This document shows positions 1 through 64,000 of a stretch of 64,000 bases of DNA, piece after piece. Each line of letters opens with the position of its first letter. The first letter of the stretch is position 1. Position numbers and translations under genes: made by a program. The notes beneath the pieces are model-generated. The model ran no database searches. It was not told where the DNA came from and was given only the letters and a program-made list of their open reading frames with translations. Origin of the DNA: Streptomyces sp. NBC_01276 (GTDB taxonomy: Bacteria > Actinomycetota > Actinomycetes > Streptomycetales > Streptomycetaceae); NCBI RefSeq assembly GCF_041435355.1, contig NZ_CP108443.1, forward strand, positions 248,001 through 312,000. Direction: 5' to 3'.

Positions 1-1371
1 GCCGTATCGATCAGGGCCGGAGAGGTGCGGGAGGCGCTCGTCCGGCTGGAACAGGGACGTGGCGTCCTGCTGGCCCAGGCACTGGAGCTGCGCGGCCGGC
101 ACGACGACCTCAGGGTTGCGGACTCCGGGCTCGCCGACCGCTTCGAGCGGGTCTGCGCCGAGCTGGTGGCATCACACCGCAGCCCACGGCAGCGCCGGAA
201 GTCGGCGGGCGACTTCGACTCGCTGGTGGAGGAGATCCGGGCCCTGACCGACTTCGAGGATTTCCAACAGCCTCCCGCCTGGCAGAAGTTGCGCGAGGCG
301 GCGGCGCAGGGGCCGGTCGTCGTGATCAATGTGTCGCCGCCGGCCTGCTTCGCCCTGCTGCTGACTCCCTCCACCGACGGCGGCGCGGTGACCCTGGACC
401 ATCTGCCACTGCAGGTCACGGCGGACGACATCGCCGCCCGTGCCGAGGCCTTCCACACCGCCGTCGCCGCGCTCGTCGACCGGGCGACCCCCGGCCCGGA
501 GCGCTACCTGCAGGACCGCGCCATGAAGGACACCCTGCGATGGCTGGGCGTACACATCGCCGGCCCCGTCCTCGACCGGCTGGGCCTCAGGGGGAACCCG
601 CGCCCCGGCGACCCCCTGCCACGGCTGTGGTGGTGCCCGACGGGGGTGCTGTCCCTGCTGCCGCTGCACGCGGCCCTCCTCGACCAGGACGGCGCGTACG
701 TCCAGGACCGGGTCGTCTCCTCGTACGTCCCGACCCTCGGCTCCCTGCTGCACGCGCGCTCCCGGCCGGCCCCGTCCCCCGACCGGGCCTCGCTCCTGAC
801 CGTCGCCGTCGACGCCGCCGGTCAGGCGTACCCGCGCCTGGCAGCCCTGGACGACGAGCTGAAGGCGGCGAGCGGAATGCCGGGGCGCCGACAGCGGCTG
901 CGGGACACCGAGGCCACACCCGACGCCGTGCTCGCCGCGCTGCGCACGCACACCCACGCCCACCTGGCCTGTCACGGCGTACGGGACCCGGGCGACCCCT
1001 CGCACAGCCGGCTCCTGCTGTCCGGCGGCGAGCTGACCCTGCGCGCACTGGCCACCGAGCGGCTGCCGAACGCGGAGTTCGCGTACCTGTCCGCCTGCCA
1101 CAGCGCGGCCGCCGGGGAGGAGCTGGCCGACGAAGTCATCTCCGTGGCATCCGCGTTCCAGCTGTGCGGCTACCGGCACGTGATCGGAAGCCTGTGGACG
1201 GTCCAGGACGCCATGGGGCCGCTCCTGGCCCGCGCGGTCTACCGGAACCTCGCGGCACCGGACGGCCCCGGGCCGGCGTACGCCCTGCACCGGGCGGTCG
1301 CCGAGCTGCGCGCCCACGGCGACTACGACGACCCGCTGTTCTGGGCGTCGGTCATCCACAGCGGACCGTGA
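1..1371 (+). CDS. CHAT-domain protein, C-terminal part (gene starts before the window)
   Basis: The reading frame is open from base 1, so the gene starts upstream and the GTG at 25 is internal. About 456 codons are visible. The first part resembles the TPR-like lead-in typical of actinobacterial CHAT proteins (LEQGRGVLLAQALELR). The rest is a CHAT (caspase HetF-associated with TPR) protease domain. It shows the two catalytic signatures in order: HLACHG, with the likely catalytic His at 973-975, and LSACHSA, with the Cys at 1096-1098, followed by the conserved IGSLWTV segment. CHAT proteases act as proteolytic effectors in several bacterial conflict systems. The gene runs into two downstream genes with a 20-bp gap. 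The operon placement suggests a CATRA-type effector; the family call is firm and the system call is inference. Confidence 0.88.
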   Translation, partial: AVSIRAGEVREALVRLEQGRGVLLAQALELRGRHDDLRVADSGLADRFERVCAELVASHRSPRQRRKSAGDFDSLVEEIRALTDFEDFQQPPAWQKLREAAAQGPVVVINVSPPACFALLLTPSTDGGAVTLDHLPLQVTADDIAARAEAFHTAVAALVDRATPGPERYLQDRAMKDTLRWLGVHIAGPVLDRLGLRGNPRPGDPLPRLWWCPTGVLSLLPLHAALLDQDGAYVQDRVVSSYVPTLGSLLHARSRPAPSPDRASLLTVAVDAAGQAYPRLAALDDELKAASGMPGRRQRLRDTEATPDAVLAALRTHTHAHLACHGVRDPGDPSHSRLLLSGGELTLRALATERLPNAEFAYLSACHSAAAGEELADEVISVASAFQLCGYRHVIGSLWTVQDAMGPLLARAVYRNLAAPDGPGPAYALHRAVAELRAHGDYDDPLFWASVIHSGP

Positions 1372-1391
1372 CGACGAACGGGAGAAGGGCC

Positions 1392-1766
1392 ATGCAGGAA
1401 GAGGACCGTTCGCTGCGCGCGGCGTTCTGCGCGGCGATGTCATGGTTGGACGACGTCATGGCGTCCGAAGGCCGGGGCGACGAACTCCGCTCCGCCGCGC
1501 AGGCCGTCCGCGCCGGTACGACGACCGTACGGCAGGCGATCGCCGGACTGGGCATCCCGGAACACGTACTGACCGGCGCCACGGGCACGACGCGCGGGGA
1601 GGGCGAGGGCGGCGTTCCCGGACCGGTACCGCACCCCGCCGGTGAGGTCTACCTGTGCCCCGACGGCTGGTGCGGCCTGAGGCAGATCCGGCAGCCGGGC
1701 GGTGCCGTACCGGCCGGCGGGCGCTGCCGGCTGCGGGACCAGCCGCTGCGCGTCCTGGAGGCGTGA
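1392..1766 (+). CDS. Small CHAT-associated protein (CATRA system-associated type)
   Basis: This 124-residue protein starts at ATG 1392 behind a GGGAG-type ribosome site, 20 bp after the CHAT gene. The N-terminal half is predicted helical. The C-terminal half carries a cysteine-bearing motif (YLCPDGWC) and a short basic tail with one more Cys (GGRCRL). Its length, motif and position match the small proteins that accompany CHAT effectors in actinobacterial CATRA conflict systems. That match is from memory of the family, not a search. It is followed 4 bp later by the membrane-protein gene, so the three genes are very likely co-transcribed. Biochemical role unknown; it could be a regulator or substrate of the CHAT protease. 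Confidence 0.72.
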   Translation: MQEEDRSLRAAFCAAMSWLDDVMASEGRGDELRSAAQAVRAGTTTVRQAIAGLGIPEHVLTGATGTTRGEGEGGVPGPVPHPAGEVYLCPDGWCGLRQIRQPGGAVPAGGRCRLRDQPLRVLEA

Positions 1767-1770
1767 GCGG

Positions 1771-2679
1771 ATGCCCCCCGTACTCGACCAACTCGGCGAG
1801 AAACTGGCCGAGAAGTGGGTGTCCGCCCTGGCGCTGCCCGGGCTGCTCTTCGTCGGGGCGAGCACCTGCGCCGCCGTGCTCGGCCAGGGCCGTGCCCTCG
1901 ACGCCGGTCTCCTGATCGAGGAGGCCGGACACTGGGCGACGACGGTGGCGCACTGGCCGGTCGTGGGGCAGGTCGCGGCGGTGGCGGTGACCTTCCTCGT
2001 GGCCGTGGCCATGGGGATGTCCGTCCGCGTGTGCAGCGAGGGCGCCGTACGGGTCTGGACGGGGGACTGGCCACGACCGGCCCGCCGGCTGGCCCGGCGG
2101 GTGACCGCACGCCGGGCGGGGCTCTGGGGAGACCTGCAGCGGCAGATCGACGGGATCCGCGGCGACAACCCGCCGTACGACCGCGACGACGCGCAACGGC
2201 GACGGATCGCGGACCTCACCGCCCGCCGTGACCGGATGGGGCTCTCCTCACCGGCCCGGCCCACGTACACCGGCGACCGGTTCGCCGGGGTGGAGAGCCG
2301 CCTGCGGGGCCAGTACGGCATCGACCTGGCCGCCTGCTGGCCCGGGCTGTGGCTGGTGCTGCCGGAGGAGGTCAGGGCGGAGCTGCGGTCCACGCGGGCC
2401 CGGTTCGACGCCGAGGTGGCCGGATCGGTGTGGGCCTGCTGCTACGTGGTGCTCGGCTGCTTCTGGTGGCCGGCCGCCGTGGGGGGCGCCGCCGCCGGCC
2501 TCGTCGCCTGGCGGCGCGGCCGGGGGGCGGCCGCGGTGCACGCCGGGCTGGTGGAGGCCGCCGTCGACGTCCACCTGCGGAAACTGGCCGAGGAGGTGGG
2601 CATCGCCGTGCCCCCGGGCCCCACCTGGGAGCCCGGCGTGGGCCTCCTCTTCAACCGCCTGTTCCGCAAGGGCGCATAG
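1771..2679 (+). CDS. Membrane protein of the CHAT operon
   Basis: A 302-residue protein starting at ATG 1771, 4 bp after the previous stop. Two hydrophobic segments lie near residues 15-35 and 60-85, and a third pair near residues 215-250 (SVWACCYVVLGCF and following). Between them is a long charged, probably cytoplasmic, region rich in Arg and Asp that contains helical DRDDAQRRRIADLTARRDR. I do not recognise a named family. Position directly behind a CHAT protease and its small partner suggests a membrane component of the same system, perhaps a sensor or a pore-like effector target. That role is inference. Confidence 0.7.
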   Translation: MPPVLDQLGEKLAEKWVSALALPGLLFVGASTCAAVLGQGRALDAGLLIEEAGHWATTVAHWPVVGQVAAVAVTFLVAVAMGMSVRVCSEGAVRVWTGDWPRPARRLARRVTARRAGLWGDLQRQIDGIRGDNPPYDRDDAQRRRIADLTARRDRMGLSSPARPTYTGDRFAGVESRLRGQYGIDLAACWPGLWLVLPEEVRAELRSTRARFDAEVAGSVWACCYVVLGCFWWPAAVGGAAAGLVAWRRGRGAAAVHAGLVEAAVDVHLRKLAEEVGIAVPPGPTWEPGVGLLFNRLFRKGA

Positions 2680-2696
2680 CCTGCCGCCGTGCACGC

Positions 2697-2717
2697 GGGT
2701 ACCGGGTACCGGGTACC
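2697..2717. repeat. GGGTACC x3 tandem repeat
   Basis: Three exact head-to-tail copies of the 7-mer GGGTACC lie in the gap between the convergent membrane-protein and DUF1772 genes. Each copy contains the palindrome GGTACC. No function is evident. Confidence 0.8.
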
Positions 2718-2782
2718 GGTCGGGCTGCGCGGAAAGCGGCCCTGCGGCCGCTGAGGCGCTGACGGCCCAGTGGCCCGCGGGC

Positions 2783-3229
2783 TCAGGCGAGGGCGGTGAC
2801 CAGCAGGGTGAAGGCCGCGATGATCACGGCGACCCGGACGTAGTGGAAGCGGTCCCAGCGGTTCATCTGCTGCTTCCAGTCGGCCGGCAGGCCGTCGGCG
2901 GTCCACGTCTTGACCCGGTTGTTGATCGGGACGAGCAGCAGGATCGACATGACCACACTGAGGATCAGCAACGCGGCGGCGGTGACGACGAGGCCGGCGC
3001 CGTGGTGGTCGCGTCCGGCGACGGCCCAGACGGCGGCGAGGACGAGCGAGCCGATGTACCAGAACGGCATCACGGCGCCCAGCAGCCGGGCCCCGTGGGT
3101 GCGGCCGCGCAGGCCGTTGTCCCCGGGGAGGCCGTCGAGGATCGGGTTGACGAAGAAGGCGACGGAGAACTCCACTCCCACCATCACGCCGACCGCCACG
3201 GTGGTGAAGACCTCAAGTGCATGGAGCAT
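2783..3229 (-). CDS. DUF1772 (anthrone oxygenase-like) integral membrane protein
   Basis: A 148-residue protein with four predicted membrane segments: near residues 5-27 (ending VEFSVAFFVNP), 50-70, 78-103 and 128-147. It has the conserved layout of DUF1772, a family related to anthrone oxygenases and common in Streptomyces beside TetR regulators. The WDRFHYVR segment before the last helix is typical. The start ATG has a GAGGGG site 5 nt upstream. It is transcribed divergently from the TetR gene across a 91-bp gap packed with operator-like palindromes, so it is probably that regulator's target. Substrate unknown. Confidence 0.82.
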   Translation of the reverse strand: MLHALEVFTTVAVGVMVGVEFSVAFFVNPILDGLPGDNGLRGRTHGARLLGAVMPFWYIGSLVLAAVWAVAGRDHHGAGLVVTAAALLILSVVMSILLLVPINNRVKTWTADGLPADWKQQMNRWDRFHYVRVAVIIAAFTLLVTALA

Positions 3230-3247
3230 GATGACCCCTCCTGGGAT

Positions 3248-3311
3248 CTAGCGTTGCTAGATGATGAGGCAACGCTAGTACTACTGCCGCTCGTATGTCT
3301 AGCGGTGCTAG
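3248..3311. promoter_or_regulatory. TetR operator cluster (three CTAGC-type elements)
   Basis: Two copies of the palindrome CTAGC-N3-GCTAG lie at 3248-3260 and 3299-3311. A third, inverted half element (GCAACGCTAG, 3269-3278) pairs exactly with CTAGCGTTGC at 3248-3257. The array fills the gap between the divergent DUF1772 and TetR genes and ends 9 bp before the TetR start, which fits autoregulation plus control of the membrane protein. Confidence 0.75.
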
Positions 3312-3320
3312 GATCGGATC

Positions 3321-3899
3321 ATGTCGGTACAGGAACGCAAGGAGCGCGAGCGGGCGGGCCGCGAGCGCCTCATCGTGGCGACGGCCCGTGAACTCGCCGA
3401 GCAGCAGGGCTGGGACGCGGTCACCACCCGCCGGCTCGCCGAGCGCATCGAGTACAGCCAGCCCGTCCTCTACGGCCACTTCCGCGGCAAGCGCGAGATC
3501 ATCGGTGCCGTCGCCCTCGAAGGCGCCGCCGAGATGGCCGCGGCGCTGCGGGCCGCGGCCTCCACCACGGACGGCCCGCGCGCCCGGGTCGCCTCCCTCG
3601 CCCGCGCCTACCTCGGCTTCGCCGAACGGAACCCGGCGGTCTACGACGCCATGTTCCAGCTCGACGGCGGCCTGGCGTTCGCGAAGGAGGACACCCCGGA
3701 GCCTCTGAAGGACGCCTTCGCCGCCCTGCTGGAGAGCCTCGGCGAGGTCGCCGGGGACGGCGTCCACCCGGCGTTGTTCACCGAGGTGTTCTGGGCGTCC
3801 CTGCACGGGCTGGCGACCCTGACCCGGGCGGGACGGCTGCCGCCGGGTGACGCCGAGCGGAGGGTGGAGTTGCTCGTGGACCGGCTCGCCGTGGTCTGA
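3321..3899 (+). CDS. TetR/AcrR family transcriptional regulator
   Basis: A 192-residue regulator. The N-terminal TetR helix-turn-helix covers about residues 10-60 (VATARELAEQQGWDAV, then TTRRLAERIEYSQPVLYGHFRGK). The C-terminal domain is a TetR_C ligand-binding bundle ending with an LTRAGRLPPGDAERRVELLVDRL helix. It is divergent from the DUF1772 membrane-protein gene and sits just downstream of the CTAGC palindromes, so repression of both genes is likely. The ligand cannot be told from sequence. Confidence 0.92.
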   Translation: MSVQERKERERAGRERLIVATARELAEQQGWDAVTTRRLAERIEYSQPVLYGHFRGKREIIGAVALEGAAEMAAALRAAASTTDGPRARVASLARAYLGFAERNPAVYDAMFQLDGGLAFAKEDTPEPLKDAFAALLESLGEVAGDGVHPALFTEVFWASLHGLATLTRAGRLPPGDAERRVELLVDRLAVV

Positions 3900-4031
3900 C
3901 GCACCGTCCGGGCGGGTCCGGCGGCCAGGGCCTCGCGGACCGGCTGCCGGCCCACGGCAACCGGCGCTGCCCGGGGATCCGGTGGCGACGCCGGGGAGGC
4001 TACCCACCCCATACGCCGCACCGTGCCGGAA

Positions 4032-4799
4032 TCACCGCCCCGCGATGAGCACGCGATAGCCGTAGTCGACAGAGTCCTGCCCCAGCAGGTCGGCATGTCG
4101 GCGGTGCCAGGCCCCCGAAGCCAGGTCCGCGCGCAGCCGCTCGATCGCCGGCTCGACCACCGACGCGGGCATCTGGGCGAAGGTGGAACTCGCCTGTCGG
4201 ACAACGGGATCCAGGAAGTGCTCCGGACGCCGCCAGTACGCGATCTGGAAGCCGTCGGTGAAGTCGTGCGGGATGGGGAAGGGAAGCACCGTGTGCGCTT
4301 CCAGTGCTTCCACCACGGTGGACAGGGGTGTGAAGCGGGCCTGTTCGAACTCGCGGAGCTCCGGAAGGTAATCCTCGATCAGCCACAGCTCGGGCAGATG
4401 GTACGGATCGAAGGTGAAGAGGACCTGCCGACGAGAGACCCGGCGCATCTCGGCGAGTCCACGCCGCAGGTCGGGCCAGTGCTGCACCGTCATCACCGCC
4501 ATCGCGGCATCGAACGCGCCGTCCTCGAAGGGCAGGTCCTCCGCTCCGGCCAGGACCTTCCTGCTGCCCGGATGCTGATCGAGCATCACCTGTGACGGGT
4601 CGACGGCGGTGACCTCGATGTCCTCCGGCTCGTAGGAGCCGGTACCCGCGCCAATGTTGACGACCGTGCGAGCCCCGCCCAGCGACCGGTGAATCAGGGC
4701 GGCCAGGCGGGGATCGGCCCGGCGGATGTTCTGGTACCCGATCCCGATGCGGTCGTACGTCGCCGTCAACGGAGCCGGTCCCGAAGCAGAAGCAGTCAT
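4032..4799 (-). CDS. Class I SAM-dependent methyltransferase
   Basis: A 255-residue methyltransferase. The SAM-binding motif I is VVNIGAGTGSYEP near residue 46, followed by the acidic strand end DIEVTAVDPSQ and the motif-IV region FDAAMAVMTVQHWPD typical of Methyltransf_11 proteins. The stretch WPDLRRGLAEMRRVSRRQVLFTFDP matches the post-II/III part of the fold. The start ATG at 4799 lies on the opposite strand from the next gene. Substrate not predictable; no biosynthetic neighbours are visible. Confidence 0.85.
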   Translation of the reverse strand: MTASASGPAPLTATYDRIGIGYQNIRRADPRLAALIHRSLGGARTVVNIGAGTGSYEPEDIEVTAVDPSQVMLDQHPGSRKVLAGAEDLPFEDGAFDAAMAVMTVQHWPDLRRGLAEMRRVSRRQVLFTFDPYHLPELWLIEDYLPELREFEQARFTPLSTVVEALEAHTVLPFPIPHDFTDGFQIAYWRRPEHFLDPVVRQASSTFAQMPASVVEPAIERLRADLASGAWHRRHADLLGQDSVDYGYRVLIAGR

Positions 4800-5020
4800 G
4801 AGCCGGATCTCATCAGCTGATCACCGGCAGGCCAAGAGATTCAGCCTGGCCCGAATGTTGAGCCTCCGACTCGACGTGGACGACCTCGCTTCCGTCCGCT
4901 TCGCCTGCTCACCCCTGCAAGAGACCGCCCAGAGCCTGCGATCCTGGCGCAGCCCGGTCTCGCCCGGCAGGGTGAGCCGAGTGCCGGGCCCGTCCCGTAT
5001 TCCAGAGGGGCACCCGTGCT

Positions 5021-5039
5021 GTTCTGCCGGCGGCAGAAC
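5021..5039. promoter_or_regulatory. Inverted repeat upstream of the hydrolase gene
   Basis: A perfect 8-bp inverted repeat with a 3-nt spacer (GTTCTGCC-GGC-GGCAGAAC) lies 40 bp before the hydrolase start. It could be an operator for an unlinked regulator; no adjacent regulator gene is present. Confidence 0.45.
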
Positions 5040-5078
5040 ACCGGCCGGACCGGGCTCGACGATCACTACAGTCCCATC

Positions 5079-5816
5079 ATGACGAAGATTACGGCGCGCA
5101 CGGTCGAGTACCCGGCCGACGGTCTGACGATGATCGGGTACCTCGCGCTCCCGGCCGGTGTCGACCGCCGGCCCGCGGTGCTGCTCGGACCAGAGGGCAT
5201 GGGGCTCAGCGACGTCGAGCGCCGCCGGGCCGATGCTCTCGCCGAGCTGGGGTATGTGGCGCTGGCCTTCGACCTTCACGGCGGGCGCTATTTGGGTGAC
5301 CCCGAGGAGATGCTGGACCGTTGCATGCCCCTGCTCGCTGATCCCGACCGGATGCGGGGCATCGGCCACGCGGCGCTCGACGTGCTGCGCGCCGAACCGC
5401 GGACCGACCCCGACCGGATCGCCGCCGTCGGCTACGGCACCGGGGGCGCCATCGCGCTGGAACTCGGGCGCGACGGCGTCGACCTGCGCGCGATCGGGAC
5501 AGTCAACGCGACCACCACGGGCCGACCGGGCGAGGCGGCGCGCATTCGCTGCCCGGTGTGGGCCGGGGTCGGGTCGGAAGACCCGATCATGCCGCCCGCG
5601 CAACGGAACGCGTTCACCGCTGAGATGCAGGCCGCGGGCGTCGACTGGCGCCTCGCGGTCTACGGCGGAGCCTTGCACGCCTTCCACCACCCGACGGTCG
5701 ACCACCCCGTGGTCCCCGGCGTCGGCTACCACCGACAGCACGCGCAGCGAGCCTGGCGCGACGTCGTCGACCTGCTCGCCGAGTGCCTGCCCGTGACGGA
5801 GGACCTGGGGGCATGA
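5079..5816 (+). CDS. Dienelactone hydrolase-family protein with altered nucleophile site
   Basis: A 245-residue protein of the alpha/beta-hydrolase dienelactone hydrolase group. The start is ATG 5079 (MTKITARTVEYPADG); the longer open frame upstream lacks family similarity. The Asp (GSEDPIMP) and His (LHAFHH) of the triad are in place. The nucleophile elbow reads G-Y-G-T-G-G at residues 118-123, where active enzymes have G-x-C-x-G-G, so residue 120 is Gly instead of Cys. The protein may be inactive as a hydrolase, or use another residue. It stands alone between a methyltransferase and a TA-like pair. Confidence 0.85.
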   Translation: MTKITARTVEYPADGLTMIGYLALPAGVDRRPAVLLGPEGMGLSDVERRRADALAELGYVALAFDLHGGRYLGDPEEMLDRCMPLLADPDRMRGIGHAALDVLRAEPRTDPDRIAAVGYGTGGAIALELGRDGVDLRAIGTVNATTTGRPGEAARIRCPVWAGVGSEDPIMPPAQRNAFTAEMQAAGVDWRLAVYGGALHAFHHPTVDHPVVPGVGYHRQHAQRAWRDVVDLLAECLPVTEDLGA

Positions 5817-6237
5817 CCCAGGCAAACAGGCCGGTGCCAGTCCTGGTCGGCGTCGCGCACTGACAGTCCCTCCAACTCACGGGACGCCGCACGTTCGTTC
5901 GGCATCCCGTGCAAACGCGTGGACGCCGAAGCCCGGCAAGGCGTTCGGCATCACCGCTCCGGGCCGCGCAGAACCAGCCCTACGACGGAAGCCCCCGCCC
6001 CGGCACCGGGCCGGCCGCGGGGGCCTCGCCGTTTCCGGACGCGGTCACCGGAAGTGCTGCCCGTGGGGTGACTGCCGACGGCAAGGGCGTCTGCCGTGCC
6101 GGAGCGGCACGGGACATCCTGGGCGCACCTGACCGTATCCACGGCGTACCGAACCGGATCCGGCAGAGCGGATCCCGGCTCGCGCACCGGGCGATACTGT
6201 GGTGGGACACGCCAGTTCCGCGTCTCTGGAGCCATCG
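5817..6237. other. Intergenic stretch with one hairpin
   Basis: I see no supportable gene here. It contains the terminator-like hairpin at 5992-6025 and two copies of GCGTTCGGCATC-like sequence (near 5892 and 5940). The last 50 bases should hold the promoter of the small gene pair that follows. Confidence 0.5.
5992..6025. terminator. Hairpin, probable terminator of the hydrolase gene
   Basis: GCCCCCGC (5992-5999) pairs with GCGGGGGC (6018-6025) across an 18-nt GC-rich loop. No T-run follows, as is usual for Streptomyces terminators. Confidence 0.45.
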
Positions 6238-6474
6238 ATGAGCGAACAGCCGGCCCTCGCCGACACCGCCGCCCGGCAACAGCTGGAGCCCGCCGCCGCG
6301 GACGCCGTGCGCGCGTACGCGGCCAAGACCCGGGCCGACGCGGACCGGTTCGCCGGCGTCCTGGAGGACATCGCCACCAACGGTCTGCCCGCGGTGGAGG
6401 ACTGCACGCCCTGGGAAGAGCTCCGCGAGGCCCACCTCGGCCGCCTCGCCGCGCAGCGCCCGGCCGTCGCCTGA
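6238..6474 (+). CDS. Small antitoxin-like protein upstream of a RelE-like gene
   Basis: A 78-residue acidic, Ala-rich, probably all-helical protein starting at ATG 6238. It contains ADAVRAYAAKTRADADRF and ends with a short, charged helix (WEELREAHLGRLAAQ). Its stop codon overlaps the start of the next gene (TGATG), the coupling typical of type II toxin-antitoxin pairs. I do not recognise a named antitoxin family or a clear DNA-binding motif. Assignment as antitoxin rests on the partner gene and the arrangement. Confidence 0.6.
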   Translation: MSEQPALADTAARQQLEPAAADAVRAYAAKTRADADRFAGVLEDIATNGLPAVEDCTPWEELREAHLGRLAAQRPAVA

Positions 6475-6734
6475 TGGCCCCGCGCCGCGCCCGCATCGCC
6501 TTCTCCGACTCCGCCGCCAAGCAGCTGGAGGACCTGACCGGCGAGGCCGAGATCCACGCCCTGGACCGCGCCCTGGTCGTCATCTCCGTCGACCCCGAGG
6601 CCGGCGAGCCGATACCCGCCGACAGCGCCGGCCCCCGGCTGCGCCAGTACGCCGACGAACTCGAAGGCGTCCGCGTCCTGTACTTCGTCACCGCCCTGCG
6701 CACCATCGTGGTCGTGGCGTACATCGAGGTCTGA
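6474..6734 (+). CDS. RelE/ParE-superfamily toxin-like protein
   Basis: An 86-residue protein translationally coupled to the small upstream gene through a TGATG overlap. It has the order expected of a RelE/ParE fold: a first strand (RIAFSDSAAKQLEDL), helices, then an Arg-Gln-Tyr hinge (RLRQY) and two C-terminal strands (VRVLYFVTAL, TIVVVAYIEV). Members of the superfamily act as ribosome-dependent RNases or gyrase poisons. Specific catalytic residues are not certain here, so the toxin role is inference from fold pattern, size and operon layout. Confidence 0.62.
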   Translation: MAPRRARIAFSDSAAKQLEDLTGEAEIHALDRALVVISVDPEAGEPIPADSAGPRLRQYADELEGVRVLYFVTALRTIVVVAYIEV

Positions 6735-6832
6735 GAACGGGCCGCTGCGGGGCATCGTGACGAGGACGGACCTGGCCCGCCCGTAGGGCGGCCGACAAGG
6801 CTGTCGGGTGACCGGCCTCGTCCTCCGCGAGG

Positions 6833-8320
6833 TCAGGTGGTGCGGCGGCGCCAGGGCCTGTCGTAGGTGCCCCCGCAGGAACGGCAGGAGGCGGTGTAGA
6901 CGGCGCTGGCGGGGGTCATCTGCCGGGCGGGCTCCGCCGGGTGGATCTGGCCCAGGATGACCGCGGTCAGCTCCGGGTCCGCGCAGGAGCACGGCCCGCC
7001 CGTCGGACGCGGCCGGCCTGGACCCGCCTTCCGGGGCGCGGGTACCACCGCCGTGTCCGCCGTGTCCGCGGGAGCTGTGGGCGCCGCCCGGAGGTGCTCC
7101 ATCCGCCAGCCGTCGACGGGGACCTTGCGGCGGCGGGTGCTGCGGTCGAAACGCTGCTGCTCGGCGGCGGTTTCGAACAGCAGCAGCATCCCCGCCAGCA
7201 GCCGGAACGCCTCCCCTCGTACGAGTCGTGGCACCGGGGACAGCACCGCGACCGGGGTGCCGTCCGGGCCGATCAGGGGTGTCCCACCGCCCCACCGCAG
7301 CTCGGCAGCGCTCATCCCGACCGTCACCGGGACCTGGTGTTCACGGGCCAGGTACCGGATCGCCCCGTCCACGCCCGGCCGGCGCATCAGCTTCTCGTGC
7401 AGCGCCTGCCCGGTGGGCCCGAGGTCCGTCCGGCGTACGTACGCCTCGGCGGACGCCGCCCGCTCCAGCGCGGCCCGGCGCGAGGCGGCGTTCTTCCGGT
7501 CGATGTCGGCCCGCCTGCGCGCCGCCTTCTCCCTGAGCCGCGCCCGCTTCTCCTCGTCCTGGCGCTGCCGCTCCTCTTCCTGCCACAGGTAGACGTCCTC
7601 GGCGGCGATGTACTGCGGAGCCGTCCAGACCTGGGCGAGCTGCCGCTGCGGATGGCGCAGCCGCGCCCGCGGGGGGTGCGGGCCGATCCGGCAGGTGAAC
7701 ACCCAGCGCAGGAAGTCGGCGAGGGGTACCTGGGGTGCCGGCTCCCAGGCGGAACCGGTGAACTTCACCAGGCCCTCGGCGACCGCGATGCCGCCCTCCG
7801 CAGCGACCAGCCGGACCGAGGGGACCGCGCCGAGCCAGGGCGGGCGGGGACGGTCGCTGAACCAGCAGCAGGTCACGTCATGTGCGTCCATCCGCTCCGT
7901 GCGGCCTGTGATCTCCGCAGCGGTGATCGGAGAGAGCTGGGCTTCCAGGGCCATGTGCCACGTTCCGGCCGGATCGCCGGCCAGTACGTCGGCCCGCCAG
8001 GAGCCGTCCGGCGCCCGGACCTCCAACTCGACGTGTGCTCCGGCCTGCCGGGCCGCGCCGGCCAGCTCCAGCTTGAGGAGGTGGTGGGCCTCGGACTCGC
8101 CCTGGCGGGCGATCTCGCAGTCGGGGGCGTGCGGCGCGTGCGCGAAGAACCGCAGGCCCCGCTCGGAGGTCTTCGCGTACATCGAATGCCCGCACTCGGC
8201 ACAGGAGATCGGCGCCGCCGGCCTGACCTTCCACACCGCCTCCCACGCCTGCCCGCACCCCAGATCCGGCAGGTGCGCGAACACGGTTCCCCACTCGGCG
8301 TGCACGGCCCGGAACGCCAT
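6833..8320 (-). CDS. CoiA-like competence/nuclease-family protein
   Basis: A 495-residue protein. Start chosen at ATG 8320 because a GGGGGGAGGGCGG site sits right before it; another in-frame start lies 15 bp upstream. The N-terminus has a zinc-ribbon-like CAECG near residue 38, then FFAHAPHAPDCE and HHLLKLEL, followed by WRADVLAG and ALEAQLS, which resemble the CoiA nuclease motifs. The middle (residues 230-290) is a long, charged coiled coil rich in Arg and Glu (EEERQRQDEEKRARLREKAARR broken over two helices). The C-terminus has another Cys cluster (CSCADPE, CRSCGG). CoiA proteins act on incoming DNA in competent bacteria; in actinobacteria the role is unknown. Confidence 0.75.
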   Translation of the reverse strand: MAFRAVHAEWGTVFAHLPDLGCGQAWEAVWKVRPAAPISCAECGHSMYAKTSERGLRFFAHAPHAPDCEIARQGESEAHHLLKLELAGAARQAGAHVELEVRAPDGSWRADVLAGDPAGTWHMALEAQLSPITAAEITGRTERMDAHDVTCCWFSDRPRPPWLGAVPSVRLVAAEGGIAVAEGLVKFTGSAWEPAPQVPLADFLRWVFTCRIGPHPPRARLRHPQRQLAQVWTAPQYIAAEDVYLWQEEERQRQDEEKRARLREKAARRRADIDRKNAASRRAALERAASAEAYVRRTDLGPTGQALHEKLMRRPGVDGAIRYLAREHQVPVTVGMSAAELRWGGGTPLIGPDGTPVAVLSPVPRLVRGEAFRLLAGMLLLFETAAEQQRFDRSTRRRKVPVDGWRMEHLRAAPTAPADTADTAVVPAPRKAGPGRPRPTGGPCSCADPELTAVILGQIHPAEPARQMTPASAVYTASCRSCGGTYDRPWRRRTT

Positions 8321-8406
8321 CCGCCCTCCCCCCATCGGTGATCACTTCAGAGTTTCGCGGCCTGCACTGACAGCCGGTACCGCCGGTTTCGGACAAGCGG
8401 CCGGAA

Positions 8407-9040
8407 GTGGACGGCACACTCCTTGAGCTGTGCGGTAACGCCGACCCGTCGGGGCGGTCCCGCATGCCGGTGGAGTCGGCCCCGAAGTACGGGCTGTACG
8501 ACGGTTCCTGTGGGGGGTCGCTGATCGATCCGCAGTGGGTGCTGACGGCGGCCCACTGCGTGCAGGGCGACGGCATTGAGCTGGACGGCACTGTCCGGAT
8601 CGGCAGCGAGGAGCGGAAGTCCGGGGGAACCGTCCGGGCCATCGAGCGGATAGTCGTCCACCCCGCCTACGTGAACGGCGACGGGCAGGCAGCCAACAAG
8701 AACGACCTCGCGCTGGTCCGCCTCGACCGCCCGGTCACCGAGAAGCCGGTCCGTATCGCGGAGCGGGCCGGGCGGCCCGGCACCCCGACCCGGATCCTGG
8801 GATTCGGCACTACGGCCGACACCGAGCTGAAGTTCGCGGAGCGGTTGCAGGAGCTCGATGCGCGCAGGGGCACCGATGCCGAGTGCGCCCCCGGCTACGC
8901 GGACCGGACCCGGTTGTGCACGATCAGCCGTGTGCCCGAGGCCATGGCGTGCTTCGGGGACTCCGGCGGGCCGCAGCTCCAGAAGGGCCGGGATGGTCGG
9001 TGGGAGCTCATGGGAGCCACCTCGGGTCCCGGCGCCCCGG
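8407..9040 (+). pseudogene. Remnant of a trypsin-like (S1) serine protease
   Basis: The catalytic triad is still present: His in LTAAHC (residue 50), Asp in KNDLALVRL, Ser in CFGDSGGP. However, the N-terminus lacks the signal peptide and the conserved zymogen-cleavage segment found in secreted S1 proteases. After [14 protein letters not shown] the frame loses the usual final strands and helix. It then runs on for over 130 low-complexity residues antisense to the next gene. I read this as a gene damaged at both ends. End coordinate is where similarity stops; the open frame continues to 9456. Confidence 0.6.
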
Positions 9041-9166
9041 GGACGTCCCCAACGAGCCGTTCGCCGAAGCAGCCCACGCGCTCATCAGGGGCGGGCGGTT
9101 CCCAACCGTCGGGGTGGCAGTCGAGGGCAGCCGGCGCGCCGGCTGTGAAGGCCGCGAAGTCCAGCG

Positions 9167-9655
9167 TCACGTCAAGTCCTTGCGCATCAGCGTGCACACC
9201 GTCTCGTACCGCTGGAGCGAGCCGTCCTCGGCCTCCGTGTCCCAGGAGTCGAGCTCGCGGCCGAAGGCGCGGTAGCCCAGGCGTTCGTAGAGGGCGCGGG
9301 CGCGCGGGTTGCCCTCCTCGACGCCGAGTTCGGCGCGGGTCAGGCCCCGGGCGCCGATCCGCTGCTCTGCGGAGCGGATCAGCAGCGTGCCGATCCCGCA
9401 GGACTGCAGGGCCGGGTGGACGCCGAGTTGCCAGAGCGTGCCGGCGCCGGGCTTGACCGTGTAGTCGATGCCGCCGACCGCCACCGGGAGCCCGACCGGC
9501 GTGCACACCGCCAGGTAGTCGATCTCGCCCGCCTCGGCGCGGCGGATCTGGTGGACGAGCTCGCGCACGTGCTTGGGGGAGCCGGCCCAGCCGCAGGCGG
9601 GCAGGTCCGCGTCGGTGAGGCCGCGCACCGACAGGTGCAGCCTGATCTCGGTCAT
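9167..9655 (-). CDS. GNAT family N-acetyltransferase
   Basis: A 162-residue acetyltransferase starting at ATG 9655, with an AAGGGATG ribosome site upstream. The acetyl-CoA loop is visible as [22 protein letters not shown] (Q/R-x-x-G-x-G/A type), followed by the strand [25 protein letters not shown]. The family transfers acetyl groups to amines; substrate unknown. The gene is antisense to the tail of the trypsin remnant and close to a TetR/hydrolase pair but not co-directional with it in an obvious operon. Confidence 0.88.
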
Positions 9656-9861
9656 CGCCGCATCCCTTCGACTCCGACAGTGGCCGTCTCCCATTCCAGC
9701 AAGCCGGTCCCGTGCCGTCCAAGGATTTTCGGACCGGCCCCACCGCCCGCAGCCCGCCGCTGCCGGAAGCCGGAAGGACTTGCGCTCCCGACCGGGTCCG
9801 TGCGCCGGCGAGGTACGGCCGTCCGGGGGCAGCACGGGGACGACAGGTGACTACGAGGCGG

Positions 9862-10512
9862 TCATACCGGCTCGGCACGTCCTCTCAGGACGCCGGTTCG
9901 GCTTGGCGAAGGCCGCGGAACACCGAAGGTGTCGTCGGGCGTCGTCCATCCGCGCAACGTGGCGTGAATCGTCGATCGGAATGCGGCCTCGGCCGTGACG
10001 GCGTCGAGGGCACCGGCCAGTTCGAGGGTCACGAGCCCGTGCAGGGTGGCCCAGACCGACAGGGCGATCGACGTCGCCTCGCCGACGAGGACGGACGCCG
10101 CCAGCGCGCGGTCGATCGCCGCGAGGAGCGGACGGATCGGATCACCGGCTCCGACCTCCCCCGACGGGTCGAAGGACTGCACGCCACCGAACAGCACCGT
10201 GTACAGGTGACTGTGTCCGCGCCCCCAGCAGCGGTAGGCGACGGCCAGCGCGTAGAGGTCGGCGAGAGGATCCGCGGAGGTCCGTACCGCCGACAGGTCC
10301 TGGAACAGGCCGGCGACGGCCCTGTCGCGCACCGCACCGATCAGCCCGTCCTTGCCGCCGAACAAGGAATACACCGCCGTCGTCGACGCCTCGGCGGCAG
10401 CGGCCACGGCGCGGACCGTGACCGACGCCCGCGGACGGGTGGCGAGCAATTCGGTCGCGCACGCCACGAGCCGCTCTTTGACGGCCTCGTCGTTCGTTCT
10501 CGGTCTACCCAC
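9862..10512 (-). CDS. TetR/AcrR family transcriptional regulator
   Basis: A 216-residue regulator starting at GTG 10512. The HTH lies near residues 25-60 (ASVTVRAVAAAAEASTTAVYSLFGGKD). The C-terminal part (SADPLADLYALAVAYRCWGRGHSHLYTVLFGG) looks like the WHG/TetR_C_33 type domain. It is divergent from an alpha/beta hydrolase gene, with a 23-bp palindrome between them, so it most likely represses that gene and itself. Confidence 0.9.
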   Translation of the reverse strand: MGRPRTNDEAVKERLVACATELLATRPRASVTVRAVAAAAEASTTAVYSLFGGKDGLIGAVRDRAVAGLFQDLSAVRTSADPLADLYALAVAYRCWGRGHSHLYTVLFGGVQSFDPSGEVGAGDPIRPLLAAIDRALAASVLVGEATSIALSVWATLHGLVTLELAGALDAVTAEAAFRSTIHATLRGWTTPDDTFGVPRPSPSRTGVLRGRAEPV

Positions 10513-10542
10513 GGCCTGCAGCCTACCCTCTCTGATAACGTC

Positions 10543-10565
10543 GTTTTGAAACAGCGTTCCGAAAC
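10543..10565. promoter_or_regulatory. TetR operator between the regulator and hydrolase genes
   Basis: Two 10-bp arms, GTTTTGAAAC and GTTCCGAAAC, flank AGC. The arms are inverted repeats matching at 8 of 10 positions (consensus GTTTYGRAAC). The site ends 16 bp before the hydrolase GTG start. Confidence 0.7.
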
Positions 10566-10580
10566 TGTCGGAGGTCCGCC

Positions 10581-11915
10581 GTGTCCCCGTCCGCCATACG
10601 TCTCGTCCGGTTCACCGGACGCTTACTGCTCGCCCCGGCCGCCGTCGTGGCGCCGGCCGCAGTCTTCCTCGTACTGATCGCCCTCACGGACGGGGCGGGC
10701 TCCGGGCTCGTCGCATGGCTGACGACGCTCGGAGCCGCGGCCGTCCTCGCCGCGTGGTGGGGGCGGCGCCGCACGTGGCCGGCGCGGCTCGTGCCGTTCC
10801 TGCCGGTGGTCGTCGCGGCGGCGTTGACGGCGGCGGTCTGCATCCCGACCGTGCCGACGGCCCGGCGGTACCCGCCGGCCCCGCCGTTCGTGGCCGTGCA
10901 GCACTGGAGCCTGACCACAGGCAGCCGGGTCGCGGTGTACCACTACCCGCCCGCGAGTTCCGTCCCGCGGCATCCCGTCCCGCTCGTGTACCTCAACGGC
11001 GGTCCGGTCCGGGGCATTTCGGTGCTCGACCACCGGTTCCTGCAACTCCTGGCTCGTCAGGGCTACGACGTCTACGCCTATGAACAGGCCGGTGGCGGAC
11101 GAAGCGACCTGCTCCCCATGGGCCAGTACACGATCTCCAGGTCGGTCCGCGACCTCGGCGCCTTCGTCGACCGCCTGAACGAGGGCGAGGTCGACGTCCT
11201 CGGATTCTCCTCGGGCGGGGTCGTGCTCACCCGAGCGCTGGCCGACCCGGGCGTCGCCGCACGCCTGCACCGGGCGGTCATCGCCGAGCCGGGCCCCATG
11301 GACGGCCCCACCGCCCACATCACCGGGCACGAGGGCCGAGCGTCCGCACGGGGCCTCGCACCGGCCGTCACCGGCCCGCGATCGACGCACGTCCCCCGCT
11401 ACGCCGTGGCATTCGGCCTCATGCGACTCGGCCTCCTCACCCCCGACACCGGACTGATCGGCCAGGCCGAAGGCGACAACGCCTTCACCGCCGCGGACCT
11501 CGGCAGCGACACCGCATCCGCCTACTGCGCGCGCGACGCGCAGCGCATCCCGGTTGAGGACACCGCACAGAACTTCTCCTTCAGCCCCGCCGCCAGCCTC
11601 CGCGTCCAGCAGACGGTCAAGGACTCGCCCTCCATCGCACCGCGGCTGAGGCAGTCCCGGACCCCCGCGATGCTGATGATCGCCGAGTGCTCCTCCCAGG
11701 TCCGTCAATGGGCGACCGCCATCCTCACCCATGACCCCGCCATCCAGCGCACGCAGTACATGCCCGGAGTCGGACACCACATGTGGAACGGCCTCGACGG
11801 CAACGACGACCGAGCCGCCGCCGTCATCACCGCGTTCCTTCAGGACGAGCCGGCACCGCTGCCGAACCACCCGACCCGCGACGAGATCCCCGCCTTCCTG
11901 CGCGACCACGAATGA
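10581..11915 (+). CDS. Membrane-anchored alpha/beta hydrolase (proline iminopeptidase-like), TTA codon near start
   Basis: A 444-residue protein starting at GTG 10581 behind TCGGAGG. Three hydrophobic segments fill the first ~95 residues (FTGRLLLAPAAVVAPAAVF; SGLVAWLTTLGAAAVLAAWW; LVPFLPVVVAAALTAAVCI). The rest is an alpha/beta-hydrolase with VYLNGGPVRG (oxyanion region), the nucleophile elbow GFSSGG and a C-terminal His in GVGHHMW. This suggests an extracytoplasmic peptidase or esterase. The 15th codon (10623-10625) is TTA, the rare leucine codon read by the bldA tRNA in Streptomyces, so expression may be tied to development. Probably controlled by the divergent TetR. Confidence 0.85.
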   Translation: MSPSAIRLVRFTGRLLLAPAAVVAPAAVFLVLIALTDGAGSGLVAWLTTLGAAAVLAAWWGRRRTWPARLVPFLPVVVAAALTAAVCIPTVPTARRYPPAPPFVAVQHWSLTTGSRVAVYHYPPASSVPRHPVPLVYLNGGPVRGISVLDHRFLQLLARQGYDVYAYEQAGGGRSDLLPMGQYTISRSVRDLGAFVDRLNEGEVDVLGFSSGGVVLTRALADPGVAARLHRAVIAEPGPMDGPTAHITGHEGRASARGLAPAVTGPRSTHVPRYAVAFGLMRLGLLTPDTGLIGQAEGDNAFTAADLGSDTASAYCARDAQRIPVEDTAQNFSFSPAASLRVQQTVKDSPSIAPRLRQSRTPAMLMIAECSSQVRQWATAILTHDPAIQRTQYMPGVGHHMWNGLDGNDDRAAAVITAFLQDEPAPLPNHPTRDEIPAFLRDHE

Positions 11916-12064
11916 AGACGTGCGGCCCCCGTCGCCGGCCGTGGCCGGGTGAGGTCCGGGGAGCCCGTGACCAGCCGCCGTGCAGAGCCGGGCGAGGTGC
12001 TCACGTCGCGGCCGCAGCGGTCGGGCCGGCAGGGCGGGTACGCGGCGCGGCGTGGGGGAAGCGG

Positions 12065-12097
12065 GAGACCGTGGGGGTTGAACACCCCCACGGTCTC
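12065..12097. terminator. Bidirectional terminator hairpin
   Basis: A perfect 14-bp stem (GAGACCGTGGGGGT with ACCCCCACGGTCTC) with a 5-nt loop TGAAC. It lies between two convergent genes ending at 11915 (+) and 12133 (-) and can serve both. Confidence 0.85.
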
Positions 12098-12132
12098 GCC
12101 GGCTCTCCTGCCTCCGGCTGTGCGGGAGCCGA

Positions 12133-13794
12133 CTACGGCAGGGCGATGAAGGTCTCGGCCGTCGCGGGCAGGGTGCCGCCGGTGCAGACGTTGCCCGTTG
12201 CCGGGACCGTCGTGCCGTCGAGCATCTTGGTCAGGTCCACCGCGACCATCTGGGTCGCTCCGTCATTGACCATGAGGGCGATGGCGTGTCCCCCGTTCGG
12301 AGACTGGTACGCGATCAGGGTGTGCGGATCCAATCCCATGGAGAAGCCCCCGCCGGTCGCACAGGTCACCCAGTTGCCGATGGCCGGGATGGCTCCGGTA
12401 CCGGATGTCGTCGGCAGCGCGACCGCGGTCAGGCCGTCCCCACCGAACTCTCCGGTGATGACACCCGTGTGCGTACCCTGCGCCACGGACGCCGCGGACG
12501 CTCCGGCACTCAGGCTCGATCCGGTCAGCGTCTGGACCTGCTCGGGCGCCGTCCAGGATCCGGGCGAGCCGGGGGTGAAGACGGCGGTGCTGATGTCCGC
12601 GATCTCGACCTGCGAGGGGTCGCTGAACTCCGCGGGCGACAGGATGATGCCGGTGGAGCAGTCCTCCGCAGCGGAATCGAGTTCCCCCGCGATGGTCACC
12701 GGGTGCTCGAAGAACTGCGGCGAGGTGCTGTTCGAGACGTTCACGATCTCGTAGTTGTTGTCCTCCGAGGGGGACAGGACGAGGTTGCGGACGGGATCGA
12801 TGAGGGGGTCCTCGGAGATCTGCCCACCCGGGTCCTGCGTGGTGAACGGGGCCTCGAAGGTGTTGGTCGCGAGGTTGAGGAACTGGAACCCGGCCTGGCC
12901 TGCGATGCTCAGCCCGATCAGGGCCTTGTTGTGCACGGCGTCGATCGAGACGCCGGTGCTCGTCGCGGACCCTCCGGAGAAGCTGATCACCCCTGTGCCC
13001 GAATCCGTCAGGGGGTTGGGCGAGACGCTGGGGTCGAGCCCGGTGCCCTTCAGGATGTAGACGTGGTTGTTGTTCGCCGTGGCCACGGACTGTCCGGTCA
13101 CCGAGTTCGTCGCGATGGAGTTGATGACGTCGGTACCGGTGGGGATCTGCGTGTTGGTGATGCTGCTGCCCTCGACGTTCACCACGTCGATGCCGGTGGC
13201 GGTGCTGCTCCACGCCCCCTTGGGGACGTACGCGGTGACGTTGGACCCGTTCACGTATGCGGACAGCGACCCCGACGCCTCACACGATCCCTGGGGGACC
13301 ACCGGGGACGCCGGCTGGCCGCAGACCAGATAGTGGCTGATCTTTGCCGGCTTCCCGCTCCGGGCCAACGGCGCGTGCAGACCCGTGTCCGAGGGATGGT
13401 TCGGGTGACCCGGCGTACCCGTGTAGTCGTAGGTGTCGTAGGCCGCAGTGCCCTTGACGTAGACCGTGAAGCCCGGCGAGTTCGTCGTGAAGCTCAGGTA
13501 CGTGCCCGTTGCGTCGACCGTCGCCGTGAAGGAGGTGGGTCCGTTCGAGTAGCTCTTGCTCTGGTTGCCCGGCGTCAGGTTCGACGTGTTGATGAACGTC
13601 GTCGTTCCCGCCGGGCACTTCGTGATGTTTCCCGGCCGGTACGTCGGCTGGACGTGGTGCGTGGTGGTCGGTGGTCCGGCAGGATTCGCGTTCGCCGTCG
13701 CGGCGGGGGCGATCGCGACGGACCACAGCGCCATCGTGGTGCCGAGAGCGCCAAGTGCCCTGAACAGCCGCGCTCGGCCAGTTCTTCTCTTCAA
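12133..13794 (-). CDS. Secreted beta-propeller-like protein of unknown function
   Basis: A 553-residue protein. The best start is TTG 13794: it has an AGAGGG site 6 nt upstream and begins a clean signal peptide (KRRTGRARLFRALG, hydrophobic core to APAATANA). The mature part is rich in Thr, Ser and Gly. It has repeated blade-like units such as SIATNSVTGQSVATANNNHVYI, VSIDAVHNKALIGLS and EDPLIDPVRNLVLSPSEDN, which resemble YVTN/NHL-type propellers. Several Cys residues may form disulfides. No catalytic motif is seen. It shares its downstream hairpin with the convergent hydrolase gene. Possibly an adhesin or cell-surface scaffold; function unknown. Confidence 0.78.
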   Translation of the reverse strand: MKRRTGRARLFRALGALGTTMALWSVAIAPAATANANPAGPPTTTHHVQPTYRPGNITKCPAGTTTFINTSNLTPGNQSKSYSNGPTSFTATVDATGTYLSFTTNSPGFTVYVKGTAAYDTYDYTGTPGHPNHPSDTGLHAPLARSGKPAKISHYLVCGQPASPVVPQGSCEASGSLSAYVNGSNVTAYVPKGAWSSTATGIDVVNVEGSSITNTQIPTGTDVINSIATNSVTGQSVATANNNHVYILKGTGLDPSVSPNPLTDSGTGVISFSGGSATSTGVSIDAVHNKALIGLSIAGQAGFQFLNLATNTFEAPFTTQDPGGQISEDPLIDPVRNLVLSPSEDNNYEIVNVSNSTSPQFFEHPVTIAGELDSAAEDCSTGIILSPAEFSDPSQVEIADISTAVFTPGSPGSWTAPEQVQTLTGSSLSAGASAASVAQGTHTGVITGEFGGDGLTAVALPTTSGTGAIPAIGNWVTCATGGGFSMGLDPHTLIAYQSPNGGHAIALMVNDGATQMVAVDLTKMLDGTTVPATGNVCTGGTLPATAETFIALP

Positions 13795-14065
13795 CGCAGT
13801 CCCTCTTGTGTTGTGAGTCCCCGTAATGCCGGGAACCTCGGTCTCCCGACCAGCCCAGACCCCGTGCCTGCGGCCAGTAGCCGCCTGCGGACTCGTGTCT
13901 GCTTCGTGGCCGCGGAGCACCGATCTTTGAGAAGTTGCGACACTTTGTCATCGCCCGAACGTGTTGAATCGGGGTGTTCTGGTCGAGGTCCGCACGAGTG
14001 GGATGATCAGGGCAAATGACCGCGAGGTGAAGTCGTCATGGACCCGGACGGCTCCCTCGGGCTGA

Positions 14066-14107
14066 CACAGCGGCCCGCGCACCGGGAACGGTGCGCGGGC
14101 CGCTGTG
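14066..14107. terminator. Strong terminator hairpin
   Basis: A perfect 18-bp stem, CACAGCGGCCCGCGCACC with its exact complement, closes a GGGAAC loop. It lies 16 bp downstream (minus-strand sense) of the small secreted protein gene. Confidence 0.88.
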
Positions 14108-14122
14108 CGTCCACCGGCTGGT

Positions 14123-14521
14123 TCAGCAGTGGGGGAGGCCGGGCACGTTGTGGAACTGCGCCGCGCCGTCCACGTACGGTCCGAACGTCCAGGTCACCCC
14201 CGTACCGACCGACTGGTTGTTCTGCCACACGCTGGTGGTGCGGTACCAGACGTTGCCGTCGCTGCCGACGGACCCGCCGGCCACCCAGCAGTCCGCGAAG
14301 ACCCAGTCGCTGCCCGGCGTGAGGGTGATGTTGTTGTACTTGCCGGCTCCCGCGTTGGGGGCGGTGTAGACGCCCACGGAGTGGCTGGTGCTCAGTCGGA
14401 TCCACTGCGGCGCGGAGCCGGTGTGGTTGGGGTTCGGGTCGGCGGACGCCTGCGAGGTAGCACAGAGGACGGATGCCCCAGCCATGACGAGCGCGGCGAG
14501 TGCCTTGATCGAACGGGCCAT
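14123..14521 (-). CDS. Small secreted protein, SH3b-like
   Basis: A 132-residue protein starting at ATG 14521, with a Sec signal peptide (MARSIKALAALVMAGASVLCATSQASA). The mature ~105 residues contain a VGVYTAPNAGAGKYNNITLTPGSDWVF stretch, then CWVAGG, WYRTTS and a C-terminal Cys. That order resembles bacterial SH3-type domains that bind cell-wall peptides. Two Cys remain in the mature chain and may pair. It sits between two other genes for exported proteins and ends at a strong hairpin, so it is probably monocistronic. Confidence 0.78.
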   Translation of the reverse strand: MARSIKALAALVMAGASVLCATSQASADPNPNHTGSAPQWIRLSTSHSVGVYTAPNAGAGKYNNITLTPGSDWVFADCWVAGGSVGSDGNVWYRTTSVWQNNQSVGTGVTWTFGPYVDGAAQFHNVPGLPHC

Positions 14522-14651
14522 GAGGTTTCCCCGTTTCCTTCCGGCCCCCCGGTGGGGCCGGTCGGTGTACGAGGGAACCCCACCCCGCCCGTACCGTCCA
14601 GGCCGCAAACCGGCCAGGATGACACCGTCGGCCGCGTGCGGACCGGGTGGG

Positions 14652-16070
14652 CTACCTCGGGCTGATCGTGACCTTGTAGGTGGCTCCGGCCCTGCCGCGG
14701 GTGCTCACGGCGACGGTCTGGCCGTGGTCGTCCCAACTGGCCTTGCCGCCTTGGACGTCGACCCGGTGGCCGCCCGGGTACGTGTCCCTCGGCACGGTGA
14801 TCTGGGTGGGCCCCTCCGAGTTGTCGCGGGTGCGGAAGGTGAGCGTGTAGGTGCGTGTGGCCGGGTCGTACGCGAACTGGAGCGGGTCGCCCGCGACGGC
14901 GCGCGCGTACGGCTGGACGAGCAGCTGGGCGTTGGGCTTCACGGCGCCCGTCTGGTCGAGGAAGCAGTAGCCGCCGCCCCGGCACCACTGCCACCACGTC
15001 CAGCCGCTGGAGAAGCGGTCCAGGGAGGCCGTCATGTCGTTGACGAACCGGCTCGCGTGCGGAACGTAGGGGTTGCCGCCCCATTCCCCCACGATCACCG
15101 GCATGCGGTTACGGGACGGGTAGTCGCTGATCGCGGCCTCGTAGGCGGGGATGAAGGTGCCGTCGGGGTCGTAGTCGCCGCCGGTTTCCATCGCGGTCTC
15201 GTAGAAGTGCGGCGCGTAGCCGGCGTGCGGGTCGTCGATGCGGCCCATCCGGGTCGGGACGCCGAGACCGACGATGACGGTCGGTTCGACGAACACCCAC
15301 GACTTCTGGTCGACCAGGCGGATCGCCCGTGCGAGGCGGTTCCACATCTCGGTGAGCTCGGTGGCCTCGAAGCGGGCCGCGGCGGCGGGGAGGTCCTCGC
15401 CTTCGAGGAACTTCGCGAACGGCTCGTTCATCAGGTCGTAGCCGAGCAGCGCCGGGTGCCGGCCCAGGGCGGAGGCGACCGTCATCCACATGCGGGCGTG
15501 CGCGGCGCGGAGGTCGGCGTCCTTGTACAGGTGGTCGAAGGCGGTCTGTACGGACGGCTCGAAGTACTCGGAGAACCAGTCGTCCGGTATGTGCGTGAAC
15601 GGCAGCCCCTCGTCGCGGGTGGCCCAGTCGGGGACGCCGCGGGAGCCGAAGTGGGGGCCGTACACGTCCTGGTGGGCATCGAGGATGACCTTGACGTGGT
15701 AGCGGTCGGCCCAGTCGAGGATGCGGCGCATCTTGGCGAGGTAGCCGCGGTCGTAGTGCCCGGGGGTGGGTTCGAGGTCGTCCCAGAAGAAGGCGAGGCG
15801 CGCGAGGTTGAAGCCCCGGGCGGCCATGTCCTTGAGGTCGCTCTCGTGGATGTCGGCGAACGCGTCGGTGCCCCGGCTGCTCTTGTCGGAGAGGTTGAAG
15901 CCGCGCCACTGCAGCGCGCGGCCCTGGCCGTCGGCGATGAAGGTGCGGTCACCGACCGTGACCCGGTCGGGGGCGCGGTCGGGGCGGGCCTGGGCCTGTG
16001 TGGGGAGGACGCCGAGCAGGAGGGCGGCCAAGGCGAGGGCGGCGGGGACGACACGGGAGGTCAAGCGCAT
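14652..16070 (-). CDS. Secreted GH5 glycosidase, endoglycoceramidase-like
   Basis: A 472-residue exported enzyme with a signal peptide in residues 1-28 (ending TQAQA). The GH5 barrel shows WRGFNLSDKSS, ARLAFFWDDLEP, VILDAHQDVY, the acid/base Glu216 in YDLMNEP and the nucleophile Glu329 in VGEWGG. The HQDVY and DLMNEP forms are typical of the endoglycoceramidase subgroup, which releases intact sugars from glycosphingolipids or steryl glucosides. The last ~80 residues form a beta-sandwich (YTLTFRTRDNS and following), as in that subgroup. Start ATG 16070. Substrate assignment is by family resemblance. Confidence 0.87.
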   Translation of the reverse strand: MRLTSRVVPAALALAALLLGVLPTQAQARPDRAPDRVTVGDRTFIADGQGRALQWRGFNLSDKSSRGTDAFADIHESDLKDMAARGFNLARLAFFWDDLEPTPGHYDRGYLAKMRRILDWADRYHVKVILDAHQDVYGPHFGSRGVPDWATRDEGLPFTHIPDDWFSEYFEPSVQTAFDHLYKDADLRAAHARMWMTVASALGRHPALLGYDLMNEPFAKFLEGEDLPAAAARFEATELTEMWNRLARAIRLVDQKSWVFVEPTVIVGLGVPTRMGRIDDPHAGYAPHFYETAMETGGDYDPDGTFIPAYEAAISDYPSRNRMPVIVGEWGGNPYVPHASRFVNDMTASLDRFSSGWTWWQWCRGGGYCFLDQTGAVKPNAQLLVQPYARAVAGDPLQFAYDPATRTYTLTFRTRDNSEGPTQITVPRDTYPGGHRVDVQGGKASWDDHGQTVAVSTRGRAGATYKVTISPR

Positions 16071-16249
16071 GCAGGAGACCCTTTCGCGGGCGGCTGCTGG
16101 GGCGGCGGGTTACCGGCCGGTCGGGATGTTACTGGTGAGTGCGTCAAGTTCACAGTGGTTCAAGGGAGTTGGCGCAACGTGGCCGTGATCGGTCGCTTGC
16201 CGTGACCGGCCGCCCATGCGGGTCGGCGCTCCCCGGCCTGCGCCGGGCA

Positions 16250-16560
16250 GGCCGGCGGCCGCTGCGCGCGGAACTCCTGACCTGGCTGGCAACGTTCGCC
16301 GACATCGCCCGCCGGGACGTCGAGGACGTCGAGGACGTCGAGGACGTCGAGGACGTCCAGGACGGTCTCGGCGCGGCGCGGGATCCGGCCGCCGCCCGTG
16401 CGGCACGGCCGGCGCTCCACGCCCGCATCGCGGCCTTCTGCGAGGACGGCCATCCGCAGGTGAGGGAGGCTGCGCTCGCGGCTGACCGTGGAGGAGATCG
16501 CCGCGGCCCTCGGCGAGCAGCCGGCCGTCTCGTCCTGCACCCATGACGGCGAGGACCGCC
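16250..16560 (+). pseudogene. HEAT-repeat-like gene fragment with expanded 9-bp repeat
   Basis: The plus strand shows a short run of plausible coding sequence, RAELLTWLATFADIARR, then a repetitive D-V-E run, then ARPALHARIAAFCEDGHPQVREAAL, which looks like a HEAT repeat helix pair. The frame then breaks; a second frame resumes with VEEIAAALGEQPAVSS. There is no good start, ribosome site or matching stop. I take it as a decayed fragment of a HEAT-repeat protein, with low confidence. Confidence 0.4.
16316..16360 (+). repeat. 9-bp tandem repeat GACGTCGAG
   Basis: Four exact copies of GACGTCGAG followed by one variant copy (GACGTCCAG). In the surviving frame it encodes repeated Asp-Val-Glu. It looks like a slippage expansion within a gene fragment. 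Confidence 0.85.
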
Positions 16561-16721
16561 CCCTCGAAGTCCGGAGGGCCGGCGGCGTCGTCCTGACACG
16601 ACCGCTCTTCCTGCTTCACGACGCGGTTCGCCGGTCGGGCCCCACCCGCGTGCGAGGCCCGACCGGGCCGACGGTCGTCGGAGTGCGGGCGGTGGGATCC
16701 AGCGGCCCGCTTCGCGGGTCG

Positions 16722-17006
16722 CTACCCGGCGGCCACGACCGGGCCGGCCGTGACCTGAGGAGGGTTGGGGAGCAGCGGCGCGAGGTTGTCCCTCACGAAG
16801 TCCGCCGCCTGCCTGACCGATTCCTCGGCCCCGGACCGGTCCGCGAAGACGCCGGTGGAGACCATCACTCCGTCCCCGGCATCCACCCAGTAGTACGCCA
16901 CGAAACCGGGGACCCGGCGGAGGAGAGGCACGAATCCCTCGTCCACCAGGCGTCCTGCCTCGGCTGAGTCAGTCACTCCTTCGTACCGCCGAATCACCGC
17001 GTACAT
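16722..17006 (-). CDS. Small ABM-like protein of unknown function
   Basis: A 94-residue protein starting at ATG 17006, supported by a GAGGAG site. It starts MYAVIRRYEGV and has the pattern strand-helix-PGFVAYYWVDAGDG-strand-helix of a dimeric ferredoxin-like barrel (antibiotic biosynthesis monooxygenase or stress-responsive type). The C-terminal segment is LAPLLPNPPQVTAGPVVAAG. Such proteins may oxygenate polyaromatics or act as small-molecule binding modules. No partner gene is adjacent. Confidence 0.72.
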   Translation of the reverse strand: MYAVIRRYEGVTDSAEAGRLVDEGFVPLLRRVPGFVAYYWVDAGDGVMVSTGVFADRSGAEESVRQAADFVRDNLAPLLPNPPQVTAGPVVAAG

Positions 17007-17146
17007 GGCTGATCTCCTCATGGATCCCAAGGTCACCTTGCGCCGGACGACCTACCCCCACCGAGCGCCTCCCGCTCGGGGGGCGGCCGGAAGTGACCCG
17101 GATAGGCGCGCGCCGGTGATCCAAACCGGGCATCCGGACGGTTGTC

Positions 17147-17188
17147 GGCCACAGGCCACAGGCCACCGGCTACCGGCTACCGGCTGAG
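17147..17188. repeat. Six-unit 7-bp minisatellite at a gene's 3' end
   Basis: Six consecutive 7-mers: GGCCACA twice, GGCCACC, GGCTACC twice, GGCTGAG. The array crosses the stop codon of the ene-reductase gene, so repeat changes could alter its last residues. Confidence 0.75.
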
Positions 17189-18307
17189 CGACTTGAGGGC
17201 CGCCGCGTCGTAAGGCTTCAGCTCGTCGAAGCGGTTGCCGAGGACCTTCGCCGCCCACTGCGGGTCCTGGAGCAGCGCCCGGCCGACGGCGACCATGTCG
17301 AACTCGTCGCGCTCCATGCGGTCCAGGAGGTTGTCGATGTCGCCGAGCGCCGCACCCTCGCCGACGAAGGCGCGGATGAAGTCGCCGTCGAGGCCGACCG
17401 AGCCGACGGTGATGGCCGGGCGGCCCGTGAGCTTCTTGGTCCAGCCCGCCAGGTTCAGGTCCGAGCCCTCGAACTCCGGGAGCCAGTAGCGCCGGGTGGA
17501 GGCGTGGAACGCGTCGACGCCGGCCGCCGCCAGCGGGGCCAGGATCGCTTCCAGCTCCTCCGGGGTCTGCGCGAGCCGGGCGTCGTAGGCCTCCTGCTTC
17601 CACTGCGAGTAGCGGAAGATCACCGGGAAGTCGGCCGGGACGCGCTCGCGGACCGCGGCCACGATCTCCGCGGCGAACTTCGTCCGGGCCACCGCGTCGC
17701 CGCCGTACGCGTCGGTGCGGCGGTTGGTCCGCTCCCACAGGAACTGGTCGAGCAGGTAGCCGTGGGCGCCGTGCAGTTCGACGCCGTCGAAGCCGATCCG
17801 CGCGGCCTCCGCCGCGGCGTCGGCGAACGCGCCGATGACGTCGTCGAGGTCGGCGCGGGTCATCGCCCTGCCGGTCCCCTCCGTGCCGTCGACACGGATG
17901 CCGGAGGGGCCGACGGCGGGCGCGTCGGCGTACGGGGCCTCGCCCTGCTTGCGCACCATGCCTATGTGCCACAGCTGGGGCACGATCGTGCCGCCGGCCT
18001 CGTGCACGGCCGCGGCGACCTTCTCCCACCCCGCCAGCTGCTCCTCGCCGTGGAAGCGCGGCACCCGGTCGCTCTGCCCGGCGGAGTCGTGGCCGACGTA
18101 GGTGCCCTCGGTGACGATCAGGCCGACGCCCGCGGCGGCCCGGCTGGCGTAGTACGCCCGCACGTCCTCCCCGGGCACGCCGTCCGGGGAGAACATCCGC
18201 GTCATCGGAGCCATCGCGATGCGGTTGGGGACGGTCAGGCCGTTGAGCGTGACGGGCCGGGACAGGATCTCGGCCGCGCGGGAGGCGGTGGACGTGGTGA
18301 CGGTCAT
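17177..18307 (-). CDS. Old Yellow Enzyme-family NADH:flavin oxidoreductase (ene-reductase)
   Basis: A 376-residue FMN enzyme starting at ATG 18307 behind GGAGGATCCGC. Visible OYE motifs: PNRIAMAPMTR (FMN site), IVPQLWHIGMV, GFDGVELHGAHGYLLDQFLWERTNRRTDAYGG split over the substrate and FMN sites, and the phosphate-binding end TVGSVGLDGDF. It would reduce activated alkenes such as enones or nitro compounds using NAD(P)H. The divergent MarR gene and the palindrome between them indicate induction by an electrophile or phenolic compound. Confidence 0.92.
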   Translation of the reverse strand: MTVTTSTASRAAEILSRPVTLNGLTVPNRIAMAPMTRMFSPDGVPGEDVRAYYASRAAAGVGLIVTEGTYVGHDSAGQSDRVPRFHGEEQLAGWEKVAAAVHEAGGTIVPQLWHIGMVRKQGEAPYADAPAVGPSGIRVDGTEGTGRAMTRADLDDVIGAFADAAAEAARIGFDGVELHGAHGYLLDQFLWERTNRRTDAYGGDAVARTKFAAEIVAAVRERVPADFPVIFRYSQWKQEAYDARLAQTPEELEAILAPLAAAGVDAFHASTRRYWLPEFEGSDLNLAGWTKKLTGRPAITVGSVGLDGDFIRAFVGEGAALGDIDNLLDRMERDEFDMVAVGRALLQDPQWAAKVLGNRFDELKPYDAAALKSLSR

Positions 18308-18355
18308 GCGGATCCTCCGGTTGAGGCTGTGGCTCGTCGGGGTGGCAACGAGAAG

Positions 18356-18384
18356 TGCATAGTACACATGTTATGTATCATGCA
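18356..18384. promoter_or_regulatory. MarR operator between ene-reductase and regulator genes
   Basis: An 11-7-11 inverted repeat: TGCATagTACA, seven bases, TGTAtcATGCA. Nine of eleven arm positions match, including TGCAT and TACA blocks. It is centred in the divergent gap and is AT-rich compared with its surroundings. Confidence 0.78.
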
Positions 18385-18467
18385 TATTGCGGCCCCGTAG
18401 GGGCCCGGCAGAGTCCACCGGCCCTCGCGTCGGCGATAATGGAGCGCCGGAAGGAGCGGGAGGCGCA

Positions 18468-18971
18468 GTGCTGGAGAAACTGGAGCGGGAGCTGATGCTG
18501 CTCTCGCGGCACCAGGTGCTCGCCCGGCGCGAGCGCGACCCCGAACGTCTGGAGCGGTCGGCGTACCTGCTGCTCAGCCGCATCGACACCCAGGGCCCCA
18601 TGTCCATCGGACAGTTGGCGGAGGCCTTCGGGCTCGACACCTCGACCGTGAACCGCCAGACGGCCGCACTGCTGCGCTGCGGACTGGCCGAGCGCGTCGC
18701 GGACCCGCACGGCGGCATGGCCCGCAAGCTGCGCATCACCGCCGAGGGCGGGCGCCGCCTCGCCGCAGACCGTGAGGTCAACCAGTCCTGCCTGGCCCGG
18801 GTGGTCGCCGGCTGGTCCCCCGAGGAGGTCCAGGAACTGGAGGACGTCCTGGTCCGGCTGAACCGCAGCGCCGAGGCCCTCGAAGGACGCTACTGGCCGC
18901 GCACGGAGGAAGACGACACCCGCGCCGCCTGCCATCCGCCGGTCCCGCGGGAATCCGCGACGCCCGCGTAG
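18468..18971 (+). CDS. MarR family transcriptional regulator
   Basis: A 167-residue regulator. GTG 18468 is preferred over the earlier in-frame start because a GGGAGG site lies just upstream and the protein then begins LEKLERELMLLSRHQ as in other MarR proteins. The winged helix shows MSIGQLAEAFGLDTSTVNRQTAALLRCGLAERV and wing residues DPHGGMARKLRIT. It is transcribed away from the ene-reductase gene and probably represses it through the 29-bp palindrome. Confidence 0.9.
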   Translation: MLEKLERELMLLSRHQVLARRERDPERLERSAYLLLSRIDTQGPMSIGQLAEAFGLDTSTVNRQTAALLRCGLAERVADPHGGMARKLRITAEGGRRLAADREVNQSCLARVVAGWSPEEVQELEDVLVRLNRSAEALEGRYWPRTEEDDTRAACHPPVPRESATPA

Positions 18972-19008
18972 CCGGAACCCTCGACCCGCGACCGCTTCCT
19001 CCCGGGGG

Positions 19009-19872
19009 TCACAGCCGGCTGGCCGTGCGGATCAGCTGGGCGAGGGCGCGGGAGCGGCTGTGTGGGGGCCAGGCGATGTGGGTGACGACGGGGGGTGCGT
19101 CGGTGAGGGGGACGGCGGTGTGTTCGGCCCACAGCCAGGCGTGGGAGGAGTCGGGGCAGATGGCCGCGGTGCGTCCGAGGGCGATCAGCTGGGCCAGCTG
19201 GGTCTGGTCGCGGATCTCGGGGCCGGGGCCGGGAGGGTAGGCACCGTTGCGGGGCCAGCGGGCGAGCGGAAGATCAGGGACGTCGGTGACGTCGGCCATG
19301 CGCAAGGTCTTGTGCGCGGCGAGAGGGTGCCCGGCGGGCAGGACGGCGATCCGTCCCTCGGTCAGTAGTTCCTCGCTGTCGAACCCGGCGAGGGAGTTGA
19401 ACGGCGTTTGCATCAGTGCCACGTCGGCGCGGCCGTCGCGCAGCAGTATTTCCTGTTCGCCGATACCGCATGGCAGCACTTCGATCTCGGCGGCGTCGGG
19501 CTGGGCCGCGTAGGCGTCGAGAAGCTTCCTCAGCAGTTCTTGAGACGCGGCGGCCTTGACCGCCAGCACCAGGCGATCGCGGGCGCCACCCGGATGATCG
19601 GCGCCACCGGCGCGACGGGTGCGGCGTGCGGCGGCGGTGGTCGCGTGCAGGGCGGCGCGACCCTCGTGCAGCAGGACCTCTCCGGCGCCGGTCAGCGAGA
19701 CGCCGCGGCGGTTGCGGTCCAGCAGCGAGACGCCGAGGCGCCGTTCGAGCTGCTGGACCGCCCGGGACAGCGGTGGCTGGGCGATGCCGAGCCGCTCCGC
19801 GGCGCGGCCGAAGTGCAGTTCCTCGGCGACGGCCACGAAGTACCTCAGCTCGCGGGTCTCCAGGGTGTCCAT
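19009..19872 (-). CDS. LysR family transcriptional regulator
   Basis: A 287-residue LysR regulator: N-terminal winged HTH (ELRYFVAVAEELHFGRAAERLG, PPLSRAVQQLERRLG) and a substrate-binding domain from about residue 90. Divergent from an SDR gene, with a 23-bp palindrome between them that fits the LysR T-N11-A rule. The likely role is co-inducer-dependent control of that reductase. Confidence 0.92.
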   Translation of the reverse strand: MDTLETRELRYFVAVAEELHFGRAAERLGIAQPPLSRAVQQLERRLGVSLLDRNRRGVSLTGAGEVLLHEGRAALHATTAAARRTRRAGGADHPGGARDRLVLAVKAAASQELLRKLLDAYAAQPDAAEIEVLPCGIGEQEILLRDGRADVALMQTPFNSLAGFDSEELLTEGRIAVLPAGHPLAAHKTLRMADVTDVPDLPLARWPRNGAYPPGPGPEIRDQTQLAQLIALGRTAAICPDSSHAWLWAEHTAVPLTDAPPVVTHIAWPPHSRSRALAQLIRTASRL

Positions 19873-19890
19873 GCCCGGAGCGTACTCCCC

Positions 19891-19913
19891 AGTGATACCC
19901 CACGAGTATCACT
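19891..19913. promoter_or_regulatory. LysR binding site
   Basis: A perfect inverted repeat AGTGATAC-N7-GTATCACT containing ATAC-N7-GTAT (T-N11-A). It lies 19 bp from the LysR start and about 40 bp from the SDR start. Confidence 0.82.
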
Positions 19914-19951
19914 GGACGCCTTATCGGTATTGGTCGCGTCGCCGTCGCTGA

Positions 19952-20704
19952 GTGAGCATCAATGTCGTGAGCGAAACGAAGATTGCGCTGGTTACCGGCG
20001 CGAACAAGGGAATCGGGTACGAGATCGCGACCGGTCTGGGTGCCCTCGGATACCGCGTGGGCGTGGGAGCCCGGGACGAGGCCCGGCTGGAGGCCGCCGT
20101 GGAGAAGCTGCGCGCCGCCGGGGTGGACGCGTTCGGGGTGCCGCTGGAGGTGACCAGCGACCACAGTGTCACCGATGCCGCGGGACTGATCGAACGGCAG
20201 GCCGGGCGCCTGGACGTCCTGGTCAACAACGCCGGGATCTCGGGAGAGTCCGGCCCGGGGTGGGTGCAGGACCCGACCGCGCTCGACCTCGACGTGGTCC
20301 GCACGGTCGTGGAGACCAACGTCCTCGGCGTCATCCGCGTGACCAACGCGATGCTGCCACTGCTGCGGCGCTCCACGTCGCCGCGCATCGTCAACGTCTC
20401 CAGCGGCGTCGCCTCCCTGACCCGGCAGGCGGACCCGAACATCGAGATCGGCCCCATCATGGCGGCCTACGCGCCGTCGAAGTCGTACCTCAACGCCATC
20501 ACCGTGCAGTACGCCCGGCAGTTCGCCGGGACGGACATCCTGATCAACGCCGCCTGCCCGGGCCTGGTCGCGACCGACTTCACCGGCTTCCACGGATCCC
20601 GCACCCCCGAGCAGGGCGCAGCCATCGCGATCCGGCTCGCCACGCTTCCCGACGACGGCCCGACCGGTTCGTTCTTCGAAGACGACGGCGCCATCCCCTG
20701 GTGA
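19952..20704 (+). CDS. SDR family oxidoreductase
   Basis: A 250-residue short-chain dehydrogenase/reductase. NAD(P) motif TGANKGIG near residue 16, NNAG motif in VLVNNAGISG, active-site Ser in IVNVSSGVAS and YAPSKSY (Y-x-x-x-K region). The start is GTG 19952; a second GTG at 19967 (giving MSETKIALVTG) is equally plausible. Neither has a strong ribosome site. Controlled most likely by the divergent LysR. The substrate is unknown; an N at the first G-x-x-x-G-x-G variable position is common in carbonyl-reductase-like SDRs. Confidence 0.9.
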   Translation: MSINVVSETKIALVTGANKGIGYEIATGLGALGYRVGVGARDEARLEAAVEKLRAAGVDAFGVPLEVTSDHSVTDAAGLIERQAGRLDVLVNNAGISGESGPGWVQDPTALDLDVVRTVVETNVLGVIRVTNAMLPLLRRSTSPRIVNVSSGVASLTRQADPNIEIGPIMAAYAPSKSYLNAITVQYARQFAGTDILINAACPGLVATDFTGFHGSRTPEQGAAIAIRLATLPDDGPTGSFFEDDGAIPW

Positions 20705-20787
20705 CCTGCGGACGCCGACGCCCGGCCACCGGGTACGAGGAACGGCCTCACGTGCCGGGTGCGCCCGCATCCCCTCCGGATCTCTCC

Positions 20788-20818
20788 AGCCGGGCCGCGC
20801 TGTTCAGGCGGCCCGGCT
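20788..20818. terminator. Terminator hairpin between convergent genes
   Basis: AGCCGGGCCGC pairs perfectly with GCGGCCCGGCT across a 9-nt loop, downstream of the SDR gene. It overlaps the last codons of the M56 remnant on the other strand. Confidence 0.7.
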
Positions 20819-21200
20819 GAGACCGGCGGTGGTGAGGTCCTGCTCGCGCGGCGGGGTGAAGTAGACGTCGGGCTTCGGGCCGTAGGCGTCGGTGGCCCGC
20901 TCCTCATGCCCGGCCCGCTGGCAGTCGTCAGGGCCGGGTCGTCCCGGCTTCGGTGCCGTGGCCGAGGAGGGCGGCGCCGCGGCGGGGAACGGGCCCGGCG
21001 GTCGCGGGCAGGGCCGGACCGGGACGCGTACGGCCGGCAGCGGAGGAGGCGCGGGGAGCGAGAGCGGCCCGGCCGATGGGGCGGGCGGTCGCCGTCAGCA
21101 GCCGGACCGCCCGCCGCGGAGGCAGGTGCGAGCCCGGCCGCCTGCCCGCCCGTGCGGCCGGGAACGGCACGAGGAGGGGGAGCCGGGCGATGTGGATCAC
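20804..21200 (-). pseudogene. M56-like membrane peptidase remnant, coupled to blaI-type gene
   Basis: Directly behind the BlaI-type repressor, with a GTGA overlap, starts a frame reading MIHIARLPLLVPFPAA and then Arg/Pro-rich sequence. This resembles the first membrane segment of M56 (BlaR1-like) peptidases, which normally have about 300 residues including HExxH. This frame ends after 90 codons at 20928. A different frame then carries RATDAYGPKPDVYFTPPREQ to a stop at 20804 with good codon bias, as if it were the original C-terminus. No HExxH is present. I infer a deleted and frameshifted M56 gene; the C-terminal match is less certain. Confidence 0.5.
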
Positions 21201-21574
21201 GCCGGGTCCCCTTCCCCGTCGAGCAGGGCGCGGAGCAGGCGCTCGTCCTCGCCGCTCAGCTGTGAGACGAAGCGGCTCAGTACGGCCCCGCGGTCCCGGT
21301 CCTTCGCCAGTTCGGCGTGCATGCGCCGGGCGGTGAGGCCGGAGGCGTCCTCGGTCGGAACGTAGACGAACCCGCGGCCGGACCGCTTGCGGGTCACAGC
21401 GCCCTTCTCGTACAGGCGGGACAGGACCGTCGTCACGGTCGTGCGGGCGAGGGACCCGCCCATCATCTCCTGGACCCGGCCCGGGGACAGCGGGCCGTCC
21501 GCCGCCCAGAGCGCCGCCGGCACGCCGGCCTCCAGCTCGCCGGCGGCGCGCCGCTCCGGGTTCCTGTCGCCCAT
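21197..21574 (-). CDS. BlaI/MecI/CopY family transcriptional repressor
   Basis: A 125-residue winged-helix repressor with the family core: LWAADGPLSPGRVQEMMGG, TTVTTVLSRLYEKGAVTRKRSGRGFVYVP (recognition helix and wing) and the C-terminal dimerisation helices SRFVSQLSGEDERLLRALL. In BlaI systems an adjacent M56 membrane protease inactivates the repressor; here that partner is a remnant. Two BlaI-type boxes lie upstream at 21600-21634, and a third lies at 23330-23347, so a local regulon of membrane genes is likely. Confidence 0.9.
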   Translation of the reverse strand: MGDRNPERRAAGELEAGVPAALWAADGPLSPGRVQEMMGGSLARTTVTTVLSRLYEKGAVTRKRSGRGFVYVPTEDASGLTARRMHAELAKDRDRGAVLSRFVSQLSGEDERLLRALLDGEGDPA

Positions 21575-21599
21575 GGGCGCGCTGCTCCAGACACCGATC

Positions 21600-21634
21600 G
21601 TCTACAGTTCTGTAGACCGTCTATGGAACTGTAG
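21600..21634. promoter_or_regulatory. Two BlaI-type operator boxes
   Basis: Box 1 (21600-21617) is a perfect palindrome, GTCTACAG-TT-CTGTAGAC, containing the TACA-N-TGTA core of BlaI/MecI operators. Box 2 (21619-21634) reads GTCTATGGAACTGTAG and is imperfect. They lie between the divergent repressor and DedA-remnant/PAP2 genes. Confidence 0.85.
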
Positions 21635-21695
21635 CCGCCAGTCGGCAGGGCGTCGTACCGGATCCTGTTCCTCTCACCCCATGGGAGCTGTTGAC

Positions 21696-21923
21696 ATGAC
21701 CTCGCCCGCTCTCGCCGCGGCGCCGCAGGCGCTCGGCCCGCGCGCGCCCGGCCCGCAGCCGGGCCCGCAGGCCGACAACCTGCTGGACGCCGGTTCCCTC
21801 CTGTCGGCCTTCGGTGCCCTCGGCGTCGCGGTCGTCCTCATCTCGCTCGCCCCGCTCGCCCCGCTCGCCGTGGAAGTCATCCGTCGGCGGAGTCCCCGCA
21901 CTTCGAACGGAGGCTCGCGTTGA
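21696..21923 (+). pseudogene. DedA-family remnant with in-frame internal deletion
   Basis: A 75-residue open frame with GGAG before ATG 21696. Residues 30-50 (NLLDAGSLLSAFGALGVAVVL) match the first part of DedA membrane proteins. It passes without a break into LISLAPLAPLAVEVIRRR, which resembles the DedA C-terminal end. DedA proteins have about 200 residues, so roughly 130 central residues, including the conserved polar loops, are missing while start, stop and coupling to the next gene (TTGA overlap) are kept. It may still be translated as a one-helix peptide and support translation of the PAP2 gene. Confidence 0.6.
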
Positions 21924-22528
21924 GCCTGCTCGCCCTGGACGGCCCCGCCGTCGACGGACACCTGTACACCTGGATCACCGGCCTCGCCCAGCGGGCCCCC
22001 GGCTGGCTCGACGGGCTGGTCACCGCCTGGTCCGACTACGGCCTCGCCCTCTTCGCCGTACTGATGGCGGCCGCCTGGTGGCGCGCCCGGGCGGCGGCCG
22101 ACCCGGCGAGGACCGCCACGGCGCTGGCAGCGCCCCTCGTCGTGGTCATCGCCTTCCTCGCCGACACCGGCATCAAATCGCTCTTCCGGGAGCAGCGGCC
22201 CTGCCGGACCCTGCACGCGGTCACGCTGGAGGCCTGCCCGCCCCTGGGTGACTGGTCGTTCCCCAGTAACCACGCCGCCATCGCCGCCGCGGCGGCCGCG
22301 GCCCTCTGGGTCACGGACCGCCGGCTCGCGGCGATCGCGCTGCCGGCCGCACTGCTGATGGCCTTCTCCCGGGTCTGGGTGGGCGCCCACTACCCCCACG
22401 ACGCCGTCATCGGCCTGGTCGTCGGGGCGGTGGTCGCCTGGCTGCTGACCCGTACGGCCCGCCGCGCGACCCCCCTCGTACAGCGGCTGCGCAGCTCGCC
22501 GCTCAGGCCGCTGGTCGCCCCCCGGTGA
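21920..22528 (+). CDS. PAP2-family phosphatase (first of a pair)
   Basis: A 202-residue membrane phosphatase starting at TTG 21920 with GGAGG six nt upstream; the start overlaps the previous stop. All three PAP2 signature motifs are present: KSLFREQRP, SFPSNHA and SRVWVGAHYPHD. Five to six membrane helices surround them. The family dephosphorylates lipid phosphates such as undecaprenyl pyrophosphate or phosphatidic acid at the membrane. Its position downstream of BlaI boxes suggests a cell-envelope stress response. Confidence 0.9.
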   Translation: MSLLALDGPAVDGHLYTWITGLAQRAPGWLDGLVTAWSDYGLALFAVLMAAAWWRARAAADPARTATALAAPLVVVIAFLADTGIKSLFREQRPCRTLHAVTLEACPPLGDWSFPSNHAAIAAAAAAALWVTDRRLAAIALPAALLMAFSRVWVGAHYPHDAVIGLVVGAVVAWLLTRTARRATPLVQRLRSSPLRPLVAPR

Positions 22529-23184
22529 GGGTCCCCGCCGTGCGGAGCGCCACCCGCTGGGGCCTGGCCGCAGTGCTGTGCGCCGTCCTGTTCGCCGTGC
22601 TGACCGCTCTGGTCGCAGCCCGCCACGGCAGCCCGTACCCACTCGACGAGAGCGTGCACCGCTGGTCGGTACAGCACCGTCCTGCCGCCGCGGTCGCCTT
22701 CGCGCGAGCCGTCACCACGACCGGGACCGGCCCCGTCCCGTACTTGTGTGCCGTGACCGCGGGGCTCGTCGCGGGCTGGGGCCGGGGCGTCCGAGGCCGG
22801 CTGCTGACGGCCGCGGGCGCGCTCGGGTTCCTGCTCCTCGTCCAGGGCATGCGCTACGCCGTCCTGTACGGGGTGGCCCGGCCGCGTCCGCCCGTTGCCG
22901 ACCGGGTGACGCACGCGTCCGGCTTCTCCTTCCCCTCCGGCCACACCACCACCTCGGCGCTCGTGGCCGGCCTGCTGGCCTGGGCGGTGTGGCGCACGGC
23001 CTCGCCCGCCGCCGCCCGGCTCGGCTGGGTCCTGCTCGCCTGCTGGGCCGTCACGGTCGGCCTGACCCGCGTCTACCTCGGCGTGCACTGGCCCACCGAT
23101 GTCCTCGGCGGCTGGCTCTACGCCCTCACCTGGCTCGCCGCGGCCATGGCCGTGGACGCCGGGGTCGGACGGGGCCGGGCGTGA
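22525..23184 (+). CDS. PAP2-family phosphatase (second of a pair)
   Basis: A 219-residue membrane phosphatase starting at GTG 22525 in a GTGA overlap with the first PAP2 gene. Motifs: GVARPRPP (R-P part of motif 1), FPSGHTTTS (motif 2) and TRVYLGVHWPTDVLGG (motif 3, with the Arg, His and Asp). A hydrophobic N-terminal segment and a longer first loop separate it from its neighbour. The tandem arrangement suggests two steps or two lipid substrates in the same envelope pathway. Confidence 0.9.
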   Translation: MRVPAVRSATRWGLAAVLCAVLFAVLTALVAARHGSPYPLDESVHRWSVQHRPAAAVAFARAVTTTGTGPVPYLCAVTAGLVAGWGRGVRGRLLTAAGALGFLLLVQGMRYAVLYGVARPRPPVADRVTHASGFSFPSGHTTTSALVAGLLAWAVWRTASPAAARLGWVLLACWAVTVGLTRVYLGVHWPTDVLGGWLYALTWLAAAMAVDAGVGRGRA

Positions 23185-23345
23185 TCGCCGTCCATGTGGT
23201 GGCGGCCTGGACCGGGCCGTCGCCGTCGCCGTCGTCGCCTGCCCCGCCGCTGGAACTCGTGCTGCTCTGCGCCGGTTTCCAGGTGCCGCCGACGGCCCTA
23301 GCCCGGGTGGCGGTGAGCCGAGCAGTCTCGTCTGCAGTCGTGTAG
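23181..23345 (+). CDS. Possible 54-residue coupled peptide
   Basis: A short frame starts at GTG 23181, overlapping the PAP2 stop by GTGA, and encodes IAVHVVAAWTGP, a Pro/Ser linker and PPLELVLLCAGFQVPPTAL. It has no recognisable domain. The third BlaI-type box falls inside its last codons. It is reported because the coupling matches the rest of the operon; it may equally be a chance frame. Confidence 0.28.
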   Translation: MIAVHVVAAWTGPSPSPSSPAPPLELVLLCAGFQVPPTALARVAVSRAVSSAVV

Positions 23346-23347
23346 AC
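23330..23347. promoter_or_regulatory. Third BlaI-type operator box
   Basis: GTCTGCAG-TC-GTGTAGAC matches the perfect box at 21600 in 15 of 18 positions. It lies about 110 bp before a small membrane-protein gene, extending the local BlaI regulon. Confidence 0.68.
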
Positions 23348-23454
23348 ATCGGTTCGGGTGGCCGCCCGGCTCCGGGGTGCCCGGTGGCCGACGCCTGCCC
23401 GCACACCGGCATCAGCGGCACGGCGCCCCATCGGCGCCGGGAGGGCGGACGTCG

Positions 23455-23667
23455 ATGGCAAGGGCAGAGGCGGACAGCAGGACAGCGGCACGGCGGAACC
23501 CGCGCGTGCCCGAGCAGGGGAGTCCCACCACGCGCGACGGGCTCGGGTGGGGGACCGGCGCGGTCAGCCTCGCCCTGGTGGTCCCGATCGCCGCGCTCGT
23601 CGGATACCTCCAGGTGAGCCGCGCCGACACGCCCGCGCCGCCGACTCCCGCCGCCCGGGCCGCCTGA
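23455..23667 (+). CDS. Small single-pass membrane protein
   Basis: A 70-residue protein starting at ATG 23455 with GGGAGG about 11 nt upstream. A basic, polar N-terminus (MARAEADSRTAARRNPRV) leads to one membrane helix (GTGAVSLALVVPIAALVGYLQV) and a short Pro/Ala tail outside or inside. No family recognised. It lies behind the third BlaI-type box and on the same strand as the PAP2 genes, so it may belong to the same envelope-stress regulon. Confidence 0.55.
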   Translation: MARAEADSRTAARRNPRVPEQGSPTTRDGLGWGTGAVSLALVVPIAALVGYLQVSRADTPAPPTPAARAA

Positions 23668-23765
23668 GCCGCGCGGGGGCGCGCACCAGCCGGTACCGGC
23701 CATGGCTGCGGCGCGCACGGCAACACGTCGGCCGGCCACCGGCGGCGACTCCGCGATCCGCCGGG

Positions 23766-24485
23766 TCAAGGGCGCCCGGCGACGAACCAGCGGGCCGGGA
23801 GTTCCACCGGCGAGCCGTCGGGGCGGGTCTCGCTCATGGCGAGGGCGGTCGTGCCCTCGTCGAGGACCGTGAGGCCTGCTGCGCGCAGCAGGGCGGCGAC
23901 TTCGCCCTCGGCGACCTCGCCGGGGCGCAGGTCGTGTTCCTTGACGCGGCGCAGCTTGGGCGAGGGGCCGCCGGGCCGGGCGGCGATGGCGGCGATGACG
24001 TCCTTGGCCTCGCCGGTCGGTTCCAGGACGAGGGCGCGGCCGTGCGCGCCGACCAGCCGGGCGACCGCGGCGGCCACCGCGGGGCGGTCCTCCGGGTCGC
24101 TCTGGTGCAGGACGGCCCGCATGTAGACGTTGGTGTCGCCGAGGCGCTCGTGCAGGTCGCCGGCCTGGACCGGGTCGGCGAGGTTGAGCTGTTCGTACGC
24201 GGCCGCGCCGTCCGGGTCGGCGCGGCGGGCGTGGGCGACGGCGGCGGCGGAGAGGTCGACTCCGACGGCGCCGGCGAAGCGGGTGGCGAGGAAACGGGTC
24301 TGGGTGCCGTTGCCGCACCCGAGGTCGGCGACCGGGAGGGAGTGGTCGGCGTACGGGGCGAGGTGGTCGAGGTCGCGCCGCGCCGTCAGGGCCGGGTCCG
24401 CGTCCCAGAAGGGTTCGCCCGGTTCACCGGAGCTCTGCTCCCAGAAGCCGTCCCAAGAGGCGCGGTAGCGGTCGGACACGGTCAT
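23766..24485 (-). CDS. Class I SAM-dependent methyltransferase
   Basis: A 239-residue methyltransferase. SAM motif I is VADLGCGNGTQTRFLA near residue 53, motif II ends AVGVDLSAAAV, and a later GRALVLEPTG matches the post-motif strand. N-terminal SWDGFWEQSSGEPGEPFWDADP resembles thiopurine or tellurite-type methyltransferases that act on small molecules. Start ATG 24485. Stands alone; its 3' end faces the small membrane-protein gene. Confidence 0.86.
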   Translation of the reverse strand: MTVSDRYRASWDGFWEQSSGEPGEPFWDADPALTARRDLDHLAPYADHSLPVADLGCGNGTQTRFLATRFAGAVGVDLSAAAVAHARRADPDGAAAYEQLNLADPVQAGDLHERLGDTNVYMRAVLHQSDPEDRPAVAAAVARLVGAHGRALVLEPTGEAKDVIAAIAARPGGPSPKLRRVKEHDLRPGEVAEGEVAALLRAAGLTVLDEGTTALAMSETRPDGSPVELPARWFVAGRP

Positions 24486-24752
24486 GGGGGGCTCCTCGCG
24501 GTGTGCGGTGTGCGGCCTGCGTGTTCGGTGTGAGGCGGGTGGCGCATCGCGTTCCGCCGTGCCTGCTGGCTACCCGGCAGGCGACCGCCCCAGCCTCGCG
24601 GGGATGTTCGAGAGGGCGGTCGCGCCGCCCGCGCCGCGCGTCCGGAGGACCATGCATCGACCGGCGCCATCACGGATTCGCTACGTGCCGTCATCGGTCC
24701 GAGCCGGTGTGGCAGGCGGGGGCCGTGCCCGCCACACCGGCTTCACGGACGG

Positions 24753-25172
24753 TCAGCCGTTGCCGTTGCCGTTGCCGTTGCCTGCGCGGCTGCGCTCGCG
24801 CAGTGAGATGCGGTTGCCGTCCGGGTCCGCCGTCTCGATGCGGACGCCGAATCCGTAGTCCTCCGGCTCCGGCTGGTCGAAGGTCACACCACGGTCGCGG
24901 AACACCTTGAAGTCCGCCCGCAGGTCGTCCGACTCCAGGATGACCGGGCCCGGCGTGGCGCCCGGTACCGGCTCGGCCGGCTGCCCCGCCGCCGCACTGT
25001 GCGTCCACAGGAGGATCTCCACGGGGCTGCCGGGGACGCCCACGGTGAGGAAACGCCCGCCGGGGTTGGGGAAGTCGATGCGCTTCTCCAGGCCCAGCTG
25101 CTCCGTGTAGAACCTCAGCGCGCGGTCCTGATCGGTGACGTAGAGCGTCACGTACATGACGTTGGTCAGCAT
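24753..25172 (-). CDS. VOC family (glyoxalase/bleomycin-resistance-like) protein
   Basis: A 139-residue protein. Start ATG 25172 is chosen for its GGAAGG site, 5 codons into the longest frame. Two beta-alpha-beta-beta-beta units are visible: MLTNVMYVTLYVTDQDRALRFYTEQLGLE and ADFKVFRDRGVTF ending ETADPDGNRISL. The C-terminus has an unusual Asn-Gly tail from a GTTGCC repeat (24758-24780). The family includes dioxygenases, isomerases and antibiotic-binding proteins; substrate unknown. Confidence 0.88.
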   Translation of the reverse strand: MLTNVMYVTLYVTDQDRALRFYTEQLGLEKRIDFPNPGGRFLTVGVPGSPVEILLWTHSAAAGQPAEPVPGATPGPVILESDDLRADFKVFRDRGVTFDQPEPEDYGFGVRIETADPDGNRISLRERSRAGNGNGNGNG

Positions 25173-25413
25173 GGTGTGTCCTTCCATCTGTCGGTCAGCG
25201 GTACCTCACTGACGGATCCCGGCAGGGGAATGTGACAGACGGCCGGAGAAAGTCTTTCCGCCCGGCACCGCAGGCGGCCGGCTCCTGGGCCATCGCGACG
25301 CGCCACGGCGGTGAGTATGTCCAGGCGCCGCTCCGGGCGTTGGCCTTGCGCCGTGCACCCGGGTGAGCGGCCTGGTTCGGAGGGCATTTCGGCTCATCGA
25401 TAGCCTGAGTCCC

Positions 25414-25851
25414 ATGATGCGCGCTTGGATCCTGCCGATGCTGCTCGTGCTCTGCGGCTCAGTCGTCGCGACTGGCCTGATCGCCAAGGGGGACCCCGGC
25501 ACGGCCGCAGCACTCCTGCCGGGGTTCCTGGTGCTCGCAGGCATGAACTCGCCCTTGATCTTCCCGAGGTCGATCGGTGCGCGGGAGGCGCAACGCCGCA
25601 GCGCCGCCGACGGCCGGCCGGTCGTCTTCTGGCGTCCGGGCTGCAAGTACTGCATACGACTGCGCATCCGGCTGGGCCGCAGCGCCCGCCGGCTGCACTG
25701 GGTCGACATCTGGAGCGACCCGGCGGGAGCCGCAGCGGTGAGGGCGGCCAACGACGGCAACGAGACCGTGCCGACGGTCTTCGTGGCGGGTCGGCCGCAC
25801 ACCAACCCCGAACCCGAATGGGTGCGGGAGCAGCTCGCCCCTACTGTGTGA
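25414..25851 (+). CDS. Membrane-anchored glutaredoxin/mycoredoxin-like protein
   Basis: A 145-residue protein starting at ATG 25414. Two hydrophobic segments lie within residues 3-50 (MRAWILPMLLVLCGSVVATG; AALLPGFLVLAGM). They are followed by a thioredoxin-fold domain with the active site CKYC in VFWRPGCKYCIRLR, a cis-Pro in TVPTVFVAG and a C-terminal VREQL helix. The C-x-x-C redox pair suggests mycothiol- or thiol-dependent reduction at the membrane. The layout matches a conserved Streptomyces protein. Stand-alone gene. Confidence 0.85.
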   Translation: MMRAWILPMLLVLCGSVVATGLIAKGDPGTAAALLPGFLVLAGMNSPLIFPRSIGAREAQRRSAADGRPVVFWRPGCKYCIRLRIRLGRSARRLHWVDIWSDPAGAAAVRAANDGNETVPTVFVAGRPHTNPEPEWVREQLAPTV

Positions 25852-25895
25852 GCGGATACCGCGCCCCACCGGCGAGCCGTGGCCCGACCGGCGGC

Positions 25896-27230
<1,335 letters not shown>

Positions 27231-27247
27231 CTACTGCAACCTCCCAA

Positions 27248-27268
27248 AATGTGAGTACTGCTCATGTT
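27248..27268. promoter_or_regulatory. Operator copy 1 of the glycoside regulon
   Basis: AATGTGAGTA-CT-GCTCATGTT, containing TGAG-N5-CTCA, between the divergent GH1 and TetR genes. The same motif occurs upstream of GH36 at 31272-31292. Confidence 0.85.
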
Positions 27269-27294
27269 AGCCCGCTCGATGGGATGATGGAACG

Positions 27295-27945
27295 GTGAAT
27301 CAAGATCGCAACTCGGGGTCGCTGCGCCGCCAGCCCGTGCAGAAGCGCAGCGCCGAACGTTTCGAACGGCTGCTGGACGCCTGCGCCGAACTCCTGGACG
27401 AGGTCGGCTACGCCGCTGTGACCACCAAGGAAGTGGCGCGCAGGGCCGAGGTGCCCATCGGCACCCTCTACCAGTTCTTCTCCGACCGGGAGGGGCTGAT
27501 CGGCGCGCTCGCCGCCCGGAACCTGGAGGCCTTCCTGGAGCGGGTCGCGGTCCGGCTGGAGCGTGAGAAGCCGGATGACGTCCCGGGCGTCGTCGAGGTG
27601 GCCGTCGAGGAGTACGTCGCCATGCGCCGGACCGTCACCGGTTTCGGCGTGGTGGACTTCGGCGCGGTGGGCCGGGACCACACCCTCGATCCGGCCCTGG
27701 ACAACAACACGGCGGTCGCCGGCCGGCTGCGCTCGCTGATCGGGTCCCGGTCCGGAGTCCAGGACGACGCCGAACTGGGGATCGCCATCCGGGTGGCCCT
27801 GGAATGCGCGGACGGCGTGCTGAGACTTGCCTTCCGTACCGATCCGCAGGGCGACCCCCAGCTGATCGCCGAGTGCAAACGAGTCCTCAACAGCTACCTG
27901 AACGATCGGGTCCGGTCGCTCGCGACACGTCGGGAAGCGCACTAG
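27295..27945 (+). CDS. TetR family regulator of the glycoside locus
   Basis: A 216-residue TetR protein starting at GTG 27295. N-terminal HTH: LLDACAELLDEVGYAAVTTKEVARRAEVPIGTLYQFFSDREGL is split over helices 1-4. The C-terminal ligand domain is about 140 residues. It is divergent from GH1 and convergent (4-bp stop overlap) with the MFS gene. The operator before GH1 recurs before GH36, so this protein is the best candidate to repress all three sugar genes and itself. A TetR rather than LacI control of glycosidases is less common. Confidence 0.9.
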   Translation: MNQDRNSGSLRRQPVQKRSAERFERLLDACAELLDEVGYAAVTTKEVARRAEVPIGTLYQFFSDREGLIGALAARNLEAFLERVAVRLEREKPDDVPGVVEVAVEEYVAMRRTVTGFGVVDFGAVGRDHTLDPALDNNTAVAGRLRSLIGSRSGVQDDAELGIAIRVALECADGVLRLAFRTDPQGDPQLIAECKRVLNSYLNDRVRSLATRREAH

Positions 27946-29204
27946 CGGACGCCCCTGACCTTCCAGACCAGTACCGCGCCCAGCGCGGACATGGCCGCGG
28001 AGCAGAGGAACAACGAGGGGTAGCCCCCCAGATCCCCGAGCACGACGGAGGCGATCGGGGGTACCAGGACGTACGGCAGGGAAGCCATCAGGTTGGCGAG
28101 GGCCATGTCCTTGCCGCGGTCCGCCGAGGCGGGCAGCACCTCGGTGACCAGGGCGGTGTCCACGGCCAGGTACACCCCGTAGCCCAGGCCCAGGATGACG
28201 GCCGAGACCAGCGTCATGGTCCAGGTGGGCGACAGGGCGAGCGGGATCGCGGCGACGGCCATCGTGAGGCCGCCGACGCAGACGAGCATGCGGCGCCTGC
28301 CCAGCCTGTCCGAGAGCCAGCCGCTGAGGACGACCGTCGAGATCGTGGCCACGCAGTTGACGCCGACCACGATGAGCAGGCCGTCCTCGGTGGACCGGCC
28401 GGGGAACAACTGCTCGTAGTGCAGGACGTCGTCCAGGAAGTACGGCATGTAGAGCGTGCCCAGGCCGTAGCCCAGTCCCATGATGAACCGGGAGCTCATC
28501 GCCCAGACGAAGTCGGGGTGCCTGCGGGGGCTGATCCGGTAGCCGTCCAGGAACGCGCGCAGGGAGAACGGCTCGCGGTGGTCGGGGGGAAGCGGCGGGT
28601 CCTCCATGACGACCGCGAACAGCGTGATGAGCAGAGGGAACGAGGCCATCAGCACGTACTGCGCGGGGAAGCCCGTGAGGAGTCCGAGCAGCAGCCCGCC
28701 CGCGATCAGACCGCCGGCCTGCGGGACCGTGGCCCAGCCCAGGACCACACCGCGCTGCGCGACGGGGACCCGGTCGGGTATCACCGGGGCGATCCCGGCA
28801 CCAATGATCATGAAGGAGGCGGACAGTACGAGGGAGCCGAGCGTGATCCCGGCGACCGTCGTCTGGACGCCGGTATAGATCAGTGCCGCCATGCAGGCCA
28901 GCGAGCCCGCGATCATCCACGGCCGACGGCGGCCGAAACGGCCGGTGGTGCGGTCGCAGAGCGCGCCCGCCAGCGGCGCGATCACGATTCCCGAGATCGC
29001 GCCCATCATGCTGACCCAGGCGTAGGCGCCGACCTTCCCCGCCGGATCGATCTGGGCGACCTGCGCGGGCATCAGGAACGTGGTCGGCACCTGCATCGGG
29101 ATGAACATCCCGGTGTTGGCCAGCACGTACAGGAGGATCCAGCCGGGGCCGACCCTGCGGGTCGGCTCGGCGAGGGCTTCGGGCCGTGCCGGGGCGAGGC
29201 TCAT
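27942..29204 (-). CDS. MFS transporter, likely glycoside uptake
   Basis: A 420-residue transporter with 12 predicted helices. MFS motif DRTTGRFGRRRPW between helices 2 and 3 and its half repeat SDRLGRRRM between helices 8 and 9 are clear; the first motif resembles sugar/glycoside transporters (SUT/GPH type). It is translationally coupled to the alpha-galactosidase gene by an ATGA overlap, so it most likely imports the galactoside or related glycoside hydrolysed by GH36 and GH1. Confidence 0.88.
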   Translation of the reverse strand: MSLAPARPEALAEPTRRVGPGWILLYVLANTGMFIPMQVPTTFLMPAQVAQIDPAGKVGAYAWVSMMGAISGIVIAPLAGALCDRTTGRFGRRRPWMIAGSLACMAALIYTGVQTTVAGITLGSLVLSASFMIIGAGIAPVIPDRVPVAQRGVVLGWATVPQAGGLIAGGLLLGLLTGFPAQYVLMASFPLLITLFAVVMEDPPLPPDHREPFSLRAFLDGYRISPRRHPDFVWAMSSRFIMGLGYGLGTLYMPYFLDDVLHYEQLFPGRSTEDGLLIVVGVNCVATISTVVLSGWLSDRLGRRRMLVCVGGLTMAVAAIPLALSPTWTMTLVSAVILGLGYGVYLAVDTALVTEVLPASADRGKDMALANLMASLPYVLVPPIASVVLGDLGGYPSLFLCSAAMSALGAVLVWKVRGVR

Positions 29205-31261
29205 CGGGGCACTCTCTTGAGGTGGACGAGCTCGCTCGTGCAGTCGAAGGCCAACAGGGGCGGGAGGCCGTGGCCGAGCAGGACGGCGCCTTCGTGGACG
29301 GCCCCGGTGTCCTCGTCCCGGTAGCGGGCACGGTGGTCGAGGCCCTTCAGCCGGGTGCGGGCGACGGTGCGGTTCAGCCCGGACGGCAGGAAGCGGAAGA
29401 CGACGACCTCGTCCTCGGTGAGGTACTGCACGGCGTCATGCCCGAGGCGGTAGAGGGCTCCGCCGTGCACCACGGGCCGGATCCGCTTGTACTGTCCGAC
29501 CAGCGCCCGGGCCTGGGCCAGCTCGTCCTCGCTCCATTTGCGCAGGTCGCCGCCGATGCCCATGGCCCCGGCCATGGAGACGTGGAAGCGGTACCGGACC
29601 GAAGCCGGGCGGGCGGTGGAGCCGTTCGGGCTGTCGGTGACCCAGGCGCCCATGGTCCGGGCGGGCAGCAGCTGGCAGTGGCCGTGCTGGATCGCGACGC
29701 GTTCGGCGGCGTCGGTGTTGTCGGAGGCCCAGACCTGGTCGGCGCGGGCCAGCACGCCCAGGTCGGCCCGCCCGCCGCCGCCCGCGCACGACTCCAGGTA
29801 CAGGTCGGGACGGGCGGCACGCAGCCGGTCCATCACCTCGTAGACGCCGCGCGTGTGCTCGACCCAGACCCGGTCGGGGTCGGCGGCCCCCGGCTGCCCC
29901 GCCTCGCTGAAGGAGCGGTTCATGTCCCATTTGAGGAAGGCGACGTCCAGCTCGGTGACCGTCCTGACCAGCCATTCGACCGCCCATTCACGGACGTCGC
30001 GGCGGGCGAAGTCCAGTACGTGCTGGTTGCGCCCCTGCGTGCGCCTACGGCCGTCCTGGCAGAGGATCCAGTCGGGGTGTGCACGGAAGAGGTCGCTGTC
30101 GGGGTTGACCGCCTCGGGCTCGACCCACAGGCCGAAGCCCATGCCCAGCGCGCGCACGTGGTCGGCGAGTGGGCCCAGGCCGTTCGGGAAGCGGTCGGGG
30201 TTGGGCCACCAGTCGCCGAGCCCCGCCGTGTCGCCGGTGCGGGCGCCGAACCAGGCGTCGTCCACCACGAAGATCTCGACGCCGAGCCCCGCGGCCAGCT
30301 CGGCCAGTTCGGTCTGCTGCTTCTCGCTGATGTCGAACTCGGTCGCCTCCCACGAGTTGAAGATCAGCGGGCGTTCGGCCGGCCGGGCGGGCAGCACCTG
30401 GCCTTCGACGTACGCGTGCCAGCGGCGGCTGGTGCCGCCGAAGCCGTCGGGGGCGTACAGCCCGGTGAAGACGGGGGTCTCCAGGCGCTCTCCGGGGAGC
30501 AGTTTCCAGACCAGGCCCTCGTGGCCGAAGCCCCCGGTCCAGGAGGCGCGGCCGTAAGGGTCGCGGCGCAGGGTGATCCGGCGGCTGCCGCTCCAGGCGA
30601 GGGCCGCGCTCCAGACCTCGCCGTGTTCCTCCGCGGCGTCGTGCGCGTCGAGCATCAGCCAGGGTCCGGCGTGCCGTCCTGTGATGCCGAGGCGGCTGGT
30701 GAACACCGTCTCCCCGATGGGCACCCGGTCGCGCCGGAGCTGGAACTCCCTGCCCCACTCGCCCACCACATGGCTGACGCGGTAGTCGTCGAGGGCGGGC
30801 AGTGTCCAGGCGGCGGAGTCGAACCGCAGGACGTCCACCGGCTCGTCCGCGGTGAGCACCGCCCAGCGTTCCACCTGGTCGTGGCCCTCCCGGATCCGGT
30901 AGTGCAGGTCGAGACCCAGGGAGCGGACGCGGTCGGTGAAGGAGAGCGTGAGCAGGCCGGCCTCGGCCCTGTGCGCGACGAACCGCCACTCGAAGCCGCG
31001 CACGCCGTCTTCGAACCGGACGGTCAACGACGGTGCCCCGAACCGCAGACCGCCCTCGACGGCGTACTCCTCGCCGCCGGGGTCGTCACCGCCGGGGTCC
31101 TCGGCGGGAAGGCAGGCCGCGACCGCGACGGCCTGCTCCAGTGTCAGCGGCCGGCCCCAGTGCACGTGCCGGGGGACGTCGTCGGCGTCCAGCCGGAAGG
31201 CGTAGGAGGTGCCGGGCGTGCTCAGCAGCCAGAGGCGGGCTTCGGAATGGTAGGTGATCAC
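29201..31261 (-). CDS. GH36 family alpha-galactosidase
   Basis: A 686-residue enzyme without signal peptide. The nucleophile Asp is in FLKWDMNRSF and the acid/base Asp is in WASDNTDAAERV, both standard for GH36. GWWPNPDRFPNGL-like and WVEPEAVNPDSDL segments shape the substrate pocket. Start GTG 31261 is preferred because GAGG lies 7 nt upstream; a TTG at 31273 would overlap the operator. First gene of a two-gene operon with the MFS transporter. Expected substrates are raffinose-family or other alpha-galactosides. Confidence 0.93.
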   Translation of the reverse strand: MITYHSEARLWLLSTPGTSYAFRLDADDVPRHVHWGRPLTLEQAVAVAACLPAEDPGGDDPGGEEYAVEGGLRFGAPSLTVRFEDGVRGFEWRFVAHRAEAGLLTLSFTDRVRSLGLDLHYRIREGHDQVERWAVLTADEPVDVLRFDSAAWTLPALDDYRVSHVVGEWGREFQLRRDRVPIGETVFTSRLGITGRHAGPWLMLDAHDAAEEHGEVWSAALAWSGSRRITLRRDPYGRASWTGGFGHEGLVWKLLPGERLETPVFTGLYAPDGFGGTSRRWHAYVEGQVLPARPAERPLIFNSWEATEFDISEKQQTELAELAAGLGVEIFVVDDAWFGARTGDTAGLGDWWPNPDRFPNGLGPLADHVRALGMGFGLWVEPEAVNPDSDLFRAHPDWILCQDGRRRTQGRNQHVLDFARRDVREWAVEWLVRTVTELDVAFLKWDMNRSFSEAGQPGAADPDRVWVEHTRGVYEVMDRLRAARPDLYLESCAGGGGRADLGVLARADQVWASDNTDAAERVAIQHGHCQLLPARTMGAWVTDSPNGSTARPASVRYRFHVSMAGAMGIGGDLRKWSEDELAQARALVGQYKRIRPVVHGGALYRLGHDAVQYLTEDEVVVFRFLPSGLNRTVARTRLKGLDHRARYRDEDTGAVHEGAVLLGHGLPPLLAFDCTSELVHLKRVPR

Positions 31262-31271
31262 ACACAGCCTC

Positions 31272-31292
31272 AATGTGAGTAGGGCTCATGTT
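31272..31292. promoter_or_regulatory. Operator copy 2 of the glycoside regulon
   Basis: AATGTGAGTA-GG-GCTCATGTT, identical to copy 1 except for the two central bases. It overlaps the region just upstream of the GH36 start and would block the GH36-MFS promoter when bound. Confidence 0.85.
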
Positions 31293-31519
31293 TTGCGCGT
31301 ATGCTACGGGAGCGCACCTGCGGCGCCAACCCCCTTGACGGGGGCCGGAGTCGGGAAAAGACGGGGGATCGCTCCACCGGGTTCGGGATCCTCGCGCGCC
31401 CGAGGTCACTGCGCGGATCCCGCGCCGCCGGGGAAGCCGCCCGGTGTCGGCCGGCCGGCGGCCGGCGCCCGCGGTGGCCGGCATGCGCGGTGTCCGAGGC
31501 TGCCGGCGGCATCGCCGCC

Positions 31520-31750
31520 ATGGACAACGCCATCCGTACGACCCCGCCGCGGCCGCTCGACGTCACCACGCTCTTCCCCCGACTGGCCCCGCTGGCACGC
31601 ACGGCGACCCGGCTGCATCCCCGCCCCAGGTCGCCCACGCCGCACGACAGCTCGATCGGCGGGCCACTGCTCTGGCCCGCCGGCGAACATCGAACTGATC
31701 CAGTGAGCGATCCGCGTGGTCCGGGGCCGTCACCCCCGAGGGGGGGGTGA
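31520..31750 (+). pseudogene. N-terminal fragment of a DUF1963-like protein
   Basis: From ATG 31520 the frame reads MDNAIRTTPPRPLDVTTLF, PRLAPLARTATRLHPRP, DSSIGGPLLWPAGE. This resembles the N-terminus of DUF1963/YwqG-type proteins, which usually exceed 200 residues. After about 53 residues the similarity stops and the frame ends in the terminator hairpin. I read it as a truncated remnant. Confidence 0.45.
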
Positions 31751-31757
31751 CGGCCCC
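31723..31757. terminator. Rho-independent terminator
   Basis: GGGGCCGTCACCCCC pairs with GGGGGTGACGGCCCC (15-bp stem, 5-nt loop) and is followed by TTTT. It insulates the persulfide locus from upstream transcription. Confidence 0.88.
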
Positions 31758-31787
31758 TTTTCGTGCCCTCCTGCGCGTTCCCGAAAA

Positions 31788-31835
31788 TACCCCCGGGGGT
31801 ACCCGTGCTACGCTCGAAATATACCCCCGGGGGTA
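31788..31835. promoter_or_regulatory. Two CsoR/CstR-type operator boxes
   Basis: Two perfect 14-bp palindromes TACCCCCGGGGGTA at 31788-31801 and 31822-31835, 34 bp apart centre to centre. This G-tract form is the classic CsoR-family site. They lie 25 bp before the persulfide-dioxygenase start, presumably overlapping the promoter. Confidence 0.88.
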
Positions 31836-31860
31836 AATGTCAGCCGAAAGGAGCGACCAC

Positions 31861-33231
31861 GTGTTCTTCATCGACACCATCGAGACCGAGGGCCTCGGAA
31901 ACCGCAGCTACCTGGCGGGCGGCGCGCGCACCGCGGCGGTCGTCGACCCGCCCCGCGACATCGACCGGGTCCTCGCGGTGGCTGCGGCACGCGGGGTGCG
32001 GATCTCCCACGTGGTCGAGACCCACCTGCACAACGACTACGTGACCGGCGGCCTGGACCTGGCCCGCCTGACCGGCGCCGCCTACCTGGTGCCCGCCGGT
32101 GCGCGCGTCGGCTTCGCCCGGGTCCCGGTGACCGACGGCGACACGGTGGGCGTCGACGAGGGGATCACGCTGCGGGCGCTGGCCACCCCCGGCCACACGC
32201 CCCATCACACCTCCTACGTCCTGGAGGAGCGGGGGGCCGTCGCGGCGGTCTTCACCGGCGGTTCGCTCCTGATCGGCTCGGTGGGCCGCCCCGACCTGGT
32301 GGAGCCCCGGCTGACCGCGGAACTGGCCCGCGCCCAGCACGCCTCCGCGCACCGCCTGGCCGCCGAGCTCCCCGACGAGACGGCGGTGCTGCCCACCCAC
32401 GGATTCGGCAGCTTCTGCTCCTCCTCCCGGTCCGAGGGCGGCGCCACCACCACCACCATCGGCAAGGAGAAAACCGCCAACGACGCCCTGGTCAAGGACG
32501 TCGACAGCTTCGTCGCCGCCCTGCTGGCCGGCCTGGAGGACGCGCCCGCCTACTACGCCCACATGGGCCCGGCCAACGCCGCCGGCCCGCGGCCCGTGGA
32601 CCTGGGGACGCCTCCCCTGACCGACGCGGCCGACATCGCGGAACGTCTGGCCGCCGGCGAATGGGTGGTGGACCTGCGCAACCGGGTCGCGTTCGCCGAA
32701 GGACACGTCGCGGGCTCCCTCAACTTCGAGGCCGAGGGGCAGATCGCCACCCACCTCGCCTGGATGATCCCCTGGGGCAAGCCCGTCACCCTCCTCGCGG
32801 GATCACCCGCCCAGCTCGCCGCCGCCCAGCGCGAACTGGTCCGGGTCGGCATCGACCGCCCGGCCGCGGCCACCACCGGCACCCCCCGTGACTGGGTGCC
32901 CGAAGGGCACTCCCCGCGGGCCTTCCCCCGGGGCACCTTCGCGGACCTCGCCGCCCGGGCCGCGGACTCCGGGCCGGTGGTCCTGGACGTGCGCCGGAAC
33001 TCCGAGCGGGCCACCGGCTGGATCGAGGGCTCCGTGCACATACCCGTCCACGACCTGCACCGGCGCCTGGCGGACGTCCCGGCCGGAACCGTGTGGGTGC
33101 ACTGCGCCGGCGGGATGCGGGCCGCGATCGCCGCCTCTCTGCTGGACTCGGCCGGACGGGACGTCGTCGCCGTCGACGACGCCTTCACCGCCGCCTCCGA
33201 GGCCGGCCTGCCCCTCACCAGCGGCAACTGA
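31861..33231 (+). CDS. Persulfide dioxygenase-rhodanese fusion (CstB-like)
   Basis: A 456-residue protein starting at GTG 31861, with GAAAGGAG 7 nt before; the upstream ATG at 31837 overlaps the operator. The N-terminal metallo-beta-lactamase domain has the metal ligands in THLHNDYVTGG, ATPGHTPHHTSY and LPTHGFGSFC. Two rhodanese domains follow (about residues 255-350 and 355-455); the second ends with the active-site loop HCAGGMRA, the first lacks an obvious Cys loop. Such enzymes oxidise glutathione-, CoA- or low-molecular-weight persulfides to sulfite or thiosulfate. First gene of a five-gene sulfur-detoxification locus. Confidence 0.9.
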   Translation: MFFIDTIETEGLGNRSYLAGGARTAAVVDPPRDIDRVLAVAAARGVRISHVVETHLHNDYVTGGLDLARLTGAAYLVPAGARVGFARVPVTDGDTVGVDEGITLRALATPGHTPHHTSYVLEERGAVAAVFTGGSLLIGSVGRPDLVEPRLTAELARAQHASAHRLAAELPDETAVLPTHGFGSFCSSSRSEGGATTTTIGKEKTANDALVKDVDSFVAALLAGLEDAPAYYAHMGPANAAGPRPVDLGTPPLTDAADIAERLAAGEWVVDLRNRVAFAEGHVAGSLNFEAEGQIATHLAWMIPWGKPVTLLAGSPAQLAAAQRELVRVGIDRPAAATTGTPRDWVPEGHSPRAFPRGTFADLAARAADSGPVVLDVRRNSERATGWIEGSVHIPVHDLHRRLADVPAGTVWVHCAGGMRAAIAASLLDSAGRDVVAVDDAFTAASEAGLPLTSGN

Positions 33232-33319
33232 ACCACCCCCTCCGCGCCACTCCCCTCCGCATCAGCTCCCTCCGCACCACCCCCCTCCACCCCGACACCG
33301 AGAACCGGAAGGAAGACGG

Positions 33320-33679
33320 ATGTTCCTCTTCCGCCGCGGCACCGCCCGCGTCACCCCCGCCCAGGCCCACCGCGACACCGCCGACGGAGGCGCCGTGCTC
33401 CTCGACGTGCGCGAGCAGGCCGAATGGAACACCGGACACGCCCCCGGAGCCGTACACGCTCCGCTCTCCCGGCTCGCCACCGGCGCCGCCCTGCCCGCCG
33501 CCGCCCGGAACCGGCCCCTGGTGGTGATCTGCCGCTCCGGGCACCGCTCCCGACAGGCCGCCAGGCTGCTCACCGGGCGCGGAGCCGACGCCGTGGACGT
33601 CAAGGGAGGTATGAACGCCTGGGCGTCGGCCGGGCTCCCGGTCGTCGACGCGCGCGGAAGCCGCGGCCGGATAGCGTGA
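33320..33679 (+). CDS. Single-domain rhodanese
   Basis: A 119-residue rhodanese starting at ATG 33320 with GGAAGGAAG upstream. Strands and loop AVLLDVREQAEWNTGHAPGAVHAPLSRL lead to the active-site loop CRSGHRS (Cys nucleophile) and the closing DVKGGMNAWASAGLPV. It would transfer sulfane sulfur between persulfides and acceptors such as sulfite. Its stop overlaps the start of the TauE/SafE gene (GTGA). Confidence 0.93.
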   Translation: MFLFRRGTARVTPAQAHRDTADGGAVLLDVREQAEWNTGHAPGAVHAPLSRLATGAALPAAARNRPLVVICRSGHRSRQAARLLTGRGADAVDVKGGMNAWASAGLPVVDARGSRGRIA

Positions 33680-34449
33680 GCACGCTCATACTCGCCCTCG
33701 CCGCCGGAGCCGTCATCGGACTGGCCCTCGGGGCGCTCGGCGGCGGTGGCAGCGTCCTGGCCGTACCCGCCCTGATCTACCTCCTCGGCTTCACCCCGGC
33801 CGCGGCGACCACCGCATCCCTGATCATCGTCACCGCCACCTCCGCCACCGCGCTCCACACCCACGCCACTTCCGGCAACGTCCGCTGGAAGACCGGCGCC
33901 CTGTTCGCGGCCGCGGGCGTCCTGCCGGCCACGGCCGCGGCGATGCTGGCCGCCCGCGTCCCCGAACCCGTCCTGACCGCAGCGTTCGCCGCCGTGGCCG
34001 CCCTCGCCGCCTGGCGTATGTTCAGCTCGTCGGGCCCCGAGCGGCAGCCTCGGCCCGTACGGCCCGTACGGCCCGTACGGCCCGTACGGCCCGCTCGGGC
34101 TGTCGGAGCGGGCGCCGGGCTCGGCGCGGTCACCGGGTTCCTCGGCGTCGGCGGCGGCTTCCTCGCCGTTCCGGCCCTGGTCTCCGTACTGGGACTGCGT
34201 ATGCGCGCCGCCGTCGGCACCAGCCTCCTGGTCATCACCGTCAACTCCCTCGCCGCGCTCACCGCCCGCGCCGGCAGCCACGCCCCGCTGCGCTGGCAGG
34301 TCATCGCCCCCTTCGCCGGCGCCGCGATCCTCGGAGCGTGGGACGGAAAACGCCTCGCCGCCAAGGTCTCGGGACCCGCCCTCCAGCGGATCTTCGCAAC
34401 CGTGCTCACGGCCGTCGCCGCCCTCATGCTCGCCGACGCCCTCCACTGA
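33676..34449 (+). CDS. TauE/SafE family sulfite exporter
   Basis: A 257-residue membrane protein starting at GTG 33676, coupled to the rhodanese. Eight hydrophobic helices in two repeats, each with a glycine motif: GALGGGGSVLAVPALIYLLG and VTGFLGVGGGFLAVPALV. The family exports sulfite, sulfoacetate or related anions, which fits removal of the sulfite produced by the persulfide dioxygenase. The central cytoplasmic loop carries four Arg-Pro-Val repeats encoded by a 9-bp tandem repeat. Confidence 0.88.
   Translation: MSTLILALAAGAVIGLALGALGGGGSVLAVPALIYLLGFTPAAATTASLIIVTATSATALHTHATSGNVRWKTGALFAAAGVLPATAAAMLAARVPEPVLTAAFAAVAALAAWRMFSSSGPERQPRPVRPVRPVRPVRPARAVGAGAGLGAVTGFLGVGGGFLAVPALVSVLGLRMRAAVGTSLLVITVNSLAALTARAGSHAPLRWQVIAPFAGAAILGAWDGKRLAAKVSGPALQRIFATVLTAVAALMLADALH
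34051..34086 (+). repeat. 9-bp tandem repeat CGGCCCGTA x4
   Basis: Four exact copies inside the TauE/SafE gene encode (Arg-Pro-Val)4 in the central loop between the two helical halves. Copy-number change would stay in frame. Confidence 0.9.
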
Positions 34450-34496
34450 CCTCGCGGCCCACCCCTTCACCGCGCCCTTCACCACACCGCCATCAA

Positions 34497-34510
34497 TACG
34501 CCCGGGGGTA
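34497..34510. promoter_or_regulatory. Third CsoR/CstR-type box
   Basis: TACGCCCGGGGGTA, one mismatch from the perfect palindrome, 42 bp before the second rhodanese gene. Confidence 0.72.
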
Positions 34511-34552
34511 CCGCGAGAGCGGGCCCCGCCCACCAGGAAGGAAACCCGCCCC

Positions 34553-35456
<904 letters not shown>

Positions 35457-35795
35457 AGGTGCTTCAGCTCCTCATGGCGGCCGCATGGTGAACGGGCCGC
35501 CGGCGGGGCTGACCGTCCAGGACCGCCCACATGCGCCGGCCGTCCTCCCCCGGCCGACGGGAGGCTCGGCGGGACCTTCGGCCCCTTGGCCTCGGGAGTG
35601 GTCAACGCGGCCTCCTCGCACCAGGGGGACTTCATCTTGGCGGGCTTCTTCCACCCCGGGAGCCGATTCATCCGGCTTGGACACGAATCCGGGCGAGGAC
35701 GCCTGACGTCGTCGCCGACGGCGCGACGACGGGGAGACGACGGGAAGACGGCTCCCGACACCGCCGGTGTCAGTGCCGGTTGGCAGTATGGCCCC
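35457..35795. other. Intergenic stretch, no gene supported
   Basis: Several overlapping open frames exist on both strands but none has a ribosome site, a recognisable motif or conservation I know. It must contain the promoter of the following gene. Confidence 0.45.
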
Positions 35796-36449
35796 ATGAG
35801 CAAGGTAGTGAATTTCAGCATGGCGAACCGCGGCGAGGTCGCCCGTTTCGTACCCGCCCGCGATCTGACCGCGGACGAAGAGCGGCGTCTGGGCAATATG
35901 CGGGAGAGGGCGCGGGCCCGCCAGGAGGATCTCGATGCCCAGGGAGTGGACTGGGGACTGACGGTGCAGGATGCGCTGGAGGGGCTGATAGCCGGTCGGG
36001 CGGACTCCACCGCCCAGTACGCCGGCTGCGCCTATTACGCGGCCCTCCAGATCATCATCGATCACAACGCCTCCGACCCCGACACCCTGGCGAGTTACCG
36101 GAGCCCCGTCACCTACTTCTCCGCGCTGGACGACGCGTTGAAGGCGGCGGGCGTCCCCGCGGACCTGCTGCCCTACCAGTACGTCTTCAGCGGTCCGCCC
36201 ACGGAGATCGGGATCCACATTCCCGGCCCCGTGGACGGCTCACCCGAAATCGGCTGCTGGCCGCTGGCGCAGGCCGGACCCGCGGTCGACGCCTACCGCG
36301 CGGTGCTGGACCGGATCGACACCGATCTGCGGTACGACCTGGAGGAGCTGATGAAGGTCCTCGACAGCTGGGCCTCCGAGTGGAACGACGGCCGGGGCGC
36401 CTGGTGGTGGGCCGAGGACGGCTCGATCTTCTTCTCCATCGTCGGCTGA
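35796..36449 (+). CDS. Conserved hypothetical cytoplasmic protein
   Basis: A 217-residue protein starting at ATG 35796 (MSKVVNFSMANRGEVARFV). It is mostly helical and acidic, with no signal peptide or membrane segment. Conserved-looking parts are TAQYAGCAYYAALQIIIDHN, a PYQYVFSGPP turn and a Trp-rich end (DSWASEWNDGRGAWWWAEDGS). The N-terminal MSKVVxFSMANxxEV signature is one I associate with a family of uncharacterised Streptomyces proteins. It may be an immunity-like or regulatory protein; no function is assigned. Confidence 0.75.
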   Translation: MSKVVNFSMANRGEVARFVPARDLTADEERRLGNMRERARARQEDLDAQGVDWGLTVQDALEGLIAGRADSTAQYAGCAYYAALQIIIDHNASDPDTLASYRSPVTYFSALDDALKAAGVPADLLPYQYVFSGPPTEIGIHIPGPVDGSPEIGCWPLAQAGPAVDAYRAVLDRIDTDLRYDLEELMKVLDSWASEWNDGRGAWWWAEDGSIFFSIVG

Positions 36450-36671
36450 CCGGCGATACGGAGCCCGGGGGCAACCGCGTGCGACGGTGCGCCCTGGGGC
36501 TTCGACCAGCGTGGATGCGGGGCGATCCCGCTCCGCTCCGCGCTGCGGGGTCCGCGGCGTGGCGCCCCGGCGGCGCACCGGCCGCTGCCGGCCCACCGTC
36601 CGGCCGCACGCGGTGGTTTGGCTGTTCTGGCACCTCACCACCGGGGCGGCCGCTTGTTACTCTCTCCGATC

Positions 36672-37100
36672 ATGCGAGCCCTCTTCCCAGGATCCTTCGA
36701 CCCGGTCACTCAAGGGCACCAGGACATACTCCGGCGTGCTGCCCTTCTGTTCCACGAGGTCGTCGTGTGCGTGATGTTCAATGCGAACAAGACCGGCCGC
36801 TTCCCCGTCACGGAACGGCTGGACCGGCTCCGCGCGGCGGCGGCCGGCTTGAGCAACGTCACCGTCGACTCCCACACCGGCGGCCTCATGGTCGACTACT
36901 GCCGCCGAGCCGGAATCGACGTCGTCATCCGCGGAGTCCGAGGCGTTCCCGACCTGGACTACGAAATACCGATGGCCCGCATGAACCACGAACTGGCCGG
37001 AGTCGAAACGTTCTTCATCCCCGCTGACCCCTCCCTGGCCCACATCTCCTCCACCCTCGTCACCGCGACGAGTCAGCAGGGTCGAGGCCCCGAACGATGA
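36672..37100 (+). CDS. CoaD-like nucleotidyltransferase, shortened paralogue
   Basis: A 142-residue protein starting at ATG 36672. It matches phosphopantetheine adenylyltransferase (CoaD) through PGSFDPVTQGHQDILRRA (T-x-G-H nucleotide site), GLMVDYCRRAGIDVVIRGVRG and DLDYEIPMARMNHELAGVETFF. The end differs: HISSTLVTATSQQGRGPER replaces the usual ISS-S-x-V-(R/K)-E motif and its final helix, so about 20 residues are missing and the basic residue after V is Thr. A housekeeping coaD is expected elsewhere. This copy may be decaying or act on another substrate. Confidence 0.78.
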   Translation: MRALFPGSFDPVTQGHQDILRRAALLFHEVVVCVMFNANKTGRFPVTERLDRLRAAAAGLSNVTVDSHTGGLMVDYCRRAGIDVVIRGVRGVPDLDYEIPMARMNHELAGVETFFIPADPSLAHISSTLVTATSQQGRGPER

Positions 37101-37294
37101 CGTGAGCGAGTTTCTTCCAGGAGCCGGGGCGGCAGCGGGGCCGAGGAAGGCCGGGTGGTTGCGAGGGACGGCGTTCCCGGCGGTGGTCGAGTCGGCGCCG
37201 GCCGGTCCGCCCGGCTCCGATAGCCGCACATCGGCGCGTCCTCGCCGGTCGATCGGTGGGACAGGGCCGGGCGTCAGGACAGCGTGGGGGCGAG

Positions 37295-37933
37295 CTACGC
37301 GGCAACCTCCCAGGCGAACCCGTCCGGGTCGGTGAAGGCGTCGGCGGCGCTGCCGAGGACGATGCGGTGCGAGCCCGTGCCGTCGACGGGGACGCCGAGG
37401 TCCTTGGCCAGGGCGCGGCGCTTGTAGAGCGCCAGCTTGACGGGGCCGGACTGACCGGAGGCGAACTCGACGTACTTGCCGCCGACGCTCTTGGCCACGG
37501 TCAGGCCCCGGCCGGCGTAGAGCTGCTTGGTGGCTTTCACGTCCTCGACGCCGAGCAGCAGGACGACCTCGTCGATCTCGCGGGTGGCGGGGCCGGTGTT
37601 CTTCTTCGCCGAGGTCGCGATCTTCCAGATCGTCCCGTCCGGGGCCTGGACGACGCCGCTGTAGCCCCACAGCGACTTCGCGGCGGGCTTCAGCACCGTG
37701 GCGCCGGCGTCCACGGCGGCGCCGACGAAGCCGTCGACGGTGGCAGGCCCGGACACCGTGAGCGCCAGGGTGAAGCCGCGGAATCCGGTGGAATGAGCCT
37801 CGGACGCCCGCAGGCGTATGTACGTGTCCACGCCGAAGGCGCTGTAGAAGAGGCGGGCGGCCTCGGGGTCGGCCACCTCAAGGGTGACGGACGCGAGGGA
37901 CGTGTGGGCTGCGGTGGAAGCGGTGGTTGCCAT
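37295..37933 (-). CDS. Two-domain VOC (glyoxalase-like) protein
   Basis: A 212-residue protein starting at ATG 37933. Two VOC modules: one starts ASVTLEVADPEAARLFYSAFGVDTYIRL, the other DEVVLLLGVEDVKATKQLYAGRGLTV and ends FTDPDGFAWEVAA. A segment KNTGPATREIDEV links them. The double module suggests a glyoxalase-type fold formed within one chain. Substrate unknown; no operon partner on this strand. Confidence 0.87.
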   Translation of the reverse strand: MATTASTAAHTSLASVTLEVADPEAARLFYSAFGVDTYIRLRASEAHSTGFRGFTLALTVSGPATVDGFVGAAVDAGATVLKPAAKSLWGYSGVVQAPDGTIWKIATSAKKNTGPATREIDEVVLLLGVEDVKATKQLYAGRGLTVAKSVGGKYVEFASGQSGPVKLALYKRRALAKDLGVPVDGTGSHRIVLGSAADAFTDPDGFAWEVAA

Positions 37934-38157
37934 GACCAACACGCTAGGGGCTGCACGGCGGCCGGGGCTTCTCGATTCCTGACCGGTCCCGAGACGTGCT
38001 TGGCCACGCACGCCGGCGTCCCCTCCACCTTGATCGCCGACCGCGAGCCGCATGTCCGACTCGCGGCCCAGCGGCCAGAAATTCCGGCCCCGTGTAATAG
38101 GATCCGCCGCTAGCGTCACTCGATCGACCGTTGCTCACCCAATCGGTAGGAGGCCCG

Positions 38158-38454
38158 ATGATCGGCGTGCTCGTGACTTTCACGCAGACCGACAAGTTCG
38201 ATCGTTCAACTCTCACAAAGATTGCCGGCGAACTCCGAGTGCCGTTCGAAGGCATGGCCGGCCTTCGCTTCAAGAGCTTCATGCTCGACGAAGACGGCGT
38301 GCAGGCAAGGAACTTCTACGTGTGGGATGACGAGGCGAAAGCCCGCGCCTTCTTCACGGAGGAGATCATCGAAAAGGTGACGGGGATTTATGGTGTCCCG
38401 CCCAGAATCGAATATCTCGATATCGTGGGGTTCGTCGACAATTCTGGCACCTGA
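38158..38454 (+). CDS. YdhR-like small monooxygenase-fold protein
   Basis: A 98-residue protein starting at ATG 38158 with TAGGAGG upstream. It has a dimeric ferredoxin-like pattern: MIGVLVTFTQTDKFD, GLRFKSFMLDEDG, ARNFYVWDDEAKARAFFTEEI and PPRIEYLDIVGFVDN. This resembles YdhR-type putative monooxygenases. A lower GC content than neighbouring genes (for example AAGATTGCC, GAATATCTC) hints at recent acquisition. Function not established. Confidence 0.75.
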   Translation: MIGVLVTFTQTDKFDRSTLTKIAGELRVPFEGMAGLRFKSFMLDEDGVQARNFYVWDDEAKARAFFTEEIIEKVTGIYGVPPRIEYLDIVGFVDNSGT

Positions 38455-38603
38455 TTCCCGGGGAGGCTGTCGCACGAGGCCCTGCCGTCCGGGCCGTTTC
38501 GGACCATCGCGGCACGCCACAGGGTGCTCGGTATCTGCGCCGAGACCGGCCCTGGACGGGGTGGTGGACGGTGGCCCTTGGGTGCTCGCCCGGGTTTCGC
38601 CGT

Positions 38604-38945
38604 TCAGCTCTTGCGGGCCAACGGCTGCCCGGCGAAGCTCACCCCTTCCAGGCCATGGGCCATGAGGTTGCGAATGTTGGCGTGGTCGGTGTCGTTCGGC
38701 GTCGCCAGCACACTGCGGTAGTGCTCACCGAAGGCCAGCAGCGCCTCGTTGCCGCTCAGCCCCTCCAGCAGGGCCAGTCCCAGCGTCTTGCAGGAACCCT
38801 CGTTCTCACCTGCGGCATTCTCCAGTTCCCCGTTGCGGAACGCCTGCGGCTGGTACTCGTAATGCGCGGCGACGAACGCCAGGGTGTCGGCGAACTCGTG
38901 CTCACCTGACGCAAGGCTTGCCCGCAGCGTGTTCAGGTCGGTCAT
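38604..38945 (-). CDS. HopJ type III effector-family protein
   Basis: A 113-residue cytoplasmic protein starting at ATG 38945, with GGAGG upstream. It has the family pattern: HEFADTLAFVAAHYEYQPQAFRNG, NEGSCKTLGLALLEGLS and LLAFGEHYRSVLATPNDTDHANIRNLMAHG. HopJ was named in Pseudomonas syringae, but homologues occur in many free-living bacteria without type III secretion, where the role is unknown. No secretion genes are nearby. Stand-alone gene. Confidence 0.85.
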   Translation of the reverse strand: MTDLNTLRASLASGEHEFADTLAFVAAHYEYQPQAFRNGELENAAGENEGSCKTLGLALLEGLSGNEALLAFGEHYRSVLATPNDTDHANIRNLMAHGLEGVSFAGQPLARKS

Positions 38946-39508
38946 GTGGTTCCTCCGGGTTGAACGGACGACCGATCGCCGTCCGTGACCGGACGACCAT
39001 AACCCCCCGCAAGACCAGCGGTAACGAGTGGCATCTCCGCAGGTCGCGATATGTGTCTGTGCGATCCGCCAAGAGCCGGTTCCGGTCCGGGTCCCCGGCC
39101 CGTGCCGCAGGCGGGTCGGTCGCGTGCCGTGGCAGGGAGGGGTCGGGCGGTGCTGGTGCCAGTGCGGGGCGGGCCGACGGCTCGGTGCGCCGGTCGGGTG
39201 GTCCATCGGAGGCTGCGTGGATCCGTGAGCAGGCGGGGCATAAGTGGGGGTGTCGTCGTGGACAGGGCCGTGGGCGTGTCGGCCGCCGGGCGTGCGGGGC
39301 CTCCGAGGCGCGCGGACGCCGGTCCCCGCCATCGGGGACGCGGCCCCCGGGCTTGGGGAGCGAACGGTCGGGCAGACGCCGTTCAGCCCGCACGGTGCGG
39401 GCCGAACGGCACGGGAGCGAAGGAACATATGGCGTACGTGGCCGGGCCCTCGGAAACGAGAGCAGTACGGGGAACTCTTCTGCGTGCCGACGGATCGGCA
39501 GGTGCCCC
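38946..39508. other. Intergenic stretch upstream of the amidotransferase
   Basis: About 560 bases without a supportable gene. Open frames on both strands are low-complexity and lack ribosome sites. It may carry a long leader for the amidotransferase operon; I see no known riboswitch. Confidence 0.45.
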
Positions 39509-41296
39509 ATGTGCGGCCTGAGCGGGGAGGTGCGCTTCGACGGCGGCCGTCCCGACCTCGCCGCGGTCGAACGCATGGCCGACACTCTGCAATCGCGCGG
39601 GCCCGACGGCCGAGGCGCGTGGTCGCAGGGGGCGGTCGCCCTGGAGCACCGGCGTTTGAAGATCATCGACCTCTCGGACCGGGGTGCCCAGCCCATGACC
39701 GACGCCCGGCTGGGCTTGACGGTGGTCTTCAACGGCTGCATCTACAACCACCGCCAGGTGCGCGGCCGGCTCGAAGACCTCGGATACCGGTTCTTCTCCG
39801 ACTCCGACACGGAGGTGCTCGTCAAGGCGTACGCACAGTGGGGCCTGGAATGTGTGGACCACCTCGTCGGCATGTTCGCCTTCGCCGTCGTGGAGCACCG
39901 GACGGGCCGCGTCGTGCTCGGCCGTGACCGCCTGGGCATCAAGCCCCTCTACGTCACCCAGGACGCCCACCGGCTCCGCTTCGCCTCCACCCTTCCGGCG
40001 CTGCTGGCGGGCGGGGGAGTCGACACCTCCCTCGACCCGGTCGCGCTCCACCAGTACCTGAGCTGGCACGGCACGGTACCGGCGCCCAGGACCGTACTGG
40101 CCGGAGTGCGCAAGATCCCGCCGGCCACCCTCCGGGTCGTGGAGCGGGACGGCACCCACCACGACCACTGCTACTGGCAGCCCTCCTACACCCGGCACTC
40201 CGCACTCGGCACGGACCCGGCGCTGTGGCGCGATGCGGTGTACGACGCGCTGCGCACGGCGGTGCGGCGGCGCATGGTCGCCGACGTCCCCGTCGGCGTG
40301 CTGCTCTCGGGAGGCCTGGACTCCAGCCTGATCGTGGCCCTGCTGGCGGAGGAGGGGCTGGAGGGTTTCGACCTCCCCACCTTCGCGATGGGATTCGAAG
40401 CGGAGAAAGGGGAGGACGGCGACGAATTCCGGTTCTCCGACCTCATCGCCCGCACGTTCTCGACCGACCACCACAAGTTCGTGATCCCCACCAGCCGGCT
40501 CCCCGCCGCGCTGGAAGGCGCGATCGGAGCCATGAGCGAGCCGATGGTCAGCCATGACGCCGTGGCCTTCCACCTGCTGTCCGAGCAGGTCGCCAAGGAC
40601 GTCAAGGTGGTGCTCTGCGGCCAGGGAGCGGACGAGGTGTTCGCCGGCTACCACTGGTACCCGCCGATCGCCTCGGCCACGCGGGAGGGCGCGCCAGCGG
40701 CGTACGCCGACGCGTACTTCGACCGGACGCACGACGAGGTCACCGCCATGCTGGACCCGGCCGTGGTCGCGGCCCACGACGCCTCCGTGGAGTTCGTCCG
40801 CGCCCACATGGCCGCCCCCGGTGCCACGACCTCCCTCGACGCGGCCCTGCGGATGGATGTCCACGCGCTCATGCCCGACGACCCGGTCAAGCGGGTGGAC
40901 AACATGACGATGGCCTGGGGCCTGGAGGCGCGCGTGCCGTTCCTGGACCACGAGCTCGTCGAACTCGCGGCCGCCTGCCCCCCCGAGCTCAAACTGGACC
41001 AGGGCGGCAAGGGCGTGCTCAAGGACATCGGCCGCAAGGTCCTGCCCCCGGAGATCGTGGACCGCCCCAAGGGCTACTTCCCCGTGCCGGGGGTCCGGCA
41101 GATGGCCGGGCCGGTGCTGGCGCGCGTACGGGAGGCCCTGACCGCTCCGGAGGCGCGCCGGCGCGGGATCTTCGACCAGCGGCACGTGGCCGCACTGCTG
41201 GCGGAACCCGACCGCCACCGTGCCAGGCGGGGGGCCGGCACGCTGTGGCAGGTGGCCTCGCTGGAGATCTGGCTGCAGGCGCACGGCATTCACTGA
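39509..41296 (+). CDS. Asparagine synthase-type amidotransferase (N-acetylglutaminylglutamine amidotransferase type)
   Basis: A 595-residue class II glutamine amidotransferase. Cys2 follows the initiator Met (MCGLSGEVRFDGG); RGPDGRG, FNGCIYNHRQVRG and SDTEV complete the glutaminase site. The synthetase domain has the PP-loop LLSGGLDSSLIVALL and the C-terminal VDNMTMAWGLEARVPFLDHELVELA. The LSGEVRFDGxxPDLAAVERM start and HQYLSWHGTVPAPRTVL match what I know of the enzyme for the osmolyte N-acetylglutaminylglutamine amide. The usual partner synthetase gene is not in this window; an S9 peptidase follows instead. Confidence 0.82.
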   Translation: MCGLSGEVRFDGGRPDLAAVERMADTLQSRGPDGRGAWSQGAVALEHRRLKIIDLSDRGAQPMTDARLGLTVVFNGCIYNHRQVRGRLEDLGYRFFSDSDTEVLVKAYAQWGLECVDHLVGMFAFAVVEHRTGRVVLGRDRLGIKPLYVTQDAHRLRFASTLPALLAGGGVDTSLDPVALHQYLSWHGTVPAPRTVLAGVRKIPPATLRVVERDGTHHDHCYWQPSYTRHSALGTDPALWRDAVYDALRTAVRRRMVADVPVGVLLSGGLDSSLIVALLAEEGLEGFDLPTFAMGFEAEKGEDGDEFRFSDLIARTFSTDHHKFVIPTSRLPAALEGAIGAMSEPMVSHDAVAFHLLSEQVAKDVKVVLCGQGADEVFAGYHWYPPIASATREGAPAAYADAYFDRTHDEVTAMLDPAVVAAHDASVEFVRAHMAAPGATTSLDAALRMDVHALMPDDPVKRVDNMTMAWGLEARVPFLDHELVELAAACPPELKLDQGGKGVLKDIGRKVLPPEIVDRPKGYFPVPGVRQMAGPVLARVREALTAPEARRRGIFDQRHVAALLAEPDRHRARRGAGTLWQVASLEIWLQAHGIH

Positions 41297-41358
41297 TCCG
41301 CGACGGTCTGCCGGAGGCGCGGCCCCGGCGAAGCGGAGAGAGGCTGAGAGAGGCTGCC

Positions 41359-43599
41359 ATGCCCCTGGACCGTACGAAGCCGACGGCCCCGTCTTCCGGC
41401 GCGCCGGAAGTCCCCGTACCGGCACCCGCGCCCGTATACGTGCCGGACGACCACCACGGAGATCCGCCGGCCCTGCTCACCGCCCACGGATGCTGGTATC
41501 CCGCGGCCGACCCCACCGGGGAGTACGTGGCGTTCATCTGCGACCGGGCAGGGGTCCCGCAACTGTGGAGCGGCCCGGCCCGGAGCGCCGAGGCCCACGT
41601 CCTCGACGCCGACCCCGACCCGGTGACCGAGGTGTCGTGGTCCCCCGACGGGCGCTGGATCGCGTACACCTCGGCCCCGGGCGGCGGCGAGCACTCCCGG
41701 GTCCTGGTGGTGCGCCCCGACGGGACCGGCCGCCGCGTGCTCGCCGGCGCCGAGGCGGGCGGCACCGCGCACCTCGGATCCTGGACCCGCGACGGTTCCG
41801 CCCTCGCCGTCACGATCGCCTGGCCGTCGGGGGCGGTCGCCGAGCACAGCGGGCCCGGGCACCTGTCGCAGGACGCGTCGGAACGGCTCGCGATGTCCGA
41901 GGCCACGGCCCCGATGCGGGGGCCCGGGGAGGCCTGGACCGAACGGGGCGGATCCGCGACCCTCCTCGGCGGCGGCGCCGCACCCCGGTCCGGCCGACCG
42001 GCATCCGCCCCCCGTACGGGGCCCGTGGCCCCGGGCGCCGACAGCCGAGCGGATGCCGGACGGGCGCCGGCCGGGCGGGCGCCGGCTGCCGGAGCGGCAC
42101 CGGGCGGCGGAGGCGGACCCGCACCGGGCGGCGGGCTGGCCGCCTACCTCATCGACCCGGACGGCACGAACGCCCCGGTCCTGCTGTTCAGCGAAACGGG
42201 GGCCGCCTCCCTGCGCGTCTGCGACATGAGCGCGGACGGCCGGTTCGCACTGCTGCGCCGAGGTCCGCGCGGCCACCGCGAGGGCCTCGTACTGGACACC
42301 GCGTCGGGCCGCACCACCTGCGCGCTGCGGGTCGCCGACGGGGACCCGTGGATCGGCCGGTTCTCTCCCGACGCGCGCACCCTGTGGCTGCGCAGCGACT
42401 GGGAACGCGAGTACGCGGCCCTTCTGCGGGTCCGGCTGGACGAGGACGGCGGCTGCGAAGGCACCTCCGTCGCGGCCGAGCGTGAAGGGTCCGCCCTCGA
42501 CCTGCTGACCGTCCCCGACCACGGGCGGTGGGGCCTGGTCGCCTGGAACGTCCACGGCGCCAGTGAACTGCAGAGCATCGCCCTGCCCACCGCGGGCGCG
42601 GAAGGCGAGGGCGACTCCGGACCGCATCACCGCCCGGCCCTGCCCCACGAGGTGGTGACCCGCATGGCCGTGGGCCGCGGCGCGGCGTTCGCGGCCCTGT
42701 CGGGCTCGCTCCGCAGGCCCGGCATCTGGGAACTGGCCGGCGGCGGCACCCCCGTACGCGCCCCCTGGTCGGCGCGCGACGAGGAGGCGGCCCCGCCCGG
42801 CCGGCCCCCCGTACGCCCCGTGCCGCTGCGTTGCCGGGCCCGGGACGGGCTGACGCTGGGCGGCTGGTACTACCGGGCGCCGGACCGGGACCCGGGCCGT
42901 CCGGCCCCGTGCGTCATCCACCTCCACGGGGGTCCGGAGGAACAGGAGCGGCCGGTGTTCAACCCGCTCTACCACGAACTCCTCAGCCGTGGTCTGGACG
43001 TCTTCGCCCCCGACGTCCGGGGCTCGTCCGGCTGGGGACGCTCCTTCGTCGACGCCGACCTCGGCGCCGGCCGGTTCGCGGCGATCGACGACGTCGCCGA
43101 CTGCGCCGCCCACGTGGTGGCGCTCGGGTACGCGGACCCCCTGCGGCTGGGGGTCATGGGGCGCTCGTACGGCGGCTACCTGACGATGGCCTCGCTGGTC
43201 TGGCATCCGGAGCTGTTCCGCACCGGAGTGGCCGTTTGCGGGATGTCGGACTTCGACACGTTCTTCGCCGGCACGGAACCGTGGATCGCACAGTCCGCGG
43301 CCGCCAAGTACGGGCACCCCGAACGCGACCGGGAGCTGCTGCGCGCCCTGTCCCCGATGAGCCGCGTCCACGAGTTGCGCGTTCCCGTACTGGCGGTCCA
43401 CGGCGAGCACGACACCAACGTCCCGCCGACCGAATCGGAGCAGTTCGTGGGCGCCGCCCGCGACCGCGGGCTGCCCGCGGAACTGCTGGTGCTCCGCAAC
43501 GAAGGCCACGAATTCCTCCGGGCCGACAACCGCCGCATCTACCGACGCGCCGCCGCCCGCTGGCTGGAACGGCATCTCGGGGCGAGCCCCAGGCCGTGA
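41359..43599 (+). CDS. S9-family serine peptidase (prolyl oligopeptidase/acylaminoacyl type)
   Basis: A 746-residue cytoplasmic peptidase starting at ATG 41359, 62 bp after the amidotransferase. An N-terminal beta-propeller shows TolB-like blades (YVAFICDRAGVPQLW; VSWSPDGRWIAY). The C-terminal alpha/beta-hydrolase has Ser603 in MGRSYGGY, Asp in HGEHDTNVPP and His in NEGHEF. Residues about 195-257 are an unusual Gly/Ala/Pro/Arg-rich insert inside the propeller. Co-orientation with the amidotransferase suggests processing of the same peptide-like osmolyte, which is inference. Confidence 0.88.
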   Translation: MPLDRTKPTAPSSGAPEVPVPAPAPVYVPDDHHGDPPALLTAHGCWYPAADPTGEYVAFICDRAGVPQLWSGPARSAEAHVLDADPDPVTEVSWSPDGRWIAYTSAPGGGEHSRVLVVRPDGTGRRVLAGAEAGGTAHLGSWTRDGSALAVTIAWPSGAVAEHSGPGHLSQDASERLAMSEATAPMRGPGEAWTERGGSATLLGGGAAPRSGRPASAPRTGPVAPGADSRADAGRAPAGRAPAAGAAPGGGGGPAPGGGLAAYLIDPDGTNAPVLLFSETGAASLRVCDMSADGRFALLRRGPRGHREGLVLDTASGRTTCALRVADGDPWIGRFSPDARTLWLRSDWEREYAALLRVRLDEDGGCEGTSVAAEREGSALDLLTVPDHGRWGLVAWNVHGASELQSIALPTAGAEGEGDSGPHHRPALPHEVVTRMAVGRGAAFAALSGSLRRPGIWELAGGGTPVRAPWSARDEEAAPPGRPPVRPVPLRCRARDGLTLGGWYYRAPDRDPGRPAPCVIHLHGGPEEQERPVFNPLYHELLSRGLDVFAPDVRGSSGWGRSFVDADLGAGRFAAIDDVADCAAHVVALGYADPLRLGVMGRSYGGYLTMASLVWHPELFRTGVAVCGMSDFDTFFAGTEPWIAQSAAAKYGHPERDRELLRALSPMSRVHELRVPVLAVHGEHDTNVPPTESEQFVGAARDRGLPAELLVLRNEGHEFLRADNRRIYRRAAARWLERHLGASPRP

Positions 43600-43832
43600 G
43601 GTCCGGGGGTGCGCCGAGCGGCCGGAACAGGCGCGGGACCGGCCTCGGTGAGGAGACGGGCGATGGCGGTACCTACCCGGCGATGCAGCGTGCCCAGGAG
43701 AATAGGAGAATACTGAGTAGATGCAGGCCCGTCCGGGCGCCCTGGATGAGCTGATCGCCCCGGTGCTCATGATCATGCGGATTCCGGTACGGCACTGCTG
43801 TACGACGAGGGCCTGATCCCGAGGTGATGACG

Positions 43833-44750
43833 GTGCGCAGCCGCTTCGAGCCCGACCGGCAGCTGACCGCCCGCATGGCGGTCACCATGTTCCTGCTCGG
43901 GCTGGTCTACGTGGTGTTCATCGCCGCGCTGATCGTGCTGCTCAAGTCCGTCGTCCTGGTGGTCGTCATCGCCGCCGCCATGCTGGCCGCGCAGTTCTGG
44001 TACTCCGACAGGATCGCGCTGTACGCGATGCACGGCCGCTTCGTCACCCCTGAGGAACAACCTCGGCTGCACGGGGTGATCGACCGGCTGTGTGCCACGG
44101 CGGACATGCCCAAACCCCGGGTGGCCATCTCGGACATGGACCTGCCCAACGCCTTCGCCACCGGCCGTAACGCCGACCACGCCGTGGTCTGCGTGACCAC
44201 GGGACTGATGCGCCGTCTGGAAACGGAGGAGCTCGAAGGCGTCCTCGCCCACGAGCTCTCCCATGTCGCGCACCGCGACGTCGCGGTGATCACCATCGCC
44301 TCGTTCCTCGGCGTGATCGCCGGACTCGTCGTCCGTTTCGCGTTCTACTCCCAGCTGTTCGGCGGACGCGACCAGCGGGATCAGAACACCGCCGTCGTCT
44401 TCATGACCGTCATGGCGGTCTCCGCCCTCGTCTACGCCGTCAGCTTCCTGCTCATCCGGGCGCTGTCGCGCTACCGCGAACTGGCCGCCGACCGCGCCGC
44501 GGCGATGCTGACGGGGAAGCCCTCCGCGCTGGCCTCGGCGCTGACGAAAGTCACCGGGGACATCGCCCGTATCCCCACCGAGGACCTGCGTACGGCCCAG
44601 GCGTTCAACGCGTTCTTCTTCACCCCCGCCCTCAAGGCCGGCACGGTGATGGCCACGCTGTTCTCCACCCACCCCAGCCTGGAACGCCGACTCGCGGCGC
44701 TCGCAGAGATCTCCGCACGCCTGGGCGGACCTGGCGCCGAGACGCCATGA
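43833..44750 (+). CDS. htpX: HtpX-like M48 membrane metalloprotease
   Basis: A 305-residue protein. GTG 43833 (MRSRFEPDRQLTARM) is preferred over ATG 43827 because the GAGG site is then 8 nt away. Two N-terminal membrane segments (residues 13-55) precede the zinc site HELSH at residues 140-144; a third Glu ligand lies in SRYRELAADRAA, and two more hydrophobic segments lie between. HtpX-type enzymes degrade damaged membrane proteins under stress. The following gene is pspAB, a partner in actinobacterial phage-shock-type responses, so an envelope-stress role fits. Confidence 0.87.
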   Translation: MRSRFEPDRQLTARMAVTMFLLGLVYVVFIAALIVLLKSVVLVVVIAAAMLAAQFWYSDRIALYAMHGRFVTPEEQPRLHGVIDRLCATADMPKPRVAISDMDLPNAFATGRNADHAVVCVTTGLMRRLETEELEGVLAHELSHVAHRDVAVITIASFLGVIAGLVVRFAFYSQLFGGRDQRDQNTAVVFMTVMAVSALVYAVSFLLIRALSRYRELAADRAAAMLTGKPSALASALTKVTGDIARIPTEDLRTAQAFNAFFFTPALKAGTVMATLFSTHPSLERRLAALAEISARLGGPGAETP

Positions 44751-44765
44751 GAAGGAGCTGAGGCC

Positions 44766-45344
44766 GTGGGACTCTGGGATTCCCTGTTCGGCCGGACCAA
44801 GCCCGTCAAGCCCGACCTGGACCAGCTGTTCGGCCTGCCTTCGGCGGCGATCACGCTCCAGGCAGCCATCGGCTTCACCCCTACCGGAGTCGGCTCGGTG
44901 TGCTTCGCCTCCACGGAGGGCGGTGCGTTCACCCAGGTCCGGCAGGACGTACGAGACCTCCTGGACGCCGATTCCGAACGGGCCGGCAACCCCGTGGAGC
45001 TCAGCCGCGACACCTACGGATACTCCTGGCTGCTCTCCCGCCGCGGCCCCGACAGCCTGCCGGCCCTGGTCGGCGACCTGCACGCGGTGAACACCGCCCT
45101 GGAGGACAGCGGCTTCGGCCCCCAACTCCTCTGCTCCCTGGTCACCTTCCACGACGCCGAGCTGCGCCCCCTCGCACTCGTCTACGTCTACAAGCGGGGC
45201 ACCTTCTACCCCTTCGCGCCGCTGCCCGGGCACAAGCGCGACAACCCGCTGGAACTCCAGGTCAAGGCCACGGTCAAGGACGACCTGCGCATCGAGGAGG
45301 ACCTGAACCGCTGGTTTCCGCTCTGGGGCGCCCCCGGCCTGTGA
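44766..45344 (+). CDS. pspAB: PspA-associated protein PspAB
   Basis: A 192-residue cytoplasmic protein starting at GTG 44766 with GGAGCTGAGG upstream. It begins MGLWDSLFGRTKPVKPDLDQLFGLPSAA, as in PspAB proteins, and contains FASTEGGAFTQVRQDVRDLL, DTYGYSWLLSRR and a C-terminal DDLRIEEDLNRWFPLWGAPGL. PspAB belongs to actinobacterial PspA-linked stress clusters and usually sits beside htpX, as it does here; pspA itself is not in the window. Molecular role unknown. Confidence 0.83.
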   Translation: MGLWDSLFGRTKPVKPDLDQLFGLPSAAITLQAAIGFTPTGVGSVCFASTEGGAFTQVRQDVRDLLDADSERAGNPVELSRDTYGYSWLLSRRGPDSLPALVGDLHAVNTALEDSGFGPQLLCSLVTFHDAELRPLALVYVYKRGTFYPFAPLPGHKRDNPLELQVKATVKDDLRIEEDLNRWFPLWGAPGL

Positions 45345-45427
45345 CAGCGCCCCCGGAGTCCGGGGCACCCGGACCTCACGGAGCCGGGAACCGGGTCCGA
45401 GGGCTGGTCCCGGGGACCGGGTCGAGG

Positions 45428-45994
45428 TCACAGCAACCGGTCGACCAGCCCGTCGATGTAGTCCGGGGTGAGCGGGACCATGCCGAACAGGACGCGGATG
45501 TACATCGGGGCCAGGATGTGGTCCAGCACGCCGAACGCGTCGGGTGCGTCTTCGCCGCGTTCCCTGGCGCGATCGAGCATGGACTGCAGTTGCCGCATGC
45601 GTTCGGCGCGGAGGTCGTCACCCGCCCGCAGGCCCTGCTGACCGTTGTTCGACAGGGCGACGGCCAGGCGCACCACCGCCAGACCGTCGGGTCCGGTGAT
45701 CTCGCGGGCCACGTTGGCCGCGTAAGTGCGCAGGTCGCCGGCCAGGCTCCCCGTGTCGGGCATCGGCGACTGCGCGTTGAGGCGGGTGAGCGCCACCTCG
45801 CTGAGCAGGGTCTCCAGGCTGCCCCACCGGCGGTAGACGCTGCTGTCGGCCACGCCCGCGCGGGCTGCGACCTCGCCGACGGTGAAGTTGCCGTAGCCGC
45901 GCTCGCTGATCAGGTCGGTGACGGCCTGGTGCACCTCCGCGGCGACGCGGGCGCTGCGCCCGCCGGGCCGCCGGGCTCGCTGTCCTTCACTCAT
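45428..45994 (-). CDS. TetR family regulator of the adjacent MFS exporter
   Basis: A 188-residue TetR regulator starting at ATG 45994. HTH at residues 15-60 (RVAAEVHQAVTDLISERGYGNFTVGEVAARAGVADSSVYRRWG). The C-terminal ligand domain is of the TetR_C_11 kind (DHILAPMYIRVLFGMVPLTPDYIDGLVDRLL). It is divergent from the MFS gene, with two AACGCA-based inverted repeats between them. It is expected to repress the exporter until a drug-like ligand binds. Confidence 0.92.
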   Translation of the reverse strand: MSEGQRARRPGGRSARVAAEVHQAVTDLISERGYGNFTVGEVAARAGVADSSVYRRWGSLETLLSEVALTRLNAQSPMPDTGSLAGDLRTYAANVAREITGPDGLAVVRLAVALSNNGQQGLRAGDDLRAERMRQLQSMLDRARERGEDAPDAFGVLDHILAPMYIRVLFGMVPLTPDYIDGLVDRLL

Positions 45995-46005
45995 GCGCTC
46001 ACCTT

Positions 46006-46080
46006 AACGCAGGAATGACTTGCGTTTGTGTCGCGATCTTCCTTACAGTCACCTAACGCAGTCGCCGACTGCGTTAGGTG
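46006..46080. promoter_or_regulatory. TetR operators, one a perfect 31-bp palindrome
   Basis: At 46050-46080, CACCTAACGCAGTC and its exact complement flank GCC (14-bp arms). At 46006-46026, AACGCA-N9-TGCGTT repeats the core. The sites cover both divergent promoters of the TetR and MFS genes. Confidence 0.88.
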
Positions 46081-46144
46081 CTCAGGTGTATCGCCGTCCG
46101 CGTCGACCGTGGCCGGGCGCAACTGACGATCGAGAGGAATCTGC

Positions 46145-47614
46145 ATGACCGCATCGCCTGTGGCCGTGGGCGGTCGACCCAGCCGGGACGTGCTGCTCAC
46201 GGTGACCTGCCTGGGCCAATTCATGGTCCTGCTCGACAACACGATCGTGGGAGCGGCGCTGCCCGATATGCAGCACCGGCTGCACGCTCAGCTGACCGGT
46301 CTGCAATGGATCGTCGACGCGTACGTACTGCTGGTGGCGATGCTGCTGCTGTCCGGCGGAATCTTCGCCGACCGTTTCGGCCGCAAGCGGGTGTACCTGA
46401 CCGGCGTGGCGGTGTTCACCGTCGCCTCGGTGCTGTGCAGCCTCGCGCCCTCGGTCGGCTGGCTGGTCGCCGGCCGGGTGCTGCAGGGCATCGGGGCCGC
46501 GGCGCTGAGCCCTGCCTCGCTGGCTCTGCTCGTGGCCGCCCATCCCCTGCCACAAGAACGGGTCAAGGCGATCGGGCTGTGGGCCGGATTCAGCGGCATC
46601 GGTCTGGCCGCAGGCCCTGTGGTCGGCGGCGTGCTCACGGAAGCCTTCGGCTGGCCTGCCATCTTCCTGGTCAATCTGCCCATCGGGGCGGTCCTGCTGC
46701 TGGTCGGCCTGCGCCACCTCGGCGAGTCCCGCAACGTGGGCGCCCCCGCGATCGACATCCCGGGCACGGTGCTGTCCGTGCCGGCGGTGGGGGCACTGAC
46801 CTACGGGCTGATCGAGGGGGGTGCCCGCGGCTGGACGTCGCCGGTGATCCTGGGCAGCTTCGCCGCCGCGGCGGTCCTCCTCGCCGCCTTCCTCGCCGTC
46901 GAAGCGCGTCGTACCGCTCCGATGCTGCCGCTGCGCCTGTTCCGCCAGCGGCTGTTCACCGTGTCCAACACCGCCATGGTCGTGGTGGGGTTCGCGCTCA
47001 TGGGCTCGTCGTTCTTCTTCTCCCAGTTCTTCGTGTACGTCCAGGGCAGCTCGATCCTGCGCGCCGGCCTGCAGACCCTCCCCGTCTCCGTCGCCATGGT
47101 GATCGTCAGCCCGTACGCGGGCCGGCTCGCCGCCCGCTACGGCTTCCGCGTCGTGGTCACCACCGGCCTGGCCCTCGCCGGGCTGGGACTGCTGGCGCTG
47201 GGCACGGTGCACGCCGACACCGGTTACGGGAACGTGTGGTGGCGTCTTGGAGCCGTCGGTACCGGCTTCGCCCTGACCCTGTCTCCGCTGACGGGCGCCG
47301 CCATTCAAGCGGTCAGCACGCAGGAAGGCGGTCTCGCCTCCGGCATCAGCGGTACCACCCGGCAGATCGGCGCGGTGCTCGGCGTCGCGGTACTTGGGGC
47401 CGTCGTCCACACCCGGCAATCCGGCGGTGCCTCCTTCGAGACCGGCCTCAACAGCGCTTTCGTCGCGGCCGGCGCCGTCACCTTGGCCACCGCCGTGTTC
47501 ACCGGCCTGTGGCTGGCGAGGCCCGGGCCCGTGGAAGGCTCCGCCGGACGGCGACGTCACACCGATCCGGATGCGGTCACCACCTCGAACAACAAATCCA
47601 CGAGCAGCCATTGA
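46145..47614 (+). CDS. DHA2-family MFS drug exporter (EmrB/QacA type)
   Basis: A 489-residue transporter with 14 predicted helices. Signature motifs: FMVLLDNTIVGAALPDM (motif D1 of helix 1), FADRFGRKRVYLTG (motif A) and GIGLAAGPVVGGVL (motif C, typical of antiporters). Start ATG 46145 with AGAGGAA upstream. Control by the divergent TetR is supported by the palindromes. Followed 62 bp later by an alpha/beta hydrolase that may be co-transcribed, a common pairing of export and inactivation. Confidence 0.92.
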   Translation: MTASPVAVGGRPSRDVLLTVTCLGQFMVLLDNTIVGAALPDMQHRLHAQLTGLQWIVDAYVLLVAMLLLSGGIFADRFGRKRVYLTGVAVFTVASVLCSLAPSVGWLVAGRVLQGIGAAALSPASLALLVAAHPLPQERVKAIGLWAGFSGIGLAAGPVVGGVLTEAFGWPAIFLVNLPIGAVLLLVGLRHLGESRNVGAPAIDIPGTVLSVPAVGALTYGLIEGGARGWTSPVILGSFAAAAVLLAAFLAVEARRTAPMLPLRLFRQRLFTVSNTAMVVVGFALMGSSFFFSQFFVYVQGSSILRAGLQTLPVSVAMVIVSPYAGRLAARYGFRVVVTTGLALAGLGLLALGTVHADTGYGNVWWRLGAVGTGFALTLSPLTGAAIQAVSTQEGGLASGISGTTRQIGAVLGVAVLGAVVHTRQSGGASFETGLNSAFVAAGAVTLATAVFTGLWLARPGPVEGSAGRRRHTDPDAVTTSNNKSTSSH

Positions 47615-47676
47615 CAGCGACGCCCCCCGCCTGCTCCGGTCCTACCGGGACGTCCCCTTGGAAAGTGAGCAAACAG

Positions 47677-48531
47677 ATGCAACCGACGTTCGTACTGGTT
47701 CACGGAGCCTTTTCGAACTCCTTCTCCTTCGCACCACTCCAGGCCGAGCTCGGCCTCCTCGGACACCGGTCGGTCGCCGTCGACCTGCCCGGCCACGGAT
47801 TCCAGGCGACCTACACGCACGCCTACCAGACCCCACAAGATCCCGAAGGGCTCGCCACGGCACCCGGCTCGATCAAGGGCGTCACGCTCGCCGACAATGC
47901 CGCGCACCTGATCGGGATCCTGGAACGGGCCAAGCGGAACGGGCCGGTGATCCTCGTCTCCCACAGCCGCGGCGGGATCACGGCCACCGCGGCAGCAAAC
48001 GCCCGCCCGGATCTGATCGACCGCATCGTCTACGTCTCCGCCTGGGCCCCGGTCGACCTCGACGTCAACGGCTACTACGCCGAGCCGGAGATGGCCACGG
48101 TCGACCCCGCGACCTTCGCCTCGGCGCTCGTCGGAAACCCGGCCGAACTCGGCCTGCTCCGCGTCAACTTCCGTACCGCTGACCCGGACGTGCTCGCGGC
48201 GTTCAAGGCGGCCTTCATCGCCGACGGCACCGACGAGCAGTTCCTCACCTTCCTGAACACCTTCCAGCCGGACGAGAACCTGGACGCCGGCGCCTCCACC
48301 GACCGGGCACGGGCCGAGACATGGGGCCGCATCCCCAAGACGTACATCCGCCTGGCCGACGACACGAGCCTGCCCCTCGCCGTGCAGGACCGGCTGATCC
48401 GCGAGGGCAACGAGCTGACGCCGGACAACCCGTACGACGTCCGCACGCTGGCGGGCAGCCACCTCAAGTGGTTGGTCGACCCGGAACCGGCCGCCCGCAT
48501 GCTGGGCGAACTCGCGGCACCGGCGAGATAG
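47677..48531 (+). CDS. Alpha/beta-hydrolase downstream of the exporter
   Basis: A 284-residue hydrolase starting at ATG 47677 (a GTG at 47665 is possible). FVLVHGAFSNSFSF holds the oxyanion HG, the nucleophile Ser is in VSHSRGG, and the His lies in AGSHLKWLVDP. It resembles salicylate-esterase/EstC-like hydrolases. The S-H-S-R-G-G elbow is canonical. Co-oriented with the MFS gene and likely in its operon, so it could inactivate the exported compound. Substrate unknown. Confidence 0.87.
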   Translation: MQPTFVLVHGAFSNSFSFAPLQAELGLLGHRSVAVDLPGHGFQATYTHAYQTPQDPEGLATAPGSIKGVTLADNAAHLIGILERAKRNGPVILVSHSRGGITATAAANARPDLIDRIVYVSAWAPVDLDVNGYYAEPEMATVDPATFASALVGNPAELGLLRVNFRTADPDVLAAFKAAFIADGTDEQFLTFLNTFQPDENLDAGASTDRARAETWGRIPKTYIRLADDTSLPLAVQDRLIREGNELTPDNPYDVRTLAGSHLKWLVDPEPAARMLGELAAPAR

Positions 48532-48607
48532 CCGGGGGCACGACGAGCACGGCCCGCTCCGTCGCCGGACGGGTTCACCGGCGACGGATGTTGGACAGCA
48601 TCGGTGC

Positions 48608-49717
48608 ATGTACTCCGTGAAGACCCTCCTGACGGCCGCGGCGACGCTCCTCACCCTCGCTGCCCCTGCCGCCCCGCTCCCCACCGCTCCGGCCGTCGCG
48701 TCCGGCGCCCTCCAACCCACCGCGACGCGCCCGTGCGACGGCGCCCCGACCTGTTACGTCGACGTGACGGTGGCGCAGGTCTGGGTGAGCCCCGAGAAGG
48801 TACGGCCCGTGGACGCTCCCGCGACCGCCAATCCCGCGGACGTCCGCGGCTGGTTGACGGCCATGTCCCTGGACGAGCGTCGTGACGTGGCGGGCGAGAC
48901 GCAGGCGCTCCACCAGGCGCAGGTGACCGTCGATCAGACGGTGTGGCACGGTGGCCTCCTCTGGGACCACGTATGGGTGCACGGCCAGCCCACTCCCAGG
49001 GACGAGACGGGCCGGGGCGCCTACCCGGGCTGGATCCCCGACCGGCAGCTGACCTCCGATCACCGGCGGCCACCCGCCGGTACACACGAGGAACGCGTCG
49101 CGCGCCCCACGGCCCGGGGCTTCACCACGGCCCGGGCCGCCCTCTCGGCCGCCGGGGCGGGGCAGGCGGTCGAGTACTCGTACAACACCGCGTTCCCGGT
49201 GAAAGCCGGCCCCCTGCCCGGCCTGGTCACCGCCTACTCCCACAGCGGTGCCCGTGTGTTCTTCCGGGCCGGTGACCTGAAGGAGGTCCCGGCCTCCCCG
49301 AGCGGCGAGGACGTGGTCGACGCCGCACGCACCTTCCTGGGTCTGCCCTACCTCTGGTCCGGCACTTCCGGACTCGGCTACGACTGCTCCGGCCTGACCA
49401 GCCAGATCTACTCCGCCCTCGGCCTGACGATCCCCCGGGACGCCCAGCCGCAGTTCGACGCGGGTGGCGGACGGCCGCCCGCCGGTTCGGCCGTCGGGGT
49501 GCGCATCACCGACACGAGGGACCTCAAGCCGGGGGACATCGTCGCCTTCCGCCCCGCCACCGGTACCGAGGTCACCCACGTCGGAATCTACTCGGGGACG
49601 AAGAACGGCGAACCGATGATGATCAACGCGCCCCGAACCGGTGACGTGGTCCGGGAGGAACCCATCGGCTCCACCGGCCGCGTGTACGTGGGCGCCACCC
49701 GCTTCTTCACCCGCTGA
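48608..49717 (+). CDS. Secreted NlpC/P60 cell-wall peptidase
   Basis: A 369-residue exported protein: signal peptide to about residue 32 (LLTAAATLLTLAAPAAPLP), a central SH3-like region (about 45-240, VDVTVAQVWVSPEKVRPV and YPGWIPDRQL) and a C-terminal NlpC/P60 domain. Catalytic Cys260 is in LGYDCSGLTSQ and the His is in VTHVGIYSG; a third residue follows in MINAPR. The enzyme would cut peptide stems of peptidoglycan. Start ATG 48608. Isolated gene. Confidence 0.9.
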   Translation: MYSVKTLLTAAATLLTLAAPAAPLPTAPAVASGALQPTATRPCDGAPTCYVDVTVAQVWVSPEKVRPVDAPATANPADVRGWLTAMSLDERRDVAGETQALHQAQVTVDQTVWHGGLLWDHVWVHGQPTPRDETGRGAYPGWIPDRQLTSDHRRPPAGTHEERVARPTARGFTTARAALSAAGAGQAVEYSYNTAFPVKAGPLPGLVTAYSHSGARVFFRAGDLKEVPASPSGEDVVDAARTFLGLPYLWSGTSGLGYDCSGLTSQIYSALGLTIPRDAQPQFDAGGGRPPAGSAVGVRITDTRDLKPGDIVAFRPATGTEVTHVGIYSGTKNGEPMMINAPRTGDVVREEPIGSTGRVYVGATRFFTR

Positions 49718-49860
49718 CGCTGACGCGGGCGCAGCGCCTTCGTCGACCGGTGAGGCGGTGAGCCGCCGGTGAGGGAGTGGTGAGCGCTCCGAACGAGAGT
49801 GACGCCGTCGACGGGGCCCATCGGGGGCGCGGCACGAACACATGGCAGAGGGGTACGGAC

Positions 49861-50643
<783 letters not shown>

Positions 50644-50665
50644 ACCACGACGGCCGGCGCGCACC

Positions 50666-50703
50666 GCCGTCTCCCCGGTCCGGTACCGGCCCGGGGAGAC
50701 GGC
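50666..50703. terminator. Terminator hairpin between SDR and RidA-like genes
   Basis: A 13-bp stem (GCCGTCTCCCCGG with CCGGGGAGACGGC) with a 12-nt loop lies between convergent genes and can end both transcripts. Confidence 0.82.
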
Positions 50704-50728
50704 CGTAGCCGGTGGTCGCCACCAGCAA

Positions 50729-51238
50729 TCAGGAGCGCGGTGAGACCTTGACGATGGCCTCGATCTCCACGAGCTGTTCGGGGACCGACATGTCGGATAC
50801 ACCGACGATGGTGTCGGTCGTGCGGTGGTTGCCGACGTACTCCTTGTGCAGTCTGGCGGCCGTGTCGAAGTTCTTGCGGAGGTCCTTGGTGAAGATCTTC
50901 ATGCTGATGATCTGGCTGCGCGGGACCCGGTAGTGCGCGAGGACCTTGTCCAGGTTGTCGAAGGACGTGCGCACCTGCTTCTCGAAGTCGCCGGCGCCCA
51001 CGAAGTTCCCGGCCGCGTCATGGGACACCTGCCCCGAGATGTAGATCGTGTCCCCGGCCCTGATGCCCTGCGAGTACCCGTAGGACTCCTCCCACGGCAC
51101 CCCGAACCCGAAGTGGTCCCAGCCGCGGCGCGCCTGGTCCTGCGCGCTGGCCCCCTGCAATCCTGTGAAGGTGATCATCGCGGCCACGACCGCGGCCACC
51201 ACGGCGCCGATGCCGAACCTGCGCCTTGACTTGGTCAT
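50729..51238 (-). CDS. Exported RidA/YjgF-like protein
   Basis: A 169-residue protein starting at ATG 51238. Residues 1-33 form a twin-Arg-like or Sec signal peptide (MTKSRRRFGIGAVVAAVVAAM, ending GASAQ). The rest is a YjgF/RidA domain: YGYSQGIRAGDTIYISGQVS, FEKQVRTSFDNLDKVLAHY and LVEIEAIVKV. The Arg that RidA uses for imine hydrolysis lies just before V-x-V near the end; here that position seems to be Asp (TDTIVGV), so RidA-type deaminase activity is doubtful. RidA proteins are normally cytoplasmic. Confidence 0.85.
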   Translation of the reverse strand: MTKSRRRFGIGAVVAAVVAAMITFTGLQGASAQDQARRGWDHFGFGVPWEESYGYSQGIRAGDTIYISGQVSHDAAGNFVGAGDFEKQVRTSFDNLDKVLAHYRVPRSQIISMKIFTKDLRKNFDTAARLHKEYVGNHRTTDTIVGVSDMSVPEQLVEIEAIVKVSPRS

Positions 51239-51359
51239 AGCTCTCTCCCTTGCGTCCCCAGCGGAGCCTGTGGAGTCCCGACGCTCCCACGACGGAAGGG
51301 AGAACTCCTCGTACGGGAATCGAGTGGACGCCACCTGAGCCCCTGCGATCCTGTGTCCC

Positions 51360-51869
51360 ATGGGTGAACAGGTCGAGAGGGTCGATGAGCAGGATCGCGT
51401 CGTGGCGGTCGCCGACCGTGGAGACGCGATTCGGGAACGGTGGCTGCACCGCGTCGCGACGACGGTGTGCCGCGACGGCGACGGAAGGATCCTCGTGCAC
51501 CGCCGCCCGGACGAGGTCTCCCGCTTCCCGGGGCAGTTCAACTGGATGCTCGGTGGCGCCGTCGACGTCGGTGAGTCGTACGAGGAAGCCGCGGCCAGAG
51601 AGCTCACAGAGGAGCTCGGAGTCCACGCTGCTCCCCGGTTCGTGCTCAAGTTCCTGTGCGACGGCGTGATCAGCCCCTACTGGCTGGGCCTTCACGAGGT
51701 CGTCATCACGGAACCGGTGCGGCCCGACCCCACGGAAGTCGCCTGGTTCGACTGGCTGACCGAGCCCGAACTCGAAGACCTCGTCCGCCATCCCGGATTC
51801 ATCCCGGACGCCCGCGAGGCATTCGACCGATATCGAGCCCTGGGCGCCCCGCATCACCGCTTCGGTTGA
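51360..51869 (+). CDS. NUDIX hydrolase
   Basis: A 169-residue hydrolase with a complete Nudix box, GGAVDVGESYEEAAARELTEELGV (G-x5-E-x7-R-E-x-x-E-E-x-G). Upstream strands TTVCRDGDGRILVHRRPDEVSRFPGQFNWML are typical of IDI-like/YfcD-type members. The C-terminal EVAWFDWLTEPELEDLV region closes the fold. It could hydrolyse nucleotide derivatives or isopentenyl-type diphosphates. Start ATG 51360. Stand-alone. Confidence 0.9.
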   Translation: MGEQVERVDEQDRVVAVADRGDAIRERWLHRVATTVCRDGDGRILVHRRPDEVSRFPGQFNWMLGGAVDVGESYEEAAARELTEELGVHAAPRFVLKFLCDGVISPYWLGLHEVVITEPVRPDPTEVAWFDWLTEPELEDLVRHPGFIPDAREAFDRYRALGAPHHRFG

Positions 51870-52192
51870 GGGCTGCCCCCCCCGCGCACACCCGGCCCGG
51901 CCGGCCGAGACGATGCCGACACCGGCCGAGCGCGCGGAGAAGGCGCAGGCAGAAGCGTGCAGATGTGGCTGGCGACCGCCCTGGACGGCTTCTGCCCGAT
52001 GTCCGTCGACGCCGAGCTGGACACCGGCCCCGTCCGGACGGTAACCGGTGCCCCCGACCTGTCACCAGGCTCGGCGGACCTGCGCGCGGTGGTCGATGCG
52101 CGGCTGCGCAGGCGTTGGTCCCTGACTCCCCTCCGCGCGCGTGCCCCCTCTCCCCGTGCCGGGCAGAGGGGGTACGGTCGTGGGGGCCGGCG
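51870..52192. other. Intergenic stretch with fragmentary coding signal
   Basis: A short plus frame (MWLATALDGFCPMSVDAELD and onward, near 51963-52140) has plausible codon bias but no ribosome site or known motif. It may be a gene fragment. The hairpin at 52141-52175 ends minus-strand transcripts. Confidence 0.35.
52141..52175. terminator. Hairpin terminating minus-strand genes
   Basis: GTGCCCCCTCT pairs with AGAGGGGGTAC (one G-T pair) across a 13-nt loop, 18 bp beyond the small overlapping frame. Confidence 0.55.
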
Positions 52193-52387
52193 TCAGTGGG
52201 TCGGGTCGTCGGCGGGGGTCGCCCGTCGTGCCGTCGCACGGGCCAGGATCACCGCCGGGCCGTCGTCGTCCCCCTCGTCACCGGCCGGGCCGGACGGGGT
52301 GTCCGGGGTCACGGTGGTGGCGTCGACGGGTCCGCTGGCCGGGTCGTAGCCGAACGTGTTGCGCGGCTGTTCTACAGGCAGGTCCAC
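52193..52387 (-). CDS. Possible 64-residue protein overlapping the secreted-protein gene end
   Basis: A minus-strand frame starts at GTG 52387 inside the last codons of the secreted-protein gene. It encodes MDLPVEQPRNTFGYDPASGP, an acidic GDEGDDDGP stretch and TARRATPADDPTH. Third codon positions are nearly all G or C, like real genes here. No motif is recognised. It may be a coupled small protein or the tail of a decayed gene. Confidence 0.3.
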   Translation of the reverse strand: MDLPVEQPRNTFGYDPASGPVDATTVTPDTPSGPAGDEGDDDGPAVILARATARRATPADDPTH

Positions 52388-53049
52388 TTGCTGGAGCCTC
52401 CGTACTGGAGATAGCCCTTGACCTGGGTGCCGTCCGTCGCGGTCGCGTACCCGCGGGCTTCCAGGCGGTACGGCTTCTGGCCGTACCCGGCGGGGTGATT
52501 ACACCAGACCATGAAGATGGTGTCGTTGTGCTGGGCGGTGGTCTCCGGCCCGACGACGGAGCCGGTGAACCGCGCCCAGCCGCCGTTGTCCCAGGCGAAC
52601 TGGCCGTTGGTGTGCTGGACGCGGAAGCTGCCGGAGCAGTCCTGGTTGGTGGTGCCCTGGAGGTCGCCGAGGTTCCAGTCCCGCAGGCCGCCGACGTACA
52701 GCGTGCACAGGAACGCGCCGGCGGCGTTCGCGGCGGGAGTGGCCGTCTTGCCGCTGGTCTTGGCGGCTTCTATCGCCCGCGCGGAGTCGACGAGCTTCTT
52801 CGGGAGGTAGTTGGCGGGGTCCTTGGCCCTGGGGTCGGACAGGTCCAGCGTCGCCGACTGGTAGGTGTTACCGGCGCCGTCGTAGCCGTAGTGCATGACG
52901 GCGCCGGTGGTCGGCCGGGCCGTACCGGCGGGCGCCGTCTTGGCGGAGGCGTCGGCAGAGGGGGCGGGGGTGGCAGCGCTCGCTCCGGACGCCAGCGCCA
53001 GTACGAGCCCGAGAGACGAACCTGCGGTGGCCAAAGCGGACATACGCAT
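52372..53049 (-). CDS. Secreted protein of unknown function with Cys pairs
   Basis: A 225-residue exported protein starting at ATG 53049. The signal peptide covers residues 1-25 (LGLVLALASGASAA). A flexible Ala/Thr/Pro linker to about residue 48 leads to a compact C-terminal domain. That domain has four Cys (FLCTLYVGGL, QDCSGSF, MVWCNHP, KWTCL) and many aromatic and Asn residues (DNGGWARFTGSVVG), as in small secreted beta proteins. No enzyme signature. Possibly an inhibitor or matrix protein. Confidence 0.75.
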   Translation of the reverse strand: MRMSALATAGSSLGLVLALASGASAATPAPSADASAKTAPAGTARPTTGAVMHYGYDGAGNTYQSATLDLSDPRAKDPANYLPKKLVDSARAIEAAKTSGKTATPAANAAGAFLCTLYVGGLRDWNLGDLQGTTNQDCSGSFRVQHTNGQFAWDNGGWARFTGSVVGPETTAQHNDTIFMVWCNHPAGYGQKPYRLEARGYATATDGTQVKGYLQYGGSSKWTCL

Positions 53050-53402
53050 GAACAGCTCCTAGTGCCGCGATCCGCGGGAGCAGGGTGCGCCCGGTGTGGC
53101 GGCAGGGCAGGGACGTTAGGCCAACGCGTGGCCGATTCCCAGGACGGCCCGCCGGGTGGCCGGATCGCGGGGGAGAGTGTCCGATTCCGGGAGGGAAATC
53201 ACCGCTGCCCGTTCCGTCCATTGAGATGGGCGGCGTCCACGGGTGCCCCGGATGTCGGGGTTCCGTCTCGGACAGCGCCCCTGTGGTGCTGACGCGGGGC
53301 CCCGCCCACCCTTGGCCTGACCCGAGCCCGACCGACGGCCGAAACGCCAACGCCGATCCCACCCCTGGCGGAGGCTCCGACACGGACACGCCACCGGCCG
53401 TC
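53050..53402. other. Intergenic stretch, no gene supported
   Basis: I see only low-complexity frames here. It holds the promoter of the secreted-protein gene and the 3' end of the TetR transcript. Confidence 0.5.
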
Positions 53403-54071
53403 TCAGTGGGCGGCGAGGAGGCCGTCCACCAGGGCTCGGAGACCGTCCAGGTAGGTGTCTTCGGCGGTCAGCGGCGCCCAGCGGTCCGCGATCTGTGCCA
53501 AGCGGGGTACCTCTCGCGGGTCGAGGTCGGCGAAGACGTGCTCCCGGTAGGTCGCACGGTCGTCGTCCGCGCGCCGCCGCGCCGCCGTCACCCGGACCAC
53601 GATCTCTCCGGCGGTGTAGTACCAGATCGCACGGTAGCCGTGCACGGCCCGGTCGGGGGAGAGGCCGGAGGCGACCAGACCGTCGACGATCTGCTCGACG
53701 AACCACAGCGCGGACGTGGACATCAGGTCGTCGGCCGTCAGTACCTCCACGATCCAGGGGCAGGCGGCGAGCGCCTCGTGGACGGCGGCGGCCGCGACGA
53801 TGACCCGCTCGCGGGGGTGGGCGGGAAGTTCCGGCCGGTGCAGGGTGCGTGCGGCGTAGTCGTCCAGCAGGAGGACGAGGAGTTCTTCCTTGTCGCGGAC
53901 GTGGTGGTAGAGCGCCATCGGCGTACTGCCGACCTCGGTGGCCAGCCGCCGCATGGTCAGCCGGTCCACTCCTCCCTCCGCCACGATGCGGCGGGCTGTC
54001 TCGATGATCTCCTCGCGGGAGATCCGGGGAGGTCGGCCCAGGGTTTTGCGGGGTGCGGACGGTTGCGGCAT
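53403..54071 (-). CDS. TetR family regulator of the second MFS locus
   Basis: A 222-residue regulator starting at ATG 54071. HTH: ISREEIIETARRIVAEGG, LTMRRLATEVGSTPMALYHHVRDKEELL. The C-terminal domain (PRERVIVAAAAVHEALAACPW; HGYRAIWYYTAGEIVVR) is of the TetR_C_1 (tetracycline repressor-like) type. Divergent from an MFS exporter whose start codon lies inside a palindrome, so tight repression is expected. Confidence 0.92.
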   Translation of the reverse strand: MPQPSAPRKTLGRPPRISREEIIETARRIVAEGGVDRLTMRRLATEVGSTPMALYHHVRDKEELLVLLLDDYAARTLHRPELPAHPRERVIVAAAAVHEALAACPWIVEVLTADDLMSTSALWFVEQIVDGLVASGLSPDRAVHGYRAIWYYTAGEIVVRVTAARRRADDDRATYREHVFADLDPREVPRLAQIADRWAPLTAEDTYLDGLRALVDGLLAAH

Positions 54072-54092
54072 GTCCCCATCATCTCCCAGGTG

Positions 54093-54121
54093 TCGACAAC
54101 GGCGCGCCTGGCCGCTAACTT
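54093..54121 (+). promoter_or_regulatory. Promoter for a leaderless exporter mRNA
   Basis: A -35-like TCGACA (54093-54098) and a -10-like TAACTT (54116-54121) are separated by 17 bp. The ATG at 54129 lies 7 nt after the -10 element, so transcription would start at or near the start codon. Confidence 0.5.
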
Positions 54122-54139
54122 TTCTTACATGTATAGAAA
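54121..54139. promoter_or_regulatory. TetR operator covering the exporter start codon
   Basis: TTTCT and AGAAA flank a TACATGTA core. The ATG of the exporter is within the palindrome, so a bound repressor would sit on the transcription start. Confidence 0.65.
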
Positions 54140-55577
54140 CTCTCGGGGGAGGCCCGGACTGGTGCTGGCGGCAGCCGCCGTCGCCCAGTTCGTCGTCGCC
54201 CTGGACATGTCCGTGGTCAACGTCGCATTACCCGCGATCCGCACCGCGTTGGGATTCGCGCCGCTCGACCTGTCGTGGGTCGTGCACGTGTACGCGCTCA
54301 CGTTCGGCGGGTTCCTGCTGCTGGGGGGCCGCGCCTGCGACCTTTACGGCCGGCGTCGGTTGTTCGTGCTGGGGCTGGCCGTCTTCGGACTGTGCTCGCT
54401 GGCGGGCGGGTTGGCCCAGGCCCCCTGGCAACTGGTCGCCGCCCGCGCGGGCCAGGGCCTGGGCGCCGCCGCAGCCGCGCCGGCCGCGCTGGCGATGCTC
54501 ACCACCACCTTCACCGAAGGCCCCCGGCGCGTCCGTGCCCTCGGGGTGTGGAGCGCGGTGAACGCCGCGGGCGGCGCGCTGGGCGTGCTGGCGGGCGGGC
54601 TGCTGACCGAGTACGCGGGCTGGCGCTGGGTCATGCTGATCAACCTGCCCATCGTCGCGGCGGCTCTGGCGCTGGTACCGGCGGGGAGGGACGCCGGGGA
54701 GTCACCCGCCCGGCGCGAGAGACTGGACGCGCTGGGCGCCGTCCTGGCGACCGGCGGACTCGGGCTGCTGGTGCTCGGTGTCGTCCGCACCGACACCCTT
54801 GGCTGGGGCTCCCCGGTCACATGGACCTCCCTCGCCGCCGCGGCCGTGCTGCTGGCCGCGTTCGTCGTAGCCGAGTCGAGAGCCGCAGCACCGCTGCTGC
54901 GCCTCGGCCTGCTGCGCAGCCGCCAGGTCGCCGGAGCGAACGTGCTCGTGTTCCTGGCCGCGGCCGGGCAGTTCACGGCCTTCTACTTCGTGTCCCTTTA
55001 CATGCAGCAGATCCTGGGCATGGGCGCCGCGGCGACCGGAACGGCATTTCTTCCCTTCTCCGCCGGTCTGGTCGCGGGGACCATCGTGGCGACCCGCATC
55101 ACCGCGGCACGCACCCCCCGCGCATCCCTGGTGCCCGGTGCCCTGCTGGCCGCCGCGGGCCTGGCCTGGTTCGCCCGTATCAGCCCGGACGGCGGCTTTC
55201 TGACCGACGTCCTCGGCCCGTCCCTCGTCACCAGCGTCGGCGCCGGACTGGTCCTGGCCCCGGTCGCGGCAGCCGCCACCACCGGCATAGCCCCGCGTGA
55301 GGCCGGCATGGCCTCCGGCCTCATGAACAGCTCCCGCCAACTCGGCGGCTGCCTCGGCCTGGCAGCCCTGGCCACCGCCGCCGCCCACCACACCGGCACG
55401 GCCACCGACCCCGCCGCGCTCAACGCCGGCTATGCCCTGGGCCTGGCCGTCGGTGCCGCCCTCTTCGTGCTCGCGGCGGTCGTGGCGATCGGCGTGCTGC
55501 CGCGCCGGCGGGTCTCCACGCCTCTCCCGCAGTCCACCGTCTCCGCCGGCCAGCAGTTGGAAGGAACACCCTCATGA
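54129..55577 (+). CDS. DHA2-family MFS exporter with TTA codon
   Basis: A 482-residue, 14-helix exporter. FVVALDMSVVNVALPAI (helix 1), CDLYGRRRLFVLG (motif A) and NAAGGALGVLAGGLL (motif C) are present. ATG 54129 appears leaderless; GTG 54162, with GGGGAGG upstream, is an alternative start. Codon 34 (54228-54230) is TTA, so translation probably depends on the bldA tRNA. The stop overlaps the start of a cupin gene (ATGA). Controlled by the divergent TetR. Confidence 0.9.
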   Translation: MYRNSRGRPGLVLAAAAVAQFVVALDMSVVNVALPAIRTALGFAPLDLSWVVHVYALTFGGFLLLGGRACDLYGRRRLFVLGLAVFGLCSLAGGLAQAPWQLVAARAGQGLGAAAAAPAALAMLTTTFTEGPRRVRALGVWSAVNAAGGALGVLAGGLLTEYAGWRWVMLINLPIVAAALALVPAGRDAGESPARRERLDALGAVLATGGLGLLVLGVVRTDTLGWGSPVTWTSLAAAAVLLAAFVVAESRAAAPLLRLGLLRSRQVAGANVLVFLAAAGQFTAFYFVSLYMQQILGMGAAATGTAFLPFSAGLVAGTIVATRITAARTPRASLVPGALLAAAGLAWFARISPDGGFLTDVLGPSLVTSVGAGLVLAPVAAAATTGIAPREAGMASGLMNSSRQLGGCLGLAALATAAAHHTGTATDPAALNAGYALGLAVGAALFVLAAVVAIGVLPRRRVSTPLPQSTVSAGQQLEGTPS

Positions 55578-55969
55578 CGACCAACACCGTCGACCTGTTC
55601 GCCTCGGCGCTGCACTTCCACCCCGACGGCGACGTCCGAGCCGTCGAACGGCAGATGACGAGCAGCGGATCCGGCGCCTGGCAGATCGCCACGTTCCACG
55701 TCGAGACCGACGCCGACGTCCATGCCGACCACTGGGAGATGCACCCGGAGGCCGAGGAAGCGGTGTGCTGCCTGACCGGCGGCATACGCCTCTACTTCCG
55801 CCCCGAAAGGCCTGGCGGCGCCGAGGAGATGGTGCCGTTGCCGGCGGGCACCGCCGTGATCGTCCCCCGTGGCCGCTGGCACCGCCTGGAACTGGAGTCC
55901 CCCGGCGACCTGATGTCGATCACCCTTCGCGACGGCACCCGCCTCGAAAAGCGCGCTGACCTTCATTGA
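55574..55969 (+). CDS. Cupin-domain protein coupled to the exporter
   Basis: A 131-residue single cupin starting at ATG 55574 in an ATGA overlap with the MFS gene. The barrel motifs are ADHWEMHPEAEEAVCCLTGGIRLYF (H-x3-E part) and PLPAGTAVIVPRGRWHRLEL (G-x5-P-x-G-x2-H). Metal ligands appear mostly intact. Small cupins act as dioxygenases, isomerases or binding proteins. Coupling to an exporter suggests it acts on, or senses, the exported molecule. Confidence 0.87.
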   Translation: MTTNTVDLFASALHFHPDGDVRAVERQMTSSGSGAWQIATFHVETDADVHADHWEMHPEAEEAVCCLTGGIRLYFRPERPGGAEEMVPLPAGTAVIVPRGRWHRLELESPGDLMSITLRDGTRLEKRADLH

Positions 55970-56181
55970 ACGGCCGGTGGCCGGGCCGGCGTGCCGCAAT
56001 CGAGTCCGCACCTCCCGCCGGCCGTCTTTTCAGAGGTCCCGGGTGCGAGAGTTCCCGAAAGGGTGGTATTGCCCCAAGGCGGCTGAAGAGGGACACAGGA
56101 GGAGGCACGGTGGTCTCGTCCCGGCGGGCAACCAGGGACCTGATGGAGGAACCGTCCGCCGTATGACGGAAAGGAACCGTT

Positions 56182-56607
56182 GTGCTGTTACGCGAGCGCA
56201 TCGTCCTCACAGTTGCCGGATTGGCTCTGGCCGGCGGTCTCGCCGCGGCCCCGGCCGCGAACGCCGCGCCGCCGGCGCGGTCCACCGACAGCGCGGCGGC
56301 GGTCACGGCCGCCACGTGCTCCGGCTGGAAGCAGATCAACATCACCGGGGGCCGCGCCAAGTACCGGGAGTGCACCCGGACGGAGAAGGGCAAGCCGCAG
56401 GTCAACGGCACGCTCCAGCTGTGGGACACCAAGCACGACGGCAAATCCGTCCAGGCGTACGCAAGGACGGATTACAACCACTGGTACGGCGACAAGGTCA
56501 CCTGGGAGCACTTCTACGCCTGGGGGGATGACAAGCATCCCAGCGGGATGATCACCTCGGGCTGGCGGGAGGGCGACGACTTCGAGCTGGTGATCGAGCT
56601 CAAGTAG
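56182..56607 (+). CDS. Small secreted protein
   Basis: A 141-residue protein starting at GTG 56182 with AAAGGAA upstream. The signal peptide (IVLTVAGLALAGGLAAAPAANA) ends near residue 28. The mature part has two Cys (ATCSGWKQINITG; YRECTRTEKGK), likely a disulfide, and beta-rich VNGTLQLWDTKHDGKSVQAYA ending DDFELVIELK. No enzyme motif. It resembles small secreted Streptomyces proteins of unknown role. Confidence 0.75.
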   Translation: MLLRERIVLTVAGLALAGGLAAAPAANAAPPARSTDSAAAVTAATCSGWKQINITGGRAKYRECTRTEKGKPQVNGTLQLWDTKHDGKSVQAYARTDYNHWYGDKVTWEHFYAWGDDKHPSGMITSGWREGDDFELVIELK

Positions 56608-56970
56608 CGGCATCGGCCGGCAGAGTTCCGCAGGCCTCGCCAGGACCGCACGCCCGCTGTCCGACGCGAAGAACAGGCCCCGCCTGCGTTGACCACGGCT
56701 GGTCCCGGCGCAACCGGGACCGGCCGACGTCCCAGGCGGCCTTCGCCCCCGGAGCTGGACCTCGCCTGCGACCGCACGGCCGTTGCTGCTCCACGCGATG
56801 CACAGTGTGGCCGACCGGCCGGCCTTCCGTCTGGCACGGCGGCATCCTCGTCTGCTGCCTGACCGTCTCGCCGGAGAGCGGGGTGACGGAAGACACCGGT
56901 GAACGGCTGATCCTCGAAGCCCCGTACTGCACTTTGCTGACCGGACGGGGCTTCAGGCAGGATCCCCTGC
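56608..56970. other. Intergenic stretch, no gene supported
   Basis: Open frames in this stretch lack ribosome sites and family motifs. I see no strong hairpin. Confidence 0.5.
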
Positions 56971-57354
56971 ATGGTTTCGGTAGTGCAGAACGTCGCGGTT
57001 GACTGTGTGGATGCCTATGAGCTGGCTCGGTTCTGGAGCGAGGCGCTCGGCTGTCCGCTGCATCCGGAGAGCAAACCGGGTGACCTGGAGACTGAGGTGA
57101 TGCTGCCGGAGGGCCCGCTGCTGTACTTCAATCAGGTGCCGGAACCGAAGACGGTCAAGAACCGGATCCACCTGTGCCTGCGCCCCAAGACCTCGCGCGA
57201 GGAGGAGGTCGAGCGGCTGCTGAACCTCGGTGCCACCCTCGTCGCCGATCGCCGGGAACCCGATGGCGCCGGCTGGGCCGTCCTCGCGGACCCTGAAGGC
57301 AATGAATTCTGTGTTCTCCGCAGCGAGGCCGACCGCGCAGCGATGTCTTCTTGA
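56971..57354 (+). CDS. VOC family (glyoxalase-like) protein
   Basis: A 127-residue protein starting at ATG 56971. The pattern VQNVAVDCVDAYELARFWSEALGCPL, then PLLYFNQVPEPKTVKNRIHLCL and ATLVADRREPDGAGWAVLADPEGNEFCVL, matches the large actinobacterial VOC group with an H-x-D-x-ending DPEGNEFC. Function unknown; members often act on small xenobiotics. Confidence 0.88.
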   Translation: MVSVVQNVAVDCVDAYELARFWSEALGCPLHPESKPGDLETEVMLPEGPLLYFNQVPEPKTVKNRIHLCLRPKTSREEEVERLLNLGATLVADRREPDGAGWAVLADPEGNEFCVLRSEADRAAMSS

Positions 57355-57752
57355 GGCCACACGCCTGCCCGCGCAGGATGCCGGCGACCACGCGCATCGT
57401 CTCCCCGTCCCAACGCACCGGGGCCGTCCCCCTCCGGCGTCCGGGCTACCTCGCCGCGCTCTGCCTGCAGATGAACGTCCGCCCCGTGTCGCGGAGCATC
57501 GCGGTCGTCCTGCGCGGCCACGTACAACGGCCCGTCGGCGCCCCGCCGCACCAATGTCTCCGCGCCCGTGTGCCGTCGGCCCATCTGCCTCACCCCACTG
57601 GGATTCCGCCACCAGGCGATGCCTCCCTGCCCAGTCACATCCCTTTCGCACGGGCGCAGTTGACGAAGGCATTCAAGGGGGGCGTCCAGGCCGGCGGTAC
57701 GGCGGGGCCGACGGCACCGGGGCTGTCGGACCCCGGTGTTAGCGTGGCCGAC
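57355..57752. other. Intergenic stretch, possible old fragment
   Basis: Only unconvincing frames are present. A minus frame (TGRTFICRQSAARYPGRRR, then VRWDGETMRVVAGILRGQ) looks protein-like but has no start or known match. Confidence 0.35.
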
Positions 57753-58286
57753 ATGGCAAACCGTTCATACCTCTACTCTGCCGATTCGGTGCCGACCGAC
57801 GACGAGATCCCCCAGGCGATCCGGTGCATATCCGAGCACAACTGGGCTGTCCCGCTCGCCCACAAGCTCATGGCCGGGTACGGCACGACGATCGTCCCCT
57901 CCATGATCTGGAACCCGCGGATCGGTATCGCCGCGGACTACGACAAGGGTGCGGCCCTGCTCCGCGACCTCCTGAACGCGGTCGGGCGGGGGCTTGAGGA
58001 CGACGACCAGTTCTCCCGGCGCGTGGACGAGACCAGGGCCCACCTCGACAAGCAGCGGGCGGGGCACTTCATCCTGGAGACCGGGGAAATGATCTCCATC
58101 ACGGCCGACGACCCGGTGGCGGCGGTGCAGCGCCTGGTCTCCACCGACATCCCCGCCGCCGTCGCCCAGGCCGAGGCGGCGATCGCCGGCGAGAACGACG
58201 AATGGCTCGCCTCGGTCCGAGCCGACTGGCAGGAACACTTCGGGTCCTTCTACAGCGACGCGCTCTACTACACCTTCTCCGAATAG
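57753..58286 (+). CDS. Conserved hypothetical protein
   Basis: A 177-residue cytoplasmic protein starting at ATG 57753 (MANRSYLYSADSVPTDDEI). It has ISEHNWAVPLAHKLMAGYGTTIV, a long helical middle (LDKQRAGHFILETGEMISI) and a C-terminal WQEHFGSFYSDALYYTFSE. The MANRSYLY start recurs in a family of uncharacterised actinobacterial proteins I recall, sometimes linked to polymorphic-toxin immunity-type genes; no toxin is nearby. Function unknown. Confidence 0.72.
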   Translation: MANRSYLYSADSVPTDDEIPQAIRCISEHNWAVPLAHKLMAGYGTTIVPSMIWNPRIGIAADYDKGAALLRDLLNAVGRGLEDDDQFSRRVDETRAHLDKQRAGHFILETGEMISITADDPVAAVQRLVSTDIPAAVAQAEAAIAGENDEWLASVRADWQEHFGSFYSDALYYTFSE

Positions 58287-58342
58287 AGGGTCTGGCCTTC
58301 CCGGAGCCGGAGCCGGAGCCGGAGCCGATTCCGGACGGGGCC

Positions 58343-59233
58343 CTACCTCGACGGGCGGGTCCAGGCGCGGACGGCCAGCAGGCCGGTCGTGCCGAGATCG
58401 AGATGGGGTGTCACGGTCACCGGATCGGCGCCTTGGACGGCCCGCACCCTGACGTACGGGATGCTGACGGCATCGCCGGATTCAGTGGTGTTGCGCCACA
58501 TGAGCCCGGACAGGGCACTCTCACCCGGCTTCAGCACCAAAGGACGGGCCGGCTCGTCGAATCCGGTACCGGTGCTGATGCCGCCGCTTCCCTCCACGAT
58601 CCGGACCCCTTGGACGGGTGACCGGTCCTGGTCCAGCAGTTCCAGGAGGGGGTAGCCGTCGAGCGCGTAGTCGCCGTTGCCGCAGTTCTCCAGGTGCAGG
58701 CCGACCACGCGCAGCCCCATCGCGGCGTCGCCGTCGTCGGCGGTGATGCGGATGCCGGAGGGCGGACACTCGCCGGATGCGGACGGTGCCTCGGCGGCGG
58801 GCACCTTCGTCACGTGGGAGACCTTGACGCGGGTCACCCGGGACGATCCGGGGGTGGAAGCCTTCAGCCGGACCGTGCCGCGCACGGTCGCTCCGGGGCC
58901 GACCGAGCGTACGGTCTCGCGGGTGTTGGCCATGACCTCGCCGGCCTCGGTGGTGAAGTCGAAGAGGATCGTGTAGGCCAGCGCCTCGGTGCCGTTGTTG
59001 GTGACCTCGTACGCGGCCGAGATTCCGGAGCCGTCGCCGGGGAGGGGATCGGCGTGGACGACGCCCGACCCGTCGGAGCCGGGGGTGGGCACGGCGGAGG
59101 GAACGGTCACCGAGGTGATCCGCACGCCGTCCACGCGCGGGGCCGTGACGCCGGTCCCGGACCCCGGGGCGCCGCACGCCGTGAGCAGCAGGAGCGCGGT
59201 GAGCACCGGAAGAAGGGCATTGGTCTTGGGCAT
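58343..59233 (-). CDS. Lipoprotein with DUF4232-like domain
   Basis: A 296-residue lipoprotein starting at ATG 59233. The lipobox LLTAC sits at about residue 20. Residues 55-140 form a beta-sandwich (SGISAAYEVTNNGTEALAYTILFDF), and residues 150-295 resemble DUF4232 (CPPSGIRITADDGDAAMGLRVVGLHLENCG, then DGYPLLELLDQD). It is anchored outside the membrane. Next to a membrane Ser/Thr kinase gene on the other strand. Role unknown; possibly a sensor or binding protein of the envelope. Confidence 0.8.
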   Translation of the reverse strand: MPKTNALLPVLTALLLLTACGAPGSGTGVTAPRVDGVRITSVTVPSAVPTPGSDGSGVVHADPLPGDGSGISAAYEVTNNGTEALAYTILFDFTTEAGEVMANTRETVRSVGPGATVRGTVRLKASTPGSSRVTRVKVSHVTKVPAAEAPSASGECPPSGIRITADDGDAAMGLRVVGLHLENCGNGDYALDGYPLLELLDQDRSPVQGVRIVEGSGGISTGTGFDEPARPLVLKPGESALSGLMWRNTTESGDAVSIPYVRVRAVQGADPVTVTPHLDLGTTGLLAVRAWTRPSR

Positions 59234-59453
59234 CACGCCACCCCATCAGGAACACGGGTGCCGGGCCATGGCGGAGGCCACACTTCCGGTCACAGCCGTG
59301 TCACGGCGGCCGGTCCGCTGGGAACAGCCTGGTGCACACCCAGTCCCTCTGGCAGGTTTCCGGGTATCGGGGCATCGCTTTCGCGGGCCCCGCATGATCG
59401 GCATCGGGCCGGTTCGTCGGGGACCGCAATGTGCGAGACGAGGAGGCACGGCA

Positions 59454-60866
59454 GTGCGAGACGAACTTCTCGGAGGTCGCTACCGATTGGTGCGACAGCT
59501 CGGCGAGGGCGGGATGGGGCACGTATGGGAGGCACACGACGAGACGCTGGGCCGGCCCGTCGCGGTCAAGGTGATCTCCCTGCTCGCCGGCGGCGGAGGC
59601 CGCGGCAACGAGGCACGCGCCAGGTTCCTGCGCGAGGCACGGATCACCGCCCAGTTGCAGCATCCCAACATCGTGACCATCCACGACCTCGGCGAGACCG
59701 GCGCCGGGGACGACAAGGCACCGTTCCTGGTGATGGAGCTGATCCGGGGCGAGGGGCTGGACACCGTGCTGCGCCGAGGCGCCGTCCCCTTGCCGGACGC
59801 GAGTCGATGGGGCGCGCAGATATGCGACGCGCTGGCCGCCGCGCACGACGTGCGAGTCATGCACCGGGACATCAAGCCGTCCAACATCCTCATTACCGCC
59901 TCCGGCCTGGTGAAGGTCCTCGATTTCGGTATCGCGAGGGCGGCCGACCCCTACGCGACCGTGGACCGTCTCACCCGGACGGGCTTCATCGTGGGCACGC
60001 CTGCGTACATGGCGCCCGAGCAGGCACGTGGATTCCCGGAGCCGCGCAGCGACCTGTACGGGCTCGGCTGTCTGCTGTTCGAGCTGACCACGGGCCGGCT
60101 GCCGTTCCGGGCTCCGGACACGGTGGGCTACCTCTCGGCACACCTCACCCAGGAACCGCCCGCACCCAGTGCGGTCGCCACCGACATCCCACCCGCCTGG
60201 GACGGCCTTTTGCTGACCCTGCTGCAGAAAGACCCGAACCAGCGGTACCCGGACGCCGCCGGCCTTTCCCGGGCGCTGCGACAACTCGACCACGCACCCG
60301 AGCCCGCGCCGCCGGCGGCCGACCGCACCCACCTGCCCACAGCGCCCGCCACGACTCCGCTGCCACCGGTGGTCTCCACCCCCGGCGCGAACGAGGTCCT
60401 CCCGCAGCCGGGTGCGGCATCCGCGAATTCCCTGACACGCCGTCGCGTATGGCATGGGGGCGTGGACATCGCGACGCGGTTCGTCCTGCCGGCAATCCTG
60501 TTCCTGCTCTACAACTGGCTGAGCATTATGGAGACCAGACTTGGCGTGTACGTCGTCATGACGCTCACCTTGGTGCTGACGGTTGTACTCACATCGCGTT
60601 CCAAAAGGCTGACGCGCGGGACGGGGTACGCGGCCTCGGCGGTCATCGCGGTGGGCCTCGTGGTGGATGTGATCAAGAAACAGGGCTCGTGGAACGGGAA
60701 CCGCTGGCTCGACGGCGTCCTGTACGACCGCCCCTACACTCTCCAGCTGCTCTATCACGCGGTGTCTGTCCTGACGGTCGCGACGTACTGCTACCGCGAA
60801 ACCAAAACCCGGCGAGCCCAGTCGGAGCATGGCACGTCAGACAGCGCTGAGGCTTCGACGCCATGA
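59454..60866 (+). CDS. Membrane Ser/Thr protein kinase
   Basis: A 470-residue kinase starting at GTG 59454 with AGGAGG upstream. The kinase domain (1-285) has LGEGGMGHVW, Lys39 in VAVKV, HRDIKPSN (Asp139), DFG (Asp157) and APE in YMAPEQAR; the activation loop has TRTGFIVGTP. A Pro/Ala-rich linker (285-335) leads to a C-terminal domain with four hydrophobic segments (about 345-450). Unlike PknB-type kinases there are no PASTA repeats or large extracellular sensor. Signals may be perceived within the membrane. Confidence 0.92.
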   Translation: MRDELLGGRYRLVRQLGEGGMGHVWEAHDETLGRPVAVKVISLLAGGGGRGNEARARFLREARITAQLQHPNIVTIHDLGETGAGDDKAPFLVMELIRGEGLDTVLRRGAVPLPDASRWGAQICDALAAAHDVRVMHRDIKPSNILITASGLVKVLDFGIARAADPYATVDRLTRTGFIVGTPAYMAPEQARGFPEPRSDLYGLGCLLFELTTGRLPFRAPDTVGYLSAHLTQEPPAPSAVATDIPPAWDGLLLTLLQKDPNQRYPDAAGLSRALRQLDHAPEPAPPAADRTHLPTAPATTPLPPVVSTPGANEVLPQPGAASANSLTRRRVWHGGVDIATRFVLPAILFLLYNWLSIMETRLGVYVVMTLTLVLTVVLTSRSKRLTRGTGYAASAVIAVGLVVDVIKKQGSWNGNRWLDGVLYDRPYTLQLLYHAVSVLTVATYCYRETKTRRAQSEHGTSDSAEASTP

Positions 60867-61010
60867 GGGCTGGGCGGGGCGTCAGCATGCCCGGAGGACC
60901 GGTGCCACCTGGTGGTGGTGCCGGCCCTCCGGTCGCGCTGTTCGGGGCCCGGTCCCGTCCTGTCGCTCCGGGACGGAGGCCCCGCCGGATGTTGGAGGCC
61001 GGGTTGCGCC

Positions 61011-63194
61011 TCAGTCGGCCTGGGGCGCCCAGGAGGCGGCATGGGCCGCAGCGGTGCGCCCGCACGTCAAGGCCACGGCCACTCCGGAGACGGCCACTGC
61101 GGTGAGTCCGGCGCCGAGCAGTCCCGGGGACATCCAGCCGCCCTTGCCCAGGTTGATCACCAAGCCACCCAGAAGGGCCGCCACACCCACTCCGACGACT
61201 CCGACGGCCATCAGCGGCAGGGCGAGGGTGTACAGGGCGATCCGCTGGTAGAAGGCCCGTCCGGTCTGGTAGACGGCCAAGGGACCGAGCGCCTGCGACT
61301 GTTCGATGAACACGCCCGCCGCTCCGAGGGCACCCGCGGCGGCCAGCGCCGCGATGCCGAGGAGCCCGACGTCCAGCAGCCAGCGCACCTGTGCCGCCTG
61401 GGCAGCCGACCCCAGGTACCAGGACTGGCCCGGCTGCGTGGTCATGGGGCCGATCAGGTGCCGGTACGCGGCCCGTTCGACCGCGTCCAAGCCCGCCGCG
61501 CCGTCGCGGTTGACGACGATGAACCCGAACAGGGCCTTGTCCCCTTCCACGGGAGCGCCGCACGCGCACACCGCGACCGGCGGGGCGGGCAGCATGTCCC
61601 GTGATGCGAGCACGTCCCGGCCCGGCGGCGACAGCCCGCCGAACACCCGCTCCATGCTGACGGGCCGGTCCGGACAGGCCGTGACGGTGCCGAGCGCGGC
61701 CAGGCTCCGGCAGGTGCCGGTCAGTCGTAACCCGGACCCACTCGGGTCGGGTGAGAACCGCACCACCCGGTCGGCGCCGACGGCCGCGACGAACCCGTCG
61801 GCGGTGGCGGGGATGTTGCGGGACCTGACCTGGATCAGCCCGGCGCCCGCGGCGTCGTGGCGGGCCCGGGCGGCTTCGGCGGGTTCGGCGAACTGGGTGG
61901 TGATGACCTGGCCGATGACGATGATGCCGAGGCCGACGACCAGAGCAGCGCTGAGCCGGGCCAGCGCCTGCGGCCGGGCCGCGAGCCACCGTCCGGCGAC
62001 GATCCGCGCCACGTCCCCGCTCCTGCCACCGCTGCGGGCGAGGCGCGCGCCGATGAGGCGCGTCAGCCGGGCTGTGGCGTACGGGAGGACGATCAGCGCG
62101 ACCATGGCTCCGACCGCGAAGGCGAGCTTCCCCGCGGTATGCCGGTGCTCCGACCCCCACCCCGCCACCACGACGGCGCAGACGAACACCACCACCGGCC
62201 ACCGGCCACCTCCGGCCGCGGCCGGGCGGGCGGGGGCCGTCCCCTCGCGCCGGCGGCGGACGAGGCAGCCGGCCACGCTGACCCCGAGCAGCACGGCGAA
62301 CGTGGCGGCCGCGCACAACGGCAGCCACACCAGTGCGGCCCGCAGGTCCTGCACCCACACCGGGTAGCCGGTGAACGGCAGCACCAGCGAGGTCACCGAG
62401 ACCGTCAGCGTCGGCACGCACCCGCCCAGGATCCCCCACCCGAGTGGCCGTGCGGCCTCCGCCGCCACCACGATGGCCCGGCCCCGTAACGGGATCCCGA
62501 GCGCGTCGAGGAGCAGGAGGCGCCGTTCGCGCACCTCGGAGCGGCTGCGGGCCGCCACCAGTGCGAGGGCCACGACGGGCACCCCGGCGATCAGCGCCAC
62601 GATCAGGTCGAGTTCGGCGATGTCCCGGTCGAACTGGTGGGAGTTCACGAAGAACATGTGGTGCCGGCGGCTGCCGAATCCGGAGATGAAGGAGGCGGGT
62701 TCGCCGACCTCGTCGAAGAATCCGTGCACGGCCGGGTTGACGTACGCCACCAGCTCGGCACCGTCGGCCAGACCCGCGTGGGAGATCACGCCGGCCTGGC
62801 GCCCGTACCGGTCCGGAGCGGCCTCCGCGAGGGCAGGGGACGGGAAGGCCTCGCCGGGCTCGGGCCAGCGCGGGAGACCGGGAGGCGGTTCGACCGTGGG
62901 GTCCAGGGGCCGTACGTACACCACGGAGACCACGCGTTCGCCCAGCTCGTCAGGACGTTCCCACCAGCGGGCCCGGGCGGCCTCCGCCGCGACGGGGACC
63001 GGGTTGCGGGCGGTCATGCGCGCATCCCGCCGGTCGTGGACGGTGTGCGCGGCCACCACGCCCCATACGGTGACCAAAGTGAGCAGCGCGCCGAGGATGA
63101 GAGCGGCACGGTGGGTCGGTCCGCCCCGGGTGCGGGCCATGCGCAATCCCAGCGTCCACAGGAGACGCGTGCGTGTGCGGCTCGCGGACTTCAC
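61011..63194 (-). CDS. FtsX-type ABC permease with TTA codons
   Basis: A 727-residue permease starting at GTG 63194, overlapping the ATPase stop by GTGA. One N-terminal helix, a large extracellular region and two FtsX-like helical bundles (about 240-440 and 640-720) match the MacB/FtsX-type exporter pattern. Two leucines are encoded by TTA, at 61728-61730 and 62487-62489 on the complementary strand. Such exporters handle peptides, lipoproteins or toxins. With the upstream ATPase it forms a two-gene operon. Confidence 0.88.
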   Translation of the reverse strand: MKSASRTRTRLLWTLGLRMARTRGGPTHRAALILGALLTLVTVWGVVAAHTVHDRRDARMTARNPVPVAAEAARARWWERPDELGERVVSVVYVRPLDPTVEPPPGLPRWPEPGEAFPSPALAEAAPDRYGRQAGVISHAGLADGAELVAYVNPAVHGFFDEVGEPASFISGFGSRRHHMFFVNSHQFDRDIAELDLIVALIAGVPVVALALVAARSRSEVRERRLLLLDALGIPLRGRAIVVAAEAARPLGWGILGGCVPTLTVSVTSLVLPFTGYPVWVQDLRAALVWLPLCAAATFAVLLGVSVAGCLVRRRREGTAPARPAAAGGGRWPVVVFVCAVVVAGWGSEHRHTAGKLAFAVGAMVALIVLPYATARLTRLIGARLARSGGRSGDVARIVAGRWLAARPQALARLSAALVVGLGIIVIGQVITTQFAEPAEAARARHDAAGAGLIQVRSRNIPATADGFVAAVGADRVVRFSPDPSGSGLRLTGTCRSLAALGTVTACPDRPVSMERVFGGLSPPGRDVLASRDMLPAPPVAVCACGAPVEGDKALFGFIVVNRDGAAGLDAVERAAYRHLIGPMTTQPGQSWYLGSAAQAAQVRWLLDVGLLGIAALAAAGALGAAGVFIEQSQALGPLAVYQTGRAFYQRIALYTLALPLMAVGVVGVGVAALLGGLVINLGKGGWMSPGLLGAGLTAVAVSGVAVALTCGRTAAAHAASWAPQAD

Positions 63195-63889
63195 CGGGCA
63201 CCCGCCAGCTTCCCGTTGGCAAGGGTCAGTACGGTGTCCGCGCGTTCGGCCACCGCCGGGGCGTGGGTGACGACGGCCAGGGCGCACTGTCGCTGTGCGG
63301 GCAGGGCGAACAGCAGCTCGGCGACGGCTCCGGCGGCTTTGCCGTCAAGGGCTCCGGTGGGCTCGTCGGCGAGGATCACGTCCGGGGAGCCGATGAGCGC
63401 TCTGGCCACGGCCAGCCGTTGCCGCTCACCGCCGGAGAGGGTGGCGGTCGGAGACGTCCGCAGACCGGCGATGCCGAGCTCATCGAGCAACTCCTCCGCC
63501 CGCCCGTACACCTCGCGGGGCCGCGCCGAGGACATGAGGCCGGGCAGGGCCACGTTCTCCAGCGCGGTCAGCTCGGGTAACAGCTCGCCGAACTGGTAGA
63601 CCATCCCGATGTGGGCCAGCCGCAGTGCGGCCCGGCGGGAGGGGGAGGCGGCGGTGATGTCGTGGCCCGCGATGGTAACGGTGCCGGCGCTGGGGAGGGC
63701 GATTCCGGCGAGGCAGTTCAGCAGGGTGGACTTGCCGCATCCGCTGGGTCCCGTGATGGCCACACTCGTGCCGGGCGGTATGGCGAGGTCCAGTTCATCG
63801 AGGATGGTCCGACCGGCCACCTGGTACCGCAGGCCCCGTGCGGATAGGGCGGCGAGGGAGTTGACAGGGGCGGGAAGGGGTGAGGACAC
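63191..63889 (-). CDS. ABC transporter ATP-binding protein with TTA codon
   Basis: A 232-residue ATPase starting at GTG 63889 with AAGGAGAA upstream. Walker A GPSGCGKST near residue 50, signature LSGGERQRLAVARAL, Walker B VILADEPTGALD and the H-loop in VVTHAP. It is of the LolD/MacB type. One leucine codon, in GELLPEL, is TTA (63578-63580). It energises the FtsX-type permease encoded just downstream. Confidence 0.92.
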   Translation of the reverse strand: MSSPLPAPVNSLAALSARGLRYQVAGRTILDELDLAIPPGTSVAITGPSGCGKSTLLNCLAGIALPSAGTVTIAGHDITAASPSRRAALRLAHIGMVYQFGELLPELTALENVALPGLMSSARPREVYGRAEELLDELGIAGLRTSPTATLSGGERQRLAVARALIGSPDVILADEPTGALDGKAAGAVAELLFALPAQRQCALAVVTHAPAVAERADTVLTLANGKLAGAR

Positions 63890-64000
63890 GGCTTCTCCTT
63901 GCGGGCTTCGACACGACCGGTGGTGGCTCGGGCACCGCCGCCACCGGTCGAGTCCCTCCTGGGTTCTGTCTGACACGTCGTGGGCGGGTTCGCGGAGCCG

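Follow-up and report, generated by a model that had tools for sequence, protein, structure and literature searches.

Three genes in a tight row on the + strand

The window, that is the whole stretch of 64,000 nt from Streptomyces sp. NBC_01276 that was analysed (contig NZ_CP108443.1, positions 248,001 to 312,000), opens with three adjacent + strand genes: the end of a gene for a TPR-CHAT protease (1..1371, encoding its C-terminal 456 residues), a gene for a small ribbon-type protein of 124 aa (P0002, 1392..1766) and a gene for a membrane protein of 302 aa that is predicted to be all-helical (P0003, 1771..2679). The ATG of the small gene at 1392, preceded by GGAGAAGG, is 20 nt past the CHAT stop, and that of the membrane gene at 1771 is 4 nt past the small-gene stop, which bears out the positions of the tight operon that the original prediction had placed at the window edge. 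Since the CHAT reading frame enters the window mid-gene, its 5' end lies before the edge, and an extension into upstream sequence of the same contig (L006, G000:C2:232001-250700) recovered the whole frame (L006:14300-17371). It is about 1023 aa long with the start codon that we chose, begins about 1.7 kb before the window and ends at window position 1371. No recognisable metabolic operon with CHAT was seen in this extension, where the genes upstream are integrase-like, LysR and alpha/beta hydrolase genes (the integrase-like one at L006:10392-11486, ~3 kb upstream of CHAT, matches PF00589 just below the cut-off). Neither these genes nor the surroundings of the window form a recognisable defence island, and no neighbouring defence system was identified. 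Downstream of the trio, a gene for an Anthrone_oxy-family membrane protein (2783-3229, - strand) is divergent from a TetR regulator gene (3321-3899, + strand), a pair that looks like a separate unit. Further on, the end of a frame at 6096-6734 (+ strand) gives the impression, from its sequence, of a small RelE/ParE-type toxin.

The CHAT domain (PF12770) covers residues 744-1022 of the protease (E=1.2e-45, 156.7 bits against a cut-off of 24). A Pfam scan of this protein found no significant TPR family; CHAT paralogues encoded in the same genome do match TPR families (L091 over the cut-off, L101 below it), and the best match to Csx29/TPR-CHAT in a sequence search of the structure database is weak (7zoq, E=4.5e-4). 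Among 77 aligned CHAT copies, the predicted catalytic His (HLACHG, codon 973..975, + strand) is present in all 75 that cover its column, and the predicted catalytic Cys (YLSACHS, codon 1096..1098, + strand) in all 76 that cover its own, so that the protease is, judging by this conserved His-Cys dyad, catalytically intact. An Asp follows 37 residues C-terminal of the Cys in 74/76 copies and may recognise a basic P1 residue, as in separase. Conservation is lower in the TPR part than in the CHAT part (63, 68 and 73% against 71, 87 and 85% in three clades), which fits a sensor role.

In its structural model (mean pLDDT 75.5), the small protein consists of helices (residues 2-60), a disordered linker and a short-stranded, ribbon-like tail. 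The linker comprises residues 61-84 (1572..1643, + strand), with pLDDT <50 at residues 64-74 and 76-78, and the tail (1644..1760, + strand) carries a CPDGWC ... C pattern (C89, C94 and C112). In an alignment of 58 sequences with hand-chosen starts, drawn from the 81 loci described below (A4), Cys89, Pro90 and Cys112 are invariant (58/58), Cys94 nearly so (57/58), and Cys13 is found in all 56 rows that cover its column. The three tail Cys are thus near-invariant, a fourth tail ligand (CxxH) is found in 16/81 small proteins, and Cys13 could be a further metal ligand of the putative zinc ribbon. In one paralogue from the same genome (L091:6555-6929), CPGGDxxWYR...CPRHG replaces CPxxxC, and a small protein encoded on a Rhodococcus plasmid (L126) is of the same type. 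The best Foldseek rows for the model are stretches of MCM N-terminal domains that are not significant (E 0.78).

Within the otherwise loose linker there is a single conserved basic residue, Arg68 in the window (codon 1593-1595, + strand), which is Arg in 48 of the 58 aligned rows and not in the other 10. An R[GSAT]...hydrophobic-P motif, defined after inspection of the linkers, occurs in 63/81 of them and in a mean of 18.7 (maximum 27) after shuffling. Arg likewise stands 20-22 residues ahead of the first tail Cys in 63/81 small proteins, against 6 to 41/81 for the other three-residue windows tested; because the top of that range is a second Arg-rich stretch (41-43 residues ahead, 41/81), Arg enrichment by itself is not specific. 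On its conservation, the linker Arg is a candidate CHAT cut site.

The AlphaFold2 model of the membrane protein is all-helical (pLDDT 93.4, pTM 0.84), and 44 relatives were found by sequence search. Family-mean hydropathy peaks strongly at three places, around residues 28, 76 and 235, which makes the original description of a three-helix membrane protein a fair one. The third peak falls at the break between helices 199-229 and 233-276 of the model, so that a helical hairpin, and hence four segments, is possible. Between the hydrophobic segments, the model has a large conserved helical region.

The description of the membrane protein as unrecognised has held up, and it applies to the small protein as well. 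Neither window protein came near a cut-off in Pfam/NCBIfam scans, a PADLOC search returned nothing at E <1, and Pfam scans of 58 small and 80 membrane family members gave single-member matches and no consistent family. Pfam domains were absent from all 89 small-protein relatives found, which, where the source names them, are called hypothetical or uncharacterized. No fold match listed for the membrane protein model was significant.

A co-inherited unit

We fetched loci with the membrane protein, one genome per species, and analysed the best 80 of 223 stretches that encode a relative, with gene ends taken from stop-to-stop frames and no gene caller. All 80 are titled as actinobacteria (Streptomyces, Nonomuraea, Actinomadura, Amycolatopsis, Saccharothrix, Lentzea, Micromonospora, Frankia, Nocardia and others). 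A small Cys-motif gene lies just 5' of the membrane gene in 80/80 of these best loci (81/81 counting the window). A set gathered by the membrane protein is biased towards finding pairs. The pairing is not due to chance: all 81 loci have a + strand ORF with a CP...C...C tail that ends next to the start of the membrane gene, whereas 500 sets of random anchors in the same loci yielded a mean of 1.5 and never more than 5. In the reverse direction, a search of 150 Streptomyces genomes gave 38 matches to the small protein, of which 36 adjoin a membrane-protein match, the other two being the weakest listed. In 72 of the 79 loci with settable starts, the small-gene stop is at most 10 nt from the membrane start or overlaps it (22 overlap), and the two genes are translationally coupled in most loci.

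The place of the protease gene varies. It is present in 76/80 of these best loci, as expected from the original prediction that the two partners belong with CHAT, and across the 81 loci with the window it is divergent from the pair in 46, follows it in 17, precedes it in 12 and is missing from 4 (in 2 further loci of divergent type, a reverse CHAT frame overlaps the membrane gene). This is the pattern expected if the small and membrane proteins must be co-made: CHAT may lie before, after or divergent while the pair stays coupled. The four exceptions differ from one another. In two of them (L028 and L054), the contig ends within a TPR-rich reverse frame; L030 has a TPR-containing frame that leads on into dehydrogenase-like sequence; and in L046, the pair is kept and CHAT was not seen in the locus. 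Pairs that persist without CHAT, as in L046 and L030, could be tolerated by the cell if the membrane protein is held in check by the small one.

Homologues lying away from CHAT genes would have spoken against the association, and here the outcome is mixed. Among the 77 CHAT loci with the window, CHAT is ~300 bp or less from the pair in 65 and within 1 kb in 69, with 8 at 1.5-2.6 kb, whereas 7 of 20 distant membrane-protein relatives, hand-picked from the matches in 150 Streptomyces genomes, have no detectable CHAT; CHAT control is therefore not universal across the wider membrane-protein superfamily. One distant branch without detectable CHAT (L107, L111, L113 and L119) has a LPTALGNALRAGE...DLHRF pattern; a CP-tail small gene stands ahead of the membrane-protein gene in L111, a Uma2-type gene lies near that in L107, and a DUF4132 gene lies immediately upstream in L113.

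Distances between membrane proteins correlate with those between CHAT domains (r=0.88 in 73 loci; no permutation exceeded 0.13), and do so even more closely (0.94) among 40 loci from Streptomyces, with their narrower spread of species distances. In 37/40 Streptomyces loci, the nearest relative by membrane protein shares the gene order. A TPR-CHAT protease is thus inherited together with a multi-pass membrane protein and a small protein of two domains.

The unit is patchily distributed. Searches of 150 Streptomyces genomes matched the membrane protein in 46 and the small protein in 30, and the genome of the window has four membrane-protein copies (window, L101, L091 and L102), of which L101 and L091 each have their own CHAT and small gene. 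The membrane-protein family also occurs on 10 plasmid records (8 Streptomyces, 1 Embleya and 1 Rhodococcus); all 3 plasmids examined have an annotated CHAT beside the match and a CP-tail small gene, the Rhodococcus one being without the second Cys of the pair. No membrane-protein match was found in 50,697 phage records, and none was confirmed in viral contigs. In a window-related trio of Streptomyces lavendulae CCM 3239 (L012), the CHAT and membrane frames are in pieces, which looks like a decayed copy or sequencing errors, and one stretch, L066, has tandem copies of the system, with two frames for CHAT and two strong ones for the membrane protein.

This distribution bears on whether the trio serves immunity at all, for it might instead be a developmental or stress-signalling protease module in which processing by CHAT adjusts membrane physiology as the mycelium grows or sporulates. 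The genome matches are in actinobacteria, many of them mycelial, and the lack of a homologue in the phage records, like that of recognised defence neighbours, would suit such a role. Core developmental genes, however, are usually neither patchy nor plasmid-borne, and a family with this patchiness, four copies in one genome and copies on plasmids makes a developmental function unlikely in our view.

Relation to known protease systems

The original prediction had filed the trio with the CATRA-associated systems, and this part of it is not supported. The CATASP profile (PF20271) has no match in the genome of the window (a match was found in 4 of 61 relatives searched), and identity of the small protein with CATASP was rejected: profile comparison gave a probability of 0.1%, and three CATASP proteins contain no cysteine. 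Within the CATRA models that the Pfam library covers, CATASP among them, no family was found in a scan of the three proteins, and no Pfam match is common to the 80 membrane members. The likeness is one of architecture (a caspase-like protease, a small protein and a third component), in keeping with CATRA as described in the available text of PMC8195603, as caspase-dependent ternary conflict systems. Were the trio a known CATRA system whose small and membrane components have diverged, this ternary make-up would be accounted for; with a small protein that shares no profile similarity with CATASP, in a genome that has none, that is a very improbable reading. The accessible part of PMC7159879 contains no mention of CHAT or CATRA. 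A literature search found nothing that describes the trio. An earlier description may exist in Burroughs and Aravind 2020, reportedly the paper that defines CATRA systems.

A precedent is Craspase. According to the available part of PMC10028731, the TPR-CHAT protease Csx29 cuts Csx30, which binds and inhibits CASP-sigma and once cut no longer restrains its partner. The trio similarly has a putative TPR region followed by a CHAT domain with a His-Cys dyad, and its small partner with a linker is a candidate substrate. Nevertheless, its CHAT protein scores 53 bits against a cut-off of 300 on the NCBIfam model for Csx29 (NF041237), and it is partnered by a membrane protein and one of ribbon type, whereas Csx29 belongs to type III-E CRISPR, with Csx30 and CASP-sigma; Cas7-11 was not noticed at the trio in untargeted inspection.

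Bacterial gasdermin systems, in turn, encode a protease and a membrane effector together and rely on proteolytic activation, as we infer for the trio. Gasdermins form beta-barrel pores, whereas the membrane protein of the trio is predicted to be all-helical, with hydrophobic segments, and the candidate cut site sits on a separate small protein. Gasdermin is not among the fold matches listed for the membrane protein, none of which is significant, and there is no Pfam match to it either.

A proposed protease-gated membrane effector

The strongest evidence for the ribbon part acting on CHAT, or together with it, comes from natural fusions. In L102 (L102:3966-8634), CHAT is followed in the same frame by a tail (GRLPGSG...CPEPGC...CCPDHP), and the gene lies directly upstream of a membrane-protein gene; loci in two other Streptomyces genomes (L103 and L123) have the same layout, so that the membrane-protein gene is directly 3' in all three cases of a ribbon-like CP...C...C tail fused at the CHAT C-terminus. 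A search of 246 genomes with the L102 tail gave these three as strong matches and four weak ones. An intact CHAT, a tail that can be joined to it and a conserved linker Arg make it the simplest reading that CHAT controls the membrane protein by cutting the small one. The conserved Arg need not mark the cut, since the sites at which three Csx29 orthologues cut, after M, L or A, are not conserved (available part of PMC11106740).

The trio would then work as follows. The small protein would bind CHAT via its ribbon tail and keep the membrane protein inactive until the TPR region senses a trigger, most likely a phage or another intruder, and CHAT is turned on. The active protease would cut the small protein in its disordered linker, most probably at the conserved Arg, which is Arg68 in the window. 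The membrane protein, either freed or bound by the released helical fragment, would assemble and permeabilise or depolarise the membrane, by which the cell would be stopped or killed.

The ribbon-like tail fused to CHAT would suit an adaptor as well as a substrate. The small protein might recruit CHAT to the membrane protein, which would be the substrate or the anchor of the complex and would sense envelope stress or a surface event. Coevolution of both partners with CHAT and the large conserved helical region between the hydrophobic segments agree with this arrangement. As a substrate, the membrane protein would have nothing like the flexible linker of the small protein, its model being ordered almost throughout (260/302 residues at pLDDT >=90), and we regard an adaptor role as rather unlikely.

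We therefore favour, with a probability of about 40%, the reading that the trio is a protease-gated, three-component membrane effector of mycelial actinobacteria, with a CHAT-cut small regulator and a phage or other intruder as its likeliest trigger. The association of the three genes is observed, while cutting, membrane damage and defence are what we infer from it; a role in conflict is plausible. A more specific form, in which the trio is a non-gasdermin membrane-killing system of multicellular actinobacteria, whose TPR-CHAT protease cuts a ribbon-type inhibitor at the linker Arg and thereby releases an all-helical pore-forming protein of a nameless family, is somewhat doubtful, and pore formation in it draws on analogy, as no structural match to the membrane protein was significant.

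CHAT proteases abound in actinobacteria and, to our knowledge, substrates are established for few of them. In the trio, a TPR-CHAT protease gains two constant partners and a single defined candidate for the cut site, which makes substrate, inhibitor and effector directly testable, and naming the small and membrane families would aid the annotation of many genomes. If the favoured reading is true, a protease-gated membrane effector would be added to the cell-death systems of multicellular bacteria. In its more specific, pore-forming version, hundreds of genomes, one of them with four copies, would contain a bacterial parallel to caspase-triggered lytic death that is built from unrelated parts.
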